A program made the position numbers and the translations under genes. This document shows, in pieces, positions 1 through 64,000 of a stretch of DNA of 64,000 nt (positions within the stretch are counted from its first letter, which is position 1; the number at the start of each line of letters is the position of its first letter). The DNA comes from Aminobacterium sp. MB27-C1 (lineage in GTDB: Bacteria > Synergistota > Synergistia > Synergistales > Aminobacteriaceae): positions 372,001-436,000 of the forward strand of contig NZ_CP133089.1 of NCBI RefSeq assembly GCF_030908405.1, in the 5' to 3' direction. The notes beneath the pieces are model-generated. The model had not been told where the DNA came from, ran no database searches, and saw nothing but the letters and a program-made list of their open reading frames with translations.

Positions 1-330
1 CAATACATCAATAATTGGTTGCGTATGTTTTTGAAAATCAAAGGGATTCTCGGAATCGTTAGGAACGGCAAAAGTATAATTGAGGTTACCAAGATCATGA
101 TACACAGCTCCACCTCCTGTAATACGTCGAACAATGTTAACATTATTCTCTTTTACAAAAGGAGCGTTTATTTCTCCTGCCGTGTTTTGGAATCGTCCTA
201 CAATGATAGATGGCTCATTACGCCAAAGAAGAATAAATTTTTCTTGACATGTAGATAGTAGAGAATATACGTATTCTTCAAATGCTAAATTGTAACGGGG
301 GTTGACACTATTATTCTCAATATAATACAT
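1..330 (-). CDS. lplA: Lipoate-protein ligase A, N-terminal part (runs off the left edge)
   Basis: The frame is open for 110 codons from an ATG at 330 to the window edge, so the gene is cut by the window and not necessarily broken. The visible part carries the LplA/LipB-fold signature RRITGGGAVYHDLGN followed by NYTF at about residues 69-87, the lipoyl-AMP binding region. Before it lies a typical N-terminus (NPRYNLAFEEY, then WRNEPSIIVGRFQN). The family activates lipoate with ATP and attaches it to lipoyl domains such as glycine-cleavage H protein or 2-oxoacid dehydrogenase E2. A GGAGG site sits just upstream of the start. The C-terminal accessory domain would lie outside the window, so LplA cannot be told from a shorter lipoyl transferase. 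Confidence 0.85.
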   Translation of the reverse strand, partial: MYYIENNSVNPRYNLAFEEYVYSLLSTCQEKFILLWRNEPSIIVGRFQNTAGEINAPFVKENNVNIVRRITGGGAVYHDLGNLNYTFAVPNDSENPFDFQKHTQPIIDVL

Positions 331-384
331 TCCTATACCTCCATAGACTAATAAAGTGCTTATAAAGCCTGACCTTTATTGACT

Positions 385-1176
385 TTATTCGAGTGGGGCA
401 TGAAGTGACGCATAGCGGTTGATAAGAGTCTGTAATTGAAATGAATATTCTGTGAGGTTGGCAATACGCGCGATTGCTTCTGCAAACTTAAGGCCCTGTA
501 TAACAAAACAGTCAGGTTGAGTTGGAAAAGGCATGGTGTAGTGCTCTTCTTGTGGCTTAAAGTATTGATTCTTGTAAGCTTTAAATGAAACGAGTTCTGG
601 TTCTGAACTCCACACGCGCATGAAAATTCCATACAGTTCGAGACAGTCACTAAGGGAGTAATGTCCCATCTCTGCCGGTATACTTTCTTCTATTTCTCTG
701 ACGATAATTGGCGTTTTAAGTCGAGAAATAGTTTTCATCTTCGCTTCGTTTAAACGTGGCCATTTGTAAAGTTTTGCGTTGCGCGGATTAGGAATGGCGC
801 ACCAAGTTGTAAGTCCCAACATAGAACACCACCATTTCCACATCTTTACTGCTTCTTTAGGGAGAAAAGAAGTATCGAAGGCCAAGTTATGAACAATAAT
901 TCCAGATACATGCCATCTTTTCCAAAAGGAGAGAAGGGCGTTAATGTCTTCAAGAAAATAAAGAGGATAGGATTCTGCCTGCCTAAACCAATGAATTCTT
1001 TCCACAGTTAATCCATGAATTTTTTCTGTAGCCATGTCAGGAGTTTCGGTAGGAAAGTAGAATCGGTTGAAAATATCTCGAATATACCCTCTATCATCAA
1101 AAACTATGGAAGAGGCTGAAACAACAGAACTACCCTTTAACCCGTTTGTCTCAAGGTCGAATACTGCAAAGTTCAT
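385..1176 (-). CDS. DEDDh-type 3'-5' exonuclease (DnaQ/RNase T-like)
   Basis: 263-residue protein starting with the Exo I motif FDLETNG (Asp7, Glu9). An Exo II-like HNLAFD lies near residues 96-101 and an Exo III-like HYSLSDC near 172-178 supplies the His-x4-Asp pair. The layout fits the RNase T/DNA polymerase III epsilon superfamily, which removes 3' nucleotides with two metal ions. The substrate, DNA or RNA, cannot be told. AAGGAG lies 9 nt before the ATG. The gene is in the same direction as lplA, 55 nt upstream of it. The C-terminal 80 residues show no domain I recognise. Confidence 0.75.
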   Translation of the reverse strand: MNFAVFDLETNGLKGSSVVSASSIVFDDRGYIRDIFNRFYFPTETPDMATEKIHGLTVERIHWFRQAESYPLYFLEDINALLSFWKRWHVSGIIVHNLAFDTSFLPKEAVKMWKWWCSMLGLTTWCAIPNPRNAKLYKWPRLNEAKMKTISRLKTPIIVREIEESIPAEMGHYSLSDCLELYGIFMRVWSSEPELVSFKAYKNQYFKPQEEHYTMPFPTQPDCFVIQGLKFAEAIARIANLTEYSFQLQTLINRYASLHAPLE

Positions 1177-1314
1177 TTATCGATTCTCCTTTCTCCAATG
1201 TGGAAACTGATTTTAGCACGTATTCTTTTTTGATGTCAGTTCCTCTTTTGCATATAAAAAAGAAATAGTAGAATAAATAAAAATATTTAACTTTTCGAAG
1301 AGGAGGAACACCCC

Positions 1315-2454
1315 ATGTATATGAAAAGAAGGGTCCCCCGATTTTTTTTATCTCTTTTGTTTTTATCCGTTTTCCCCTTTGCGATTTTTGCATCTGATCA
1401 AGCAAGCAAATATTTTGCGACAGCGATGCGTTTTGCTGAGGCTGGGCAATATCAAAAGGCAGTTTTTACTTTTCAGAGAGCTATTGAAGCCCGTCAAGAT
1501 TATCCTGAAGCTTATTATAATATGGCTGTAGCTTTAGAAAAGCTTGATAGAACAGATGAGGCAATAGTAGCCTATCAGGAGACAATAAAGCTAAAACCAT
1601 CTTATTCTGGTGCTTATATAAATTTAGGGAATATATATCTTTTGAGAAAAGAAAATGATAAAGCTACAGACTTATATTCTCAGGGCTTAAAAATTGCTCC
1701 TGATTCTTTTGCTTTGACCTATGGTAAAGGGCGCGCTCTTTTTCAGGAAAAAAATATGAAAGAAGCAGAACAGTGGTTTAAAAAGACAACGGAACTTGCC
1801 CCCAAATGGGGAGAGGGGTTTTTTATGCTCGGAGTTACTTCTGGCAGACAAAAAAAGTATGATGCGGCATTTAAAGCATATGAAAAAGCTGTAGAACTTG
1901 CCCCTTCTCATGCTGAAGCTCATTTTAATCTGGGGGCTTTATGGGGACGAAAAGGGGATCGTGGAAAAGAAATAGCCTACTATCAGAAGGCGATAGAACT
2001 TAATCCTCAATTCTATCTAGCATATTATAATCTTGGAACTGCACGAGCTCAGCTTGGAAAAACGGAAGAAGCCATTGATGCCTTTAAAAAAGCTATAGAG
2101 ATTGAGCCACGTTATTCTTATTCATGGAACAACTTGAGTTCTCTTTATGTTCGTACGAAGCAGTATTCTCTTGCAGAAGAAGCTGCCCAAGAAGCTCTTT
2201 CATTAAAAAAACAATTCCCTATGGCTTTAAATAATCTGGGGTTGGCTCGCATTGGTTTAAAAAAGTATTCGGAGGCGGTGAAGGCTTTTGAAGAAGCCAT
2301 ATCATTGGCGCCTCAATATGCAGAACCTCACTTTGGTTTAGGCTTGGTTTGGGCTTTAAAGGGAGAAAAGGAGAAGGCAGTGAATGAAGTTGAAAATCTT
2401 AGATCCCTTAACTCTTCACTTGCCGATCAGTTAAAGGCTCTTTTAAATCAGTAG
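1315..2454 (+). CDS. Exported tetratricopeptide-repeat protein (about ten TPRs)
   Basis: 379 residues. A basic and hydrophobic N-terminus ending in IFASD looks like a signal peptide with cleavage near residue 27. From about residue 30 to the end run ten 34-residue TPR units with the usual W/Y-x2-LG, A-x3-Y/F and P32 positions (for example AYYNLGTARAQLGKTEEAID). TPR solenoids are protein-protein scaffolds, so this is probably a periplasmic or surface adaptor. GAGGAGG lies 8 nt before the ATG at 1315; an in-frame ATG at 1321 is an alternative. Ten nt downstream begins the duplicated exported protein, so the two probably form one operon and may act together. Confidence 0.8.
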   Translation: MYMKRRVPRFFLSLLFLSVFPFAIFASDQASKYFATAMRFAEAGQYQKAVFTFQRAIEARQDYPEAYYNMAVALEKLDRTDEAIVAYQETIKLKPSYSGAYINLGNIYLLRKENDKATDLYSQGLKIAPDSFALTYGKGRALFQEKNMKEAEQWFKKTTELAPKWGEGFFMLGVTSGRQKKYDAAFKAYEKAVELAPSHAEAHFNLGALWGRKGDRGKEIAYYQKAIELNPQFYLAYYNLGTARAQLGKTEEAIDAFKKAIEIEPRYSYSWNNLSSLYVRTKQYSLAEEAAQEALSLKKQFPMALNNLGLARIGLKKYSEAVKAFEEAISLAPQYAEPHFGLGLVWALKGEKEKAVNEVENLRSLNSSLADQLKALLNQ

Positions 2455-3685
2455 GAGGAAGAGGATGATTTCAAGAAAGGGCATCGTTCTTCTTATTGTG
2501 TGTATATGTTTTATAGCGAGTTCGTCAGTGGTATGTGGAGAGACACCGTCGTCACATTCTTCGCAGATAGAAGAGTTTCAGCCAGATCCGATAGCAACCG
2601 CCAATGATTTTGTGACGACGTTTTTAGGTTCTTCCCCGCAGGTTTTGGGAATAGCTTCCGATACGTCGGCGCTGGCATCCATTGGGCAGAGTGTTCTCGA
2701 AGGCAACTACAAAAAGGCGATGCAACAGGTAGGTGACTTTGCTGCAGGTAAAGCTGTTTCGTCAATTCCCGTTGTAGGTTATATGGTGGCAGTTGGGAAT
2801 GTGGGGAAATATGCGGGAGAGAAGACCTTCCATTGGCTGGCCACATCGGAGCTTGAGAAGAGTTACAAGCTGTTGCGTGGAGATGAAGGACTTACGACGG
2901 TCTATCAATTCCCAGGGACGTATAAAGAGTTCAAGAGAAATGATGAGCTTTATACGATCTTTTCAGGATCGACGCGAGCAATTCTCTTCACATATATAAA
3001 GAAGCATAGTGATTTGAAGACGGAAGAAGAGCTTGAGAGAGCGGCGATAGAAATGCTCATAGCAAAGAATACTTTTGATGTGCTCTGCGATAAGTATGGA
3101 TTGGAAGGAAAAGATAGAACCCCTGAAAATTTACAGCAGGAAATAGAGATAGAAGCAGATATATCAGCGGAGATCGCGAAGGAAAATGAGGAGAAGCGAA
3201 TTGCTGAGCGTAAGCACGTTGCGGAAGAGAAGTTGAAGGAAGAAAAAGAGGAAGAAGATCAGCCAGCAGAGAAAGAGGAAGAAAAGTCAGAACTTGTATC
3301 GGACCAAGAATCGGAGATAGGGTTGGATGAAGCTCTTCCCGATCCGGATATGCCAGAAGAGGCTCAAGCAGTTGTAGCAGAGAAGCCCGATGAGGTAGAA
3401 GTTTTACCAGAGCCGAAGGTTGAAAAGAAGGTTTCGCTAGCTGAGCCCCTTGTCTGTAGCGTATCAGCTCGTAAGGGAGAAGGAGATACGACTTATTTCG
3501 ATATTGTGGTGACGAATGTTTCCGATCATGTTGTGGATAACGTATCGATGACATTAGCGGCTATCAACGAGATTAAGTCGGGAGGAGTAGGTTGGGGGCA
3601 GGGAAGCAGCAACACTATCTCGTTGTCTCCGGGGCAGTCGACTTCTGTTCCGGCCATGGCTATGGGAGATGCCCAGGGGATTCAG
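2441..3685 (+). repeat. Long direct repeat, left copy (TPR-gene tail plus 5' part of exported protein)
   Basis: About 1,245 bp with no difference I could see from 4708-5952, same orientation, offset 2,267 bp. It begins within the last codons of the TPR gene (ttttaaatcagtag) and ends inside codon 407 of the following gene. Beyond that point the copies differ, with short shared islands such as the stretch encoding SGSLQLTISGTSVRGV. Confidence 0.9.
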
Positions 3686-4111
3686 GTTGTGATAAGGAGT
3701 GGAAGTGGCTTTACGAAAGCTTTGGTGGCGAAATCTGTTCATAAGAAAAAGATAGTGGCTGATGGTTGTTATAGAGGTGCTTTTAAAGGACAAGGAATTT
3801 CCGGATCTCTCCAATTGACTATTTCTGGTACCTCTGTACGTGGTGTTTTGACTGGGTCATATACCGACCCTAATCAGAAGATCGTAAATAAAGCAGCTAT
3901 TACAGGGTCATTTGATCCGGAGACTGGTGCTATTTCGGCAAGTTGGTCTGGAATGGCTACAGGAACAATGAAAGTTGACGGAGAAAAATATAACGTAAAC
4001 GAACCTATTTCAGGTTCGTTTAGTGGGGTATATTCAAAAAAGAAACTTGCGGGGAATTGGTCTGGTGGAAGTAGTTATATCTCCTCAAGTGGACAATGGA
4101 GTGCTCAATAG
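2465..4111 (+). CDS. Exported multidomain protein of unknown function, copy 1
   Basis: 548 residues; I do not recognise the family. Visible parts: a signal peptide (about 1-25, ending VVCGE); a small-residue-rich helical region with Gly/Ala/Ser motifs (about 45-125); a mixed region to about 225; a highly charged Glu/Lys linker likely to be coiled or extended (about 230-325); a beta-rich, Ig/CARDB-like stretch (about 335-425, FDIVVTNVSDHVVDNVSMTL); and a C-terminal beta domain with repeated G-x-F/Y and SGSLQLTISG motifs, ending in GQWSAQ. GGAGG precedes the ATG. The first 407 residues are identical to those of the protein at 4732, while the C-terminal domain differs. It is likely secreted or envelope-bound and co-transcribed with the TPR gene. 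Confidence 0.75.
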   Translation: MISRKGIVLLIVCICFIASSSVVCGETPSSHSSQIEEFQPDPIATANDFVTTFLGSSPQVLGIASDTSALASIGQSVLEGNYKKAMQQVGDFAAGKAVSSIPVVGYMVAVGNVGKYAGEKTFHWLATSELEKSYKLLRGDEGLTTVYQFPGTYKEFKRNDELYTIFSGSTRAILFTYIKKHSDLKTEEELERAAIEMLIAKNTFDVLCDKYGLEGKDRTPENLQQEIEIEADISAEIAKENEEKRIAERKHVAEEKLKEEKEEEDQPAEKEEEKSELVSDQESEIGLDEALPDPDMPEEAQAVVAEKPDEVEVLPEPKVEKKVSLAEPLVCSVSARKGEGDTTYFDIVVTNVSDHVVDNVSMTLAAINEIKSGGVGWGQGSSNTISLSPGQSTSVPAMAMGDAQGIQVVIRSGSGFTKALVAKSVHKKKIVADGCYRGAFKGQGISGSLQLTISGTSVRGVLTGSYTDPNQKIVNKAAITGSFDPETGAISASWSGMATGTMKVDGEKYNVNEPISGSFSGVYSKKKLAGNWSGGSSYISSSGQWSAQ

Positions 4112-4127
4112 GAGGAATAAATCGTCT

Positions 4128-4694
4128 ATGGATATCTTTTCAATACAACAGAGGATCAATTCATGTCAAAAATGTCAATTATGTGCTCAGCGCCGGCAGC
4201 CGGTTATGGGAGAAGGAGACATACGAAACAAGATTATGCTTATAGGAGAAGCTCCAGGAGCGACGGAAGATGAATTAGGGCGGCCTTTTGTCGGAAGATC
4301 AGGTAACTTGTTGAGACAACTGATGGAAGAGGTAGGTTTGACACGTGAAAATTTTTTCATTACCAATATGGTGAAATGTCGTCCGCCTGAGAACAGAAAA
4401 CCAACTAAAGAAGAGATTGAGGCATGTTGGCCTTTTTTAAAAGAACAGATAGACGAACTTTCTCCAGCCTTAGTTGTTACAGCTGGAAATACTCCGACAC
4501 AATGGTTTTTAAATACACGGAAGGGAGTTACAGCACTACGAGGTCAATTTTATACATGGACTTTAGAAAAAAAAGAAATGCAGATTCGTCCTATTTTTCA
4601 CCCGAGCTACTTGTTAAGAAATAGATCGAGAGAAAAGGGACGTCCTATTGATCTCACATTATTTGATTTACGAGAAATTGCTACTTTTCTGTAG
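4128..4694 (+). CDS. Family 4 uracil-DNA glycosylase (4Fe-4S)
   Basis: 188 residues. CQKC near residues 13-16 plus the cysteines in KCRPPENR and EACWPF supply the four [4Fe-4S] ligands of thermophile-type UDGs. Motif 1 is GEAPGATEDELGRPFVGRSG and motif 2 is HPSYLLRN; both line the uracil pocket. The enzyme removes uracil from DNA at the start of base-excision repair. I chose the ATG at 4128 because it opens the conserved N-terminus. AGGAGG overlaps the preceding gene's stop, about 12 nt upstream. The gene is wedged between two copies of the duplicated exported-protein gene, an unusual setting for a housekeeping repair gene. Confidence 0.88.
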   Translation: MDIFSIQQRINSCQKCQLCAQRRQPVMGEGDIRNKIMLIGEAPGATEDELGRPFVGRSGNLLRQLMEEVGLTRENFFITNMVKCRPPENRKPTKEEIEACWPFLKEQIDELSPALVVTAGNTPTQWFLNTRKGVTALRGQFYTWTLEKKEMQIRPIFHPSYLLRNRSREKGRPIDLTLFDLREIATFL

Positions 4695-4707
4695 TAAGAG
4701 TTATATT

Positions 4708-5952
4708 TTTTAAATCAGTAGGAGGAAGAGGATGATTTCAAGAAAGGGCATCGTTCTTCTTATTGTGTGTATATGTTTTATAGCGAGTTCGTCAGTGGTA
4801 TGTGGAGAGACACCGTCGTCACATTCTTCGCAGATAGAAGAGTTTCAGCCAGATCCGATAGCAACCGCCAATGATTTTGTGACGACGTTTTTAGGTTCTT
4901 CCCCGCAGGTTTTGGGAATAGCTTCCGATACGTCGGCGCTGGCATCCATTGGGCAGAGTGTTCTCGAAGGCAACTACAAAAAGGCGATGCAACAGGTAGG
5001 TGACTTTGCTGCAGGTAAAGCTGTTTCGTCAATTCCCGTTGTAGGTTATATGGTGGCAGTTGGGAATGTGGGGAAATATGCGGGAGAGAAGACCTTCCAT
5101 TGGCTGGCCACATCGGAGCTTGAGAAGAGTTACAAGCTGTTGCGTGGAGATGAAGGACTTACGACGGTCTATCAATTCCCAGGGACGTATAAAGAGTTCA
5201 AGAGAAATGATGAGCTTTATACGATCTTTTCAGGATCGACGCGAGCAATTCTCTTCACATATATAAAGAAGCATAGTGATTTGAAGACGGAAGAAGAGCT
5301 TGAGAGAGCGGCGATAGAAATGCTCATAGCAAAGAATACTTTTGATGTGCTCTGCGATAAGTATGGATTGGAAGGAAAAGATAGAACCCCTGAAAATTTA
5401 CAGCAGGAAATAGAGATAGAAGCAGATATATCAGCGGAGATCGCGAAGGAAAATGAGGAGAAGCGAATTGCTGAGCGTAAGCACGTTGCGGAAGAGAAGT
5501 TGAAGGAAGAAAAAGAGGAAGAAGATCAGCCAGCAGAGAAAGAGGAAGAAAAGTCAGAACTTGTATCGGACCAAGAATCGGAGATAGGGTTGGATGAAGC
5601 TCTTCCCGATCCGGATATGCCAGAAGAGGCTCAAGCAGTTGTAGCAGAGAAGCCCGATGAGGTAGAAGTTTTACCAGAGCCGAAGGTTGAAAAGAAGGTT
5701 TCGCTAGCTGAGCCCCTTGTCTGTAGCGTATCAGCTCGTAAGGGAGAAGGAGATACGACTTATTTCGATATTGTGGTGACGAATGTTTCCGATCATGTTG
5801 TGGATAACGTATCGATGACATTAGCGGCTATCAACGAGATTAAGTCGGGAGGAGTAGGTTGGGGGCAGGGAAGCAGCAACACTATCTCGTTGTCTCCGGG
5901 GCAGTCGACTTCTGTTCCGGCCATGGCTATGGGAGATGCCCAGGGGATTCAG
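4708..5952 (+). repeat. Long direct repeat, right copy
   Basis: Second copy of the block at 2441-3685. It carries the last codons and stop of the TPR gene (ttttaaatcagtag) even though no TPR gene precedes it here. This orphan tail shows that this is the derived copy, placed behind the uracil-DNA glycosylase gene. Confidence 0.9.
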
Positions 5953-6435
5953 ATAGTGGTAAGGAGTGGAAGTGGCTTCACGAAAGCTTTGGTGGCGAAA
6001 TCCATTCATAAGAAATCTGAAAATAAAGAGGAAACAGTGAAGACTGTGGCTGGTAAGATGAGAGTTGATGGAGATTATAAAGGTGTTTTTAGCGGCAAGG
6101 GGTTTTCTGGATCTCTCCAATTGACTATTTCTGGTACCTCTGTACGTGGTGTTTTTGCTGGATCATATAAAGATTCCAAATATAAGATGGATATAAACTC
6201 GCCTTTTAAGGGAACCTATAACCCTGAGAATGCCACCATTAAAGCGTCGATTTCGGGAAAAATGACTGTAATAGACTATCACGATAGTAGATATCGTTCC
6301 GATAATGGATTTTTCTGTGATTTGAAAGGGACCTATTCAAAGGGGAGTCTTTCTGGAACGTGGTTTGGACAAAACGAATTTGATTATAATTTTTATGGCG
6401 GAGAATGGAGTGCCCAATATATAGACAGAAAATAA
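4732..6435 (+). CDS. Exported multidomain protein of unknown function, copy 2
   Basis: 567 residues, the same architecture as the protein at 2465 and identical over residues 1-407: signal peptide, small-residue helical region, Glu/Lys linker and Ig-like stretch. The divergence begins at GIQIVVRSG (GIQVVIRSG in copy 1). This copy then has an inserted basic stretch (KKSENKEETVKTVAGKMRVD) and its own C-terminal beta domain, which keeps SGSLQLTISGTSVRGV and ends GGEWSAQYIDRK. The RBS (GGAGG) is part of the repeat. A strong hairpin follows 5 nt after the stop. The shared body with swapped tails suggests that the C-terminal domain sets specificity; no function is known. Confidence 0.75.
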   Translation: MISRKGIVLLIVCICFIASSSVVCGETPSSHSSQIEEFQPDPIATANDFVTTFLGSSPQVLGIASDTSALASIGQSVLEGNYKKAMQQVGDFAAGKAVSSIPVVGYMVAVGNVGKYAGEKTFHWLATSELEKSYKLLRGDEGLTTVYQFPGTYKEFKRNDELYTIFSGSTRAILFTYIKKHSDLKTEEELERAAIEMLIAKNTFDVLCDKYGLEGKDRTPENLQQEIEIEADISAEIAKENEEKRIAERKHVAEEKLKEEKEEEDQPAEKEEEKSELVSDQESEIGLDEALPDPDMPEEAQAVVAEKPDEVEVLPEPKVEKKVSLAEPLVCSVSARKGEGDTTYFDIVVTNVSDHVVDNVSMTLAAINEIKSGGVGWGQGSSNTISLSPGQSTSVPAMAMGDAQGIQIVVRSGSGFTKALVAKSIHKKSENKEETVKTVAGKMRVDGDYKGVFSGKGFSGSLQLTISGTSVRGVFAGSYKDSKYKMDINSPFKGTYNPENATIKASISGKMTVIDYHDSRYRSDNGFFCDLKGTYSKGSLSGTWFGQNEFDYNFYGGEWSAQYIDRK

Positions 6436-6440
6436 GAAGA

Positions 6441-6478
6441 CCCCCCTAACTTCGCTTTTGTAGCTAAGTTGGGGGGGT
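6441..6478. terminator. Intrinsic terminator between convergent genes
   Basis: CCCCCCTAACTT pairs with AAGTTGGGGGG across a 13-nt loop (12 bp, one G-U pair). On the minus strand the hairpin is followed by a T-rich run, so it may stop transcription from both sides. The genes on either side converge here. Confidence 0.8.
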
Positions 6479-6503
6479 GAACTATCATAGGAACGAATCT
6501 GTT

Positions 6504-8144
6504 CTAACGAATCGTTATTCTTCCTTCTTCTTGAAGCGTTATGTGCCCCACATGGCGAACATATTGTGCAAGACTTTCAACATCTCCTAACTGTAGACTA
6601 TAGGCGGTAGGTCCTGCCATTTTAAATATGTAATGTTTGTCTCCACCTGTGCCCAACCAATCGTTAGCTGTAACTGTATAGACAGCCTGGGGATTTAAAG
6701 GTGTCCATGTTCCATCTTCGTGTTCTACTAATACGTCGACAACGCGGTTTCCAGTCTTAACAAGTTCCCCTTCGTTGTTGATAATTGCAGGTTGGCGACT
6801 TAAGTCATAAGTCACTTTAAGTCCAGCTACCTGAATGAATCCGCCAGTTGGAGTTCTCAGATTGCCATCGTACCCATCACCTTCACGAATAAGGGCAGAG
6901 GCAGAAACTTCAAGAATGTTTCGAATTTGTTCTCCCGTAAGTTCAAAACGTACAAGAGTATTACCGTAAGGAAGCATTTCATAGAGAGTCTTATATGAAA
7001 CTTCCCCTGCGGGATAGACTTTGTCTCCTCTGATGCTTCCTCCGTTCATGAGACCTATTTGTGTTTGTCCATTCCAGCGAAGGGCGTCAGCAATAAAGTT
7101 TCCTATAGGAGCTTCTTGTCCTCTTACCATGATTTTTCTGGCATCTGCGTCCTGATCCATGATGCCTATAGGTTCACCTAGTTGTTCATCAAGCTTTTGC
7201 TGGAAGGGGTCAATGAGCCATGATACTCTTTTATCCATTGGGATAGCAGTCGTGAGCTCTCTGGCTACCCACGTCGAGTGCTCTTCATCAAGCTTGCCAT
7301 TTTTTATGGCAACTCGGGCAATGCCTGTATATCTCCCCATTGAACCGGACTGAGTAACCATCGTTTTCCACCCGTTAGGGCCGGTTATAATTTCTGGCGT
7401 TTCGATTAATGTATGGGTGTGCCCGCCTGTAATAATATGAATACCTTCTACAGATTCTGCAATGGCTCGATCTGCGTACACTCCGATGTGAGTCATAGCG
7501 ACAATAACATCGCACTCTTCCTTTTGTAGTATGTTCACCATACGTTGTGCTTCTTCAATAAGATTTTGTCCTACTCTGAATTGGCGACTTCCAGTCGTTA
7601 CTGTAGCGAGTTCAGGAGCGATGAGACCAAAGAAGCCTATTTTTAATCCATTGGCTGCATACTTTATAACGTAAGGGTGATAGAGATTTTTAAAAGCTGG
7701 GAGATCCGTATACAGATTGGCGATAGTAAAAGGGAACTTGGCATAACGCATAACATCTTCGAGAACAGCAGCTCCCAGGTCAAATTCATGATTCCCCAAC
7801 GTTCCAACGTCAATTCCAGCTAAATTGAGAGATCTGACTTCGGGAAGACCTTTATAGAAAAAGAAAAGTGGCCCTTCATTAATATCTCCCATCTCCAGAG
7901 CAAAAACATTCCCTGGATTTTTAGCTTTTTCCGTTCTTATAACTGTAGAAGCACGGGCCATACCTCCAACTTCAACTTTGACCTTCTCCCCATTTTTTTC
8001 TTGACTAATTGAGTATGGATAAATGTGTCCATGAATATCATTCATAGTGATGAATGTAACTGTCCCATCTGCAGCAAAGGCGCTTACGGCAAGGAGGAGG
8101 ACAAGACAAAAGGCCAAAAGTCCTCTCGTTAATTTCCTTCCCAT
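6504..8144 (-). CDS. Exported 5'-nucleotidase / UshA-like metallophosphoesterase
   Basis: 546 residues with a signal peptide (about 1-24, ending SAFAAD). Metallophosphoesterase motifs are in order: MNDIHGH, EMGDI, GNHEFDLG, MTHIGV and GGHTHT, which together supply the Asp, His and Asn ligands of the dinuclear metal site. The C-terminal half (from about residue 325) is the 5'-nucleotidase substrate-binding domain, including NFIADALRWNG and GGSIRGD. The family hydrolyses nucleoside 5'-monophosphates, and some members UDP-sugars, in the periplasm. It is the last gene of the nucleoside ABC operon, 14 nt behind the binding-protein gene, so it probably makes nucleosides for import. Confidence 0.88.
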   Translation of the reverse strand: MGRKLTRGLLAFCLVLLLAVSAFAADGTVTFITMNDIHGHIYPYSISQEKNGEKVKVEVGGMARASTVIRTEKAKNPGNVFALEMGDINEGPLFFFYKGLPEVRSLNLAGIDVGTLGNHEFDLGAAVLEDVMRYAKFPFTIANLYTDLPAFKNLYHPYVIKYAANGLKIGFFGLIAPELATVTTGSRQFRVGQNLIEEAQRMVNILQKEECDVIVAMTHIGVYADRAIAESVEGIHIITGGHTHTLIETPEIITGPNGWKTMVTQSGSMGRYTGIARVAIKNGKLDEEHSTWVARELTTAIPMDKRVSWLIDPFQQKLDEQLGEPIGIMDQDADARKIMVRGQEAPIGNFIADALRWNGQTQIGLMNGGSIRGDKVYPAGEVSYKTLYEMLPYGNTLVRFELTGEQIRNILEVSASALIREGDGYDGNLRTPTGGFIQVAGLKVTYDLSRQPAIINNEGELVKTGNRVVDVLVEHEDGTWTPLNPQAVYTVTANDWLGTGGDKHYIFKMAGPTAYSLQLGDVESLAQYVRHVGHITLQEEGRITIR

Positions 8145-8158
8145 AACCTCATCTCCTC

Positions 8159-9163
8159 TTATTTATATTCTTCAACAACAATTTTGCCTTCCACGACATC
8201 TTTAGTAATTTCTTCAAGTTTAACTCTTACGTCTTCGGGAACAAGTTTGAGAGCACTGTCAGTCCATGAAAGTCCGACGCCGTTATTTTTCAGGTCATAA
8301 GATACGACTTGTCCTCTTGGATATGTCCCTTCCTGTTTTGCTTTTATAAGGTCGAATGCAGCGTTGTCGAGGCGTTTCAGCATAGAAGTGAGAACGACTT
8401 CAGGGGCAAGATATTCTTGTGGCGAGTCGACGCCAATAGCATAGAAGTTTGCCTCTTTTGCAGCAGCAATTACACCCTCTCCAGTACCGCCGGCAACCTG
8501 GAAGATAACGTCAGCACCGTTATGATACTGATTTAAGGCCATCTCTTTTCCTTTAGCGGGGTCTGACCAGCTTCCGACAAAACCGGTAAGAATTTTACAG
8601 TTAGGGTTAACGTACTTGGCTCCTTGTTCATATCCCACAAAGAAATTGTGAATAACGGGGATATCTTCTCCACCGACTGCTCCTATAATGGCATCTTTAT
8701 TAACATGTGGATCGTTTTCTCGTGTTGTCATCATCGCGGCGAGAGCTCCTGCCAAAAAACTTCCTTCATTTTCTTTAAAGTCGACATATGTTACATGGGC
8801 TGTTTCTCCAGAAACGTCAAAATAGGCGAAATCAGTGTTTGGAAACTCGGGTGCAACTTGCTCTATAGCGTCGATAAATTCGAAGCCTACTACAAATACA
8901 AGATCGAAATTTTTAGCAGCAGTTGCTAAATAAGGAACATAGTTTGCAGGGTCGAAGTTGCATTCTACAACCTTCCCGACAATACCCAGCTCTTTCTTAG
9001 CCCGTTCAAGACCCGCATTTGCAGAGTCATAAAAAGAGGCATCGCCCAGTTTATTGGCAATAACAAGGGCTACTTTTGTTTTGTCTGCGGCGAAAACTGG
9101 TGCGGCAATGACTCCGAAGAGAAGTAAGCCAGCTAAAAAAAGGCACCATATTTTTTTACTCAT
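8159..9163 (-). CDS. BMP/PnrA-family nucleoside-binding protein of an ABC transporter
   Basis: 334 residues; signal peptide to about residue 25 (APVFAAD). There is no lipobox cysteine, so it is probably a soluble periplasmic protein, which fits a diderm cell. The mature part has BMP-family features: VALVIANKLGDASFYDSANAG at the start (where PnrA binds nucleosides), VFVVGFEFIDAIEQVAPEFPNTDFAYFD, and GADVIFQVAGGTGEGVIAAAKE. The permeases and ATPase of the same system lie upstream and the 5'-nucleotidase just downstream, which supports purine nucleoside uptake. The exact ligand cannot be told. Confidence 0.88.
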   Translation of the reverse strand: MSKKIWCLFLAGLLLFGVIAAPVFAADKTKVALVIANKLGDASFYDSANAGLERAKKELGIVGKVVECNFDPANYVPYLATAAKNFDLVFVVGFEFIDAIEQVAPEFPNTDFAYFDVSGETAHVTYVDFKENEGSFLAGALAAMMTTRENDPHVNKDAIIGAVGGEDIPVIHNFFVGYEQGAKYVNPNCKILTGFVGSWSDPAKGKEMALNQYHNGADVIFQVAGGTGEGVIAAAKEANFYAIGVDSPQEYLAPEVVLTSMLKRLDNAAFDLIKAKQEGTYPRGQVVSYDLKNNGVGLSWTDSALKLVPEDVRVKLEEITKDVVEGKIVVEEYK

Positions 9164-9194
9164 ACCTTATCACCTCATCTGAGAGTATTTTGAA

Positions 9195-10055
9195 TCAGGC
9201 CTGTTGTGCCCGCTTCATTCGTTTCCAGTTTTTGAAAATCAATGCAAAAATAACTAAAATATAAGGAAGCATCAGAGCTAAATGGCTTGAAAATCCAAAG
9301 GATTGAAGCTCTATCCCTACTGTTTGCGCAGCACCGAAGAGAAAAACGCCCACAACAGTCCAGAGGAGATTTCCTCCCCCAAAAATGACAGCAGCTACGG
9401 CAAGCCAACCTCGCTCTGCACTCATTCCGCTGACAAAAGCAACTAGATATGAAGTAGAAAGAAATGCTCCGGCCATTCCGACCATGAGCCCATTTATTGC
9501 GAGGGCCTTAAAACGAAGACGTATCGGAGAAATTCCCGCGGCAGAAAGAGCTTCTTCATTTTCTCCTACAGCTTTTAAACGCATTCCAAAAACACTTTTG
9601 GAATCAAAGAACCAAAAAATAAAGAAAAGAACGAAGGCTACTATTATGATTAAAGAAAGGTCACCAAGCCATGGTATGTGTACGTCTGGAATGCGAACCA
9701 TACGTGGATCCCTGAATCCTCCCTTTACATGGAAAATACTTTTCATAAGAAGAATAGATAGACTATCGGCAAGAATATTGAGGGTCATTCCGACTACCCA
9801 TATGTTAGCTCTTAAAAAAACGCAGAGGAGCGCGAATAACATGTTAAAAAGCAATCCCGCAGCCATGCCGAAAAGAATTCCGATAACCCAACTTTCAAAA
9901 AAATAATTGCCGCAGACGGCAAAAAAAGACGAAATGAGCATAGCTCCTTCTTGACTGATATTGAGAACACCGGTTTGTTGTGTCCATGTTCCGCCAAGAG
10001 CAGTGAGCAATAAGGGGGTAGACATTCGTATTGTTGCTCTGACAAAGTCAAGCAT
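9195..10055 (-). CDS. Nucleoside ABC transporter permease (BPD_transp_2 type), second subunit
   Basis: 286 residues, mostly hydrophobic, with about eight predicted membrane segments. It has the family pattern ALGGTWTQQTGVLNISQEGAMLISSF near the N-terminus and VGENEEALSAAGISPIRLR in the loop that contacts the ATPase. This is the RbsC/BmpC-like permease fold that pairs with BMP binding proteins. It starts 3 nt after the stop of the other permease gene, so translation is probably coupled. Confidence 0.87.
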   Translation of the reverse strand: MLDFVRATIRMSTPLLLTALGGTWTQQTGVLNISQEGAMLISSFFAVCGNYFFESWVIGILFGMAAGLLFNMLFALLCVFLRANIWVVGMTLNILADSLSILLMKSIFHVKGGFRDPRMVRIPDVHIPWLGDLSLIIIVAFVLFFIFWFFDSKSVFGMRLKAVGENEEALSAAGISPIRLRFKALAINGLMVGMAGAFLSTSYLVAFVSGMSAERGWLAVAAVIFGGGNLLWTVVGVFLFGAAQTVGIELQSFGFSSHLALMLPYILVIFALIFKNWKRMKRAQQA

Positions 10056-10058
10056 GGT

Positions 10059-11114
10059 TTAATCCTCCCTGATACGATTTGCCAAACGGTTTGCGATAGA
10101 TATTCCAGCAGTTACAAAAAGAACGGCGCAGCAGACAATGACTGACACTAACTCTTGAGGGATGTCGGTCATAAGCTCCATTTGAAGGGCTCCAGAGCTC
10201 ATAACGGAATAGACAAGAGCGGCGATAATTCCTCCAAGAGGAGAATAAGTAACCATCATGGCCAGTATCATTCCTGTCCATGTGTACCCAGGTGAGATAT
10301 TAATGAGAAAACGATAGTGGTCTCCCATGACCAAAAGGGAACCGGCAAGACCTGCAAGGGCTCCACTTAAAAGCATGGCTGTCATTTGTCTGTTTCGTAC
10401 ATCAATACCTCCATATTGTGCGAAGCGAATATTCATGCGGGAAGAGCGCCAATCATATCCCCATACAGAGAGGGTCATGAGAATCGTAACAGCAACTACT
10501 GCTACTATAGCTATGTAAATGCCAGTGTTAAGAGTTCCAAAAATCTGGAAGTGGGAAAGGCGCATGGCTTCAGCAATTTTTTCGGTGCTTCCTGCACTTG
10601 TTCTTTCTCCTGCGTATGGTCCGGTAGCAAGGAAGGTCGTAAAAAGGATGGCAATGGAATTAAGCATTATTGTAAGAACAACAATATTGAGACCACGATC
10701 AAGATGTAGTTTGCCTGGAATCCAGGCCCAAAAAGCGGCTGCGCTTATTCCGGCGGCGAGTCCAAGGGGTATGAGTATAAAACCAGGCATCCCCGCAAAC
10801 TCTATTCCAATAAAAGCGGCTGCAAAGGCGCCGAGATAGAGTTGCCCTTCAGCACCAATATTCCACATTCCGGCATAAAAAGCGACAGCTATACTCATTG
10901 TTGAAAGTACAAGAGGAACAGCTCGTGCTAAAGTAGCTAGAAAAGCATCGGTGTCTCCCAGAGCACCTATAATCATTTCAGCATAGGCTTCAATTGGGTT
11001 AGCTCCGTAAAAAAGGATAAGAATAGAGCCAATAAGAAGACTCAGGCCGAAAGAAATAAGAATGATGCATTGATCGCGATAGCGGGAAAACCAGTCTTTT
11101 AGTGAATAATTCAC
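10059..11114 (-). CDS. Nucleoside ABC transporter permease (BPD_transp_2 type), first subunit
   Basis: 351 residues with many hydrophobic helices. It carries AVPLVLSTMSIAVAFYAGMWNIGAEGQLYLGA and the coupling-loop region RFAQYGGIDVRNRQMTAML, both usual in the longer permease of BMP-type transporters. It lies 4 nt behind the ATPase gene and 3 nt before the second permease gene, so the four transport genes form one tight minus-strand unit. Confidence 0.87.
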   Translation of the reverse strand: MNYSLKDWFSRYRDQCIILISFGLSLLIGSILILFYGANPIEAYAEMIIGALGDTDAFLATLARAVPLVLSTMSIAVAFYAGMWNIGAEGQLYLGAFAAAFIGIEFAGMPGFILIPLGLAAGISAAAFWAWIPGKLHLDRGLNIVVLTIMLNSIAILFTTFLATGPYAGERTSAGSTEKIAEAMRLSHFQIFGTLNTGIYIAIVAVVAVTILMTLSVWGYDWRSSRMNIRFAQYGGIDVRNRQMTAMLLSGALAGLAGSLLVMGDHYRFLINISPGYTWTGMILAMMVTYSPLGGIIAALVYSVMSSGALQMELMTDIPQELVSVIVCCAVLFVTAGISIANRLANRIRED

Positions 11115-11118
11115 GTTT

Positions 11119-12630
11119 TTATACCCCCTCTAACATTAAACGTCCGATAAGGGTTCGATTTGCCTCTTTTCGAGGAAGAATGGCAACTAATGTTCCTCTG
11201 TTGATAACGGCAACTCTATCGCTTAAAGATAAGACTTCGTCAAGGTCTGCAGATATGAGTAAAATAGCTTTTCCGTCTTTTCGTAAGCTAAGGAGACGAT
11301 CATGTATAAAGGATATTCCACCAATATCGACACCTCGTGTAGGTTGAGAGACAAGAAGAAATTCAGGAGCCTGTTCTAATTCACGCGCCATAACAAGACG
11401 CTGCATGTTTCCTCCTGAAAGAGTTCCTGCTTGAATATTTTCATTGGCAGCCATGACGTTATATTGTTTCATAAGATTTTGAGTGAATTTTTTGATGGCG
11501 GGGAAATTTTGGAAAAAGTTTCTTTTTAAGAAGGAGGATTTATATTGATAGCCTAAAAGAGCGTTGTCTTTTAATGAGGCCAGGGGAGCTAAACCTGTTT
11601 TTATTCGATCTTCAGGGATATATGAAAAACCTTCACGTCTTCGCTTCAGAGGAGATAGGTAGGTAATATCTTTTCCCCCCATAAAGATTTGCCCTTCTTT
11701 AACGGTACGAAGACCTGAAATAGCTTCTTCAAGTTCGCTCTGTCCGTTACCGGTAATACCTGCTATTCCTACTATTTCTCCTTTATGAACTTCCAGCGAA
11801 AAATCTTTTATAGCCTCTTGGTGCCTGTCCCCGAGAACGGTGAGATTTTTTATTTCAATACAGGATTTTAATTCATGAGATGAAGTTTCTTCTAAAACAG
11901 GAATATGTACGCTGTGTCCAACCATAAGAGAAGCCAGATTTTCTGCATTTGCCTCTGCACGGGGTAACGTGGCAATATGTTTGCCTTTGCGCATGACTGT
12001 TATAACGTCAGAAATTGCGAGAACTTCATTGAGATTATGGGCAATAAAAATAATGGTTTTACCAGCTTTACGAAATTCTTTAATAATCGAAAAAAGGCCA
12101 TCTATTTCTTTAGGAGACAAAACTGCTGTTGGTTCGTCGAAAATAAGAATTTCGGCTTTTCTATAAAGAAGTTTGAGTATTTCCACTCGCTGCTGAATAC
12201 CTACCGGTAAAGAGTGAACAGGAGCTAAAGGGTCAATTTCGAGTCCATACTGTGAAGAGAGTGACGCAACGCTTTCTATTGCCTGCTTATCATCAAAAAC
12301 CAAACCATGAAAAGGTTCGTCGCCAAGAACTACGTTTTTATACACAGGCAGCGAGGGGACAAGCATAAAATGTTGATGAACCATTCCAATTCCGTATTTC
12401 ATTGCATCCCGAGGGGTTTTTATTGAAATTTTCTGTTTGTTAAGCTCGAAAGAGCCTGATGTGGGTGAATATAAACCATAAACACATTTTACAACTGTAG
12501 ATTTTCCTGCTCCATTTTCACCAACTAAAGAATGAACAGTACCACTGGCTATTTCTAGAGAAAAATTATCGACGGCTTTAAGTTTCCCGAAGTTTTTAGT
12601 AAGTGCGGAAATAAACAGAGATGACATCAT
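11119..12630 (-). CDS. Nucleoside ABC transporter ATP-binding protein (two ATPase domains)
   Basis: 503 residues, a tandem ABC ATPase of the sugar/nucleoside (RbsA/BmpB) type. Domain 1 has Walker A GENGAGKST and Walker B ILIFDEPTAVLSP. Domain 2 has a degenerate Walker A GITGNGQSE, the signature LSGGNMQ, and a Walker B region reading FLLVSQPTRGVD, where the usual acidic residue is Ser, as is common in this subfamily. Two adjacent ATGs (12630 and 12627) follow GGAGGG; a TTG further upstream would overlap the RBS. It is the first gene of the operon. Confidence 0.88.
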   Translation of the reverse strand: MMSSLFISALTKNFGKLKAVDNFSLEIASGTVHSLVGENGAGKSTVVKCVYGLYSPTSGSFELNKQKISIKTPRDAMKYGIGMVHQHFMLVPSLPVYKNVVLGDEPFHGLVFDDKQAIESVASLSSQYGLEIDPLAPVHSLPVGIQQRVEILKLLYRKAEILIFDEPTAVLSPKEIDGLFSIIKEFRKAGKTIIFIAHNLNEVLAISDVITVMRKGKHIATLPRAEANAENLASLMVGHSVHIPVLEETSSHELKSCIEIKNLTVLGDRHQEAIKDFSLEVHKGEIVGIAGITGNGQSELEEAISGLRTVKEGQIFMGGKDITYLSPLKRRREGFSYIPEDRIKTGLAPLASLKDNALLGYQYKSSFLKRNFFQNFPAIKKFTQNLMKQYNVMAANENIQAGTLSGGNMQRLVMARELEQAPEFLLVSQPTRGVDIGGISFIHDRLLSLRKDGKAILLISADLDEVLSLSDRVAVINRGTLVAILPRKEANRTLIGRLMLEGV

Positions 12631-12674
12631 ATCTCCCTCCAATTCCGGTGGGAAGCCTTTTTTACAATGTTTTT

Positions 12675-12683
12675 ATTGTAGCA
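12675..12683 (-). promoter_or_regulatory. Extended -10 promoter for the nucleoside uptake operon
   Basis: On the minus strand the sequence reads TGCTACAAT, an extended -10 element, about 45 nt upstream of the ATPase start. No good -35 is visible, as is usual for extended -10 promoters. Confidence 0.45.
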
Positions 12684-12714
12684 CGATTTTAAAAAAACTG
12701 GAGTGTAAAAACAT

Positions 12715-12744
12715 AAAGGGACCCTGAAATTCAGGATCCCTTTA
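12715..12744 (-). terminator. Terminator after the nrdD-nrdG-radical-loop operon
   Basis: AAAGGGACCCTGAA pairs with TTCAGGATCCCTTT with one mismatch, forming a compact hairpin 46 nt after the small NrdD gene and before the promoter of the next minus-strand operon. Confidence 0.6.
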
Positions 12745-12789
12745 TGAAGAGTCTAATAGATTGTTTATTTTTATATTTTTAAGTTCTTC

Positions 12790-12936
12790 CTATTTTTCTT
12801 CTTTTCTTAAAACGTTATCGAATGTTTTTCTATCTTTGAATTCTTCTTTTTTCCCTTTATTCCATTGGGAGACGGGAGTTAAAAAACCTACGACACGTGA
12901 ATAAACTTCACACTTAGTCCGTTTTGCGCTATTCAT
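12790..12936 (-). CDS. Separate glycyl-radical loop peptide of anaerobic ribonucleotide reductase
   Basis: 48-residue gene with AAGGAGGAG 5 nt before its ATG. The sequence contains CEVYSRVVGFL and PVSQWNKGK followed by EEFKDRKTF, which is what usually forms the last 40 or so residues of full-length NrdD. Gly17, in RVVGF, matches the residue that carries the glycyl radical in class III reductases (family consensus R-V-x-G-Y). The large NrdD chain encoded at 13673-15709 stops just after its zinc-site cysteines and lacks this loop. I therefore read this gene as the radical-bearing C-terminus supplied in trans. It follows nrdG by 50 nt on the same strand. Confidence 0.8.
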   Translation of the reverse strand: MNSAKRTKCEVYSRVVGFLTPVSQWNKGKKEEFKDRKTFDNVLRKEEK

Positions 12937-12986
12937 TTTTTCTCCTCCTTAACTTTCTCCTTAAACTCAGTTTCGTCTTTAATTCT

Positions 12987-13676
12987 CTAGTTACGTATTT
13001 CCACATTTAAAACATATTTTAAAGCGATCTCTTTGAAATGCTCTAATTCAGCTATTGAAAAACCACGTTGCTTAGATAGTTCATTTAAAAGAGTATTAGA
13101 AGGTCTGAAATTTTGAATAAAATATTTCTTTGAGCCTTCTATCATTTTACCTATTTTTTCAATCTCTTCTTCATCAGTAAATCCAGGTACAACGGTAGTT
13201 CTAAACTCGTGAAAGACAGAGGATTTTTCCAATAGCTTAATGGTTTGAAATATGGGTTCTATAGAACCGTTGTATCCTGCTGTCGAAACATATTGATCTG
13301 GAGATGCTTTGACGTCCATTGCAATATAATCTACAAGCTCTTTTTCCAATAAAGTCTGTATGATTTCAGGTTTGCTACCATTCGTATCGATTTTTATAAG
13401 AAAACCCATTCCTTTTATTTTTTCTACAAAATGTAAAAGATCAGAGTGTAACGTGGGTTCTCCTCCGCTGATAACGACGCCGTCAAGAAGGCCGGTTCGT
13501 TTTTTAAGCAAATCAAAAAAATCAATTTCTGAAATATGTGATGTTTCTTTTCCCACTACCAGTTCCGGATTATGACAGTAAGGACACCGAAAGTTACATC
13601 CTTTTGTAAAAATAACGGCTGAAACTTTCTCTGGATAATCGATGAGACTTGACGGAACAATACCAGCTAAAATCAC
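12987..13676 (-). CDS. nrdG: Anaerobic ribonucleotide reductase activating protein (radical SAM)
   Basis: 229 residues. The radical-SAM cluster motif CNFRCPYC lies at about residues 28-35, followed by VVISGGEPTLH, the SAM-binding GGE motif. NrdG uses a [4Fe-4S] cluster and S-adenosylmethionine to abstract hydrogen from a glycine of NrdD and so form the glycyl radical. The start overlaps the nrdD stop by 4 nt (ATGA), which implies coupled translation. In this organism its target glycine probably lies on the separate 48-residue peptide encoded next. Confidence 0.9.
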   Translation of the reverse strand: MILAGIVPSSLIDYPEKVSAVIFTKGCNFRCPYCHNPELVVGKETSHISEIDFFDLLKKRTGLLDGVVISGGEPTLHSDLLHFVEKIKGMGFLIKIDTNGSKPEIIQTLLEKELVDYIAMDVKASPDQYVSTAGYNGSIEPIFQTIKLLEKSSVFHEFRTTVVPGFTDEEEIEKIGKMIEGSKKYFIQNFRPSNTLLNELSKQRGFSIAELEHFKEIALKYVLNVEIRN

Positions 13677-15709
13677 TTCGTTTTCACTTCTTCCTCATAT
13701 CCATTTTCTGCATCGCAGTAAGGGCAATATTCGTGAGCTCCTGGAATATAGCCATGAATGGGACAAATACTAAAAGTAGGCGTAATCGTAAAATAAGGAA
13801 GATGGAAGTTCTCTGCAATTTTTCGAACCAAACGCTTCGTGCTTTCACCGCTAGGCATACTTTCTCCTAGGAAACCATGGAAAACGGTTCCTCCTGTGTA
13901 GAGTGTCTGGAGGTTGTCTTGAAGTTCCAAAGCTTCAAAAATATCATCGGTATATCCTACTGGTAGCTGAGTTGAGTTTGTATAGTAAGGTTCTGCTCCC
14001 CAACGTCTCACTTTATCCTCGTTGGCAGCAATAATGCTATTGCCGTAACGGTCTTTATCGAGGCGTGCAAAGCGATAGCTTGTTCCTTCAGCTGGAGTTG
14101 CTTCAAGATTGTAAAGATTGCCAGTCTCTTCCTGAAAATCTGAGAGACGTTGCCTCATAGCTGTCATCACTCGAGTTGCAAATGCCATCCCTTCGGGGTC
14201 TGCAATGGTTTTACCCATAAAGTTCATCAATGCTTCATTCATTCCGTTAATGCCAATCGTATTAAAGTGGTTATTCCAATACATTCCAGTTTCTTCTCTT
14301 ATAGAGCGAAGATAGAATTTAGAGTAAGGATAAAGGTTTGCATCTGTTAATCGTTCAAGAATTTTTCGTTTTATCTCGAGACTTTCTTTTGCTATATCCA
14401 TAAGTTCAAATGTGCGCTGTAAAAAGTTCTCTTCATCCTTGGCGAGATAGCCGATACGAGGCATATTTAAAGTCACGACACCTATTGATCCGGTCATGGG
14501 ATTCGAACCAAAAAGGCCACCGCCTCTTTTTCGGAGCTCTCTATTGTCCAAACGTAGACGGCAACACATAGAACGAGCATCGTCTGGACTCATATCGGAG
14601 TTAATGAAGTTCGAAAAATATGGGATTCCATAACGAGCGGTCATGTCCCATACCGAGTTGAGCACGTCATTATTCCAATCAAAATCCTGCGTTATGTTGT
14701 ATGTGGGAATAGGGAAGGGGAAGACTTTGCCTGTAGCGTCTCCCTCTAGCATGACTTCCGCAAAAGCGCAATTGAGCATATCCATTTCTTTCTGGAAGTC
14801 CTTATATGTTTTATCCATAGGTTGACCACCTACTATCGCTGGAAGGCCACCAAGAACAGCAGGGGGGATAAGGTCCATCGTAATATTCGTAAAAGGTGTC
14901 TGGAATCCTACACGGGTGGGAACATTCAGATTAAAAATAAATTCTTGTAGAGCCTGCTTTACCTCACGATATGTAAGATTATCGTAATAGATAAAAGGAG
15001 CCAGATATGTATCAAAATTAGAAAATGCCTGAGCTCCAGCAGATTCTCCTTGCATCGTATAGAAAAAATTAACAATTTGTCCAAGCAAACTTCTAAAATG
15101 TTTCGCTGGCTTACTGCTCATTTTCGTCTGTACTCCAGTAAACCCGCTTACAAGAAGATCATAAAGGTCCCAGCCACAACAATATACTGAGAGGTTACTC
15201 AAATCATGAATATGCAAATCACCTGCAATATGGCGTTCCCGTACTCGAGGTGAATATATCTCTTGAAGCCAGTATTGAGCAGTTAGTTCAGATGCAATAT
15301 AGTTATTAAGCCCTTGAAGGGAGTAACTCATATTACTGTTCTCATTGACTTTCCAGTCTAGCTTTTTAAGATACTTGTTGATCATGTCTGCTGCACTGCC
15401 GAGAAGTTTTTGCGTATCTCTCATTTTGGCGTGCTGCTCTCGATACAGAATATATGCTTTTGCTATAGAGGCATATCCCTTCTCTATCAGGAATTTTTCC
15501 ACAAGATCCTGTACTTGTTCTACGGTAGGAATTCCTTCCTCCTTATAGAAAATTTCAAGAAGAGAAACGATTTGCCGAGTAATTTCTTGGCCGACTTCTG
15601 CGGGGTTTGCATGATTAACAGCTTTAGCCGCTTTCATTACAGCCGTTGTAATTTTCTTTTCATCGAAGGGTACTTCATGGCCATCTCTTTTCCGTATTCG
15701 ATGTATCAC
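13673..15709 (-). CDS. nrdD: Anaerobic (class III) ribonucleoside-triphosphate reductase, catalytic chain lacking the radical loop
   Basis: 678 residues. The ATP-cone allosteric domain is at the start (IRKRDGHEVPFDEKKI). The glycyl-radical barrel follows, with NLYNLEATPAEGTSYRFARLD and YTGGTVFHGFLGE. The chain ends soon after a zinc-site-like CPIHGY...CPYC. The usual C-terminal radical loop (R-V-x-G-Y) is absent; a 48-residue gene at 12790 carries it. I chose the GTG at 15709 because AAGGAGG lies 8 nt before it and the ATP cone begins there; an upstream ATG at 15787 would add 26 unrelated residues. The enzyme reduces NTPs to dNTPs without oxygen. Confidence 0.9.
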   Translation of the reverse strand: MIHRIRKRDGHEVPFDEKKITTAVMKAAKAVNHANPAEVGQEITRQIVSLLEIFYKEEGIPTVEQVQDLVEKFLIEKGYASIAKAYILYREQHAKMRDTQKLLGSAADMINKYLKKLDWKVNENSNMSYSLQGLNNYIASELTAQYWLQEIYSPRVRERHIAGDLHIHDLSNLSVYCCGWDLYDLLVSGFTGVQTKMSSKPAKHFRSLLGQIVNFFYTMQGESAGAQAFSNFDTYLAPFIYYDNLTYREVKQALQEFIFNLNVPTRVGFQTPFTNITMDLIPPAVLGGLPAIVGGQPMDKTYKDFQKEMDMLNCAFAEVMLEGDATGKVFPFPIPTYNITQDFDWNNDVLNSVWDMTARYGIPYFSNFINSDMSPDDARSMCCRLRLDNRELRKRGGGLFGSNPMTGSIGVVTLNMPRIGYLAKDEENFLQRTFELMDIAKESLEIKRKILERLTDANLYPYSKFYLRSIREETGMYWNNHFNTIGINGMNEALMNFMGKTIADPEGMAFATRVMTAMRQRLSDFQEETGNLYNLEATPAEGTSYRFARLDKDRYGNSIIAANEDKVRRWGAEPYYTNSTQLPVGYTDDIFEALELQDNLQTLYTGGTVFHGFLGESMPSGESTKRLVRKIAENFHLPYFTITPTFSICPIHGYIPGAHEYCPYCDAENGYEEEVKTK

Positions 15710-15803
15710 AGTAGAGGCCTCCTTAATTATGGGAGTAATTTCAAATGCACGAGGTCCGATTATACAGTGCTTTATAGAAAAGACCAAATGTTTATATGAG
15801 TCT

Positions 15804-15837
15804 ATATAGCGTCATTTATAATATTATAACGCTATAT
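15804..15837. promoter_or_regulatory. Inverted repeat in the nrdD / PEP carboxykinase divergent region
   Basis: ATATAGCGT (15804-15812) and ACGCTATAT (15829-15837) are perfect 9-nt inverted arms around an A/T-rich centre with TATAAT-like -10 sequences on both strands. The arms resemble the ACWCWATAT half of NrdR boxes, but the spacing does not match the usual paired boxes. It is probably an operator for nrdD. Confidence 0.45.
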
Positions 15838-15975
15838 GTATGGATTTTCTTCGTACTTCTCTTTTTTTCTCTTTTTGCTTCTAGTCGGAATCGTGTGCAT
15901 ATTGTAAGATGAATGACATCTTGTCTTCTGATATTTTTAACATTTTATGAGCCAGTGGAGAAAAGGAGTGTTCAC

Positions 15976-17637
15976 ATGGCGACTTTCGGAAATTACAAAG
16001 ATGACGAATCTTTCAAAAAAATTACCTCACGAATCAGAACCACCATCGAAACTGCTTTTTGGGGTAATAACGTTTTCCATATAACAACACCGCGTGAAGC
16101 ATATGAACTCGCAAAAAGAAGCCCTGGAACAGTGGAACTGACGGGAATGCCAGTATATGAACCGGAATGGCAGGGACTTCCAACGGGATGCAATGTCCTT
16201 CTTTTTAATGATGGAGCTGTCGTAGGACGGTGCGCAGCAGCGAGACGTATTATTGGTGAGCCTAACGTGTCTCTTGATGAGTACGCGACAAAGTTGCGGG
16301 AAGCAGTCTACAATATGCGCTATAAAGATTTATATGCTACGGAAGCTGTTATTGGTCTTGAGAAAGACTTCATGGTTAGAGCCCACCTTCTCATTCCTAA
16401 AGGGCATGAAAATATGCTCTATAATTGGGTTCTAAATTTCCAGTATATAAATAAAATTTACAATGAAATGTACAAAGAGTCTAAAAAATATGTTGAGGGT
16501 GATATCTATATATTGGCAGATCCAGACTGGAAACATCCAGATCATCCTTTAGGCTTGTCACTTTTTGATCCAGAGCATAATTGTGCTGCTGTTTTAGGAA
16601 TGCGTTATTTCGGTGAGCTAAAGAAGGGAACACTGACATTGGCGTGGGGAACTGCCGTACGCAATGGTTTTGCTTCGTGTCATGGAGGATTAAAAAGATA
16701 TAATCTTTCTGGAGGGCGTTCCTTTGTTGCCGCTGTTTTCGGCCTTTCCGGGTCGGGAAAATCTACTATCACTCATGCTCGGCACCAAAATAGATATGAT
16801 ATTACCGTACTTCATGACGATGCTTTCGTTATTAATCTTAAAGATAGGTATTCCATAGCTTTGGAACCTTCGTATTTTGATAAAGTTCAGGATTATCCTA
16901 TGGGGTGTGATGATAATAAATTTATTGTTACGCTTCAGAATTGCGGAGCGGTGCGTAATGAGAATGGCCTTGTTTGTGCCGTTACAGAGGATCTCCGTAA
17001 TGGAAATGGAAGAGCTATAAAGTCTAAACTTTGGTCTCCAACTCGTGTCGATCGAATAGATGAACCTATAAATGCTATCTTCTGGCTAATGAAAGATCCA
17101 ACTATTCCTCCAGTTCTCAAACTTACAGATCCGGTTTTGGGAGCAACTATGGGGGCAACATTAGCTACGCGAAGAACGACGGCAGAACGTCTTGCTCCTG
17201 GAGTTGACCCGAATGCTCTTGTTTTTGAACCCTATGCTAACCCCTTCAGAACGTATCCGTTAAGCATAGATTACAATCGCTTTAAAGCCCTTTTTGATAG
17301 TGGTGTAAACTGTTATATTCTAAATACGGGAGATTTTATGGGCAAAAAAGTGCAGCCTTGCCATACTCTTTCAATACTCGAATCAATCATTGAAGGGCAT
17401 GCCTCCTTTAAACCTTTTGGCCCGCTGCGTACAATTGAAATAATGCATATCGATGATTTCTCTGTTTCACTCAACGATGTGAACTATAAAAAAGAAATTT
17501 TTGCTCGCATTAAAGATCGAATTGCTTTTGTTAAATCAAGAGAATCGGAACGGGGAGGAGTAGATAAGCTTCCCAGAGAAGCTCTTGAAACTCTTCAAAG
17601 TTTAACAAGGGAGTTAGGATATCCCGGAGAAAATTAA
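15976..17637 (+). CDS. pckA: Phosphoenolpyruvate carboxykinase (ATP)-like enzyme, divergent
   Basis: 553 residues. P-loop FGLSGSGKSTI at about residues 255-265 corresponds to PEPCK kinase motif 1. VLHDDAFVI replaces the usual GDDEH-type metal-binding motif. Later stretches align with the PEPCK C-terminal half (NPFRTYPLSIDYNRF, CYILNTGDF, CHTLSILESII). The family interconverts oxaloacetate + ATP and PEP + CO2 + ADP. I chose the ATG at 15976 for its AAAGGAG 7 nt upstream; an upstream ATG lacks an RBS. The odd kinase-2 motif leaves some doubt about substrate. Nothing nearby shares the pathway directly. Confidence 0.68.
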   Translation: MATFGNYKDDESFKKITSRIRTTIETAFWGNNVFHITTPREAYELAKRSPGTVELTGMPVYEPEWQGLPTGCNVLLFNDGAVVGRCAAARRIIGEPNVSLDEYATKLREAVYNMRYKDLYATEAVIGLEKDFMVRAHLLIPKGHENMLYNWVLNFQYINKIYNEMYKESKKYVEGDIYILADPDWKHPDHPLGLSLFDPEHNCAAVLGMRYFGELKKGTLTLAWGTAVRNGFASCHGGLKRYNLSGGRSFVAAVFGLSGSGKSTITHARHQNRYDITVLHDDAFVINLKDRYSIALEPSYFDKVQDYPMGCDDNKFIVTLQNCGAVRNENGLVCAVTEDLRNGNGRAIKSKLWSPTRVDRIDEPINAIFWLMKDPTIPPVLKLTDPVLGATMGATLATRRTTAERLAPGVDPNALVFEPYANPFRTYPLSIDYNRFKALFDSGVNCYILNTGDFMGKKVQPCHTLSILESIIEGHASFKPFGPLRTIEIMHIDDFSVSLNDVNYKKEIFARIKDRIAFVKSRESERGGVDKLPREALETLQSLTRELGYPGEN

Positions 17638-17677
17638 CAATAGTATCGAAAGAATTTTATTTGGTAGGTGAATAGAT

Positions 17678-19048
17678 GTGGAGACTACAAGAAGGATGGG
17701 GGAAGAGTCAATCCCCCGTCTTCTTTTTCATTTTTCAGCTCCTGCTATAGTGGGACTGCTTGCTAATGCTTTATACAATATTGTTGATAGAATTTTCGTA
17801 GGTCATGCAGTTGGACCTATGGGAATAGCTTCTATTGCTGTTGCTTTTCCCTTTATGATTGCAGGTATTGCAGTGGGCCTGCTTGTGGGAGTCGGCTCTT
17901 CTGCTCTTATTTCAATTTCTCTTGGAGAGAAAAAGAGACGACAAGCAGAAGTTATTATGGGGAATGCAGTTGCTCTTCTTGCCATAGCAAGTGTTTTAGG
18001 CGTGATTTTGGGGTGGCTTTTCCTAGACGATATTTTGCGTTTGGGGGGAGCAACTGATTTATTATTGCCAGAAGCCAGGAAATATTTGCGAATTATTCTT
18101 ATGGGGGTTCCCTTTTCTCTTTTTAGTTTTGGTTTTAACTACTTTATTCGAGCTGAAGGATCTCCCCGTTTTGCAATGATGACCCTCCTTCTAGGGGCCG
18201 GGGCAAACATCGTTCTTGATGCAGTTATGATAATGGGGCTTAATATGGGGCTTGAAGGAGCTGCTTTTGCTACCATTACTGCCCAGCTTATAGCTGCTTT
18301 ATGGGCAACATCCTTTTACGCGAGGAATAAAGGACGTTTACGTATTCGATTGATAAATTTACGATTGCGCAAAAGAATAGTTAAAAGGATTGTTTCCATA
18401 GGAATGGCTCCTTTTTTACTTGAGGCGACCTTTACTTTTATTTTAGGGCTACTGAATCAAGTTTTGAAGGTTTATGGTGGAGAAATAGCTATATCAGCTC
18501 TGGGAATATTTTTTAGTCTTGATTCTATGCTTTTCCTTCCTGTTTTGGGGATCGGTGAAGGAGCTCAACCTATCATAGGGTATAACTTCGGTGCTAAACA
18601 TATCGACAGGGTTAAATCGACGGTGAAGTGGGCACTTGCCGGAGCCTTATCGTTTTTCGGTTTGAGCTTTATTATCGTTTTCTTTTTGGCCCGACCTCTC
18701 GTTATGATTTTTAATACGACGAGCCCAGAACTTATTAATCTAGCAGCAAGAGGGCTTGTTATTTCTTACAGCTGCGTAGTTTTTGCTGGGATTACAATCA
18801 TTGCATCATATACGTTTCAGGCTTTAGGTTTGGGCCGTCAGAGCTTAATACTCAATATTATGAGGCAGGTTATTTTTTTCATTCCGCCGCTTTTAATCCT
18901 CCCTCCTCTTCTTGGAACTGATGGAGTTTGGTTGGCATTTCCATTCTCTGATGTGGGAGGAGGCTTATTCGGTGCCTTTTTACTACGGCGCCAATTTCGG
19001 GATTTTGAGCGCTTTAGAGTCGAAGAAAAGGATAACGAAAAAATATAA
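17678..19048 (+). CDS. MATE-family multidrug/sodium antiporter
   Basis: 456 residues, about twelve hydrophobic segments in two related halves, with the MATE N-terminal pattern IPRLLFHFSAPAIVGLLANALYNIVDRIFVG and the second-half match GIGEGAQPIIGYNFGAKH. Proteins of this family export cationic drugs or metabolites in exchange for Na+ or H+. A GTG start fits best, with GGTAGGTG upstream. It lies 40 nt after the PEP carboxykinase gene. Its stop codon falls inside the palindromic operator of the next gene. The substrate is unknown. Confidence 0.85.
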   Translation: METTRRMGEESIPRLLFHFSAPAIVGLLANALYNIVDRIFVGHAVGPMGIASIAVAFPFMIAGIAVGLLVGVGSSALISISLGEKKRRQAEVIMGNAVALLAIASVLGVILGWLFLDDILRLGGATDLLLPEARKYLRIILMGVPFSLFSFGFNYFIRAEGSPRFAMMTLLLGAGANIVLDAVMIMGLNMGLEGAAFATITAQLIAALWATSFYARNKGRLRIRLINLRLRKRIVKRIVSIGMAPFLLEATFTFILGLLNQVLKVYGGEIAISALGIFFSLDSMLFLPVLGIGEGAQPIIGYNFGAKHIDRVKSTVKWALAGALSFFGLSFIIVFFLARPLVMIFNTTSPELINLAARGLVISYSCVVFAGITIIASYTFQALGLGRQSLILNIMRQVIFFIPPLLILPPLLGTDGVWLAFPFSDVGGGLFGAFLLRRQFRDFERFRVEEKDNEKI

Positions 19049-19086
19049 TGCAACCGGTTGCATTATATTGAGTGTTGACGTATAAT
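19042..19086 (+). promoter_or_regulatory. Promoter with a perfect 28-bp palindromic operator over its -35
   Basis: AATATAATGCAACC followed directly by its exact reverse complement forms a perfect 28-bp palindrome at 19042-19069. Its core TGCAACCGGTTGCA is typical of LacI/GalR-type operators. The -35 TTGCAT (19058-19063) lies within the palindrome; 17 nt later comes the -10 TATAAT (19081-19086). Transcription would start near 19093, about 19 nt before the small gene's start. Confidence 0.7.
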
Positions 19087-19111
19087 GCTTCCTATGAGGG
19101 AGGCGATGTCT

Positions 19112-19297
19112 ATGTGGATGAAAGACATGAACGGAAATTGGTATAATAGTGAGCATGCAGTTTCGAGCAAAAAGATGAACGAGTGCCAGGGATATTGGCA
19201 GAAGGATTCTTATGGCAATTGGTATTGTGCAAAAGCGGATTTCTCCCTCATTCGTGCAACGTCTAAAATGTCTTTGTCGTTAGGAAGAGCCTCGTAA
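19112..19297 (+). CDS. Small protein with two GNWY repeats, function unknown
   Basis: 61 residues from an ATG with GGGAGG 8 nt upstream; earlier ATGs (19085, 19106) lie before or too near that site. Two similar units, MKDMNGNWYNSE and QKDSYGNWYCAK, are spaced 22 residues apart, followed by a basic Ser-rich tail. There is one cysteine in each unit or the spacer. I do not recognise the family. A well-formed promoter and operator just upstream, and a terminator-like hairpin downstream, support it as a real, regulated gene. Confidence 0.6.
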   Translation: MWMKDMNGNWYNSEHAVSSKKMNECQGYWQKDSYGNWYCAKADFSLIRATSKMSLSLGRAS

Positions 19298-19364
19298 ATA
19301 TTTTCTTATTACGTTATAGTATAAGTATTTAATATTGAATTTAAATATTCGTTATGATATGTTG

Positions 19365-19400
19365 CCCTCATAGGCTTAAAGCTTGTGAGGGTTTTATTTT
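19365..19400 (+). terminator. Terminator or attenuator abutting the tupA ribosome-binding site
   Basis: CCCTCA (19365-19370) pairs with TGAGGG (19386-19391), with weak inner pairing, followed by TTTTATTTT. Only a few bases separate the T-run from the tupA AAAGGAGG, so no promoter fits between them; read-through must be needed for tupA expression. Confidence 0.7.
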
Positions 19401-19422
19401 ATGTAAAGGAGGAATAGTCAGA

Positions 19423-20256
19423 ATGTGTAAAATGCAAAAAAAGATTGTAGCTTTTCTTTTCGTAGCGCTCTTTGTTTTTGCTTCTTGTGCCTGGGCTGAA
19501 ACACCAGTATTACGTATGGCGACTACAACGAGTACAGACAATACCGGATTGCTTGACTACCTTGCTCCTCTTTTCAAAGCCGATACAGGTATTGAATTAC
19601 AGTGGGTTGCCGTTGGAACTGGAAAGGCCCTGGAATTAGGTAAAAATTGTGATGTAGATATATTGCTTGTTCACGCTCCTGATACAGAAAAGAAGTATGT
19701 GGAAGATGGATATGGGGTAAATAGACGACAAACAATGTACAATGATTTTATTATCATCGGTCCTAAAGATGATCCCGCGAGAATTAAAGAGCTGACTGTT
19801 GTTGAAGCTTTGAGTAAAATAGCGTCTTCCAATGCTTCTTTTGCAAGTCGAGGAGATAAATCAGGTACACACATTATGGAAATGAACCTTTGGAAAGAAG
19901 CTGGTTTAGCGCCTGATAAAGAGGCATGGTATATACAGACTGGTCAAGGAATGATTAATACGATCAATATAGCGGCAGAGCGCTCTGCATATACAATGAC
20001 TGATCGTGGAACTTTTATCAAATATGAGGATGTAAGCAAAGGGAATTCACCTTTTGCAATAGTAGTAGAGGGAGATCCCGTTCTAAGAAACCAATATAGT
20101 GTCATTGCTGTTAACCCTGCCCGCTGTGACAATGTCAAGTATGATCTGGCTCTTAAATTTATAGATTGGATCGTCTCTCCTCAAGTTCAGGAAAAAATAG
20201 GAAAGTTTGAATTGCTTGGAAAGACTCTCTTTTTCCCGAATGCTGATGCGCAGTAA
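19423..20256 (+). CDS. tupA: Tungstate ABC transporter, substrate-binding protein
   Basis: 277 residues. Signal peptide ends near CAWAE. The mature N-terminus reads MATTTSTDNTGLLDYL, the TTTS motif that binds tungstate in TupA. Other family stretches are AVGTGKALELG, DILLVHAP and ASRGDKSGTH. TupA binds tungstate with high affinity in the periplasm and hands it to TupBC. AAAGGAGG lies 10 nt before the ATG at 19423. Tungsten would feed aldehyde:ferredoxin oxidoreductases or formate dehydrogenases, which are common in amino-acid-fermenting anaerobes but not seen in this window. Confidence 0.9.
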   Translation: MCKMQKKIVAFLFVALFVFASCAWAETPVLRMATTTSTDNTGLLDYLAPLFKADTGIELQWVAVGTGKALELGKNCDVDILLVHAPDTEKKYVEDGYGVNRRQTMYNDFIIIGPKDDPARIKELTVVEALSKIASSNASFASRGDKSGTHIMEMNLWKEAGLAPDKEAWYIQTGQGMINTINIAAERSAYTMTDRGTFIKYEDVSKGNSPFAIVVEGDPVLRNQYSVIAVNPARCDNVKYDLALKFIDWIVSPQVQEKIGKFELLGKTLFFPNADAQ

Positions 20257-20272
20257 AAAGCATATTTTATAG

Positions 20273-20309
20273 AGAAAGCGCTGCCTTAACAGGGTGGCGC
20301 TTTCTTTAA
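20273..20309 (+). terminator. Hairpin between tupA and tupB
   Basis: AGAAAGCGCTGCC pairs with GGTGGCGCTTTCT around TTAACAG, followed by a short T-rich run. Such a hairpin after a binding-protein gene usually causes partial termination or protects the upstream mRNA, so that TupA is made in excess of TupB and TupC. Confidence 0.65.
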
Positions 20310-20325
20310 CTGGAGGAATATCTTT

Positions 20326-21021
20326 ATGGATTATATTTCTCAAGGAATTTTAAAAGCCTTCAGTCTTCTTTTATCTGGTGATGCACAGACATGGTCTGCT
20401 ATTGTAACTACATTAAAGGTGTCATCTCTTTCTATTTTCCTCACTCTTCTTATTGGTATTCCGGCAGGTTTTTTTCTCGGGAGCGTTCCTTTTCCGGGGA
20501 GGAATATTATTCGAACCTGTGTTGACACGCTCTTGGCTCTTCCCACAGTGGTTGTAGGATTGCTTGTTTATTCTTTTATCTCCAGACGGGGTCCATTGGG
20601 ATCATGGGGATTGCTTTTTACAACTGAAGGCATTGCTCTGGGACAAATTGTATTGGGATTACCTATAGTCGTAGCTCTTACCGCTTCTGCTATCGAAGGA
20701 CTTGAAGTGCAACTCCGCCAGACACTTCTGACTCTTGGAACAACAAAGAGACAGCTTACATTAAGTACTCTATGGGAAGCTCGTTATGCTGTTATAGTTG
20801 CCGCAATAACAGCATACAGTCGTATTATTTCAGAGGTGGGAGTGTCAATGATGCTTGGTGGCAATATAAAATGGCATACTCGTACTATAACAACAGCTAT
20901 TGCGCTTGAAACAGGCAAGGGCGAGTTTGCTATGGGCATCGCTTTGGGTTTGGTTCTCTTATCACTTGTTTTAGTGGTCAATTTGATGCTTGCTGAGTTT
21001 AAGCGGAGGAGTGCGGCATGA
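20326..21021 (+). CDS. tupB: Tungstate ABC transporter permease
   Basis: 231 residues, with about five to six membrane helices. VVTTLKVSSLSIFLTLLIGIP and the coupling-loop motif TLGTTKRQLTLSTLWEARYAVIVA are typical of TupB/ModB permeases. GGAGG lies upstream of the ATG. Its stop overlaps the tupC start by 4 nt (ATGA). Confidence 0.9.
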   Translation: MDYISQGILKAFSLLLSGDAQTWSAIVTTLKVSSLSIFLTLLIGIPAGFFLGSVPFPGRNIIRTCVDTLLALPTVVVGLLVYSFISRRGPLGSWGLLFTTEGIALGQIVLGLPIVVALTASAIEGLEVQLRQTLLTLGTTKRQLTLSTLWEARYAVIVAAITAYSRIISEVGVSMMLGGNIKWHTRTITTAIALETGKGEFAMGIALGLVLLSLVLVVNLMLAEFKRRSAA

Positions 21022-22043
21022 GCTCTATATATTCTCTTAAAAAAGTCAGACATTTTTATAGCGGACGTTGTGTGCTCGACATCCCAGATTTAGATATAGA
21101 GCAAGGTGAAATAATAGGACTTCTCGGTGCTAATGGTAGCGGAAAAAGTACCCTTCTTCGCATTCTTGCTTTTCTTGAAAGGCCGACAGAAGGTGAACTC
21201 TATTTTAAAAACAGAAAAATAGAAACTTTCTCGGTGGAAGATCGAAGATCAGTAACGCTCTTGTTGCAAGAGTCATATCTTTTGAAAAGAACGGTATGGG
21301 AAAACGTTGCTTTTGGTTTAAAAATACGTGGAATCAGTGGTAAGGAATTGTTTAAAAGGGTGGAGCAGGCTCTTCTTTTTGTTGGTCTTGAACCTGAAAA
21401 TTTTGCGAAAAGAAAGTGGTTTGAACTCTCTGGAGGAGAAGCTCAACGTGTTGCTCTTGCAAGTCGCCTTATATTAAGACCTCAGGTTTTACTTTTAGAT
21501 GAACCCACAGCTAGTGTCGACCAAAATAGTGTCGATTTAATGAAGCAATCTATCAAAGTTTGGCGAGAGAAATGGGGGACAACTATCTTTCTTGTTAGCC
21601 ATGACGATATTTGGATTAAAAGTCTCGCGGACCAAATTATGAGCTTATCGGAAGGGAAACTCTCTTTTTCCGCACGTGATAATCTCATAAAAGGGATTTG
21701 GGAAAAAAAGGGAGACATGGCAAAACTTTACTTGCAAGATGGACAGGTGATCACCTCTTCTGTTTTTCCTGAAAAGGGAGAAAATCTTTATATTAATCCT
21801 TCCGCTATTGTTCTCTCGGTAAAAAAGGTAGACGGAATTTCGGCTCGGAATTCTCTGTATATGCTTGTTGACAGTCTTACATATGAAAATGGCAACAATT
21901 GTGTTCTTGTTACACTTTCTGTGAGGGGCCTCACCCTGGTTGTTCGAATAACTCCTGAAGCGGCCCAGGAACTCAATATTGTTCCTGGAATGTATGTTTG
22001 GGCTTTTTTTAAAGCGACATCATTTCATACTTCCCAATATTAG
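21018..22043 (+). CDS. tupC: Tungstate ABC transporter ATP-binding protein
   Basis: 341 residues. Walker A GANGSGKST, Q-loop LLLQESYLL, signature LSGGEAQRVALA, Walker B VLLLDEPTASVD and switch His in LVSHDD are all present. The C-terminal 110 residues form a separate domain (ALTV-type beta pattern ending NIVPGMYVWAFFKATSFH) resembling the TOBE/Mop fold that senses oxyanions. It is the last gene of tupABC. A GGAATTT-g-AAATTCC hairpin at 22120-22135, with following T residues, probably ends the transcript. Confidence 0.9.
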   Translation: MSSIYSLKKVRHFYSGRCVLDIPDLDIEQGEIIGLLGANGSGKSTLLRILAFLERPTEGELYFKNRKIETFSVEDRRSVTLLLQESYLLKRTVWENVAFGLKIRGISGKELFKRVEQALLFVGLEPENFAKRKWFELSGGEAQRVALASRLILRPQVLLLDEPTASVDQNSVDLMKQSIKVWREKWGTTIFLVSHDDIWIKSLADQIMSLSEGKLSFSARDNLIKGIWEKKGDMAKLYLQDGQVITSSVFPEKGENLYINPSAIVLSVKKVDGISARNSLYMLVDSLTYENGNNCVLVTLSVRGLTLVVRITPEAAQELNIVPGMYVWAFFKATSFHTSQY

Positions 22044-22119
22044 TTTTTTTGAATAATGGACGCAATATACACTTTTCAGTTGGGTTGTACAGTTTTTATT
22101 CATGTGATAGCATGAACGT

Positions 22120-22140
22120 GGAATTTGAAAATTCCTTTTC
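22120..22140 (+). terminator. Terminator after tupABC
   Basis: GGAATTT and AAATTCC form a short hairpin followed by TTTTC, 77 nt after the tupC stop. Confidence 0.5.
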
Positions 22141-22142
22141 TT

Positions 22143-22250
22143 CAGTTCATCACCTCTATGGAAAAGTTTGAGGGGCCAAGAGATGACAATAATGGAACCC
22201 CTCTCGAAAAGAAAACTGCCGGCCGCTTTCCGAGGGGGAGCGGCTTTTAT
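22143..22250 (+). ncRNA. Structured leader RNA with switchable terminator before the hydrogenase operon
   Basis: Nested pairings are visible: CAGTT (22143-22147) with AACTG (22214-22218), TCATC (22147-22151) with GATGA (22182-22186), and GAGGGG (22170-22175) with CCCCTC (22198-22203). A terminator follows: GCCGCT (22222-22227) with AGCGGC (22239-22244), then TTTTAT. Its loop repeats GAGGGG (22232-22237), so CCCCTC can pair with either copy, which is the logic of an attenuator. It matches no riboswitch class I know. It may act on the hydrogenase genes 180 nt downstream. Confidence 0.45.
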
Positions 22251-22425
22251 CTATATTGATGATTTTTCTGTGTCTTTTGTATGGAAAATACGTAATATGG
22301 TTTTTTTCTAAGATTGTGAAAGAGATAGCAATTAATGTTGCTATCTCTTGTTCTTCATAAAGAGCATTTGCTTTGAGAAAAAGTTCCCGAAGTCATTTCG
22401 GGAGTTCACAACAAGGAGGGGAATC
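22251..22425 (+). other. Hydrogenase operon 5' leader with two further hairpins
   Basis: No gene is visible here. A 12-bp perfect stem AAGAGATAGCAA/TTGCTATCTCTT (22320-22331 and 22338-22349) has a weak T-run after it. A second hairpin TCCCGAA/TTTCGGGA (22385-22403) lies just before the AAGGAGG of the first hydrogenase gene, where it could influence translation. Confidence 0.5.
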
Positions 22426-22896
22426 ATGTCACAGGTGGAGTTGGAACGAATCCAGAAAACGCGGGAAATTGTGGCTCCTTGGAAGGGAAAGAAAGGTGGT
22501 CTCATTCCTATTCTCCAGGAAGCTCAGCACGAATTCGGGTACCTGCCCCCCGAAGTCATGGAAACAATCTCCAAAGAGCTTAAGATTGCAAAAGCTGAAA
22601 TTTATGGAGTAGCGACATTTTATGCACAGTTTCATTTGAAACCACGGGGCAGACATGTTGTTCGAGTTTGTCGAGGAACGGCTTGCCACGTTCGTGGCAG
22701 TTTGAAAATCCTTGACAAGGTCAAAGAGCTTACAGGCGTTAGCGAAAACGAAACAACTGATGATTTACGATATACGATAGAGCCGGTCGCCTGCCTTGGT
22801 GCATGTGGACTAGCCCCTGTCATGATGGTAGATAACCAGACTTTTGGACGTCTTGCCCCTGACATGGTGGCCGGAATACTTGCTAAGTTCGAATAA
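22426..22896 (+). CDS. hndA: NAD-linked hydrogenase subunit, [2Fe-2S] NuoE/HndA-like
   Basis: 156 residues from the ATG with AAGGAGG upstream. It has the NuoE/HoxE fold: HEFGYLPPEVMETISKELKI, then the four [2Fe-2S] cysteines in CRGTACH and CLGACG. This subunit passes electrons to or from the FMN/NADH subunit. It is the first of six hydrogenase genes spaced 3-21 nt apart. Confidence 0.88.
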   Translation: MSQVELERIQKTREIVAPWKGKKGGLIPILQEAQHEFGYLPPEVMETISKELKIAKAEIYGVATFYAQFHLKPRGRHVVRVCRGTACHVRGSLKILDKVKELTGVSENETTDDLRYTIEPVACLGACGLAPVMMVDNQTFGRLAPDMVAGILAKFE

Positions 22897-22910
22897 CGAG
22901 GAGGACGGCA

Positions 22911-23279
22911 ATGGCTAAAATTAATAATTTGGAAGAGCTTAAAAAAATTCGCGAGAAATCTAAAGATTTAACTTCAGCCCGTTCCGAAGGAAAAGTCGTT
23001 ATTATTGTTGGTATGGGAACTTGTGGAATTGCTGCAGGAGCCCGCGAAGTAATGACTGCTATTATGGATGAAGTTGAGAAGAGAAAGTTGACTGATGTCA
23101 ATGTGCAGACAACCGGTTGTATCGGTATGTGCCAGAATGAGCCTTTAGTAGATGTTATTCGTGACGGGATGCGTATTACATATGGTAATGTGAAACCTTC
23201 TGATATCCCCGTCATTATTACTGAACACGTTGTTAATGGTCATGTCGTTGAAAAACTGGCCATTGGCAGAGCCGACTAA
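22911..23279 (+). CDS. hndB: Hydrogenase subunit, thioredoxin-like [2Fe-2S] ferredoxin (HndB-like)
   Basis: 122 residues. GMGTCGIAAGAREV and TGCIGMCQNEPLVDV give a thioredoxin-like [2Fe-2S] pattern, the same type found fused at the front of the next subunit. In Desulfovibrio the equivalent HndB is part of the NADP-linked HndABCD complex. Its place between HndA- and HndC-like genes supports this identity. Confidence 0.83.
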   Translation: MAKINNLEELKKIREKSKDLTSARSEGKVVIIVGMGTCGIAAGAREVMTAIMDEVEKRKLTDVNVQTTGCIGMCQNEPLVDVIRDGMRITYGNVKPSDIPVIITEHVVNGHVVEKLAIGRAD

Positions 23280-23293
23280 GGGGGGGAGTCAGA

Positions 23294-25087
23294 ATGCCGA
23301 TCTATCGTTCTCACGTTCTTATCTGCGGAGGAACTGGATGTACCTCTAGTGGATCCCATGATGTGATGGACGCATTCCGAGAAGAACTTCGTAAACAAAA
23401 ACTTGACAGGGAAGTCCTCGTCGTTCCTACAGGTTGTCACGGTATGTGTGAAATGGGGCCTATCGTTGTTGTTTATCCAGAGGGAACTTTCTATTGCAGG
23501 GTTGCTGCAGATGATGTTAAGGAAATAGTCTCCGAACATCTTTTAAAAGGACGAATTGTTCCCCGGCTTCTTTATACTGTTTCAGAAGAAGCTCCTAAAG
23601 TTCCTCACTATAAAGAAATTCCTTTCTATGGAAAACAGCATCGTATAGCTCTCGAAAACTGCGGCTATATCAACCCGGATAATATAGAGGAATATATTGT
23701 TCGGCATGGCTATGAAGCTTTAGGTAAAGCTTTGACGGAAATGACTCGCGAGCAGGTTATTGAAGAAATAAAAACTTCTGGCTTGCGTGGCCGTGGGGGC
23801 GGCGGATTCCCTACAGGCTTAAAGTGGACTTTTTGTGCTAGGGCTCAAGGAGACAAAAAATATGTTATTTGTAACGCTGACGAAGGGGACCCAGGCGCAT
23901 TTATGGACAGGTCAATTCTTGAAGGAGATCCCCACGCCATAATCGAAGGAATGATGATTGGAGCGTATGCTATAGGGGCCAATGAAGGATATATTTATTG
24001 TCGTGCCGAGTATCCCTTGGCAATTCTGCGTTTAAAGACAGCTATAGCAAAGGCTGAAGAATATGGCCTCCTTGGAGAACATATTATGGGTACTGATTTC
24101 TCCTTTAATTTGCATATCAAAGAGGGAGCAGGAGCCTTTGTTTGTGGTGAAGAAACAGCTCTAATGGCTTCTATTGAGGGACAGCGGGGTATGCCCCGTC
24201 CACGTCCTCCATTCCCTGCCAATAAGGGGTTGTGGGGAAAGCCTTCGAATATTAACAACGTTGAGACATGGGCAAATGTCGCTTATATCATTCGTCATGG
24301 TGGTGCTCATTACGCTTCGATGGGAACAGAAAAATCTAAGGGAACGAAAGTTTTTGCCCTTACAGGAAAAGTTAAACATACTGGTCTTGTAGAAGTTCCC
24401 ATGGGTATCACCTTGAGAGAAATTATTTTCGATATAGGTGGCGGCATCCTTAACGATAAGAAATTTAAGGCTGTTCAGATTGGAGGCCCCAGTGGAGGAT
24501 GCCTTACGGAAGAACATCTTGATATTCCCGTAAGCTACGAGTCTCTTGCAGAAGTTGGAGCCATTATGGGATCCGGCGGAATGGTCGTTATGGACGAAGA
24601 TAACTGTATGGTCGACGTTGCTAAATTCTTCCTTGAGTTTACACAGCGGGAATCATGCGGAAAGTGTACTCCTTGCCGAGAGGGAACAAAGCAAATGTTG
24701 TTGCTTCTTAACAAAATTACTGAAGGTAAGGGCACGATGGAAGATCTCGAAAACCTGAAAAACCTTGCCCTTATGGTCAAGGAAATGTCTCTGTGTGGAT
24801 TGGGACAGACTGCTCCTAACCCCATACTTACGACTCTTCGTTACTTTAAAGATGAGTATATTGCTCACGTACGAGACAAAAAATGTCCGGCAGGTGTCTG
24901 CCCTGCACTTATTGAATTCTCCATCGACCAGGACCTTTGTAAGCGTTGTGGCCTTTGTGCTCGAAACTGCCCGGTACAATGTATCCCTGGGGATAGAGCG
25001 TCGGGGTACACCATCGACACAGAGAGATGTATCCGTTGCGGCACCTGCTATGATAAGTGCCCCTTCGGAGCCATTATCAAAGGTTAG
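23294..25087 (+). CDS. hndC: Hydrogenase diaphorase subunit, NuoF/HoxF/HndC-like (FMN, NAD(H), Fe-S)
   Basis: 597 residues. Domain order: thioredoxin-like [2Fe-2S] (CGGTGCTSSGS, GCHGMCEMG); NADH-binding glycine loop GRGGGGFPTGLKW at about 160-172; FMN region NADEGDPGAFMDRS; SLBB-like part; N3 4Fe-4S motif ESCGKCTPCREG; and a C-terminal 2x[4Fe-4S] ferredoxin (CKRCGLCARNC, CIRCGTCYDKC). It is the site of NAD(P)H oxidation or NAD(P)+ reduction. The C-terminal ferredoxin domain is typical of HndC and bifurcating hydrogenases and is missing in plain HoxF. Confidence 0.9.
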   Translation: MPIYRSHVLICGGTGCTSSGSHDVMDAFREELRKQKLDREVLVVPTGCHGMCEMGPIVVVYPEGTFYCRVAADDVKEIVSEHLLKGRIVPRLLYTVSEEAPKVPHYKEIPFYGKQHRIALENCGYINPDNIEEYIVRHGYEALGKALTEMTREQVIEEIKTSGLRGRGGGGFPTGLKWTFCARAQGDKKYVICNADEGDPGAFMDRSILEGDPHAIIEGMMIGAYAIGANEGYIYCRAEYPLAILRLKTAIAKAEEYGLLGEHIMGTDFSFNLHIKEGAGAFVCGEETALMASIEGQRGMPRPRPPFPANKGLWGKPSNINNVETWANVAYIIRHGGAHYASMGTEKSKGTKVFALTGKVKHTGLVEVPMGITLREIIFDIGGGILNDKKFKAVQIGGPSGGCLTEEHLDIPVSYESLAEVGAIMGSGGMVVMDEDNCMVDVAKFFLEFTQRESCGKCTPCREGTKQMLLLLNKITEGKGTMEDLENLKNLALMVKEMSLCGLGQTAPNPILTTLRYFKDEYIAHVRDKKCPAGVCPALIEFSIDQDLCKRCGLCARNCPVQCIPGDRASGYTIDTERCIRCGTCYDKCPFGAIIKG

Positions 25088-25108
25088 TGTGGCAGGGAGG
25101 ATGCGAAT

Positions 25109-27130
25109 ATGAGCGAAATTACTCTGAACATTGATGGAAAAGTTTGTAAGGGAACTGCAGGGGATACTATCCTTGGAGTAGCCCGTAAAAACGATGTCTA
25201 CATTCCGACCCTTTGCTACCTTGAGGGTATTTCTGCTATAGGTTCATGTCGTATGTGTGTCGTGGAAGTGGAAGGAAGCAATAAACTTCTGACTTCATGC
25301 ACAACACCAGCTACAGATGGCATGGTTGTTCACACACAAACAGAAAAGTTAAAAGAATATAGACGTCAGATTCTTGAACTTCTTTTTGCTGGAAGAAACC
25401 ACTTCTGTATGTTCTGTTCACAGAGTGGAGATTGCGAACTGCAACGTCTTGCTATTGAACATGGAATGGATAAGGTTCGCTATCCTTATCTCTATGCGGA
25501 TTTTCATAATGATGCGTCAGATGAAGATTTGCAGGTAGACCATAACAGATGCATACTTTGTTTGCGCTGCATCAGGATTTGTGATGAGAAAGTTGGAGCA
25601 CATACTTTAGATCTTGAAAAACGGGGTTGGAACGCCAGCGTAGTCTCCGATCTTGGTAAAGTTCTTGGTGAAAGTGACACATGCGTTTCTTGCGGAGCTT
25701 GTGCTCAGGTTTGCCCCACTGGAACTATTACCATCCGCGATTTTGTCTATCGTGGGCGTCGTAACGATTGTGACGAGGTCGTTGAGAGTATTTGCCCTCT
25801 TTGCCCAGTAGGATGCAAAATAAAGGCATATGTCAGAACGGGCAGCATAACAAGAGTTGAAGGTGCTTCAGTAACAAGTCCCGATGGAGGGCAGCTTTGT
25901 CATAAAGGCCGTTGGTGGCTGCCTGAATCCACAGAAAGAGAACGTCTTTCTGTTCCTATGATCCGTACTGGCTCAACATTCCGGGAAGCATCTTGGGATG
26001 AAGCTCTCGGACTCGTTGCTGATAAACTGAGAACGGCCAAGATTGAAAAGAAGGCTGGCGCCCTTGTATCAGGGCTTTCTACAGACGAAGAACTCTCTGT
26101 TATTTCAGACTTTTTCCGTGATTCTCTGAAAATAGACAAAATCGATTGCTTTAATGGGGATACCCTTCGTGGTTTTGAAGAAGGTTTCAAGCCGTTCTTA
26201 AGTCAGGGAGTGCGCCCCTTTACAGCAGCTCATAACATACTTGACAGTGATGCCATTATTGTTATTGGCGGAGATCCTCAGAATGAAGCTCCTGTAGTTG
26301 CCAGCTATATCAGAGTAGCTACAGTGAAGAATGGTGCAAAACTTATTAACTTCTCGGCCAAGGATAATCCTTTCGAGGATATTACAGATGCTGATATCCG
26401 TATATCGGCAGAAGTTCTTCACGGTGCTCTCGTTTCCTTTACCGAAGCTGTTGCAGGAAGAGAAGATGCCGAGAACCGTATTTCTTCAGTAGCTGATCTT
26501 GCGAATATGGAGCCAGAAGAAATAGCAATAGCGGCGAAATATTTGGCCGATGCAAAAAAACCAATTGTTGTATTGGGGTCAAGATTGGCCAAACATCCGC
26601 AGATTGTTATGGAAGCTGTAAATATGGCTATTACAGCCAAAGGCGTTTTTGATGATGGGCTTGGACTTGTTCCTATGATTCTTAGCGGGAATAGTCTTGG
26701 TGCCTGGAATACTGTTTTAGGCAAGACTCCTTGGCTTGAAACAGCAGATCTTGACTTCCTGTATGTTAACTCGACAGGTATGGTTGCCGAAGATCCCAAG
26801 TCTTTAGAAGCTATGAACAAAGCAAGATTTGTTGTTGTCCACACTCCATATATGGTCAGTCCCTTGGTTAACATGGCAGATGTTTTACTTCCGATGCCTG
26901 CATGGTATGAGCGAAGCGGCCACTTCTGCACTCTGGAAGGGGAGCGTCGCCGCATGAATATGGTTGTTCCTCCTAAAGAGGGGCTTCGTGGTTTGTCAAA
27001 GGTTTTCCAGGATTTGGCGTCTAAAATGGGTGTTTCTCTCTCTACATCTTCGGCGTCACCTTGTGAAAATGCGTTTAAATCGAAAATTTCTCCAGATAAG
27101 GCCCAAGTGGTCTCCTCTGAGGAGGTGTAG
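25109..27130 (+). CDS. Hydrogenase electron-transfer subunit, NuoG-like (HoxU plus molybdopterin-oxidoreductase-like domain)
   Basis: 673 residues. The N-terminal 230 residues match HoxU/NuoG: [2Fe-2S] GSCRMCVVEV, the His-Cys cluster HFCMFCSQSGDC, and two [4Fe-4S] sites CILCLRCIRIC and CVSCGACAQVC. From about residue 230 comes CPLCPVGCKIKAY, GGQLCHKGRWW and a long molybdopterin-oxidoreductase-like domain. This is the NuoG/FdhA layout rather than the 240-residue HoxU of classical bidirectional hydrogenases. Whether it binds a pterin is unclear; in NuoG the domain is a relic. It passes electrons between the diaphorase and the [NiFe] module. Confidence 0.85.
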   Translation: MSEITLNIDGKVCKGTAGDTILGVARKNDVYIPTLCYLEGISAIGSCRMCVVEVEGSNKLLTSCTTPATDGMVVHTQTEKLKEYRRQILELLFAGRNHFCMFCSQSGDCELQRLAIEHGMDKVRYPYLYADFHNDASDEDLQVDHNRCILCLRCIRICDEKVGAHTLDLEKRGWNASVVSDLGKVLGESDTCVSCGACAQVCPTGTITIRDFVYRGRRNDCDEVVESICPLCPVGCKIKAYVRTGSITRVEGASVTSPDGGQLCHKGRWWLPESTERERLSVPMIRTGSTFREASWDEALGLVADKLRTAKIEKKAGALVSGLSTDEELSVISDFFRDSLKIDKIDCFNGDTLRGFEEGFKPFLSQGVRPFTAAHNILDSDAIIVIGGDPQNEAPVVASYIRVATVKNGAKLINFSAKDNPFEDITDADIRISAEVLHGALVSFTEAVAGREDAENRISSVADLANMEPEEIAIAAKYLADAKKPIVVLGSRLAKHPQIVMEAVNMAITAKGVFDDGLGLVPMILSGNSLGAWNTVLGKTPWLETADLDFLYVNSTGMVAEDPKSLEAMNKARFVVVHTPYMVSPLVNMADVLLPMPAWYERSGHFCTLEGERRRMNMVVPPKEGLRGLSKVFQDLASKMGVSLSTSSASPCENAFKSKISPDKAQVVSSEEV

Positions 27131-27133
27131 AAT

Positions 27134-27673
27134 ATGTCTAAACCAAAAGTAGCTACTGTCTGGCTTGAGGCATGCGCCGGATGTCATATGTCATTTCTTG
27201 ATATTGATGAACGGATTATAGACCTCCTTGAGAAGGTAGATCTGACGGCTACGCCTGTGACAGACATAAAAGAATTTCCAGAAGTCGAAGTTGGCGTTAT
27301 CTCTGGAGCCTTGGGAAATGAAGAGGAAGTACATCTCGCCAAGGAAATGCGGAAGAAATGCAAGATCCTTATTGCATGGGGAGATTGCGCTGTTTTTGGC
27401 GGAATTAACTGTATGAGAAACTTCATGAAAGCAGAAGACGTACTGAAAGAAGGATATATCAATACTGTCTCTACAGTAAATCCTCAGGGCATTATCCCTG
27501 GAGAAGATATTCCTAAATTGCTACCCCATGCCGTGCCTGTAGATTATGAAGTAAAAGTTGACGTGTATGTTCCCGGATGTCCTCCGGATGCAGACACTAT
27601 TTACTATGTTTTCCAAGAAATTTTGCAGGGACGTATTCCTAAAGTGCCTGTAGATATGATGAGATACGATTAG
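27134..27673 (+). CDS. hoxY: [NiFe] hydrogenase small subunit (HoxY-like)
   Basis: 179 residues. WLEACAGCHMSFLDID carries the proximal-cluster CxxC; GDCAVFGGINCMRNF and VPGCPPDAD supply the remaining ligands. The size and lack of a Tat signal indicate a cytoplasmic group 3 enzyme. It starts 3 nt after the NuoG-like gene and precedes the large subunit by 21 nt. Confidence 0.9.
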   Translation: MSKPKVATVWLEACAGCHMSFLDIDERIIDLLEKVDLTATPVTDIKEFPEVEVGVISGALGNEEEVHLAKEMRKKCKILIAWGDCAVFGGINCMRNFMKAEDVLKEGYINTVSTVNPQGIIPGEDIPKLLPHAVPVDYEVKVDVYVPGCPPDADTIYYVFQEILQGRIPKVPVDMMRYD

Positions 27674-27694
27674 GGAGCAGGGAGGAGATCGAAA

Positions 27695-29128
27695 ATGTGT
27701 GCAGAAAAAGCAAAGACCATTGTTGTTAATCCTGTCTCCCGTATTGAGGGACATGGAAAAATTACAGTAATGCTCGATCAAAAGGGAGAAGTTACCGGGG
27801 CCCGTTTTCATGTCACGCAGTTTAGAGGATTTGAGGCGTTTACACAGGGACGTGATTTCCGTGAAATGCCCGTAATTACACCTCGAATTTGTGGAATTTG
27901 CCCTGTCAGTCACCATTTGGCATCTGCGAAAGCATGCGATGCTATTCTTGGTGTAACGTTGACTCCCACGGCGCATAAACTTCGTGAGCTTATGCATATG
28001 GGGCAGTTTATTCAGTCTCATGCTCTTTCTTTCTTCCACCTTTCAAGTCCTGATCTTTTGTTTGGATTTGATGCTGATCCTGCCGTTCGTAATGTAGCTG
28101 GTCTGGTCAATAAGTTCCCAGATTTGGCTGTTATGGGTGTAACAATGAGAAAATTTGGTCAGGAAGTTATTAAGACTCTTGGCGGTAAGAAAGTACACCC
28201 ATGGCACAGCATTCCTGGTGGGGTAAACAGAAGTTTGAGGGAAGACGAGCGAGATGAGATTCTGGCTGGCATTCCAAAGGTAAAAGAAGATCTTCGCAAG
28301 GCTTTAGATCTAATCAAAAATTATTTGGCTGAGCATGGTAACGAAGCTAAAGAATTTGCAACTTTAGAGACTTCTTATCTTGGGCTTGTACGAGAAGGAA
28401 ATCTTGAACTTTATGATGGACGGATTCGTTTACGTAGCCCGAGAGGTCGTATAACAGACGAGTTTGATTCAACTGAATATGCGACTTTCATAGGTGAACA
28501 CGTAGAGCCATGGAGCTATCTGAAGTTCCCCTTCTATAAGCCATTGGGATTCCCTCATGGTAGCTATAGAGTTGGACCTTTGGGACGTGTTAATGCTTGC
28601 GATACTATTTCAACTCCTGAAGCTGCGTCAGAATTGGCTGCTTTCAGAAAGTTGACAGAAGATGGCATTGTTCACTACACAATGTATTATCACTATGCTC
28701 GGTTGATCGAAATTATGTATGCAGTGGAACGTATGGAAGAACTACTGCACGATGAGGATATTACCGGCAGGGAACTAAGGATTACGTCAAATGACCTTCA
28801 GCCAGAGGGTATTGGTGTTATCGAAGCTCCTCGTGGGACGCTGATTCATCACTATCAAGTGAATGAAAAAGGTGCCATTACTAAAGTAAACCTTATAGTT
28901 GCTACCGGACATAATAACTATGCTATGAATAAGGGCGTAGAACTTGTCGCTAAAAAGTATATACATGGAGAAACAGTAGAAGAGGGTGTTCTTAACAGAA
29001 TGGAACACGTTATTCGCTGTTATGATCCGTGTCTTTCCTGCTCTACGCATGCTGTGGGTAGAATGCCTTTGAAACTTTCCATACTTGATGCGATGGGGAA
29101 AGAAATTCGCACAATTGAGAAACATTAG
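27695..29128 (+). CDS. hoxH: [NiFe] hydrogenase large subunit (HoxH-like)
   Basis: 477 residues. The L1 motif [11 protein letters not shown] (about residues 67-77) and L2 motif DPCLSCSTH near the C-terminus give the four Ni-Fe cysteines. The tail after the final His (AVGRMPLKL onward, about 25 residues) is the extension usually removed by a maturation protease, whose gene lies just downstream. Together with the diaphorase subunits this makes a cytoplasmic NAD(P)-linked group 3 hydrogenase that probably evolves H2 during amino-acid fermentation. Confidence 0.92.
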
Positions 29129-29165
29129 AGGAAATCGTTCTTTCTCGTAATCCATAACGGATCAC

Positions 29166-29202
29166 GGCAGGGTTAGGGGGGAGCTCCCTGGCCCTGCCTT
29201 TT
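29166..29202 (+). terminator. Terminator after hoxH
   Basis: GGCAGGG (29166-29172) pairs with CCCTGCC (29192-29198) with an inner GGGAG/CTCCC pairing, followed by TTTTA. It separates the structural genes from the maturation genes, which would then be made at a lower level by read-through. Confidence 0.7.
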
Positions 29203-29218
29203 ATTAAAGGAGTTATAC

Positions 29219-29677
29219 ATGAGAGTATTCGTTGCAGGATTTGGAAATCCTTTTCGCGAAGATGATAGTGTTGGCTTATTTCTTGCCCCTCGAATTGCCA
29301 GTTGGCTTGAAGGTTGCGGAGTTGACGTTGAGTTGTGGACTGGGCAACAACTTTTGCCAGAATTGGCATATGATCTTGAAAATGTTGATTTAGTTTTATT
29401 TATAGATGCTGATGTAAGACCGTTACCTGAAGGGTGTATACTTGAGCAGGTTATGTCAGATTCATCTCTTGAAGGATTGAACATACATTCAATGGGGCCT
29501 GCATGGTTGCTTTCTTTAATGGATCGTCTTGACATGAAGCAGCCAGAAACTTGGTTGCTTTCTGTTTCAGGATATTCCTTTAATTTTGCAGAGACACTTA
29601 CTGAACAGTGCCTATCAGATGCTCATAAAGCAGAAGAAGCTTTTCATAAGTGGTGGAAAAAACGAGAGGAGGTTTAA
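29219..29677 (+). CDS. [NiFe] hydrogenase maturation protease (HoxW/HyaD family)
   Basis: 152 residues. The family motif FGNPFREDDSVG at the N-terminus carries the metal-binding acidic residue; DADVRP (about residues 62-67) and NIHSMGP (about 91-97) supply the other Ni ligands. These endopeptidases remove the C-terminal extension of the large subunit after nickel insertion. The gene lies directly behind hoxH. AAAGGAG precedes the ATG. Confidence 0.87.
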   Translation: MRVFVAGFGNPFREDDSVGLFLAPRIASWLEGCGVDVELWTGQQLLPELAYDLENVDLVLFIDADVRPLPEGCILEQVMSDSSLEGLNIHSMGPAWLLSLMDRLDMKQPETWLLSVSGYSFNFAETLTEQCLSDAHKAEEAFHKWWKKREEV

Positions 29678-29685
29678 TTTTAATT

Positions 29686-29973
29686 ATGTGTAAGGTTATA
29701 ACTCCAGAATCAACAGAAGGACATCTTCATGTTCATGGTCCGTTAGAAGAAGCTGAATTGCTTCGTGAAACAATTGCTGAAGAATTGGAAGGAATGACAA
29801 GTCTTGTTGCCAGATGGCATGCGGTGGAAGGTCATGAGGCTAAACATGCCTTTCTTCACGCCATCGAATCTAAAAAAGCAAACTTGAAAAATTTATGGGA
29901 AGCACTGGAAAAACTAGAAGAAAGCTTATTTTCAGAGGCTGAGCATGAGCATTCCCATCATCACCATCATTAA
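29686..29973 (+). CDS. Small His-tailed protein of the hydrogenase cluster
   Basis: 95 residues from an ATG 13 nt after AGGAGG; the upstream in-frame ATG at 29650 lies within the protease gene and has no RBS. The body is a predicted alpha-helical acidic protein (EAELLRETIAEELEGMTSLVARWHAVEGHEAKHAFLHAIESK, shown here only in part) with several His residues. The tail EHEHSHHHHH is a likely Ni2+ site. I do not recognise a family; position and tail suggest nickel storage or delivery for hydrogenase maturation. Confidence 0.65.
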   Translation: MCKVITPESTEGHLHVHGPLEEAELLRETIAEELEGMTSLVARWHAVEGHEAKHAFLHAIESKKANLKNLWEALEKLEESLFSEAEHEHSHHHHH

Positions 29974-30007
29974 GAGTTGCAGATAGGAAAAGCATAAATT
30001 AGAAAAA

Positions 30008-30062
30008 TAAGAAGGGGAGAAAACTTTGAGATTTTTCTCGGAGTTTCCTTTCCTTCTTATTT
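30008..30062. terminator. Bidirectional terminator between convergent operons
   Basis: AAGAAGGGGAGAAAACT pairs imperfectly with AGTTTCCTTTCCTTCTT across a loop containing ATTTTTC. T-rich sequence follows on the plus strand and A-rich sequence precedes, so it can stop transcripts from both sides. Confidence 0.65.
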
Positions 30063-30065
30063 TAT

Positions 30066-31478
30066 TTACAGATCTAATATGGGAAAAAGTTGTTTAAAGA
30101 CTTTATGTGTTTCTCTGGGTAAAATACGATATCCTTTACATTCTTTGGTGAGCCAGAGAAAGTAGTCTTTGTAAAATGATTGTGCAAGGGTGATTATAGA
30201 TTTTTTACGGTTTTCTTTAATAAGCTCATAACTATTTTTAATAGCCCTATCTTCGTCACTATCCCAACGAAATGTGGCGAGAGCGTAAGCTACGCTTTTT
30301 TCGTGGCTATGAGCAGAAACAAAGGGGATTAGCAGAGTATTATCGCTCCAATCGTATGTTCCATAGCCATGCCCGGGAACTAAAATAACTGTAGGTAAAC
30401 CGTACATTCGAACGCGGGCTACACGTAGCATGTCTGTATCGCGACTGATCATTTCTTCCATTAGAGAAGCTCCTTGCTCTAAGGGAAGTACCTTTGCATT
30501 CTTGCCTGGAATATAAAGGGGAGAAAGGTCTGTTCTGGCACTTTTAGCTGTCAAAGAAATATATTCTCTTTTAGCGTCAAACATTGATCGAAATTCACGT
30601 TTCTGAAAAGCAACACTTTCTTCTTTATACTTCTCTCCAAAACGCTCTTGTTTCTGGCGCCATTTTTCTTCCTCTATTTCAAGAAAGGAAAGAGCCATGG
30701 AACAGTATTGAGCTTGATAATGCATCGCCAGAATACGTTTGTATTCTTCTTCCGTAATGCCCCCTTCTTCTAAAGAGCACCTTTCTTTAAGAAGTGTCAT
30801 CATTGCTCGTTCAGCTTCTTTGTACGTGTAGTGTGAAGAAGCCATGGATTGGTGAGTCTCTTCATTGCTTTCCCGATACTTGCGAGTTCTGAATTCTACT
30901 TCTGTGAAATTCGGAAGATTTTTTTCAAGATTGGAAATCATTGTGAGATTATTATCTTCGATAGAAGTGTTTTCTTTTCCCATAATGACTTGCAAAAGGA
31001 GATGAAGCCTTTTTTTATTCGATTCAAGACGTCGCTTTAGTTGATTTTTCCGTTCAGACAAAGATAGCCCCTTAAGAGGTTTTTCATAAGGATGTTGGAA
31101 GACGAAACAATATAATTCATTAAAATAGTCAGTTAAAGTAACATATTGAAATAATCCGGCAGGTAAAGCTGCTGAGGTATCTATTTCAAAGGTGTCACAA
31201 TATTCTTCAGTAGGTACAAGACCGTAATTAATAAAGAGATCTTCTTTTTCGTCGAAAAAAAGCTGATCGGGATTCTGTGTTATTTGAGCTTCAAGTAAAA
31301 GCCATACGCATTGCCAATAGCATTCTCCCAGCTTTTGCCAGATTTTTCGCGATTCGATCTTTTCCTGGACATCGTCAGAAATGCTATATTTCTTATATGC
31401 ATTTAAAAGTGTTTCGAAAGCCTTATATTGCTGTGTAATTTCTGGATTATCTTTCCAACGTGCGAAGGGAAAACTCAC
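30066..31478 (-). CDS. Conserved-looking hypothetical protein, 470 residues
   Basis: I do not recognise this family. The start is a GTG 4 nt after the stop of the DUF362 gene upstream, so the two are probably co-translated. There is no signal peptide or clear membrane segment. The middle (about residues 150-320) is rich in Glu/Lys/Arg and probably helical. Near the C-terminus is a compact region with VPGHGYGTYDWSDNTLLIP and AYALATFRWDSDEDRAIKNSY. Several Trp/Tyr-rich stretches lie in the first 100 residues (ECYWQCVWLLLE). Codon use is like its neighbours. Confidence 0.6.
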   Translation of the reverse strand: MSFPFARWKDNPEITQQYKAFETLLNAYKKYSISDDVQEKIESRKIWQKLGECYWQCVWLLLEAQITQNPDQLFFDEKEDLFINYGLVPTEEYCDTFEIDTSAALPAGLFQYVTLTDYFNELYCFVFQHPYEKPLKGLSLSERKNQLKRRLESNKKRLHLLLQVIMGKENTSIEDNNLTMISNLEKNLPNFTEVEFRTRKYRESNEETHQSMASSHYTYKEAERAMMTLLKERCSLEEGGITEEEYKRILAMHYQAQYCSMALSFLEIEEEKWRQKQERFGEKYKEESVAFQKREFRSMFDAKREYISLTAKSARTDLSPLYIPGKNAKVLPLEQGASLMEEMISRDTDMLRVARVRMYGLPTVILVPGHGYGTYDWSDNTLLIPFVSAHSHEKSVAYALATFRWDSDEDRAIKNSYELIKENRKKSIITLAQSFYKDYFLWLTKECKGYRILPRETHKVFKQLFPILDL

Positions 31479-31482
31479 CGTG

Positions 31483-32622
31483 TCAACACCTGCTCTTTAT
31501 AAGATCGAGTAGTTTGAGCACCAAACCTTTTCGAAATTCAATAGCATCATTAGGACATACTTCTTGGCAACAGAAGCACCGAATACATTTATTGTAATCG
31601 AAATTAAGTTTCCCGTATGAGTCCAAAGTTACAGCTTGGGCTGCACATATTTCTTCGCATTTTCTGCATCGAATGCATTTTTCTGGTTTATGCACGGGAC
31701 GTGAAACGAGGTATCGTTTCGAAATAACATCCAAAAAAGGAGGAAGAAGATGTAGTGAGTCAAGGTTGGGCATATTAACATGTTGAAAATCGAAGGAGTC
31801 TGGTTCTTCACAATTAAAAAAGATGCAGGATTTATCTAGAATCAAGTCTCTTTTTTGTGCGGCTCGATATAGAGGAAAATCCTTAAGCTTTACATGAAGC
31901 ATGCGGCAAATTGTAACGTCAAGATTTATAGCATCATCTGAAGCAGCCAGTAAACCAAAAAAGTGTGGATTCCCATTTCCAGGGCCATGACCGTCCATAC
32001 CCCAAATGCCATCAATAATTGTTAATGTGGGAGAAAGCGCTTCATATATATCGAGGTGAAGCTCAGCAAAAATATCACGATTCAAACCAACATTGTAATG
32101 CCAGGAAGCCTTTTGCTGACCAACAACAGTTCCAAAGAGATTTTTAACCCCAAGAGTAAAAAGCATTTGTGCATGAGTCTTAAGCTTGGGGATATTAATA
32201 ATAAAATCTGCATCAAGAGCTGTTTGTGACAATTCAATACGATGGAAACGAGCCTGGCGAGAGACAGGAATAGGTGTAGGGTTTGTCAATTCAACAACCG
32301 GAATATGAAGCTTTTGGGCTATAGTGTTCATCCCGGTCTTTTCAGCAACAGAAGAGAAGCGATCTAGACCTGGACTATCAGCTATTATTGGATGACCACC
32401 TCTATCTAGCACTGCTTCGGCGATACTTTCCACGACTGCTGGGTCAGTTGTTATTCTTTTTTCCGGAAGAGATGCCGAGAGCAGATTGGGTTTCAATAAA
32501 ACAGTGGCGTTCTCTAAAATAATTTGCCTTTCATCTATAAAGTGATTAAATATACGATTTATTTTTTGTTTCAGGGAATTCTTTTCGTAGCTTTCTTGTT
32601 TCATGAGCATCATAGAAATCAT
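31483..32622 (-). CDS. DUF362 domain protein with C-terminal 2x[4Fe-4S] ferredoxin
   Basis: 379 residues. The DUF362 domain (about residues 35-290) has VLLKPNLLSA, GGHPIIADSPG, INIPKLKTHAQMLFTLGVKNLFGTV (in part) and DGIWGMDGHGP. The C-terminus carries CIRCRKCEEIC and CIRCFCCQEVC, two [4Fe-4S] sites. The function of DUF362 proteins is not settled; they are frequent in anaerobes. AAGGGGG lies 6 nt before the ATG. The gene is divergent from the manganese-riboswitch transcript and forms a pair with the 470-residue unknown gene. Confidence 0.82.
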   Translation of the reverse strand: MISMMLMKQESYEKNSLKQKINRIFNHFIDERQIILENATVLLKPNLLSASLPEKRITTDPAVVESIAEAVLDRGGHPIIADSPGLDRFSSVAEKTGMNTIAQKLHIPVVELTNPTPIPVSRQARFHRIELSQTALDADFIINIPKLKTHAQMLFTLGVKNLFGTVVGQQKASWHYNVGLNRDIFAELHLDIYEALSPTLTIIDGIWGMDGHGPGNGNPHFFGLLAASDDAINLDVTICRMLHVKLKDFPLYRAAQKRDLILDKSCIFFNCEEPDSFDFQHVNMPNLDSLHLLPPFLDVISKRYLVSRPVHKPEKCIRCRKCEEICAAQAVTLDSYGKLNFDYNKCIRCFCCQEVCPNDAIEFRKGLVLKLLDLIKSRC

Positions 32623-32649
32623 TTTTATCCCCCTTTGAACAATTATCCA

Positions 32650-32677
32650 TTGACAAAGTATAAGGCTAAGTTAGAAT
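32650..32677 (+). promoter_or_regulatory. Promoter of the manganese-riboswitch transcript
   Basis: TTGACA (32650-32655), 16-nt spacer, TAGAAT (32672-32677). This near-consensus promoter would start transcription near 32685, some 20 nt before the riboswitch aptamer. Confidence 0.75.
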
Positions 32678-32700
32678 AACTTCTATAAGTTAACAACCTC

Positions 32701-32825
32701 CTGAAGGGGAGTAGCTTGAAAAGGCAGGGTCAACATCATGACCTTTAGGTCTGGCTCTGTCGTTGGTAATTGCCAATAAGCGAGACCTTTAGTGTGGCGA
32801 AAGTCATGCTAAGGGTCTTTTTTTA
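32701..32825 (+). ncRNA. yybP-ykoY (manganese-sensing) riboswitch with terminator expression platform
   Basis: Signature elements in order: GGGGAGTAGC (32706-32715); a stem with GGTCAACATCA and, across it, CTGGCTCTG; a hairpin TTGG/CCAA; then AAGCGAGACC (32778-32787). These align with known yybP-ykoY aptamers. Closing stem P1 pairs CTGAAGG (32701-32707) with CCTTTAG (32786-32792). The same CCTTTAG is part of the 5' arm of a 16-bp terminator (32783-32798 with 32803-32818, GAAA loop) followed by seven or more T. The two are exclusive, so Mn2+ binding should prevent termination and switch the next gene on. Confidence 0.88.
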
Positions 32826-32872
32826 TGAATAAAATTCTATCTTAATGTATGAAGACAGGAGTGTGAACATAG

Positions 32873-33994
32873 TTGGAAACTATCTTTGAAGGCATTGCTT
32901 CCATAACAATACAGCAAGGCATTATGATAGGTGTGGGTTTACTTCTTATTTATTTAGCTATTGTTAAAGAGTATGAGCCAGCATTACTTCTTCCCATGGG
33001 GTTCGGTGCCATATTAGTCAACATTCCGTTGACATCGGCTTTAACTCAAATTGTAGCGGGGACCTCTCATCCTGGAGCTCTTTCATTGCTCTTTGATATA
33101 GGTATTTCTACAGAACTTTTTCCTCTTCTTATTTTTATAGCTGTTGGAGCTATGATTGATTTTACACCTCTTTTTCAGTCTCCAATGACAGCTCTTTTTG
33201 GTTTTACAGCTCAAGCTGGCATCTTCCTGACAATGGGGCTGGCGCTCTTGCTGGGGTTTGATATTAATGAAGCGGCTTCCATAGGCATTATCGGAGCGGC
33301 AGATGGGCCTACCTCCATATATGTTTCTTCTCGTTTTGCACCTCATCTCTTGGGGCCTATTTCTGTAGCTGCTTACTCATATATGGCACTCGTTCCTCTT
33401 ATTCAGCCACCTGTAATACGATTATTGACAACGAAGGATGAACGTAAAATTGCAATGACCTACGCAGAAAAACCTGTTTCCAAGAGATTAAAGGTCCTCT
33501 TCCCTATTTGCGTTACTTTGATTGCTGGAATATTAGCTCCGGCCTCTGTTTCTCTTATTGGCTTTCTTATGTTTGGAAACCTTCTTCGAGAGAGCGGCGT
33601 TGTAGACCGTCTTGCCAAAGGAGCCCAAAACGAACTGGCAAATATTGTAACCATTCTTCTCGGACTTGGAATCTCAGCTACTCTTACCGCAGATCGTTTC
33701 TTGCAACCGTCAACCCTTGCCATTTTAGGAATGGGACTTGTTGCCTTTATTCTTGATACTGCCGTTGGTGTTCTTTCGGCTCGTTTCATGAATTGTTTCC
33801 TAACTAAAAAAATAAATCCGATGATAGGAGCTGCAGGAATTTCTGCTTTTCCTATGGCAGCGCGGGTTGTACAAAAAATGGCATATAAAGAAGATAAAAA
33901 TGCTTTTATTCTTATGCCGGCAGTTGCCGCAAATGTCTCGGGACAAATAGGTTCTGTTTTAGCTGGAGGAATTCTCCTCGCTCTTTTAGGGTAA
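32873..33994 (+). CDS. oadB: Na+-translocating decarboxylase beta subunit (OadB/MmdB/GcdB family), stand-alone
   Basis: 373 residues, about nine to eleven membrane helices. It keeps the catalytic GAADGPTSIYVSSRFAPHLLG, which contains the Asp equivalent to the essential Asp203 of Klebsiella OadB. It also keeps GNLLRESGV and the C-terminal AGISAFPMAARVVQK and PAVAANVSGQIGS. Such subunits decarboxylate a carboxybiotin carrier and pump Na+ outwards. No alpha, gamma or biotin-carrier gene is adjacent. The start is a TTG 11 nt after AGGAG; no better ATG is near. Expression is controlled by the manganese riboswitch in its leader, which is unexpected for this family. Confidence 0.85.
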   Translation: METIFEGIASITIQQGIMIGVGLLLIYLAIVKEYEPALLLPMGFGAILVNIPLTSALTQIVAGTSHPGALSLLFDIGISTELFPLLIFIAVGAMIDFTPLFQSPMTALFGFTAQAGIFLTMGLALLLGFDINEAASIGIIGAADGPTSIYVSSRFAPHLLGPISVAAYSYMALVPLIQPPVIRLLTTKDERKIAMTYAEKPVSKRLKVLFPICVTLIAGILAPASVSLIGFLMFGNLLRESGVVDRLAKGAQNELANIVTILLGLGISATLTADRFLQPSTLAILGMGLVAFILDTAVGVLSARFMNCFLTKKINPMIGAAGISAFPMAARVVQKMAYKEDKNAFILMPAVAANVSGQIGSVLAGGILLALLG

Positions 33995-34001
33995 GTATTT
34001 C

Positions 34002-34030
34002 TTGACGTGAAACTTTGCTAGCGTCACAAT
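34002..34030 (+). promoter_or_regulatory. gap promoter with an inverted repeat between -35 and -10
   Basis: TTGACG (34002-34007), 17-nt spacer, CACAAT (34025-34030). TGACG (34003-34007) and CGTCA (34022-34026) are inverted arms placed over the two promoter elements, so a repressor could sit there. Confidence 0.5.
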
Positions 34031-34063
34031 GTGAATAGTTTTAGGTAAAGGAGCTGAAGAGAG

Positions 34064-35065
34064 ATGAAAAAAGTAGGGATTAATGGCCTCGGGCGTATTG
34101 GCCGTTTGGCGTTGCGACAGTATGTAATTGATCCTCCTGAGAATATCGATATTGTCGCTATTAACGATCTTATACCTGTAGATGAATTAGCTTACTTACT
34201 TAAATATGATTCTATTCACGGCAAGGCCCCTTTCCATATTGAGGCAGGGCCTGATTACCTTGATTTAGACGAGAAACGGATATATGTGACTTCAATTTCA
34301 GACCCTTCGAAAATTCCTTGGAGTGAGAGGGACGTTGAGGTCGTGTTGGAGTGTACCGGCCGATTTACGAAGAGGGAGAAAGCCAAAGGACATCTTGAAG
34401 GTGGGGCTGCAAAAGTTATTATAAGTGCTCCTTCTGAAAGTGCAGATATAAGTATAGTCATGGGGGTTAACGAAAAGGAGTATGATCCCTTAAAACATTC
34501 GATTATTTCCAACGCTTCATGTACTACGAATTCTATGGCTCCTGTTTTAAAAGTACTTAACGAGTCTTTGGGTATCGTCTATGTTATGGCGACGACTGTA
34601 CATGCGTATACGTCTTCTCAGACGCTCGTTGATTCTCCCTTATCTAAGCGAAGACGAGGACGAGCGGGAGCTTTTTCTCTTATTCCCACATCTACAGGGG
34701 CTGCAAAAGCAACAGCTCTTGTCTTGCCTGAGCTGAAGGGCAAGCTTGATGCCATAGCAGTTCGAGTTCCCATACCAGATGGTGCCCTCACCGATATGGT
34801 TGTGCACTTTGAATCAGATGTATCTGTTGCGGAAATAAACAATATTCTTAAAAGGGCTTCAGAAGAGGAACTTCGGAATATTATTGAGTATAATGATGAG
34901 GAAATCGTTTCTGCCGATATTTTGGGGAATCCGCACTCGGGGGTTGTAGACGGCCCCTCTACGCGAGTTCTTCAGAATAGAGTCGCTAAAATATTAGTGT
35001 GGTACGACAATGAGTATGGATACTCAAGGCGAATGATCGATGTAGCGAACTTTATTTCTCGATAA
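34064..35065 (+). CDS. gap: Glyceraldehyde-3-phosphate dehydrogenase, type I
   Basis: 333 residues. NAD-binding INGLGRIGRLALR at the start; the catalytic Cys in SNASCTTNSMAPVLKVL; the catalytic His in TTVHAYTSSQ; substrate-binding SKRRRGRAGA; and the C-terminal WYDNEYGYSRRM. It oxidises glyceraldehyde-3-phosphate to 1,3-bisphosphoglycerate, or works in reverse for gluconeogenesis, which fits an amino-acid fermenter with PEP carboxykinase. GAGATG follows a weak RBS (AAGGAGCTGAAGAG). A terminator follows. Confidence 0.93.
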   Translation: MKKVGINGLGRIGRLALRQYVIDPPENIDIVAINDLIPVDELAYLLKYDSIHGKAPFHIEAGPDYLDLDEKRIYVTSISDPSKIPWSERDVEVVLECTGRFTKREKAKGHLEGGAAKVIISAPSESADISIVMGVNEKEYDPLKHSIISNASCTTNSMAPVLKVLNESLGIVYVMATTVHAYTSSQTLVDSPLSKRRRGRAGAFSLIPTSTGAAKATALVLPELKGKLDAIAVRVPIPDGALTDMVVHFESDVSVAEINNILKRASEEELRNIIEYNDEEIVSADILGNPHSGVVDGPSTRVLQNRVAKILVWYDNEYGYSRRMIDVANFISR

Positions 35066-35070
35066 ATCTT

Positions 35071-35099
35071 AGGCGACTCTACTGAGTCGCCTTTTTTAT
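35071..35099 (+). terminator. Intrinsic terminator after gap
   Basis: GGCGACTC (35072-35079) pairs perfectly with GAGTCGCC around TACT, followed by six T. Confidence 0.88.
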
Positions 35100-35120
35100 T
35101 ACCTTGACGGAGGGCTTCTG

Positions 35121-35534
35121 ATGGTCTGGAAAGAGATAGAACATACTGCAGATGTAGGGTTTGAGGTAGACGCTCTTTCTCTTGATGAATTATTCAAGGA
35201 AGCAGCTTTTGCTCTCTATGGTGTTTGTTACGGGAATACTTTATCTGATGAAAATATTCATGATGGAAGCCGTTACACAATTTTACTTGATGGAATAGAT
35301 CTCGAAGAACTGGTTGTTTCATGGCTTAACGAGCTTATTTATATTTATGAAAAACATAGAATGCTCTTTATTCCTTTAACTCTCGTAGTAAGAAAAAATA
35401 CATGGCATCTTGAAGCAGATGGCGTTCTTGTAAAGAGTCATTCAGTGCGGATGTCAGCCAAAGCTGCAACATATGGAGGACTTGTTATTTACGAGGAACC
35501 CAAACCTTTTCTCAGAATTTTTCTTGATGTGTAG
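35121..35534 (+). CDS. Archease, RtcB cofactor
   Basis: 137 residues, of full length for the family. EIEHTADVGFEVDA at the N-terminus supplies conserved His/Asp residues; DGIDLEELVVSWLNELIYIYE and SAKAATYGGLVI follow. Archease helps RtcB to form its histidine-GMP intermediate and to turn over several times. The rtcB gene follows after 14 nt, which supports the call. Confidence 0.9.
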   Translation: MVWKEIEHTADVGFEVDALSLDELFKEAAFALYGVCYGNTLSDENIHDGSRYTILLDGIDLEELVVSWLNELIYIYEKHRMLFIPLTLVVRKNTWHLEADGVLVKSHSVRMSAKAATYGGLVIYEEPKPFLRIFLDV

Positions 35535-35548
35535 AGAGAGGTGAGAGT

Positions 35549-36943
35549 ATGAAAAATATGTTAAAGAGAGTGGATAGTGTTCGTTTGATTTTAGAGAAAG
35601 AAGCATTATCAGGAATGATGGTGCCGGGATTGATCTTTGCTGATCACTATATAGAAAAAACATTGGAACAAGACAGTGCATTGCAACAGGTAGCAAATGT
35701 AGCATGTTTGCCTGGGATTTTAGGTTACAGTTTCGCTATGCCAGACATTCATTGGGGATATGGATTTCCTATAGGCGGAGTTGCTGCTTTTGAAGTAGAT
35801 AAAGGCATAATCTCACCTGGAGGAGTTGGATATGACATATCCTGTGGAGTTCGCCTCCTTTCCTCTTATATTAAACTATCAGATATTTTACCTACTCTAG
35901 ATTCAGTATCTTCTTCCCTTTTTTCAGCAGTACCAAGCGGTGTTGGAGCAACAAGTACAGTGAAATTATCATCAAGAGATTTAGATGCCGTTCTTTGTAA
36001 GGGGGCTCATTGGGCGGTCAAAGAGGGATATGGTATACATAGCGACTTGGAACATACAGAGCAAAATGGTTGTATTGAAGGCGCTCTTTGTGAGGCTGTT
36101 TCTTCCAGAGCGAAAGAGCGAGGTAAAAATCAGCTTGGAACACTGGGATCTGGTAACCATTTTCTTGAAATTCAGGTTGTAGATGAAATCTACGATAAAA
36201 ACGCAGCATCGCGCATGAATCTTGAGGAAGGATGTATAACCGTCATGATTCATTGTGGAAGTCGAGGACTTGGTCATCAAGTTTGCGATGATTACCTGAA
36301 AGTCATGCGTAGGGCTATGTCTAAATATAAAATTAATGTTCCTGATCGACAACTGTGCTGTGCTCCTATACTCTCTGAAGAGGGGCAAAGCTATATTGGA
36401 GCTATGAGAGCTGCTGCGAACTTTGCTTTGGCTAACAGGCAGATTATAGGATCAGCGGTGCGAGATGTTTTTGCTCACTTTTTCCCAGGAAGACCTCTTT
36501 TTACTGTCTATGACGTTAGCCATAATATGGCTCATATAGAAAAACATGTATGGGAGAAACGGAAAGTAGAAGTATGTGTCCATCGTAAAGGGGCTACCCG
36601 ATCCTATGAAGGGCAACCTGTACTTATTCCCGGTAGCATGGGAACTGCCAGTTATGTTTTGGTAGGAACTCAAAAAGCAGAGGAAGAAACTTTTGCTTCT
36701 ACATGTCATGGAGCTGGTCGTGTCTTAAGCCGGAGCGAGTCGATGCGCCGGACAAAAGGTATGAATTTGTTTGAAGAGATGGCTCGGCGAGGTGTGACGG
36801 TAATGGCAGATAGCCCACGAACATTAGGGGAGGAAATGCCCGAAGCATATAAGGATATTTCCGCTGTTGTAGAGGTTGTACATAAAGCCCAACTCAGTTT
36901 AAAGGTGGCTCGTCTTCGACCTATAGCTGTAATAAAAGGTTAA
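35549..36943 (+). CDS. rtcB: RNA-splicing ligase RtcB
   Basis: 464 residues. Metal-binding and guanylylation motifs are all visible: GGVGYDISCGVRLL (metal Cys), GTLGSGNHFLEIQ, HCGSRGLGHQV, HNMAHIEKH and the guanylylated His in TCHGAGR. PGSMGTASYVLVG is the GMP-binding loop. RtcB joins 2',3'-cyclic phosphate or 3'-phosphate ends to 5'-OH ends with GTP and Mn2+, repairing or splicing RNA. It is co-transcribed with archease. GAGAGAGGTGAG lies upstream of the ATG. Its Mn2+ need is of note given the nearby Mn riboswitch, though the two are separate transcripts. Confidence 0.93.
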   Translation: MKNMLKRVDSVRLILEKEALSGMMVPGLIFADHYIEKTLEQDSALQQVANVACLPGILGYSFAMPDIHWGYGFPIGGVAAFEVDKGIISPGGVGYDISCGVRLLSSYIKLSDILPTLDSVSSSLFSAVPSGVGATSTVKLSSRDLDAVLCKGAHWAVKEGYGIHSDLEHTEQNGCIEGALCEAVSSRAKERGKNQLGTLGSGNHFLEIQVVDEIYDKNAASRMNLEEGCITVMIHCGSRGLGHQVCDDYLKVMRRAMSKYKINVPDRQLCCAPILSEEGQSYIGAMRAAANFALANRQIIGSAVRDVFAHFFPGRPLFTVYDVSHNMAHIEKHVWEKRKVEVCVHRKGATRSYEGQPVLIPGSMGTASYVLVGTQKAEEETFASTCHGAGRVLSRSESMRRTKGMNLFEEMARRGVTVMADSPRTLGEEMPEAYKDISAVVEVVHKAQLSLKVARLRPIAVIKG

Positions 36944-37084
36944 TATATTATATCTTTTTAAAAAATGCAAGAATATTTCAGCGTACAATTATGGATAGTT
37001 CTATAAAAATGCATTATTATATTCAGGATGCTCTCCGTTCTGGCAATATTCAACGGCATGATAATGATCTTGTACACGATGAGT

Positions 37085-38776
37085 AGAGGAGGTAAGGCAA
37101 CGAATGATGCTAAGCGATATTGAAATAGCACAGCAGGCCCAAATGAAGCCTATTGTGGAGATAGCTTCTCAGTTAGGTATCGACGAAGAGGAATTGGAGC
37201 TTTACGGAAAGTACAAGGCGAAGGTAACGTACGGACTCTGGGATCGGATCAAGGATCGAGAGGACGGAAAGCTTGTATTGGTGACAGCCATAACCCCGAC
37301 TCCGGCAGGAGAGGGAAAGACAACGACGACAGTAGGTCTCGCCCAGGGCCTGGCGAAGCTTGGCAAGAAGGTGAGCATAGGTCTTCGCGAGCCGTCTTTG
37401 GGGCCGAGCTTCGGAGTCAAGGGCGGTGCGGCAGGAGGCGGTTACTCCCAGGTTGTTCCCATGGAGGATATCAACCTCCACTTTACCGGAGACCTTCATG
37501 CAATAACGGCAGCCCATAACTTGCTGGCAGCCTTGCTCGACAACCATCTGCAGCAGGGCAACGTATTGAACATAGATTCGCGCCGAGTTGTTTTCCGTCG
37601 AGTCATGGATCTGAACGAACGAGCCCTTCGGAACGTGATCGTCGGTCTTGGAGGGAAGGCGAACGGTGTGCCTCGCGAGTCAGGATTTGATATTACGGTA
37701 GCCTCCGAAGTGATGGCCATTCTGTGTCTTTCAGGCAGCATTCATGAGTTGAAGGAGCGTCTTTCCCAAATTGTAGTTGCCTATACGTACGAAGGTAAGG
37801 CCGTAACGGCAGGGGATCTGAACGCCCAGGGCTCAATGGCGGTCTTGTTGAAAGATGCGTTGAAGCCGAATCTTGTGCAGACTCTTGAGCATGTCCCAGC
37901 CTTTGTTCACGGAGGTCCCTTTGCGAATATAGCCCACGGCTGTAACAGCCTGCAGGCGACGAAATATGGTCTGAAGCTTTCCGATTACTTCATTACCGAG
38001 GCCGGATTCGGAGCGGATCTTGGAGCAGAGAAGTTCTTCGACATCAAGTGTCGTATGGGTGGATTGAACCCATCGGCGGTAGTGATCGTGGCGACAGTCC
38101 GAGCCTTGAAGATGCATGGCGGAGTGGCGAAGAGCGACCTGACGAATGAGAATATAGAGGCGTTATCGAAGGGGATTCCGAACCTTGAGAAGCATATAGA
38201 GAACATGCAGAGCTTCGGTCTTCCAGTTGTAGTGGCAATCAACCGTTTCCCGACAGACACGGAGAGAGAACTTGAGCTTGTGCGCGAGCGATGTGGAGCC
38301 CTCGGTGTATCGGTAGCGCTGTCGGAGATCTGGGCGAAGGGCGGCGAAGGCGGCATAGAGTTGGCGGAAGAGGTATTGAAGGCAGTAGAAGCGAAGAACA
38401 CCTTCCATCAGCTGTACGAGACGACATTGAGCCCGAAGGAAAAGATCGAGAAGATAGCGAAGGAGATCTACGGAGCGAAGAGTGTGACCTATACGGCCCA
38501 GGCCGAGAAAGACCTTGAAGAGATTCATCGTTTGGGTAAGGATGATTTGGTGATATGCATGGCGAAGACGCAGGCTTCCATCTCTGATAACCCGACGTTG
38601 ATAGGTCGTCCAGAAGGCTTTGAGCTGACGGTGAGAGAAGTTCGCCTGTCGGCGGGAGCAGGTTTCATTATTCCCATAACGGGATCGATAATGACCATGC
38701 CTGGCCTTCCGAAAGTTCCAGCCGCTATGAGAATTGACGTTGACGATAACGGAAATATTACCGGCTTGTTCTAAAA
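37085..38776 (+). repeat. Long direct repeat containing fhs, left copy
   Basis: About 1,692 bp repeated in the same orientation at 47269-48960 (offset 10,184 bp). It includes the RBS and the whole gene and stops 2 nt after the stop codon. I see three base differences, all silent: 37541 C/T, 37898 A/G and 37943 T/C. Confidence 0.92.
37104..38774 (+). CDS. fhs: Formate-tetrahydrofolate ligase, copy 1
   Basis: 556 residues. The ATP-binding loop [20 protein letters not shown] lies at about residues 62-81; [20 protein letters not shown] and the C-terminal [11 protein letters not shown] and [18 protein letters not shown] are typical. The enzyme interconverts formate + ATP + THF and 10-formyl-THF; in the reverse direction it yields ATP. 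AGAGGAGG lies 11 nt before ATGATG. The protein is identical to that encoded at 47288. Codon use stands out: lysine is almost always AAG and glutamate often GAG, unlike the AAA/GAA-rich neighbours. folD follows after 19 nt. Confidence 0.95.
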
Positions 38777-38793
38777 GTGGGAGGCCATTAAAA

Positions 38794-39639
38794 ATGAAAG
38801 CTCAAATACTTGACGGAAAAAAGGTAGCAGCAGACGTAAGAGCATCTATAAAAAAAGAAGTTGATTCTTTAAAAGCGGAAGGGAAGCACATTCCAGGACT
38901 TGCAGTTGTTCTTGTCGGGGAAAATCCTGCTTCAAAAGTATATGTAGGTCAGAAAGAAAAAAAATGTAAGGAAGTAGGGTTTAATTCTTTTTTACATAAG
39001 CTGCCAGCAACGACGACAGAAGAAGAGCTTTTAAAACTTATAGAAACCCTTAATAACGACAAAGCTGTAGATGGAATACTTGTGCAGCTTCCTCTTCCTC
39101 CGCAAATTGGTACAAATAAAATATTGAAAGCTATTGATCCGCTAAAAGATGTTGATGGTTTCCACCCTGTAAATATGGGGAATCTTGTAACAGGTTTACC
39201 AGCGGTGCATCCTTGTACTCCTAAGGGAATAATGTACATGCTTGATGCTTATAACATAGATATTGAAGGAAAACATGCTGTTGTAGTTGGACGAAGCAAT
39301 ATTGTAGGAAAACCTATTGCCCATCTTCTTCTTGATCGTAATGCTACAGTTACTATCTGTCACAGCAGAACGAGAGATCTTGCTTCAATCGTGCGGCAGG
39401 CTGATATTGTTGTAGCAGCTGTTGGCAAGCCTCATCTGATTACTGCTTCGATGGTGAAAGAGGGGGCAGTTATTGTTGATGTTGGCATGAACAGACTTGA
39501 AGAAGGTCTCGTAGGAGATGTTGATTTTGAGGCTGTAGCTGAAGTAGCCTCTTGGATTACTCCTGTTCCAGGAGGAGTAGGGCCGCTAACTATTGCTATG
39601 TTGCTTCAAAATACGCTGGAAGCTGGACAAAAAAAGTAG
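38794..39639 (+). CDS. folD: Bifunctional methylene-THF dehydrogenase / methenyl-THF cyclohydrolase
   Basis: 281 residues from the ATG after [26 protein letters not shown] carries the catalytic Lys/Tyr region; [14 protein letters not shown] and the C-terminal [15 protein letters not shown] are FolD signatures; [11 protein letters not shown] binds NAD(P). It interconverts methylene-, methenyl- and 10-formyl-THF. Its position directly behind fhs links formate with the methylene-THF pool. A terminator follows. Confidence 0.95.
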
Positions 39640-39655
39640 ACGTAAAGAAGATTGA

Positions 39656-39692
39656 AAAGAGGTCCTCTTAGCAGAGGGCCTCTTTTTTATTT
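39656..39692 (+). terminator. Intrinsic terminator after folD
   Basis: AAGAGGTCCTCT pairs with AGAGGGCCTCTT around TAGC, followed by a run of T. Confidence 0.88.
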
Positions 39693-39743
39693 TTCTCTTG
39701 TGATACAATACGAAAATCTTTTTATGAGGAGAGAACGACTTTC

Positions 39744-41291
39744 TTGTCTATTGTACGAACATGCAAAACCCTTGTTAACACTTCATTACTCGCAGGAGAA
39801 AAAGGATTGGATAATGTCATTGAGAAGATAGTTCTTTTAGATGACATGAGAGCAGGACGTACCTGTGAGCATGGTTTTTTCATTGTAGGAGGTTGGATTC
39901 CTGAAAGTAGTGACAATAATTACAGTCAGGATCTGAATCTTTTGCGTAAGGCCTTCTCAGCGGGAGTAGCTGGGGTTGCCTTGCAAGGAGATCTTCCTCT
40001 GGAGCTTGTTCGTTTGGCTGACGAGTATAACGTGCCTCTTTTCCACATTTCTTCAGATCAGATTTTACTTGATATCCTTTTCGCTTTAAATAGCGAAATA
40101 AAGGCAAATGAAAGTGGGCTTTATTCATCTTTTTCCCCTTTTGCAGATATATTACTTAGCGACGGAGACATTGAACATATACTATGGGCTTTGCGTGGAG
40201 AAATACATTGTGGCATAGCCTATAGGGATTTAATACATAAGAAATTATTTGTTGCGTCTCATTCTGATGATTTTAAAGAACATGTAAAAATTTATCCCCT
40301 GAAAGAAGTTATTAGGCTTCATCAACATATGGAAGTTCGAGTAGGTGGAGTTTTAAGTGGCTACCTCATTCTTAATAGATCAAGTCGTTCTGACAGAAAG
40401 TTTTCCTTTTACGAAATGACGGCTATGGAAAATGCGGTCATAGCTGTCAAACTTTCAATAGAAAAAAAATTGTCAACGCAACAAGTTGAACGTAACTATA
40501 TTGATGAATTTGTACGTGACCTTATTTATAACAAAATGCAGAGAAGAGAAGAACTAGATAGTCGTGCAAGGACCTTTGGTTGGAATCCGACAAATGGCGT
40601 TGTCGTTGTCTCTATTGAGGTAGAAACAAAGAGTGGAGAGTCTGGAGAGCGTGAGCTTCAGGTCTTCTTTTCCACAATAAGGTCTAAGTTTTTGGCTTTT
40701 TTCCCAAAGTCTATTTATACGTTGTTGACAAAATCTATAGTTTTTCTTGTTTCTCCTCCTGAACCGGATAATGGAATTAAAAGTCTTGAAACGAACCTAT
40801 TGAAAGTTGCGGAACATTTAAACGAGGAAGTGGAGCGAGAGCTTCATTGTCAACTTGTCGTATCAGTAGGAGGATATAAATCTGACCCATTGAATACCCA
40901 TGAAAGTTATAGAGAAGCCAGTAGAGCTCTTCGTGTTGCCCATCTTTCACCACAGCGTCAAAAAATCGTATTTTGGGATGCATTAGGAGCTATGAAGTTG
41001 CTTTCGATAGTTTCTCAAAGCCATGAAGCATCTCTCTTTTGCCATAAAGTACTCGAAAAACTTATAGAATTTGATTCCACGACAAACGGTGAATTACTTC
41101 AGACTCTTCGCGTCTTGAACAAGTGCAATTGGAATATAAAACATGTTTCGGATGAGATGAATTTTCACTATAACACCATTAAATATAGGAATAAAAAAAT
41201 ATGCGAACTCCTTGATTTTGACCCAGATGATAGTGATCAACGTTTTGATATAGCTCTTGCTCTTAAACTATATGATCTTGGCTCTTTCTAG
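39744..41291 (+). CDS. PucR-family transcriptional regulator
   Basis: 515 residues. An N-terminal PucR-type sensory domain (about 1-120), a central region, a degenerate GGDEF-like stretch, and a C-terminal helix-turn-helix of the HTH_30/PucR type (NKCNWNIKHVSDEMNFHYNT then IKYRNKKICELL). The start is a TTG at 39744 with GAGGAG 11 nt upstream. PucR proteins usually control nearby catabolic genes. It lies directly upstream of the M20 hydrolase, TRAP and ftcD-fchA genes, which are its most likely targets. The effector is unknown. Confidence 0.83.
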   Translation: MSIVRTCKTLVNTSLLAGEKGLDNVIEKIVLLDDMRAGRTCEHGFFIVGGWIPESSDNNYSQDLNLLRKAFSAGVAGVALQGDLPLELVRLADEYNVPLFHISSDQILLDILFALNSEIKANESGLYSSFSPFADILLSDGDIEHILWALRGEIHCGIAYRDLIHKKLFVASHSDDFKEHVKIYPLKEVIRLHQHMEVRVGGVLSGYLILNRSSRSDRKFSFYEMTAMENAVIAVKLSIEKKLSTQQVERNYIDEFVRDLIYNKMQRREELDSRARTFGWNPTNGVVVVSIEVETKSGESGERELQVFFSTIRSKFLAFFPKSIYTLLTKSIVFLVSPPEPDNGIKSLETNLLKVAEHLNEEVERELHCQLVVSVGGYKSDPLNTHESYREASRALRVAHLSPQRQKIVFWDALGAMKLLSIVSQSHEASLFCHKVLEKLIEFDSTTNGELLQTLRVLNKCNWNIKHVSDEMNFHYNTIKYRNKKICELLDFDPDDSDQRFDIALALKLYDLGSF

Positions 41292-41395
41292 CTAATTGTC
41301 AAAACTTGACAAGACAACCCCATAAAAGTTATCCACTCAAGCTAATGCCCTAATGGTTCTCCTCCGCTAAGCTACTATTGAAAGGGGGGAGATTC

Positions 41396-42559
41396 ATGAC
41401 GGGAGAAGTCTATATCTCAAGAGAAAAAGCAATTACAATTCTTCAGCAGCTTATTCGTATACGTACCTCTCAGCCCTCAGGCGATGAAAGAGATGCTGTA
41501 ACATATATTTCCTCCTTATTCCCGGACGATCGTGTTGAGAAAAGAATAATAAATCACGGCAATAATAGGGCATCCTTGATTATCACGATTCCAGGAGAGG
41601 ATAGAAGTCGAGGAATAGCTATTTCTGGCCATTTGGACACTATTCCTGTCGGAGATGTTAGGGAATGGACACATTCTCCCTTTGGAGCAGAGATAGTTGA
41701 CGATGTCGTTTATGGTCGTGGCGCAGCTGATATGAAGGGTGGAGTAACATCTATTATTTTTACTGCTTTATCTATCCTCAAGGCTGAATTTAAACCTGCT
41801 ATAGATATTAGATTTTGTTTTACAGCGGATGAAGAAGTTGGAGGCATAGGAGCGAGTGCTCTCATAGGGGGAGGATTCCTGAACAGTGTGGAAGAAGTCA
41901 TTCTTGTTAAGCCGACCAATGAAAAAATTGGATTGGCGGAACGAGGGGCAGTGTGGCTTTGTGTAAAATCTTTAGGGAAATCTTCTCATGCTGCTATGAC
42001 TGGTGCAAGTGTCAATGCTCTGAGTGTTTTTAATAGCATAGCAGAGAAAATTACAGAGCTTTTCAACGAGGAGAAAAAACACGATCTCCTTGGCCATTCA
42101 ACCTGTGTTGTAACCTCTCTTCAAGCTGAAAGTGATTTATTTAATGTCGTTCCTCATTGTGCGATAGGAACACTAGATATCAGAACCCTACCTAGCGTTG
42201 ACCATGATTGGCTTCTTCAAGAAATTTATACCTGCGTAGAAAACGTGGAAAAATTAAATGAAGGAATCCATGTTTCAGTTGAAGTTGTTAACAACAGACC
42301 ACCTGTTGGCATGGATGAAGAAGCACCTCTTGTGCAATCTTTGAAGGGAATTTATTCAGACCTTGATATTCCCTGGGAAAAAACAGGATTAAATTATTTT
42401 ACAGATGCATCAATCCTTATTCCCTCTTTAGGTGTTCCTTTTGTAATTTTGGGGCCAGGTGATGACCTTTTCTTTCATCAGCCCGACGAGTATGTGCGAA
42501 TCGATTCTGTTATTCGCGTAGGTGAAGTTCTTACACAATATGTGAAAAGTAGGAAGTAA
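41396..42559 (+). CDS. M20-family (ArgE/DapE-like) amidohydrolase with an altered metal site
   Basis: 387 residues from the ATG with AAGGGGGGAG upstream; an in-frame TTG at 41378 would overlap that RBS. Metal ligands GHLDT (His79), GAADMKGG (Asp112) and TADEEVGG (Glu146 base, Glu147 ligand), plus a C-terminal FHQPDEYV (His361), are present, and SSHAA marks the dimerisation domain. The usual EPT Glu ligand is replaced by Lys172 (LVKPTNEK), so one zinc site may be missing. M20 enzymes cleave N-acyl amino acids or dipeptides. The place between a PucR regulator and a TRAP operon suggests action on the imported compound. The substrate is unknown. Confidence 0.82.
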   Translation: MTGEVYISREKAITILQQLIRIRTSQPSGDERDAVTYISSLFPDDRVEKRIINHGNNRASLIITIPGEDRSRGIAISGHLDTIPVGDVREWTHSPFGAEIVDDVVYGRGAADMKGGVTSIIFTALSILKAEFKPAIDIRFCFTADEEVGGIGASALIGGGFLNSVEEVILVKPTNEKIGLAERGAVWLCVKSLGKSSHAAMTGASVNALSVFNSIAEKITELFNEEKKHDLLGHSTCVVTSLQAESDLFNVVPHCAIGTLDIRTLPSVDHDWLLQEIYTCVENVEKLNEGIHVSVEVVNNRPPVGMDEEAPLVQSLKGIYSDLDIPWEKTGLNYFTDASILIPSLGVPFVILGPGDDLFFHQPDEYVRIDSVIRVGEVLTQYVKSRK

Positions 42560-42574
42560 AACGGGGGATCATAA

Positions 42575-43117
42575 ATGAAGCTTCTCTATATAATAGACAA
42601 TTTGTGTGAACGTTTTGAAAAATTTGTTGTTTCGTGGAGCATTATTATTATGGCTCTTGTTGCCATAGTTAATGTTATTGGGCGCAATCTTTTCCACCAT
42701 AGTCTTACTTGGGCGGAAGAAGTGACCCAGTTTACCATAGTATGGGTTACCTTTGTAGGAACCAGTTACGCTGCAAGAATTGGTGCCCATATCCGAATGT
42801 CTGCCCTTTTTGATTTCTTGGGGCCTAAAGCTCGTAAAATTTTGATGATTATTGTTTGTGCTGGAACGGCAGCTCTAATGTTTTATCTTAGCTGGTTTGC
42901 ATATGTATATGTTGCTAAGCTTGCTCAAATAAATAAACAGACACTAGGGTTGCATATTCCCCTCTATTTAATCATGCTTTGGGTTCCTGTCGGTTTCGTT
43001 ATGACAGGTATTCAGTATGTGCTGGCTCTCATTAAGAACCTGACATCCAGTGATGTCTACGTTTCGAGAACTGTTATAGAAGGGCACACTGAAGACGAAG
43101 AATCTTTCGACTTTTAG
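42575..43117 (+). CDS. dctQ: TRAP transporter small permease (DctQ)
   Basis: 180 residues with four membrane helices. NVIGRNLFHHSLTWAEEVTQF and VTFVGTSYAARIGAHIRMS are DctQ hallmarks. It pairs with DctM to form the membrane part of a Na+-driven TRAP transporter. It lies 15 nt after the M20 gene and 11 nt before dctM. Confidence 0.9.
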   Translation: MKLLYIIDNLCERFEKFVVSWSIIIMALVAIVNVIGRNLFHHSLTWAEEVTQFTIVWVTFVGTSYAARIGAHIRMSALFDFLGPKARKILMIIVCAGTAALMFYLSWFAYVYVAKLAQINKQTLGLHIPLYLIMLWVPVGFVMTGIQYVLALIKNLTSSDVYVSRTVIEGHTEDEESFDF

Positions 43118-43128
43118 GAGGGGACGTA

Positions 43129-44406
43129 ATGTTACTGACACTTATGGGCACAATGATCATATTGCTGATTTTGGGGTTCCCAATGATGGTTCCCCTGGCA
43201 GCTGGAGCTTTTTTAACTCTTATATTGAACTTCCCAGGAGTTAATCCATCAATGTTGATACAGCAAGTTATTGGCGGAATTCAACCGATCTCTTTAACAG
43301 CCGTTCCAATGTTTATCTTTGCAGCAGATATTATGACCTCTGGACAAATTGCAGATAGACTACTGAATTTCGTCGTAAAAATGGTGGGACACAAAAGAGG
43401 CGGTCTTCCTATAGCAACAGCTACTGCATGTACCCTCTTTGGAGCAGTTTCCGGTTCAACACAAGCTACAGTAGTTGCCATAGGAGGACCTCTTCGTCCC
43501 ATGCTTCTGAATGCTGGCTATTCTGCTTCCTTTTCTACTGCTCTGATTATTAACGCTGCCATTATTGCTCTGCTCATCCCACCAAGTATTTACATGATTG
43601 TTTATGGTGTTGTTGGCGGAGCTTCTGTTGGGGAGCTTTTTATTGCAGGGGTTGGCCCTGGTCTTTTAATCCTGTTACTTTTCTCCATTTATTGTTGGTT
43701 TATTTCACGCAAAGAGAATGGTATGACCAAAGCAAGTTGGAGCGAACGTTGGGTGGCTTTCAAAGAAGCTATTCTTGGTTTTACATTCCCGATCATTATT
43801 TTTGGTGGTATTTATTCAGGAGTATTTAGTCCTACAGAAGCTGCGGCTGTTTCCGTTCTTTACGCTTTTGTTCTTGAGTTTTTCATCTATAAGTCAATCA
43901 AGCTGTCTGATATTCCTAAATTAGCATTACGTACTGGAATAGTTACTGCTATCGTTTTCATTCTTATCGCAGTTGGGCAGGCCTTTTCTTGGACAGTCTC
44001 CTTTGCCAGAATCCCGAATTTGATTTTGCCTCCTTTGCTGGGAACAGATCCCTCTGTCATTCGTATTCTAGCTGTTCTTTCTATTGCGTACTTCTTAGGA
44101 TGCATGTTTGTCGATCCCATTGTTGTTATCATGATACTTACGCCCATTTTTAAGCCTGCAATTGCTGCTTCAGGGCTGGATAACGTTTTAGTTGGAACGA
44201 TCGTTACGCTTCAAGCTGCTATCGGATCTACCACGCCTCCTTTCGGCTGCAATATCTTTACTGCTATAGCTATCTTTAAACAGAAATATATGGATGTAGT
44301 GCGAGGTGTTCCTCCCTTTGTATTTATCTTGGTTCTTGTTTCAATTTTGTTGGTATTCTTCCCACAAATTGCGTTGTTCTTAAGAGATTTGGCTGTTGCT
44401 CAGTAA
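43129..44406 (+). CDS. dctM: TRAP transporter large permease (DctM)
   Basis: 425 residues, about twelve membrane segments. Family stretches include PMMVPLAAGAFLTLILNFPG, ATACTLFGAVSGSTQATVVA and GVFSPTEAAAVSVLYA, plus a C-terminal GSTTPPFGCNIFTAIAIFK. It forms the transport path for a carboxylate or amino-acid-like anion driven by Na+. It shares an operon with dctQ and dctP. Confidence 0.92.
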   Translation: MLLTLMGTMIILLILGFPMMVPLAAGAFLTLILNFPGVNPSMLIQQVIGGIQPISLTAVPMFIFAADIMTSGQIADRLLNFVVKMVGHKRGGLPIATATACTLFGAVSGSTQATVVAIGGPLRPMLLNAGYSASFSTALIINAAIIALLIPPSIYMIVYGVVGGASVGELFIAGVGPGLLILLLFSIYCWFISRKENGMTKASWSERWVAFKEAILGFTFPIIIFGGIYSGVFSPTEAAAVSVLYAFVLEFFIYKSIKLSDIPKLALRTGIVTAIVFILIAVGQAFSWTVSFARIPNLILPPLLGTDPSVIRILAVLSIAYFLGCMFVDPIVVIMILTPIFKPAIAASGLDNVLVGTIVTLQAAIGSTTPPFGCNIFTAIAIFKQKYMDVVRGVPPFVFILVLVSILLVFFPQIALFLRDLAVAQ

Positions 44407-44439
44407 ATAGCCCAAGGAATAGAAGTTATTAGTTTAGGA

Positions 44440-44466
44440 TAAGGCGATAAAAATATTGCCTTAATT
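44440..44466 (+). terminator. Hairpin between dctM and dctP
   Basis: TAAGGC and GCCTTA pair around GATAAAAATATT, followed by an A/T-rich stretch. It probably separates the levels of the permease and binding-protein mRNAs. Confidence 0.45.
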
Positions 44467-44490
44467 TAATAAAACAGGAGGGTTATATCT

Positions 44491-45534
44491 ATGAAAAAGC
44501 TGCATGTGTTAGCTCTGGTTCTTGCTTTTGTTCTTGCGTTTTCTGGTATTGCAACTGCTGCCGAGTATAATTGGCGTCTGGCTGAAGAAGAAATAGCTGG
44601 TAGTGTTTGTGACCTTTATGCAAACGAATTTGCTCGCCTTCTTGCAGAAAAGTCTAATGGCAGAATTCAGCTTGATGTGTATCCACAAGGAACCTTGGGA
44701 ACACCCACAGAAATGTTCGAGCTTTGCCTTAATGGCGCTATTGAATTTGCACTTGTAGGTCCTGGCCAGTGTGGTGCTATTGTTCCTGAAAACCAGATAT
44801 TTTCTCTTCAATTCCTTTTCTCTGACGATGATATGCTCAACGAAAAAGTTCTTGCCACAAGCAAAGCTTTAAACGAAGATCTCGCTAGTGTTTATGAAAC
44901 GAAGGGTTTAAAAGTCCTTTCTTATTTTAGCGAGGGTGCCATGTATTGGACAGGCAACAAACCTCTTCTTAAACCCGAAGATTTCAGTGGCTTCAAAATA
45001 CGAGTCATGCCTTCTGAAATGCTTGTAGAAACGTATAAAGCCTACGGTGCCAATCCTACACCTCTTTCCTTCACAGAATTGTATAGTGCTCTGCAGCTTA
45101 ATATGGTTGAAGGACAGGAAAATGCTCCTTACATTATCCAGGAAATGAAATTTATGGAAGTTCAAAAGTATCTCATTGCTTCAAAACATAACATCTATGT
45201 TATGCACACCCTTGCCAACGCTGATTTTTACAAGAGCTTGCCTGAAGATATAAAACAAATTGTTGAAGAATGCATCGCTGAGCTTCGGCCTTTTGTTTAC
45301 AAAGTACAGCAAGACCTTAATGACAAACGTCTCGACATGATGGTCAAAGCTTTCAAACCTGATCAGAAACTTTTAGAGCTTGAACACGATCAGAGAATGA
45401 GTTTCCGTGAAATCGCCAAAAAAGCCGATGAAAAGTATTTTGAGCTTTCTGGAAACCCAGAATTTGCAAAAAAACTTCTTGAAGATTTCAGAGCAGAAAT
45501 GGCTGCAGCGGAGAAAGAATTGGCAACAAAGTAA
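44491..45534 (+). CDS. dctP: TRAP transporter substrate-binding protein (DctP)
   Basis: 347 residues with a signal peptide (ending GIATAAEY). FKIRVMPSEML carries the conserved Arg that grips the ligand carboxylate; YSALQLNMVEGQENA is the usual second binding loop. GGAGG precedes the ATG. Unlike many TRAP operons, the binding-protein gene comes last. Its neighbours (M20, ftcD, fchA) suggest an N-substituted glutamate or similar as ligand; this is an inference. Confidence 0.9.
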   Translation: MKKLHVLALVLAFVLAFSGIATAAEYNWRLAEEEIAGSVCDLYANEFARLLAEKSNGRIQLDVYPQGTLGTPTEMFELCLNGAIEFALVGPGQCGAIVPENQIFSLQFLFSDDDMLNEKVLATSKALNEDLASVYETKGLKVLSYFSEGAMYWTGNKPLLKPEDFSGFKIRVMPSEMLVETYKAYGANPTPLSFTELYSALQLNMVEGQENAPYIIQEMKFMEVQKYLIASKHNIYVMHTLANADFYKSLPEDIKQIVEECIAELRPFVYKVQQDLNDKRLDMMVKAFKPDQKLLELEHDQRMSFREIAKKADEKYFELSGNPEFAKKLLEDFRAEMAAAEKELATK

Positions 45535-45621
45535 AAAGGCAGCTCTCCGTGCAGGGAGAAACTGCCCCTAAATAAAAATACAACTATTTTACATTCTACC
45601 AATTGATTGGAGGAACCACAA

Positions 45622-46542
45622 TTGTCTAAAAGACAGTATGTACAAGCAGTACCTAACTTTAGCAATGGAAGAGACAAGGATGTTATTGAAGCTATCGTTG
45701 ATGAAATCCGCAATGCCAAAGGAGTAAAACTCATCGGATATTTCCCCGATGCAGACTTTAATAGAACTGTTATCGAATGTTTAGGAGAGCCCAAGCCTCT
45801 TAAAGAAGCTCTCCTCAAGATGGCAGGCAAAGCCTACGAATTGATTGATATGGAAAAGCAGGAAGGAAAACATCCTCGTATCGGAGCACAGGATACAATT
45901 CCAGTTTTCCCGCTGCGAAATATTTCTCTTGAAGAGTGCACCCAGCTTGCCGAAGAAATCGGTAAAGAAATTTGGGAGCGTTATCAGGTTCCTGTTTACT
46001 TCAGTGGCGAGAATGCCAGAACGCCTGAGCGCAAAGAATTGGCATATATCCGCAAAGGTCAGTATGAAGGCTTGAAAGAAGTAGCTCATACACCTGAGCG
46101 TTGTCCTGATCTTGGCCCTGCAAAGCTTCATCCCACAGCAGGTGCTACAATAGTCAGTGCCGCAACTCATAATCTGGTAGCTGTTAATATGATTTTGAAC
46201 ACGACAGACCTTGAAATTGGAAAGAAAATAGCCAAAATGATGAGAGGTCCCAGTGGCGGTTTCAGCACAATTCGTTCAGTTGCATTTAAGCCGGATGGTT
46301 ACGATAATGTAGCTGTCTCCATGAATATGTTTGATACGGTCAATACGCCAATTTACAGAGCTTTTCAGGTTGTAGAAAATGAAGCTCGCCGTTTTGGACT
46401 TACTATAATTGGAACGCAGATTTGTGGTACTCTTCCGCAGGATGCTTTACTGAACTGCGCTGAATATTTCCTTCGCATCGTTGATTTTGACCGCAATCAG
46501 ATTCTGGAGAATAATATTCTAGCACTTGATGATGAGGAGTAG
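45622..46542 (+). CDS. ftcD: Glutamate formimidoyltransferase
   Basis: 306 residues, the single-domain bacterial form. YVQAVPNFSNGRDKDVIEAI at the start, HPRIGAQDTIPVFPL at about 86-100 (catalytic His), and AGATIVSAATHNLVAVN. It moves the formimidoyl group of formimidoylglutamate to THF, giving glutamate and 5-formimidoyl-THF, the last step of one histidine degradation route. The start is TTG at 45622 with GGAGG 8 nt upstream; the earlier TTG at 45607 overlaps this RBS. The next gene encodes the cyclodeaminase. Confidence 0.93.
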   Translation: MSKRQYVQAVPNFSNGRDKDVIEAIVDEIRNAKGVKLIGYFPDADFNRTVIECLGEPKPLKEALLKMAGKAYELIDMEKQEGKHPRIGAQDTIPVFPLRNISLEECTQLAEEIGKEIWERYQVPVYFSGENARTPERKELAYIRKGQYEGLKEVAHTPERCPDLGPAKLHPTAGATIVSAATHNLVAVNMILNTTDLEIGKKIAKMMRGPSGGFSTIRSVAFKPDGYDNVAVSMNMFDTVNTPIYRAFQVVENEARRFGLTIIGTQICGTLPQDALLNCAEYFLRIVDFDRNQILENNILALDDEE

Positions 46543-46548
46543 ATGCGT

Positions 46549-47172
46549 ATGTTAGCGGAAATGGATTTACGAGCTTTTGTAAAAGAACTTGCTTCAGAAT
46601 CACCGGCTCCAGGTGGCGGTAGTGTAGCTGCTCTTTCTGGAGCTTTGGGAGCTGGCCTTGTCTCTATGGTTTGCAACTTGACCATAGAAAAAAAAGGATA
46701 TGAGGCCTATGAGGCAATAATGACAGATGCTCGTGCACAAGCGGATAATCTGTACACAAGTTTGCTTGAAAGAATTGACAAGGATACAGATGCCTTTAAT
46801 AAGGTTATGGCCGCTTTTAAAATGAAAAAAGAAACTGAAGAAGAGAAAGCGCTACGTAAAGCTGCAATCCAGGAAGCCTTTAAAGGGGCATGCGACTCGC
46901 CTTTTGCCATAGCTGAAGAATGCCTCGCCGTTATTCATTTAACCGATAGTATTGTCGATAAGGGAAATACAAATGCTATGAGTGATATGGGTGTCGCTGC
47001 TGCACAGGCTTTAGCCGGTCTGGAAGGTGCCATTATGAATGTGCGTATTAACCTTCCTTCTATAAAAGATGAAGCGTATGTAGCGGAGAAAAAAACTGCT
47101 GTTGAGAAAATGCTTGAAGAAGGCATCTCTCTTCGCCAGGCGATTCAGGAAAAAGTAGATTCAAAACTTTAA
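46549..47172 (+). CDS. fchA: Formimidoyl-THF cyclodeaminase / methenyl-THF cyclohydrolase (FchA family)
   Basis: 207 residues, all helical. SPAPGGGSVAALSGALGAGLVSMVCNLT (shown in part: PGGGSVAALSGALG) is the family signature for folate binding, with the usual QALAGLEGAIMNVRINLPSI late in the chain. It turns 5-formimidoyl-THF into methenyl-THF and ammonia. The ATG at 46549 is 9 nt after GAGGAG; the ATG at 46543 is too close to it. With ftcD and fhs it forms a route from formimidoylglutamate to formate and ATP. Confidence 0.9.
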   Translation: MLAEMDLRAFVKELASESPAPGGGSVAALSGALGAGLVSMVCNLTIEKKGYEAYEAIMTDARAQADNLYTSLLERIDKDTDAFNKVMAAFKMKKETEEEKALRKAAIQEAFKGACDSPFAIAEECLAVIHLTDSIVDKGNTNAMSDMGVAAAQALAGLEGAIMNVRINLPSIKDEAYVAEKKTAVEKMLEEGISLRQAIQEKVDSKL

Positions 47173-47207
47173 AAATCCTTATATCTTATAGTGGTAATGT
47201 CCATAGA

Positions 47208-47236
47208 GGGGCAGAATACTTTTCTGCCCCTTTTTG
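47208..47236 (+). terminator. Intrinsic terminator after fchA
   Basis: GGGGCAGA (47208-47215) pairs with TCTGCCCC (47223-47230), followed by TTTTT. It separates the TRAP-ftcD-fchA operon from the second fhs copy. Confidence 0.88.
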
Positions 47237-47268
47237 CCCTTAAAATATCTTTCGCACGAGAAATGAGC

Positions 47269-48960
47269 AGAGGAGGTAAGGCAACGAATGATGCTAAGCG
47301 ATATTGAAATAGCACAGCAGGCCCAAATGAAGCCTATTGTGGAGATAGCTTCTCAGTTAGGTATCGACGAAGAGGAATTGGAGCTTTACGGAAAGTACAA
47401 GGCGAAGGTAACGTACGGACTCTGGGATCGGATCAAGGATCGAGAGGACGGAAAGCTTGTATTGGTGACAGCCATAACCCCGACTCCGGCAGGAGAGGGA
47501 AAGACAACGACGACAGTAGGTCTCGCCCAGGGCCTGGCGAAGCTTGGCAAGAAGGTGAGCATAGGTCTTCGCGAGCCGTCTTTGGGGCCGAGCTTCGGAG
47601 TCAAGGGCGGTGCGGCAGGAGGCGGTTACTCCCAGGTTGTTCCCATGGAGGATATCAACCTCCACTTTACCGGAGACCTTCATGCAATAACGGCAGCCCA
47701 TAACTTGCTGGCAGCCTTGCTCGATAACCATCTGCAGCAGGGCAACGTATTGAACATAGATTCGCGCCGAGTTGTTTTCCGTCGAGTCATGGATCTGAAC
47801 GAACGAGCCCTTCGGAACGTGATCGTCGGTCTTGGAGGGAAGGCGAACGGTGTGCCTCGCGAGTCAGGATTTGATATTACGGTAGCCTCCGAAGTGATGG
47901 CCATTCTGTGTCTTTCAGGCAGCATTCATGAGTTGAAGGAGCGTCTTTCCCAAATTGTAGTTGCCTATACGTACGAAGGTAAGGCCGTAACGGCAGGGGA
48001 TCTGAACGCCCAGGGCTCAATGGCGGTCTTGTTGAAAGATGCGTTGAAGCCGAATCTTGTGCAGACTCTTGAGCATGTCCCGGCCTTTGTTCACGGAGGT
48101 CCCTTTGCGAATATAGCCCACGGCTGCAACAGCCTGCAGGCGACGAAATATGGTCTGAAGCTTTCCGATTACTTCATTACCGAGGCCGGATTCGGAGCGG
48201 ATCTTGGAGCAGAGAAGTTCTTCGACATCAAGTGTCGTATGGGTGGATTGAACCCATCGGCGGTAGTGATCGTGGCGACAGTCCGAGCCTTGAAGATGCA
48301 TGGCGGAGTGGCGAAGAGCGACCTGACGAATGAGAATATAGAGGCGTTATCGAAGGGGATTCCGAACCTTGAGAAGCATATAGAGAACATGCAGAGCTTC
48401 GGTCTTCCAGTTGTAGTGGCAATCAACCGTTTCCCGACAGACACGGAGAGAGAACTTGAGCTTGTGCGCGAGCGATGTGGAGCCCTCGGTGTATCGGTAG
48501 CGCTGTCGGAGATCTGGGCGAAGGGCGGCGAAGGCGGCATAGAGTTGGCGGAAGAGGTATTGAAGGCAGTAGAAGCGAAGAACACCTTCCATCAGCTGTA
48601 CGAGACGACATTGAGCCCGAAGGAAAAGATCGAGAAGATAGCGAAGGAGATCTACGGAGCGAAGAGTGTGACCTATACGGCCCAGGCCGAGAAAGACCTT
48701 GAAGAGATTCATCGTTTGGGTAAGGATGATTTGGTGATATGCATGGCGAAGACGCAGGCTTCCATCTCTGATAACCCGACGTTGATAGGTCGTCCAGAAG
48801 GCTTTGAGCTGACGGTGAGAGAAGTTCGCCTGTCGGCGGGAGCAGGTTTCATTATTCCCATAACGGGATCGATAATGACCATGCCTGGCCTTCCGAAAGT
48901 TCCAGCCGCTATGAGAATTGACGTTGACGATAACGGAAATATTACCGGCTTGTTCTAAAA
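47269..48960 (+). repeat. Long direct repeat containing fhs, right copy
   Basis: Second copy of the block at 37085-38776, same orientation, three silent differences seen (47725 T, 48082 G, 48127 C). Sequence on both sides is unrelated to that around the left copy. Confidence 0.92.
47288..48958 (+). CDS. fhs: Formate-tetrahydrofolate ligase, copy 2
   Basis: 556 residues, protein identical to the one encoded at 37104, with the same motifs and the same RBS. It follows the ftcD-fchA operon after a terminator and about 50 nt of A/T-rich sequence, so it may have its own promoter. In this position the enzyme would run towards formate, making ATP from the formimidoyl group of histidine-derived formimidoylglutamate. 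The copy keeps the AAG/GAG-rich codon use. A terminator follows. Confidence 0.95.
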
Positions 48961-48979
48961 ACTAGAGAATCTGTAAAAT

Positions 48980-49016
48980 AACGGTCGACTTAAACTAAGT
49001 CGGCCGTTATTTTTAT
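48980..49016 (+). terminator. Intrinsic terminator after the second fhs
   Basis: AACGGTCGACTT pairs with AAGTCGGCCGTT around AAACT, with one wobble, followed by ATTTTTATTTTT. Confidence 0.88.
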
Positions 49017-49110
49017 TTTTGCGTCTCTATTTTTCCTTTTGTGGTATATTTTTTTAGGATTCTCTCATAGAAGAGTGTTAAAAATTAAAGCTTGTGATGG
49101 AGGTTATTTT

Positions 49111-49629
49111 ATGTCTGTTAAACCCTGGTGGCGCGAGACCCTTGAAACTGTTCTTTGGGCAGTGGCGCTTGCGCTTGTTCTCCGTACCTTTGTAGTTCAA
49201 TCTTATTGGATTCCAAGCGGATCGATGATACCGACTTTGCAAATTCGAGACCGCGTTATGGCTGCTAAATTTTGGTATTACTTCTCCGAACCTAAGCGGG
49301 GACAAATTGTGGTTTTCAAATTTCCTGACGATACAAAAAAGGATTTTGTAAAACGTATCATCGGGCTACCAGGAGAGACGATAGAAATTCGGGATGGCGT
49401 TGTCTATGTAAATGGTGAGCCTCTTCAGGAACCCTATATACAAAATCATGATTCAGTTTCAATGAATTCTATAACAGTGCCGCAAGATCACTACTTTATG
49501 TTGGGAGACAACAGGCCTAATTCATGGGATGGACGTTACTGGGAACATCAGTTTGTTTCTAAGGAAGCTTTGCGTGGCCCTGCATTTTTCCGTTTCTGGC
49601 CTCTACCGAGGGTAGGTATTCCTAAATAA
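49111..49629 (+). CDS. lepB: Signal peptidase I, first paralogue
   Basis: 172 residues from the ATG with GGAGG 7 nt upstream. One N-terminal membrane anchor (LETVLWAVALALVLRTFVVQ); catalytic Ser in WIPSGSMIPTL; catalytic Lys in FVKRIIGLPGE; box E GDNRPNSWDGRYW. It removes signal peptides outside the membrane. A second paralogue lies at 53878, with about half its residues the same. The tRNA-Ser gene is on the opposite strand just downstream. Confidence 0.93.
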   Translation: MSVKPWWRETLETVLWAVALALVLRTFVVQSYWIPSGSMIPTLQIRDRVMAAKFWYYFSEPKRGQIVVFKFPDDTKKDFVKRIIGLPGETIEIRDGVVYVNGEPLQEPYIQNHDSVSMNSITVPQDHYFMLGDNRPNSWDGRYWEHQFVSKEALRGPAFFRFWPLPRVGIPK

Positions 49630-49640
49630 AGGCATGAAAA

Positions 49641-49730
49641 TGGCGGAGGACAGAGGATTCGAACCCCTGGAGGCTCACGCCTCAACTGATTTCAAGTCAG
49701 CCGCCATCGACCACTCGGCCAGTCCTCCGC
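49641..49730 (-). tRNA. tRNA-Ser (anticodon UGA)
   Basis: On the minus strand the 90-nt gene begins GCGGAGGACTGGCCGAGTGG. The 7-bp acceptor stem GCGGAGG/CCTCCGC is perfect, and the encoded CCA lies at 49641-49643. The anticodon arm CTGACTTGAAATCAG gives loop CTTGAAA and anticodon TGA. A long variable arm (GAGGCGTGAGCCTC) identifies a class II tRNA, and GGTTCGAATCC is the T loop. It reads UCN serine codons. Confidence 0.95.
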
Positions 49731-49856
49731 TTATACTAAAGGGACATGTGTCCGGGCATGTATTATACACATTGGTCTGGAAGCAGACAACCCTTTTCAT
49801 AGAAAAGATGGGCTATAATTTTAGAGATTTTTATTTCTTAAAGAGGAGGACTAGCG

Positions 49857-50273
49857 ATGGAGAGAATGGAAGTGATCAAAAAATACATTTGTACCCCTTC
49901 TTCTATCGCCATAATAGGAGCTTCCCCGAAAGAAAACAGACCTGTTTATGGTGTGATGAATTATCTTCAAAAAATTGGTCACACACTTTATCCTGTAAAC
50001 CCAGCATATAAAGGAAAGGAAATTCTCGGCATTCCCTGTTTTGATTCTTTGAGCGAAATACCAGATTCTATTGATGTTGTTGCTTTTTTTCTCTCACCTT
50101 CCTTGCAACAACCTGTAGCAGAAGAATTAGTGAAGAATAAAAAAAATCATCCGGTAGTTTGGTTTCAGCCGGGAGCGGAGAATCCAACAGTGGAATTATG
50201 GCTTGAGGAAAGAGGCTTTTTTGTCGTTAGTCATGAATGCATGATGGTAGCCCATCGTAAGTGGTGTTTTTAA
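49857..50273 (+). CDS. CoA-binding (YccU-like) protein
   Basis: 138 residues, one CoA_binding_2 Rossmann domain: IAIIGASPKENRPVYGVMNYL at the start, YPVNPAYKGKEILGIPCFDSL, DVVAFFLSP, and HECMMVAHRKW at the C-terminus. Proteins of this family bind CoA, but their role is not known. GAGGAGG lies 7 nt before the ATG. Confidence 0.85.
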   Translation: MERMEVIKKYICTPSSIAIIGASPKENRPVYGVMNYLQKIGHTLYPVNPAYKGKEILGIPCFDSLSEIPDSIDVVAFFLSPSLQQPVAEELVKNKKNHPVVWFQPGAENPTVELWLEERGFFVVSHECMMVAHRKWCF

Positions 50274-50320
50274 TTTATTATAGGCAAAATACGTTATACA
50301 ATTTTAACGATAGCCATAAA

Positions 50321-50350
50321 TTGTCACACTTTTGGTATCTATGGTATATA
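50321..50350 (+). promoter_or_regulatory. Probable promoter for the thioesterase-iorAB operon
   Basis: TTGTCA (50321-50326), 18-nt spacer, TATATA (50345-50350), about 85 nt before the thioesterase start. Confidence 0.5.
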
Positions 50351-50436
50351 ATTCTATAAAGAACGATTCCTTTTTCTTGCCTAAAATCCTTCATAGAGCT
50401 ACTTTTTATTCTTTGTTTTAAGGGAGGTTTTCCCCT

Positions 50437-50853
50437 TTGTATCATGAAATTGCCATTTCTTTGCGAGTTCGTTATAGCGAAACAGATCAAATGGGAATTG
50501 TTTATTACGCCAATTATTTAACGTGGTTTGAGATTGGACGTACTGAATATTGTCGTGCTTTAGGTATACCCTACACTAAATGGGAAGAAGAAGGGGTGCT
50601 TTTACCGGTAGTGGAGGCATCTTGTCGATATCTATCCCCAGCACGTTACGATGATAACCTGACTGTTACAACGTGGGTTGAAGAAATAAAAGTGTCGAGT
50701 ATGCGATTTGGATATCGTATTGAGAGAGAAGAAGATAAAAAAACATTGGCAGAGGGCACAACTCGTCATGCCTTTGTTGATAAAGAGGGAAAGTTGCTTC
50801 GAAGAAAACATCCTTTTTATCTCTGGATTCAAAAACTTATTGAAGAAAAATAA
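50437..50853 (+). CDS. Acyl-CoA thioesterase, YbgC/4HBT family
   Basis: 138 residues, hot-dog fold. RYSETDQMGIVYYANYLTWFEIGRTEY holds the catalytic Asp in the D-x-M-G-I-V-Y-Y-x-N-Y motif (written here in part only). The start is TTG with GGGAGG 9 nt upstream. It hydrolyses short or aryl acyl-CoAs. Directly before iorAB, it could release arylacetates from the arylacetyl-CoA that IorAB makes, a plausible final step of aromatic amino-acid fermentation. Confidence 0.87.
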   Translation: MYHEIAISLRVRYSETDQMGIVYYANYLTWFEIGRTEYCRALGIPYTKWEEEGVLLPVVEASCRYLSPARYDDNLTVTTWVEEIKVSSMRFGYRIEREEDKKTLAEGTTRHAFVDKEGKLLRRKHPFYLWIQKLIEEK

Positions 50854-50870
50854 TGGAGGTGGCGTGTACG

Positions 50871-52721
50871 GTGAGCACAAAGGCGATACTCTTGGGCAAT
50901 GAAGCCATCGCTCGTGGTATTGTGGAAGCCGGCTGTGCTGTGGCTACTGCATATCCAGGAACTCCTTCTTCGGAGATTTTGCCAGCAGTGGCTAAGTTTG
51001 CAGATGCGCTCGGAACTTCTACAGCCGTTGAGTGGGGAGCAAATGAAAAAGTAGCTTTTGAAATGGCAACGTCAGCAGCTTTTACAGGAGTTCGATCTTG
51101 CGTCGTTATGAAGCAAGTTGGTTTGAATGTTGCTGCCGATCCATTTATGAGTGCTGCTCATTTCGATATGAAGGGTGGAATGCTATTAGTTGTAGCTGAT
51201 GATCCAGGTCCCCATAGTTCTCAGACAGAACAGGATAGCCGCTTTTTTGCATATTTTGCTAAAGTGCCATGCTTTGATCCTTCGACTGCGGCGGAAGCGA
51301 AAGATATGGTTTTCGATGCATATGATCTTTCGGAGAAATACAACATCATTACAATGCTTCGACCGAGTGTACGCGTAGATCACTGTCGTCAGGACGTAGA
51401 TATAAAAGATGTTCTTACTATAGACAGAGAGATACGTTTTGAAAAAGATCCGGCACGATGGGTTTGTCTTCCTGCTACTGTCAGAATCAACCATCCTAAA
51501 CTCAATAAGAAAAACGATCAAATCAGAGAAGATTTCGAAACAGAATATAGCAAATATAACTATGAAATTCCTGCAAAAGGCAAAGCCAAGCTTGGCATTA
51601 TTGCCTCTGGCGTCTCTTTTTCTATTGTTTATGATATTTTGAAGGCTTGGGGACGTGAAGATATCTCCATATTGAAAATCGGAACTCCAGTGCCATTACC
51701 AATAAAAATGGTGACAGATTTTATCAATCGCCATGAAAATGTTCTTGTTCTTGAAGAAACCTATCCTGTTGTTGAAATGCAGCTCTTAGACCGAACAAAG
51801 GTCAAGGGGCGCTGGAATGGATTTGTTCCAAGAGCAGGTGAGCTTTTACCTGAAGTTATTGAATCTATCATTCTTAAGGCTCTTGACGAAGAGAAAGCTG
51901 TTGGTGCTGATAGCGACCTGAAGGCAGCTCTTGAAGAGTTAAAGATAACTCCGAGAAAGCCTATGTTATGCCCCGGTTGTCCTCACCGAGCAAGCGTTTT
52001 TGCAATTCGTCAGGCTATTCCGAATGCCATTAACCCATCTGATATTGGTTGTTATACCCTTTCTGTTAATCAGAAGGGAGCAGATGCCGTTATGGATATG
52101 GGTGCGTCTGTAACTATGGCTTCTGGCCTTTATTTAGCTCATAAAGTAATGGGAAAGGATCAACCCATTGTTTCCACAATAGGCGACTCTACTTTTTTCC
52201 ACATGGGAATACCCGGGCTTGTTAGCGCAGTATATAACAAGCACGCTTTTGTTTTAAGCATTCTTGATAACAGAACAACGGCGATGACAGGTGCCCAGTC
52301 GAATCCTTCTGTAGGAGATAAGTTGCGCAAAGGGGATGAGGGGCGAATAGTAGAAATCGAGCAGGTTGTTCGGGGTTGTGGCGTTCACTATGTGCAAACT
52401 CTTGAAGCCTATGATGTGGAAGAAGGCAAAAGGTTGGTAAAAGAAGCCTGGGAATACGCAAAAGAACATCAGGAACCAGCTGTGCTTATATTTAAGCACC
52501 CATGCATGCTTCTTCGAGAGAAACAAGATAAGATTCAGGTAAAAGTGGATTCGGAGAAATGTATTGGTTGTAAATTCTGCATCAATTTCTTTAATTGCCC
52601 TGGGCTTGTTTTTGACGAAGCTAAGAAGAAAGCTTACATCGATGAACGATTCTGTGTATCTTGCGGCGTTTGCACTCAAGTATGTCCGCACGGGGCTATA
52701 ATTCCTGTGGAGGAGGCGTAG
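50871..52721 (+). CDS. iorA: Indolepyruvate:ferredoxin oxidoreductase, alpha subunit
   Basis: 616 residues. LLGNEAIARGIVEAGCAVATAYPGTPSSEI opens the pyrimidine-binding domain (motif TAYPGTPSSE); CPGCPHRASVFAIRQ and IGDSTFFHMGIPGL are in the TPP-binding domain; the C-terminus has two ferredoxin sites, CIGCKFCINFFNC and CVSCGVCTQVC. It oxidatively decarboxylates aryl pyruvates from Trp, Phe and Tyr to aryl-acetyl-CoA, reducing ferredoxin. I chose the GTG at 50871 because homology begins there; GGAGG lies 11 nt upstream. iorB follows after 4 nt. Confidence 0.93.
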   Translation: MSTKAILLGNEAIARGIVEAGCAVATAYPGTPSSEILPAVAKFADALGTSTAVEWGANEKVAFEMATSAAFTGVRSCVVMKQVGLNVAADPFMSAAHFDMKGGMLLVVADDPGPHSSQTEQDSRFFAYFAKVPCFDPSTAAEAKDMVFDAYDLSEKYNIITMLRPSVRVDHCRQDVDIKDVLTIDREIRFEKDPARWVCLPATVRINHPKLNKKNDQIREDFETEYSKYNYEIPAKGKAKLGIIASGVSFSIVYDILKAWGREDISILKIGTPVPLPIKMVTDFINRHENVLVLEETYPVVEMQLLDRTKVKGRWNGFVPRAGELLPEVIESIILKALDEEKAVGADSDLKAALEELKITPRKPMLCPGCPHRASVFAIRQAIPNAINPSDIGCYTLSVNQKGADAVMDMGASVTMASGLYLAHKVMGKDQPIVSTIGDSTFFHMGIPGLVSAVYNKHAFVLSILDNRTTAMTGAQSNPSVGDKLRKGDEGRIVEIEQVVRGCGVHYVQTLEAYDVEEGKRLVKEAWEYAKEHQEPAVLIFKHPCMLLREKQDKIQVKVDSEKCIGCKFCINFFNCPGLVFDEAKKKAYIDERFCVSCGVCTQVCPHGAIIPVEEA

Positions 52722-52725
52722 ACCC

Positions 52726-53280
52726 ATGCAGTATGTCATAGTTGGAATTGGTGGACAGGGAATTTTATTTTCAACAAAGGTATTGGGCCATATAGCCATG
52801 TCTCGGAAAGAGAATGTAATGGGTAGCGAAGTTCATGGTATGGCGCAACGCGGAGGCTCTGTTATCAGCCATTTCAAAATAGGGGAGTATAAAAGTCCGT
52901 TGGTAAAGGCTGGAGAAGCTGATATCCTTTTGGCTTTTGATCAAAATGAAGCTATAAGAAATCTACACTTTCTTCGTGACGGAGGAAATTTGATTGTCAA
53001 TATATTTGACGAAAAAGCTTTTGGTAATAGCCATCTTGACAATTACTTGAGAAAAAAGGACATAAAACTTTTTAAGATCAAAGGGTATGACCTTTTAAAA
53101 GAGCATATGGGGGGTAATTTTCTCTTCTTAAATGTTCTCATTTTAGGAGCTCTTTGTGCATCTAATGTCAGCAATGTTAAAATTGACGAAGTTCGGGAAG
53201 CTATAAATCAGTTATCTCCAGAAAAGTTTGCAGATGCAAACTTGAAAGTTCTCAACCTCGGGTACGATGCCCTTTCGTAA
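52726..53280 (+). CDS. iorB: Indolepyruvate:ferredoxin oxidoreductase, beta subunit
   Basis: 184 residues, the gamma-type domain of 2-oxoacid:ferredoxin oxidoreductases. VGIGGQGILFSTKVLGHIAM is the N-terminal nucleotide-like motif; GSEVHGMAQRGGSVISHFKIG is the family signature region. It pairs with IorA. Its 3' end overlaps the next gene by 14 nt. Confidence 0.92.
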   Translation: MQYVIVGIGGQGILFSTKVLGHIAMSRKENVMGSEVHGMAQRGGSVISHFKIGEYKSPLVKAGEADILLAFDQNEAIRNLHFLRDGGNLIVNIFDEKAFGNSHLDNYLRKKDIKLFKIKGYDLLKEHMGGNFLFLNVLILGALCASNVSNVKIDEVREAINQLSPEKFADANLKVLNLGYDALS

Positions 53281-53791
53281 TATTAAAAAGAGGTTATGTG
53301 GAGGGAGCTCAAAAGGGCTCCCTCTTTTTATTAGTGAAGGTTTTTCGTCCTTTGAGCTCCTTGTTGTATGTGCTATAACGATAATAATGTTGGGAGTTTT
53401 TTGTGCTGGCTTTCGGCCTCTTTTTCGAGTTAATTCTTCTTGTTATAAAGCCAGACAAGAAGCGGAACGTTTTGCTCTGTGGTTTGAATCGCAATTAACA
53501 AAGGGCAGACTAGAAAGAACTTCGTGTATTATTCGTCTCTTGCCAGGAGATCGTCCTGTCGATCAAATAAGGATTACGTGGGATACTGGAGAACGAGAGA
53601 TTTATGATGCTCATGGTCGTGCATGGTTTCAGATGGGAGGATTCAATAGAGCTCCGCTATATAGTCCTTATTGGCATACGATTTCTCCTGCGTTTGTTCT
53701 TGATGTTTCAACAAGACCTCAGCAAGGGGAAAAAGTTTGTAAAGTCATTGTTTCACCACATTGTTTTGTCAGCATCGAAGAAAAAAGGTAA
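53267..53791 (+). CDS. Type IV prepilin-like (pseudopilin) protein
   Basis: 174 residues. A basic leader of about 24 residues ends in Gly, followed by FSSFELLVVCAITIIMLGVF: Phe+1 and Glu+5 and a hydrophobic helix, as expected for prepilin-peptidase substrates (GspH/FimT-like). The rest is a small beta-rich globular part. The start lies inside iorB (14-nt overlap), so translation may be coupled to an unrelated metabolic gene. It could be a minor pilin for a type IV pilus, a DNA-uptake machine or a type II secretion system; no other pilus gene is in the window. Confidence 0.7.
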   Translation: MPFRNIKKRLCGGSSKGLPLFISEGFSSFELLVVCAITIIMLGVFCAGFRPLFRVNSSCYKARQEAERFALWFESQLTKGRLERTSCIIRLLPGDRPVDQIRITWDTGEREIYDAHGRAWFQMGGFNRAPLYSPYWHTISPAFVLDVSTRPQQGEKVCKVIVSPHCFVSIEEKR

Positions 53792-53877
53792 ACTGAATAC
53801 ATCTCTATTGAAATCTCAAAAGTACTGGGGTATAAAAAGACAATTCCGATAATGTAGTAGAAGTGGGGGTTCGTTTA

Positions 53878-54417
53878 ATGGCGGAAGTGAGGCCATGGTG
53901 GAGAGAATTTGTTGAAACAATATTATGGGCTCTTGTGCTTGCACTCATTTTAAGAACTTTTATTGTGCAGGCATTTTGGATCCCAAGTGGCTCTATGCTT
54001 CCTACATTAGAACCAGGGGACAGAGTTTTGGTAGCAAAATTTCTATATACTTTTCGAGAACCTAAGCGGGGAGATATTTTTGTCTTTAAATTCCCCTTAG
54101 ACCCTAAAAGAGATTTTGTTAAAAGAATCATAGGTCTTCCTGGGGATACTCTTCATATTAAAGATGGAGTTGTCTATATAAATAATAATCCTCTTCATGA
54201 AGGCTATGTTAAACAAGCTGATGATTATACACTTTTGCCAAATTTGATTTTCCCGAATGTTCCCGTACATATACCTGCAAAAATGTATTTTGCCATGGGA
54301 GATAATCGTTCTCACTCTCAGGATAGCCGCTATTGGGGATTTGTCCCCCAAAAAAATATTCGAGGCCCTGTCCTTTTTCGATATTGGCCTCTCAATAGAA
54401 TAGGAGTTGTTCGTTAA
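53878..54417 (+). CDS. lepB: Signal peptidase I, second paralogue
   Basis: 179 residues from the ATG after GTGGGGG. N-terminal anchor FVETILWALVLALILRTFIV; catalytic Ser in WIPSGSMLPTL; Lys in FVKRIIGLPGD; box E GDNRSHSQDSRYWG. It opens the conserved run lepB-rbgA-rnhB. Closely related to the paralogue at 49111; the main differences lie in the substrate-binding central part. Confidence 0.93.
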   Translation: MAEVRPWWREFVETILWALVLALILRTFIVQAFWIPSGSMLPTLEPGDRVLVAKFLYTFREPKRGDIFVFKFPLDPKRDFVKRIIGLPGDTLHIKDGVVYINNNPLHEGYVKQADDYTLLPNLIFPNVPVHIPAKMYFAMGDNRSHSQDSRYWGFVPQKNIRGPVLFRYWPLNRIGVVR

Positions 54418-54418
54418 C

Positions 54419-55255
54419 GTGCCACGTACAGTTTGGTTCCCAGGACATATGGCTAAAGGTAAGCGCAAACTGGAGGAATTAGCCAAAAAACTAGATATTA
54501 TTTTCGAACTTCGCGATGCAAGAGCTCCGCAGCTTACGTCTTCGCCGATGGCTGTTCAGCTTTCCAAGATATGCCCTGTATATATCGTTCTTACTCGAGC
54601 TGATCTCGCTGAAGAAGGGGCAACAAAAGCTTGGTTAAGTTTCTTTGCTTCTCAGAAAAGTAAAGCTTGGGCATTCAATCTCTTAGAGGGGAAAATACAA
54701 TCGTTGCGTCGTGATTTAACCAAGATGAAGCCTTCCCATAGAGAACTTCGCCTTGCTGTTGTTGGAATCCCCAATGTGGGGAAATCATTGTTTTTGAATC
54801 TTCTCGTGGGTAAAAAACGAGCTCAGGTTGGAGGTATTCCCGGAGTTACTAAAGGTGTTTCATGGTATAAGGGACAAGATATTCTTGCTGTAGATTCTCC
54901 TGGAATACTTGATCCCCATTCACATAATGAAGTCCATCGCCGTTTGGCCTGGCTTGGAAGCTCAAAGGCTCAGGTTATAGGTGGGACCGATGTTGTTGCT
55001 CTTTCTCTTATTGAGTTTTTAAAAGAACGTGGATATTGGCATTTGATAGAAGAGAAGTGGAATATAGAGAATGAAGCTGAGGAATCACTGATTACTCTTG
55101 AAAAAATCGGGCGTCGCTTGGGGTGTCTGGTTAGTGGTGGACGTGTTGATTTCTCTTTAGCAGGACAGCGCTTTCTTGATACTTTTTCGACTGGAAAGCT
55201 TGGACGTATAACTTTAGAATGGCCAGGGGAGCGGTATCCATGGGAGATCGATTAA
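54419..55255 (+). CDS. rbgA: Ribosome biogenesis GTPase RbgA (YlqF)
   Basis: 278 residues. Circularly permuted GTPase: G4-like LTRAD at about residue 60 comes before G1 GIPNVGKSLFLN (about 118-129) and G3 DSPG. The N-terminal WFPGHMAKG is a YlqF signature. It matures the 50S subunit. I chose the GTG at 54419, 2 nt after the lepB stop; a TTG at 54407 overlaps the RBS AGGAG. It overlaps rnhB by 16 nt. Confidence 0.92.
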   Translation: MPRTVWFPGHMAKGKRKLEELAKKLDIIFELRDARAPQLTSSPMAVQLSKICPVYIVLTRADLAEEGATKAWLSFFASQKSKAWAFNLLEGKIQSLRRDLTKMKPSHRELRLAVVGIPNVGKSLFLNLLVGKKRAQVGGIPGVTKGVSWYKGQDILAVDSPGILDPHSHNEVHRRLAWLGSSKAQVIGGTDVVALSLIEFLKERGYWHLIEEKWNIENEAEESLITLEKIGRRLGCLVSGGRVDFSLAGQRFLDTFSTGKLGRITLEWPGERYPWEID

Positions 55256-55824
55256 TTATTGGCGTTGATGAAGCAGGTCGTGGCCCTTTAGCAGGACCAG
55301 TTGTTGCAGCTGCAGCCATTTTAACGCCATCTCAAAAGGAAAGTTTGTTGGCTTTAGGTCTCAATGATTCGAAAAAGCTTACCCCTGTAAAGCGTGAGAA
55401 AATTTTTAAAGTAATGCTTAGTCTTGGTGTGGTTTGGAAGGCCCAGGCTGCTTCTCCACGGCGTATTGATAGCATGAACATTCTTCAGGCTACTCTTTGG
55501 GCCATGTATAGATCTGTTAAAAAGCTGCCCCCTGTCTTTGATGAAATTATTGTCGATGGAAATATTCGAATTCCGTATCTTGAGGGTGTTTCTCAACAGG
55601 CCATGCCGAAGGCAGATAGCCTTATCCCAGAAGTGGCAGCTGCCTCTGTTATAGCAAAAGTTTTACGAGACAGGGCTATGATAGCTTTAGACAGGGTGTA
55701 TCCTCAATATGAATTTGCCAAGCATAAAGGGTATCCTACCGTGAAACATCGAACTCTTATTGCTCATTTTGGACTATCGCCCATTCATCGTAAAAGCTTT
55801 ACATGGAAGGTCCCGACGCCATGA
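55240..55824 (+). CDS. rnhB: Ribonuclease HII
   Basis: 194 residues. IGVDEAGRGPLAGPVVAAA carries the first Asp-Glu pair; IIVDGN the third acidic residue; AAASVIAKVLRDRAM the fourth; then KHKGYPTVKH. It removes RNA from RNA-DNA hybrids, including single ribonucleotides. AGGGGAG lies 8 nt before the ATG, within the end of rbgA. Confidence 0.93.
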   Translation: MGDRLIIGVDEAGRGPLAGPVVAAAAILTPSQKESLLALGLNDSKKLTPVKREKIFKVMLSLGVVWKAQAASPRRIDSMNILQATLWAMYRSVKKLPPVFDEIIVDGNIRIPYLEGVSQQAMPKADSLIPEVAAASVIAKVLRDRAMIALDRVYPQYEFAKHKGYPTVKHRTLIAHFGLSPIHRKSFTWKVPTP

Positions 55825-56879
55825 CGTCTCTCAATGGCCTTTCTGGTCCGGTTGGCGGAAAAAATGTATCGGAAAGTTTACATCAGACTCTGTCTGAAAG
55901 TAATGTCTCGTCTACGAAAGCTTCATCCACTAAGGCCATTGCCAATGGGAGTCTTGTTGAAGGGCGCGTTATAGATACATGGCAGGGGGGATATCTTGTC
56001 CGAATAGGATCGCAGAATCTTAAAGCTATGGCTAATATTCCTCTCGTTGTAGGTCAGCGATTTCAGGCCATTTGGGATACGTCAGGAGACATTCCTGTTC
56101 TTCGCCTTCGTGACGTTGATGTAGCTCTCCTGGGAAGCTTGTCCGAAACTGATCGTCCTATAGCTGAAGCTCTTTTGCTTCGAGGACTCCCTATCTCGAC
56201 GGAAGTATTAAAAAGTCTTCAAGTAGCATGGATTCGCGCAGGAGGGAAGCAAAACATGCTTGCCCCCCTTGTGGAGCTCTGGGCTCGAAATTTGCCTTTA
56301 TCCTCCCAAAACATTAATCTTCTGGTATGGTATATAGGTCTTTCCAAAGAAGAACTTCTTGATGTGTGGAAAAAGATTCGCCAGAAGTTTCATGAGGGAC
56401 TTGAAAAAGGGGAAAATCCTCACGCGGTGTTAAGACGTTTATTGTCAGATACAGACGATGTAGGTTGTTTTTTGCAAGCCCATAGTTTGCTTATGAAATC
56501 GGCGCGACAGAATCATAGCGAAGTCGTGCCCTTTTTTTCAGCATGGTGGCCTGTAGGAGAAGAAACAGAAACACTTGCCGCCAAAGTAAGAGTAGAAAAA
56601 AGAAGTTTGGAAAATTTGAAAAATTCTTTTTGGAGAGTTGCATTTGATCTGGATTGCTACAATCTAAAAACTGTGTCAGGAGAAGTTGCAACAGAAGGTC
56701 ATTCGCTGGGAGTTACACTGAAGGTGGAAAATCCGACTGTGCAAAGAATTCTCCGCAGAAGAAAAACGGAGCTTTACGATTTGCTAGATGGGCTCCCTCT
56801 CCATACACAATATATTTCCGTTGCTTTGAAGGATATAGAGAGAGATATTGTGTATAGGAGGTTTGATGTAGAAATATGA
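55821..56879 (+). CDS. ylqG: FliK/YlqG-like hook-length-control-type protein
   Basis: 352 residues; Ser/Thr-rich N-terminus, LVEGRVIDTWQGGYLVRIGSQN near residue 50 (small beta domain), then a helical region and a C-terminal part with LGVTLKVENPTVQRIL like the FliK C-terminus. Its start overlaps the rnhB stop (ATGA), and its own stop overlaps the next start. The call rests mainly on position: B. subtilis has the same order rbgA-rnhB-ylqG-ylqH. Whether it works in a flagellum or elsewhere is not known. Confidence 0.6.
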   Translation: MTSLNGLSGPVGGKNVSESLHQTLSESNVSSTKASSTKAIANGSLVEGRVIDTWQGGYLVRIGSQNLKAMANIPLVVGQRFQAIWDTSGDIPVLRLRDVDVALLGSLSETDRPIAEALLLRGLPISTEVLKSLQVAWIRAGGKQNMLAPLVELWARNLPLSSQNINLLVWYIGLSKEELLDVWKKIRQKFHEGLEKGENPHAVLRRLLSDTDDVGCFLQAHSLLMKSARQNHSEVVPFFSAWWPVGEETETLAAKVRVEKRSLENLKNSFWRVAFDLDCYNLKTVSGEVATEGHSLGVTLKVENPTVQRILRRRKTELYDLLDGLPLHTQYISVALKDIERDIVYRRFDVEI

Positions 56880-57148
56880 ACGCTTTTGATAAAAGAAAAA
56901 AAGCGGCAGCCCTTTCATATAATCCCGAAAAAGATAATGCTCCTAGAGTAGGTGCTTTTGGTGAAGATTTTCTCGCCAGGCGAATCATTGAAGTTGCGAA
57001 GGAAGCAAATATTCCTATCGTAGAAGATGCTGCATTGGTTTCAGCTCTTTTAACCCTTGAGCTAGGAGAAGAAATCCCTGTAGATCTTTACGAAGCTGTA
57101 GCGCGTATCCTTGCTTTCTTATATAAACTTGACAAAGGAGATGAATAA
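56876..57148 (+). CDS. ylqH: FlhB C-terminal-domain-like protein (YlqH)
   Basis: 90 residues. APRVGAFGEDFLARRIIEVA and IPIVEDAALVSALLTLELGEEIP match the cytoplasmic domain of FlhB/YscU export switches without the membrane part. The NPTH autocleavage motif is not present (YNPEKD at that place), so it is not a self-cleaving switch. It overlaps the FliK-like gene by 4 nt, and the two may interact as FliK and FlhB do. Confidence 0.82.
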   Translation: MNAFDKRKKAAALSYNPEKDNAPRVGAFGEDFLARRIIEVAKEANIPIVEDAALVSALLTLELGEEIPVDLYEAVARILAFLYKLDKGDE

Positions 57149-57152
57149 AACC

Positions 57153-57521
57153 GTGGATCATGTTGCACTTGGCCGTTGGGGGGAAGAAACAGCATGTTCT
57201 TATCTCCATAAAAAGGGATGGAATATTCTGGATCGCAATGTTTATTTTCCTCGGGGAGAGCTCGACATAGTAGCCATGGATAAGGATGAACTTGTTGTAG
57301 TAGAGGTTCGAACTCGATCATTAGGATATCTTATGTCTCCTGAAGAATCGGTGGGACCTGTGAAAACGCGAAGATTGGTATATGCAGGGTCTTGCTATGT
57401 GGAAAAAGTAGATTGGAATGGTTTTTGGAGAATTGATCTCTTGGGAATTACGTGTCATAAAGATGATAGTTATTCCATAGAACATTTCAAAGATATTACG
57501 AACGGGATGTCTTTTTTGTGA
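57153..57521 (+). CDS. yraN: YraN family (UPF0102) nuclease-like protein
   Basis: 122 residues. ALGRWGEETACSYLHKKGWNILDRN, then GELDIVAMDKDELVVVEVRTRS, with the restriction-endonuclease-like acidic residues E-x-D and V-E-V-K/R (motifs shown in part). Its role is unclear; it accompanies comM and dprA in many genomes. I placed the start at the GTG 57153 with AAAGGAG upstream; the ATG at 57141 is possible but close to the RBS. comM overlaps its stop by 4 nt. Confidence 0.85.
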   Translation: MDHVALGRWGEETACSYLHKKGWNILDRNVYFPRGELDIVAMDKDELVVVEVRTRSLGYLMSPEESVGPVKTRRLVYAGSCYVEKVDWNGFWRIDLLGITCHKDDSYSIEHFKDITNGMSFL

Positions 57522-59020
57522 TCCCTATTTATGGTATTACGCTTCAAGGCGTGCAAGCTCTGAAAGTAGAAGTTGAAGTTGAAATAACAGGTGGTCTTTT
57601 TTTTATCGCAGTTGTAGGCCTTCCTGACGCTGCTGTACGAGAATCTCGGGAGAGGGTCCGTGCGGCTTTGCGCAGCCTTCTTATTCCAGTTCGCGGACGT
57701 GTTACTGTAAATCTTGCACCTGCTGACAGCCCTAAAGAAGGAGCCCTTCTTGATCTCCCTATAGCTTTAGGTATTGCACAGAAATTAGGTGTTATTTCTT
57801 TAAATAAACCGGCTCTTTTTGTGGGAGAGCTGGCTCTTGATGGTCGATTACGAAAAACAAGGGGAGTGGTTCCAGCTGCCTTCTTGGCTCGGAAGCTTAA
57901 AATTCCCCTCTTTGTTCCGCAAGAAAATGCCTTTGAGGTTTCATTAGTTCCTGATGTAGAGGCATATGCTGTTTCAAGTCTGCAACAATTATTCGATCAT
58001 ATAAAAGGAAGAACATTACTTTCTCCCCTTAGAAAAGAAATACTTCCATCTGAGAACATTGTCGCCGATCCTGATTTGGCTGATATTAAAGGACAGAGTG
58101 GAGCTAAAAGAGCTCTGGAAATAGCAGCAGCAGGCCATCATAATTTGATTCTTGTTGGTTCCCCTGGAAGTGGAAAAACAATGCTTGCCAGAGCAATACG
58201 AGGAATTTTACCACCACTTTCTCAAGAAGAATTATTGGAAAGCCTTCAAGTTCACAGTACTGCCAAGCTTGACTTCCAAGCGACCCTCCAGCCACCTTTT
58301 TATACAGTCCATCCTACAGCAAGTATTGTTGCGATTTGCGGGGGAGGGTCAGCTCTTCGTCCAGGAGAGATAAGCCTTGCTCACCGTGGTGTTCTCTTTC
58401 TTGATGAATTTACGGAGTTTAGGCGGGATCTTTTAGAAGCTCTCCGTCAACCGTTGGAGGATGGAAAAATAGTAGTAAGCCGAGCAGCTGGGCGTGTTGT
58501 TTTCCCATGTCGTGTTTTGCTTATAGCTGCCTGTAACCCTTGTCCTTGCGGTTGGGATGGAGACATGGTGGAACAATGTATTTGTTCGGCATATGAGAAA
58601 GAGAGATATAGAAAACGCATTTCCGGACCTATTTTAGATCGCATTGATTTACACGTGTCTGTTCCACGTCTTCTCCCGAAAGAATTAATTTCTTTCGAAA
58701 ATCAAAGGGTTGAGAGCAGTAAAGTTGTTCGTAAACGTGTCTGTATGGCCAGGGAGCGACAACGAAAACGATGGGGAAAGTATGGTTTTCATTGTAATGC
58801 TGAACTTCCTGAGCGTTTTATAAAACGTTCTTTGCAATTGAGCCGAGATGTCCGTTCTTTCTTGATCCAAATGTCAGATCGACTTCGTCTTTCTGGAAGG
58901 GGAATAAGCAGAGTGTTAAAAGTTTCGCGTACAATAGCGGATCTTGCCGGTTCTTCTGAAGTAGAAGTCTCGCATGTAGCCGAAGCTCTTGCTTATAGAA
59001 AGGGGAGTGTCTCTTTATGA
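57518..59020 (+). CDS. comM: ComM/YifB-family Mg-chelatase-like AAA+ ATPase
   Basis: 500 residues. N-terminal ChlI/Lon-like domain (VGLPDAAVRESRERVRAAL, NLAPADSPKEGALLDLPIAL); Walker A VGSPGSGKTMLARAI at about 211-225; Walker B VLFLDEFTEF; zinc-like CNPCPCGWDGD...CICS; C-terminal Mg_chelatase_C helices. ComM drives branch migration during natural transformation. It starts with GTG, overlaps yraN by 4 nt, and overlaps dprA by 4 nt. Confidence 0.92.
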   Translation: MIPIYGITLQGVQALKVEVEVEITGGLFFIAVVGLPDAAVRESRERVRAALRSLLIPVRGRVTVNLAPADSPKEGALLDLPIALGIAQKLGVISLNKPALFVGELALDGRLRKTRGVVPAAFLARKLKIPLFVPQENAFEVSLVPDVEAYAVSSLQQLFDHIKGRTLLSPLRKEILPSENIVADPDLADIKGQSGAKRALEIAAAGHHNLILVGSPGSGKTMLARAIRGILPPLSQEELLESLQVHSTAKLDFQATLQPPFYTVHPTASIVAICGGGSALRPGEISLAHRGVLFLDEFTEFRRDLLEALRQPLEDGKIVVSRAAGRVVFPCRVLLIAACNPCPCGWDGDMVEQCICSAYEKERYRKRISGPILDRIDLHVSVPRLLPKELISFENQRVESSKVVRKRVCMARERQRKRWGKYGFHCNAELPERFIKRSLQLSRDVRSFLIQMSDRLRLSGRGISRVLKVSRTIADLAGSSEVEVSHVAEALAYRKGSVSL

Positions 59021-60126
59021 CTCCTCGTCAGGAGGCTCTTTTACTTATAAATGCCATAGAAGCAGATCGCCGTTTATGGGATAAAATTGCTGATAGTGAA
59101 GAGAAAATTGAAACGATCCGAAACGGATTTTTAACGGATGAACAAAAGAAAAGTCTTACATCTCGAACGTATAAACGTCTTGTCTATCTGGTTCACTCCC
59201 AATGGGCAGAGAAAGAAAGATATCGTTGTGAGTCTGTTGGAGTGCAATTGCTTTTTATGGGAGAATCAGGCTATCCCAAAAAACTAGAGAAGATGGAAAA
59301 TGCACCGTTGGTTCTCTACGTTCGTGGAAATTATTCTTTTAAGAAACCTATACTTTCGGTTGTTGGAACACGAAGGAGTACATATTATGGGCAACAGGTG
59401 GCTAGAGCATTAGGGCGTGTGGCAGCAGATAAAAACTGGACCTTGTTAAGCGGAGGAGCTCTTGGTATTGATGGGGCAGCACATAGTGGAAGCTTAGATG
59501 CTGGAGGAGAGACAGCAGTTGTGCTTGCCCATGGATTGGACCATGTTTACCCTAAACAGCATGAAGAATTATTTAGAAATATTCTCTCTTCTGGGGCTCT
59601 TGTTACAGAGTACGGTTTAGGCATAAGTGCAAAACCTTGGCATTTTCCTAAACGAAATCGGATAATAGCTGGTTTAGCTGATAAAATCGTCATAGTTGAA
59701 GCTCCAAAGCGAAGTGGAGCTATCGTTACAGCCCAGATTGCCTTGGATATAGGACGTGAAATATGGGTTGTGCCTGGTCGGATAGATGAAAAAATATGTA
59801 GTGGTTCCAATAAACTTCTTTATGACGGTGCCCATCCTCTTGTCGATCTAGCGGATTTTGCTGAAACGCTGTCACCGATTACACAACTTCATTTATTGAA
59901 CTCAAAAAAAGAAAAGAGTAAATCGTTATGTCCGAATATAAGTGAAAAAGAGCAAAAAATTCTCAATCTTATTCAAAATCATGGAGACCAAACAGTTGAC
60001 AACTTAACTGCTCAAGGTAAAATGACTGCCGCTGATGTTATCTCTTGCGTGAGTCATCTGTCTGCGTTAGATCTTATATATTCATCAGGGCCTGGCCGAT
60101 TTAGGGCCTCTATTGAATCAAAGTAA
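59017..60126 (+). CDS. dprA: DNA-processing protein DprA (Smf)
   Basis: 369 residues. Rossmann-like core with VVGTRRSTYYGQQVARALG, LLSGGALGIDGAAHSGSL and PKRNRIIAGLADKIVIVEAP; C-terminal winged-helix-like part. DprA loads RecA on incoming single-stranded DNA. It follows comM with a 4-nt overlap, so two transformation genes are coupled. Confidence 0.93.
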   Translation: MTPRQEALLLINAIEADRRLWDKIADSEEKIETIRNGFLTDEQKKSLTSRTYKRLVYLVHSQWAEKERYRCESVGVQLLFMGESGYPKKLEKMENAPLVLYVRGNYSFKKPILSVVGTRRSTYYGQQVARALGRVAADKNWTLLSGGALGIDGAAHSGSLDAGGETAVVLAHGLDHVYPKQHEELFRNILSSGALVTEYGLGISAKPWHFPKRNRIIAGLADKIVIVEAPKRSGAIVTAQIALDIGREIWVVPGRIDEKICSGSNKLLYDGAHPLVDLADFAETLSPITQLHLLNSKKEKSKSLCPNISEKEQKILNLIQNHGDQTVDNLTAQGKMTAADVISCVSHLSALDLIYSSGPGRFRASIESK

Positions 60127-60140
60127 AGGAGCGTATCATA

Positions 60141-60413
60141 TTGACGCGATTAGTTCATGATCTTGAAAGAATGTTTCTTACAGAAGATGCTCTCGAACTT
60201 ATTTACCAGCTTTTTCTCACTGAAGAATACGCTAGAAACGTTATAGAAATAGCTATAGAAGATGCCATGATGATCGGGCAGGTTCGTGGAGGGCATATTG
60301 ATGCCATAACTTTTATGAGCATCATACAGAGAACAGCAGATTCAACAATTTCTCATTTTGACTCGACTGGTTCGCTTTATGATTCAGTAAAGGGTCAGTA
60401 TTTTGTCCATTAA
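60141..60413 (+). CDS. Small hypothetical protein between dprA and topA
   Basis: 90 residues, start TTG with AAAGGAG 9 nt upstream; no ATG is suitable. Mostly helical and acidic (NVIEIAIEDAMMIGQVRGGHIDAITFMS, shown in part: IEIAIEDAMMIGQVRGGHID). I recognise no domain. It is co-directional, 14 nt after dprA and 21 nt before topA, so it belongs to this operon. Confidence 0.6.
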   Translation: MTRLVHDLERMFLTEDALELIYQLFLTEEYARNVIEIAIEDAMMIGQVRGGHIDAITFMSIIQRTADSTISHFDSTGSLYDSVKGQYFVH

Positions 60414-60434
60414 ACATTAAACAAGGAGGATCTT

Positions 60435-62552
60435 ATGACGAAGAAAGAAACGGGGAAAACTCTTGTTGTAGTCGAATCTCCCACAAAAGCGAAAACTCTT
60501 TCTAAAATATTAGGATCAAAATATACAGTAAAAGCGAGCATTGGCCACATCAAAGACCTTCCTAAAAGCCGGATCGCTATTGATATCGAAAACAACTTTC
60601 AACCAGAATATATTCTAGTTAAAGGAAAAGCCAAAATAAAAAATGAATTAGTTAAACTTGCTCAAGGGAGTCAGAAAATACTACTGGCATCTGACCCTGA
60701 TAGGGAAGGGGAGGCTATTGCTTGGCATCTTTGCGATATTTTGAAACTTGATCCAGAATCGCAATGCCGGGTCCGTTTTTACGAAGTTACGCCAAAGGCT
60801 GTCAAAGCGGCAATTAAAAAGCCTGAGTCCGTAGATATGAACAGAGTAGATGCGCAACAAGCACGTCGTGTTCTTGACCGTCTTGTCGGCTATTCTTTAA
60901 GTCCGCTATTGTGGAAAAAGATACGCTATGGCCTTTCTGCTGGGCGAGTGCAATCTGTAGCTCTCAATCTGATATGCGATAGGGAACGAGAAATAAAAAA
61001 TTTTGTTCCTTCGGAATATTGGCATGTCAATGTGGAAGCCTTATCAAACGATAATAAAAGGAAATATGATTTAAAGGTTATGAGCTTTGAAAATAAATCT
61101 TTTTGGAAGGAAGGGAAGCCCCTTCTTATATCGAGCTCAGAACAAGCAGAAAAGATCGCCAGCGATATTCAATCAGCTGCCTTAGTTGTAAAAGAATATA
61201 AAGTAAAAGAAGGTAAAAGAAAACCTTTACCTCCTTTTAAAACAAGTACATTACAACAGGAAGGTGCGCGTCGTTTAAGTTTCTCTCCTCGTAGAACAAT
61301 GGCTGTTGCACAGGCGCTTTTTGAAGGCATTAATATTCCAGGGCGAGGTCCTGCCGGCCTTATTACATACATGCGAACAGATAGTCTCCGGATAGCACCG
61401 GAAGCATTAGATGCGACCAGAAATTATATTACCCAAAGTTATTCATCAGAATATCTTCCTAAAACTGCCAACCTGTTTACATCTAAAGCCAGAAGTCAGG
61501 ATGCTCATGAAGCAATTCGACCGACAGATGTGACGTTGACACCAGAAAGCTTAAAAAGTGTATTAACACCTGAACAATACAAGCTGTATTCTCTTATTTG
61601 GAACCGTTTCGTTGCTTCGCAAATGGCTCCCGCCGTTGTTGCCAATGCTATTCTTGATGTGGAAGCGGGTTCTTATGGCTTAAGGCAAACAGGAGAGACT
61701 TTAATTTTTGATGGATGGGGAAAATTATGGCCATTAGAGTTAAAAGGGAGCGAATTAGCTCCAGCAGTTTCAGAAGAAGAGCTAATATGCCATGATATTT
61801 CTAAAGAACAGCGTTTTACAAAACCTGCTGCGCGCTACTCAGAAGCGACTCTTATAAAAACTTTAGAAGAAAAAGGAGTTGGACGACCTTCAACCTATGC
61901 CACTATTGTTGAAACTCTTTACGACAGAGGATATGTTGAAAAGAACGAAGAAAAACGGTTGGAACCTACTTCTTTGGGAATGACAGTAGACGATTTCTTG
62001 CTTCAATATTTTGACTCTAAAAGCCCTTCTCCCATCGTCGATACGAATTTTACGGCTCAAATGGAAGGACAATTGGATCTTATTGAAGAAAATAAGCTTG
62101 AATGGGTTGATGTAGTCCGTTCTTTCTGGGGTGGTTTTGCAGAAACTCTAGAAGAAGCCAAAAAAGCATCGGCTGTTGATTTGCCTGAACCTGAGCCAAT
62201 TGGTGAGGATTGTCCGGAATGTGGGAAGCCTTTAGTTAAAAAACGAGGACGTTTCGGTGATTTTATAGCCTGTTCGGGATATCCTGAATGTCGATATACT
62301 CGCCCAATTCTGAAAACTATTGGTGTGAAGTGTCCCCTATGTGGGGAAACTGAAAATGGAGAAGTTGTTCGAAGAAGAAGTAAAAAAGGAAAGTTTTTCT
62401 ATGGATGTTCACGATATCCTGAATGTAAATATGTCTCATGGAACGAACCTACAGGAGAAAAGTGTCCAGAGTGTGGAACTCCACTTGTTCGCAAAAACAA
62501 AAAAAGTCTTCCAGAATGCCCCGAATGTGGTTGGAAAAAGGAGAAAAAGTAA
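60435..62552 (+). CDS. topA: DNA topoisomerase I (type IA)
   Basis: 705 residues. Toprim domain with VVESPTKAKTLSKILG and DPDREGEAIAWHL; active-site Tyr in GLITYMRTDS at about residue 312; HEAIRPT; C-terminal zinc ribbons CPECGKPL...CSGYPEC, CPLCGE...CSRYPEC and CPECGTPL...CPEC. It relaxes negative supercoils. ACAAGGAGG precedes the ATG. trmFO follows after 2 nt. Confidence 0.95.
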   Translation: MTKKETGKTLVVVESPTKAKTLSKILGSKYTVKASIGHIKDLPKSRIAIDIENNFQPEYILVKGKAKIKNELVKLAQGSQKILLASDPDREGEAIAWHLCDILKLDPESQCRVRFYEVTPKAVKAAIKKPESVDMNRVDAQQARRVLDRLVGYSLSPLLWKKIRYGLSAGRVQSVALNLICDREREIKNFVPSEYWHVNVEALSNDNKRKYDLKVMSFENKSFWKEGKPLLISSSEQAEKIASDIQSAALVVKEYKVKEGKRKPLPPFKTSTLQQEGARRLSFSPRRTMAVAQALFEGINIPGRGPAGLITYMRTDSLRIAPEALDATRNYITQSYSSEYLPKTANLFTSKARSQDAHEAIRPTDVTLTPESLKSVLTPEQYKLYSLIWNRFVASQMAPAVVANAILDVEAGSYGLRQTGETLIFDGWGKLWPLELKGSELAPAVSEEELICHDISKEQRFTKPAARYSEATLIKTLEEKGVGRPSTYATIVETLYDRGYVEKNEEKRLEPTSLGMTVDDFLLQYFDSKSPSPIVDTNFTAQMEGQLDLIEENKLEWVDVVRSFWGGFAETLEEAKKASAVDLPEPEPIGEDCPECGKPLVKKRGRFGDFIACSGYPECRYTRPILKTIGVKCPLCGETENGEVVRRRSKKGKFFYGCSRYPECKYVSWNEPTGEKCPECGTPLVRKNKKSLPECPECGWKKEKK

Positions 62553-62554
62553 TT

Positions 62555-63871
62555 ATGGACAGATCAAACGAAATTCTGGTTCTTGGTGGCGGATTGGCCG
62601 GGAGCGAAGCAGCTTGGCAGTTGGCACAAAGAGGATATCCTGTTTGTTTAGTAGAGATGAGACCGAAAATAACAACCCCAGCACATCAGACCGATATGAT
62701 GGGGGAACTTGTATGCAGTAATTCTCTTGGTGCTGATAATATGACAAGCCCAGCTGGAATATTAAAGGCTGAGCTTCGTTATCTTGGTAGTCTCATAATG
62801 GAAGCTGCAGATCATACGAGCGTTCCTGCAGGCAAAGCACTTGCCGTTGATCGTGACGCTTTTGCTGGTTACATAACGAAAAAACTTTCAGAACATCCTT
62901 GTATAAGAATTGAAAGACGAGAGATGACATCGTTGCCGGAGGAACCTGCTATTATTGCTACAGGTCCCTTAACAAGCCCTTCTCTTGCAGAAGAATTGAA
63001 GAAAATAACAGGAGAAGAATATTTTTCTTTTTTTGATGCTATAGCTCCGGTAGTTTTTTACGATTCCATCGATATGACGAAAGCGTACAAAGCAGGACGC
63101 TACGGTCAAGAAGCAGATTATATAAATTGTCCCATGAACGAAGAAGAGTATATTCGTTTTTGGAATGCTCTTGTCTCTGCAGAGCGAGCCACACGTCATG
63201 AATTTGAAAAGGACATTCGTTATTTTGAGGGATGTTTACCAATAGAAGTTATTGCCTCCAGAGGTATCGATACTCTCCGTTTTGGTCCTTTAAGACCAGT
63301 TGGTTTGCCCAATCCCCTTACAGGAGAAGAACCCTATGCTGTTGTTCAGCTTCGACAAGATAATAAAGATGGCACTCTTTTTAATTTAGTTGGTTTTCAG
63401 ACAAGCCTGAAATGGGGAGAGCAAGCTCGAGTTTTTAAACTTATCCCAGGGCTTCAAGATGCTGAGTTTGCCCGTTATGGTGTTATGCATAGGAATATAT
63501 ACGTCAATGCACCTACTGTACTTGATGGTTTTCTTCGTTTACGGGATCGTAAAAATCTTTTTTTAGCGGGGCAAATAACGGGAGTAGAAGGATATCTTGA
63601 GAGTACCGCTATGGGACTTGTTGCTGCTATTTATATGGCGTTTTCTTTGAGACAAACAGAAATGCCCATTTGGCCTAAAGAGACAGCGATAGGTTCTTTG
63701 CTCCGTTATTTATCAGAAACTGACACGAAGGTTTTTCACCCTATGAACGTAAACTTGGGCATATTCCCCCATCTTGATGTAAAAATACGTAAAAAAATAG
63801 AACGATGTCAAAAAGTTGGCGAAAGAGCGATGTTGTTCTTAGAAGAATTTTACAAAAGTTACCTAAAATAG
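62555..63871 (+). CDS. trmFO: Methylene-THF:tRNA (uracil-54-C5) methyltransferase, TrmFO
   Basis: 438 residues from the ATG after AAGGAG. FAD-binding ILVLGGGLAGSEAAWQLA; CSNSLGADN; RDAFAGYIT; and FLAGQITGVEGYLESTAMGL. It makes ribothymidine at position 54 in the T loop of tRNAs with methylene-THF as carbon donor, which ties it to the folate genes upstream in the window. Order topA-trmFO is as in B. subtilis. Confidence 0.94.
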   Translation: MDRSNEILVLGGGLAGSEAAWQLAQRGYPVCLVEMRPKITTPAHQTDMMGELVCSNSLGADNMTSPAGILKAELRYLGSLIMEAADHTSVPAGKALAVDRDAFAGYITKKLSEHPCIRIERREMTSLPEEPAIIATGPLTSPSLAEELKKITGEEYFSFFDAIAPVVFYDSIDMTKAYKAGRYGQEADYINCPMNEEEYIRFWNALVSAERATRHEFEKDIRYFEGCLPIEVIASRGIDTLRFGPLRPVGLPNPLTGEEPYAVVQLRQDNKDGTLFNLVGFQTSLKWGEQARVFKLIPGLQDAEFARYGVMHRNIYVNAPTVLDGFLRLRDRKNLFLAGQITGVEGYLESTAMGLVAAIYMAFSLRQTEMPIWPKETAIGSLLRYLSETDTKVFHPMNVNLGIFPHLDVKIRKKIERCQKVGERAMLFLEEFYKSYLK

Positions 63872-63892
63872 GACTCCCCCCCTATTTTTTAT
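63865..63892 (+). terminator. Intrinsic terminator overlapping the trmFO stop
   Basis: AAAATAGG (63865-63872) pairs with CCTATTTT (63881-63888) around ACTCCCCC, followed by more T. The last 110 nt of the window are A/T-rich with TATAAT-like elements near 63910 and show no gene. Confidence 0.75.
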
Positions 63893-64000
63893 AATAGACC
63901 TCTGTTGTATAATGTATAATAATAAATTCCAATGATTTTAAAATTTTTTGTGTCGTTATATTTTTGCCTTTTTTCAGGCAAATCTTGTTGCAAAAATTGC

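Follow-up and report, generated by a model that had tools for sequence, protein, structure and literature searches.

A conserved, genus-restricted leader with the predicted anatomy of a transcription attenuator precedes a NiFe hydrogenase operon in Aminobacterium

Introduction

In Aminobacterium sp. MB27-C1, the tungstate transporter operon tupA, tupB, tupC is followed, after a gap of 382 nt, by a NiFe hydrogenase operon, and the question raised by this locus is whether RNA transcribed from the gap acts as a switch for the hydrogenase genes. The window, the whole stretch of DNA analyzed here, spans 64,000 nt (contig positions 372001-436000 of NZ_CP133089.1) and belongs to genome G000; coordinates below are window positions. 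A preliminary description had proposed a riboswitch or attenuator in which a C-rich stretch chooses between two G-rich partners. Judged from sequence, the gap holds a conserved leader, restricted to the genus, that is built like a transcription attenuator. Conservation of the leader in all three available genomes of the genus (the window's own, G000, plus G001 and G002) makes it probably a real on/off switch.

Locus and promoter

The hydrogenase operon encodes a NuoE/HoxE-like subunit, a 2Fe-2S ferredoxin, NuoF-like and NuoG/HoxU-like proteins, and small and large NiFe subunits that most resemble VhuG and VhuA; these subunit names are approximate, as several scores fall under curated cut-offs. 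A search with the NuoE-like protein gave a match in 54 of 59 genomes (the window's own counted), and among the 30 returned loci, whose upstream regions we inspected, the leader was present only in G000, G001 and G002, each time 3′ of tupABC. It lies in the tupC-hydrogenase intergenic region of all three genomes (in G000, inside the 382-nt gap), where much of the sequence around its elements has diverged. Several neighboring features were recorded alongside. TupC of G000 (21018-22043) has a C-terminal TOBE domain, which its orthologues in G001 and G002, shorter by ~110 residues, probably lack. Just 5′ of the tupA ribosome-binding site, a hairpin followed by a T-rich run (19365-19400; CCCTCA...TGAGGG TTTTATTTT) is a possible operator or second attenuator; G002 has a similar hairpin of other sequence there, and G001 an A/T-rich one. 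Finally, a 107-residue protein encoded 3′ of the hydrogenase genes (29650-29973) ends in the His-rich tail HEHSHHHHH, had no Pfam or NCBIfam match, and perhaps functions in nickel handling.

A three-genome alignment showed conservation of an upstream block, a promoter, the motifs ACCTCTA, GAGGGG and CCCCTCT, and a terminator. The predicted promoter (22085-22113, + strand) combines a −35 TTGTAC (22085), a 17-nt spacer and an extended −10, TGTGATAGCAT (22103-22113), and takes the form TTGTAC-N17-TAGCAT with extended TGTG throughout the genus; transcription would be expected to start near 22118-22121. Because this conserved promoter lies upstream, transcription probably begins 5′ of the terminator, and hydrogenase start sites confined to positions 3′ of 22250 appear unlikely. 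The combination of a TTG box with an extended −10, separated by a 16-18 spacer, occurred in 8 of the 30 hydrogenase upstream regions, whereas mononucleotide-shuffled regions gave 0.05 loci on average; the eight comprise the three genus genomes and five others. A sigma-70 consensus scan gave no + strand match in 21700-22600, the predicted promoter not being among its matches, and no extended-type promoter was found between the terminator and the hydrogenase ATG. Two loci with the promoter, L006 (G022) and L025 (G056), have almost identical upstream regions despite belonging to different families, which suggests a binning error or very recent transfer.

Immediately 5′ of the promoter, a 27-nt block (22046-22072, + strand) varies within the genus only at its 5′ edge and is a possible activator site. 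Across 81 family genomes, the 22-nt core of the block gave no exact match at any other site. The block was rejected as a regulon motif; the six matches with three mismatches, in another genus, looked coding by eye. Over the −10 box itself, a near-palindrome, CATGTGATAGCATG (22101-22114), is likewise invariant in the genus.

Architecture of the leader

Indexing the sequence bore out the two elements at the heart of the initial proposal, GAGGGG at 22170-22175 and CCCCTC at 22198-22203, together with a downstream terminator containing a second GAGGGG, here placed at 22221-22249 with the motif at 22232-22237. We number four segments, all on the + strand. Segment 1, ACCTCTA (22152-22158), is invariant in all three genomes, and its CCTC pairs with the GAGG of segment 2, GAGGGG (22170-22175), which is a partner of both segments 1 and 3. 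Segment 3, CCCCTCT (22198-22204), is in turn a partner of segment 2 (off) or of segment 4, GAGGGG (22232-22237), which lies in the loop and 3′ arm of the intrinsic terminator (22221-22249, + strand; an 11-bp stem at 22221-22245 and a T-rich tail). With ACCTCTA able to pair with the first GAGGGG, the predicted pairings can add up to an attenuator-type 1:2 / 2:3 / 3:4 ladder. Further downstream, the hydrogenase Shine-Dalgarno and ATG (22413-22428, + strand) hold another GAGGGG (22416-22421, + strand, within AAGGAGGGG at 22413-22421) within reach of segment 3.

Spacing is nearly constant across the three genomes from the −10 box to segment 1 (38, 38 and 40 nt), between segments 1 and 2 (11, 12 and 12 nt), and from segment 3 to the U-tract (40, 39 and 40 nt); it varies in the loop between segments 2 and 3 (22, 26 and 36 nt) and from terminator to ATG (181, 175 and 77 nt). 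Pairwise identity in the leader core was 52/86, 60/86 and 56/90 aligned columns. In a hand-set alignment, the two segments named beforehand were identical at 13 of 13 positions, versus 28 of 66 columns outside (p = 7e-5), and in the unedited MAFFT alignment all three segments were identical at 16 of 20 positions (p = 0.003); these statistics are modest because only three sequences enter them.

Other parts of the initial proposal fared less well. The outer stems said to enclose the first pairing did not hold in the MAFFT alignment: CAGTT/AACTG pairs at 5/5 positions in G000 and at 2/5 and 1/5 in the two relatives, and TCATC/GATGA at 5/5 in G000 and at 2/5 and 4/5 in the relatives. Moreover, TCATC/GATGA spans 22147-22186 and so crosses the GAGGGG/CCCCTC pairing as a pseudoknot instead of enclosing it. 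Of two later hairpins, the one proximal to the ribosome-binding site (22384-22404, + strand) recurs in all three genomes with different stems; the other (22320-22349) is degenerate in G001 and absent from G002.

Folding of the leader

The folding energy of 22143-22425 was lower than that of all 200 dinucleotide shuffles (z = −4.78), with the terminator and later hairpins contributing. When the leaders were shuffled 2000 times each, a 6-base Watson-Crick word able to pair with both an upstream stretch and the terminator arose in 18 shuffles for G000 and in 27 for G001. For G002 the figure was 120 of 2000, and the word was not GAGGGG/CCCCTC, because the G002 terminator reads AAGGGG.

When growing prefixes were folded, all three genomes gave the same predicted order: 1:2 before segment 3 emerges, then 2:3, then the terminator. 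The 3:4 pairing was transient in these folds, reaching 2.45 expected pairs in G000 and 4.56 in G001; it comprises 6 bp in those two genomes and 5 bp in G002, where it is absent from the prefix ensemble and the partner of segment 3 is the foot of the terminator 5′ arm. The off state was favored over the on state (1:2 plus 3:4) by 12.6-15.2 kcal/mol; termination should therefore be the default, and activation must act during transcription, through kinetic trapping or a bound factor.

RNAalifold returned the 2:3 helix and the terminator as the consensus of the three sequences, and marked no pair in either as changed on both sides; the outermost terminator pair differs among the genomes (G-U, A-U and G-C). 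One-sided changes and broken cells in 2:3 reflect a one-column misalignment of G001, since GAGGGG and CCCCTC occur verbatim in all three. A third helix, predicted close to the 5′ end, contained two changes on both sides. As the pairing core is invariant in the three sequences, covariation neither proves nor refutes it. For G001 and G002, the minimum-energy fold of the whole leader instead joins segment 3 to the Shine-Dalgarno region of the hydrogenase operon; this predicted contact could supply a further, translational level of control, or could simply follow from the recurrence of GAGGGG.

Distribution of the leader

The pattern ACCTCTN{6,20}GAGGGGN{10,40}CCCCTC gave nine matches in 8 of the 81 family genomes, three of them the genus leaders, which occur once per genome. 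The other six (three near-identical, from g3) were provisionally taken as chance; a reversed control pattern also matches. A sequence-only model built from the three leaders hit 6 of 180 genomes of the order, scoring the genus leaders at 72-79 bits; the three weak matches (17-22 bits) were discounted as chance because none keeps GAGGGG intact. Neither the pattern in the 81 family genomes nor the model in the 180 order genomes thus found the leader outside the genus, although the strict filters of such large searches could miss a diverged relative.

Across 110 hydrogenase upstream regions (some contigs counted twice), a terminator scan reported a terminator-like hairpin in 12, three of them from the genus; for G000 the reported hairpin was a later one. 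Among its sequences, L015, L016, L029, L045, L053, L059 and L060 were inspected, and L064 and L065 left out. L053, L059 and L060, from Synergistota MAGs, share a different long leader, from ~230 to 80 nt 5′ of the NuoE-like gene, that contains a TCCCTGTGG...CCGCAGGGA hairpin as well as a conserved stretch.

No Rfam family reached its gathering score, and scans of the window, the leader and two relatives at gathering and permissive thresholds gave no relevant match, in keeping with the initial view that no nameable riboswitch class fits. The accessible portions of the literature on hydrogenase-operon attenuators and riboswitches, on Synergistetes riboswitches, and on Aminobacterium and hydrogenase do not describe this leader.

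A model for attenuation and its alternatives

We place moderate confidence in the reading that the leader is a cis-acting, genus-specific transcription attenuator of the NiFe hydrogenase operon, off by default and opened when segment 2 is occupied. Transcription would start near 22120, and in the emerging RNA segment 1 would pair with segment 2 first; segment 3, once out, would displace segment 1 and take up segment 2, leaving the terminator free to fold and releasing an RNA of ~130 nt. Were segment 2 instead occupied, by a putative factor recognizing the 1:2 hairpin with its conserved loop UA-GGA-A or alternatively by a ribosome using GAGGGG as a Shine-Dalgarno sequence, segment 3 would pair with segment 4 and polymerase would continue into the hydrogenase genes. 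An intrinsic terminator does lie between the predicted promoter and the first gene in all three genomes. GGA occurs in the 1:2 loop of all three; CsrA, considered as the factor, was set aside, PF02599 being present in G000 and G002 and not in G001.

The pairings might instead be by-products of G-rich and C-rich stretches, the promoter yielding a small RNA with its 3′ end at 22250, or the terminator simply stopping read-through from tup. In each of the three genomes the stable fold is the terminator, GAGGGG resembles a common Shine-Dalgarno sequence, and tupC lies upstream in every case, so that the terminator could also serve tup. However, the hydrogenase genes would then have no recognized promoter of their own, given the sigma-70 and extended-type scans above, and segments 1, 2 and 3 have stayed conserved while the sequence around them diverged; we regard this explanation as unlikely.

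Slightly more doubtful is a ribosome-mediated attenuator, in which segment 2 would be the Shine-Dalgarno of a leader ORF, segments 1 and 3 would imitate the anti-Shine-Dalgarno, and translation or 30S binding would part segments 2 and 3 and block termination. An ATG does follow GAGGGG after 7 nt in G000, 7 nt in G001 and 11 nt in G002, and the weak candidate ORF of G000 (22183-22311, + strand; 42 codons, starting 7 nt 3′ of segment 2) passes through the terminator, as does that of G001. In G002, however, the Shine-Dalgarno spacing is poor and the ORF, of 11 codons, ends before the terminator. The ORFs differ in length, in frame at segment 3 and in sequence, and the encoded peptides (42, 30 and 11 residues) have no single-amino-acid run and little in common beyond what the shared DNA forces, so we found no conserved leader peptide with regulatory codons. 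A further candidate starting at ATG 22112 was rejected as untranscribed, its start lying inside the −10 box. Ribosome-mediated attenuators of the trp type combine a 1:2, 2:3, 3:4 ladder with a short leader ORF. The Aminobacterium leader shares the ladder and possibly the ORF, but differs in having no conserved leader peptide or amino-acid run, and in that one of its pairing segments doubles as the proposed Shine-Dalgarno.

More specific, and quite improbable in our estimate, is the idea that an RNA switch reporting redox state, metal or hydrogen has replaced a Rex-like DNA operator in the genus, with the 1:2 hairpin binding a dedicated protein or a small molecule. Rex acts on DNA. Relatives such as L005, L006, L008 and L022 carry after the −10 box a palindrome that we call Rex-like by what we take to be the Rex consensus; no such palindrome was seen at this place in the genus, where the leader begins instead. 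As at Rex-controlled hydrogenase promoters, control would be exerted at the same promoter and on the same genes, and all three genus genomes encode a Rex-type DNA-binding domain. The near-palindrome CATGTGATAGCATG could be an operator, or what is left of the relatives' Rex-like site.

A metabolite or metal riboswitch, in which a ligand (nickel, tungstate or molybdenum cofactor, or a redox signal) stabilizes one pairing, draws on the NiFe hydrogenase encoded by the operon, the preceding tungstate transporter and the conserved stretch around segment 1, but is very improbable: it lacks an Rfam match in the window and two relatives, is found once per genome and, in the genomes searched, only in the genus, and has no conserved multi-helix aptamer, the core of the three sequences showing no covariation and the outer stems failing in relatives.

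Discussion

The attenuator half of the initial proposal stands on the conserved promoter, the alternative pairings, the terminator and the near-constant spacing; a riboswitch in the strict sense, with a covarying aptamer and intact outer stems, does not emerge. The signals first suggested, nickel, tungstate or redox, came solely from the gene neighborhood, and our analyses lend them no support.

Among known systems, Rfam riboswitch families resemble the leader in having a terminator, and differ in that none of them scores at its gathering threshold here. Protein-dependent transcription attenuators, for example the B. subtilis rplJL leader (PMC4538822), likewise place competing hairpins 5′ of an operon, one outcome being an intrinsic terminator; the operon here is non-ribosomal, and the likeness is one of form.

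Collectively, these results set a predicted attenuator in one genus beside related genera that, where inspected, carry a Rex-operator-like site after the promoter. If the replacement proves true, the locus would be a clean case of RNA-level control taking over from DNA-level control in an operon of hydrogen metabolism, and the leader is small enough for in vitro testing.
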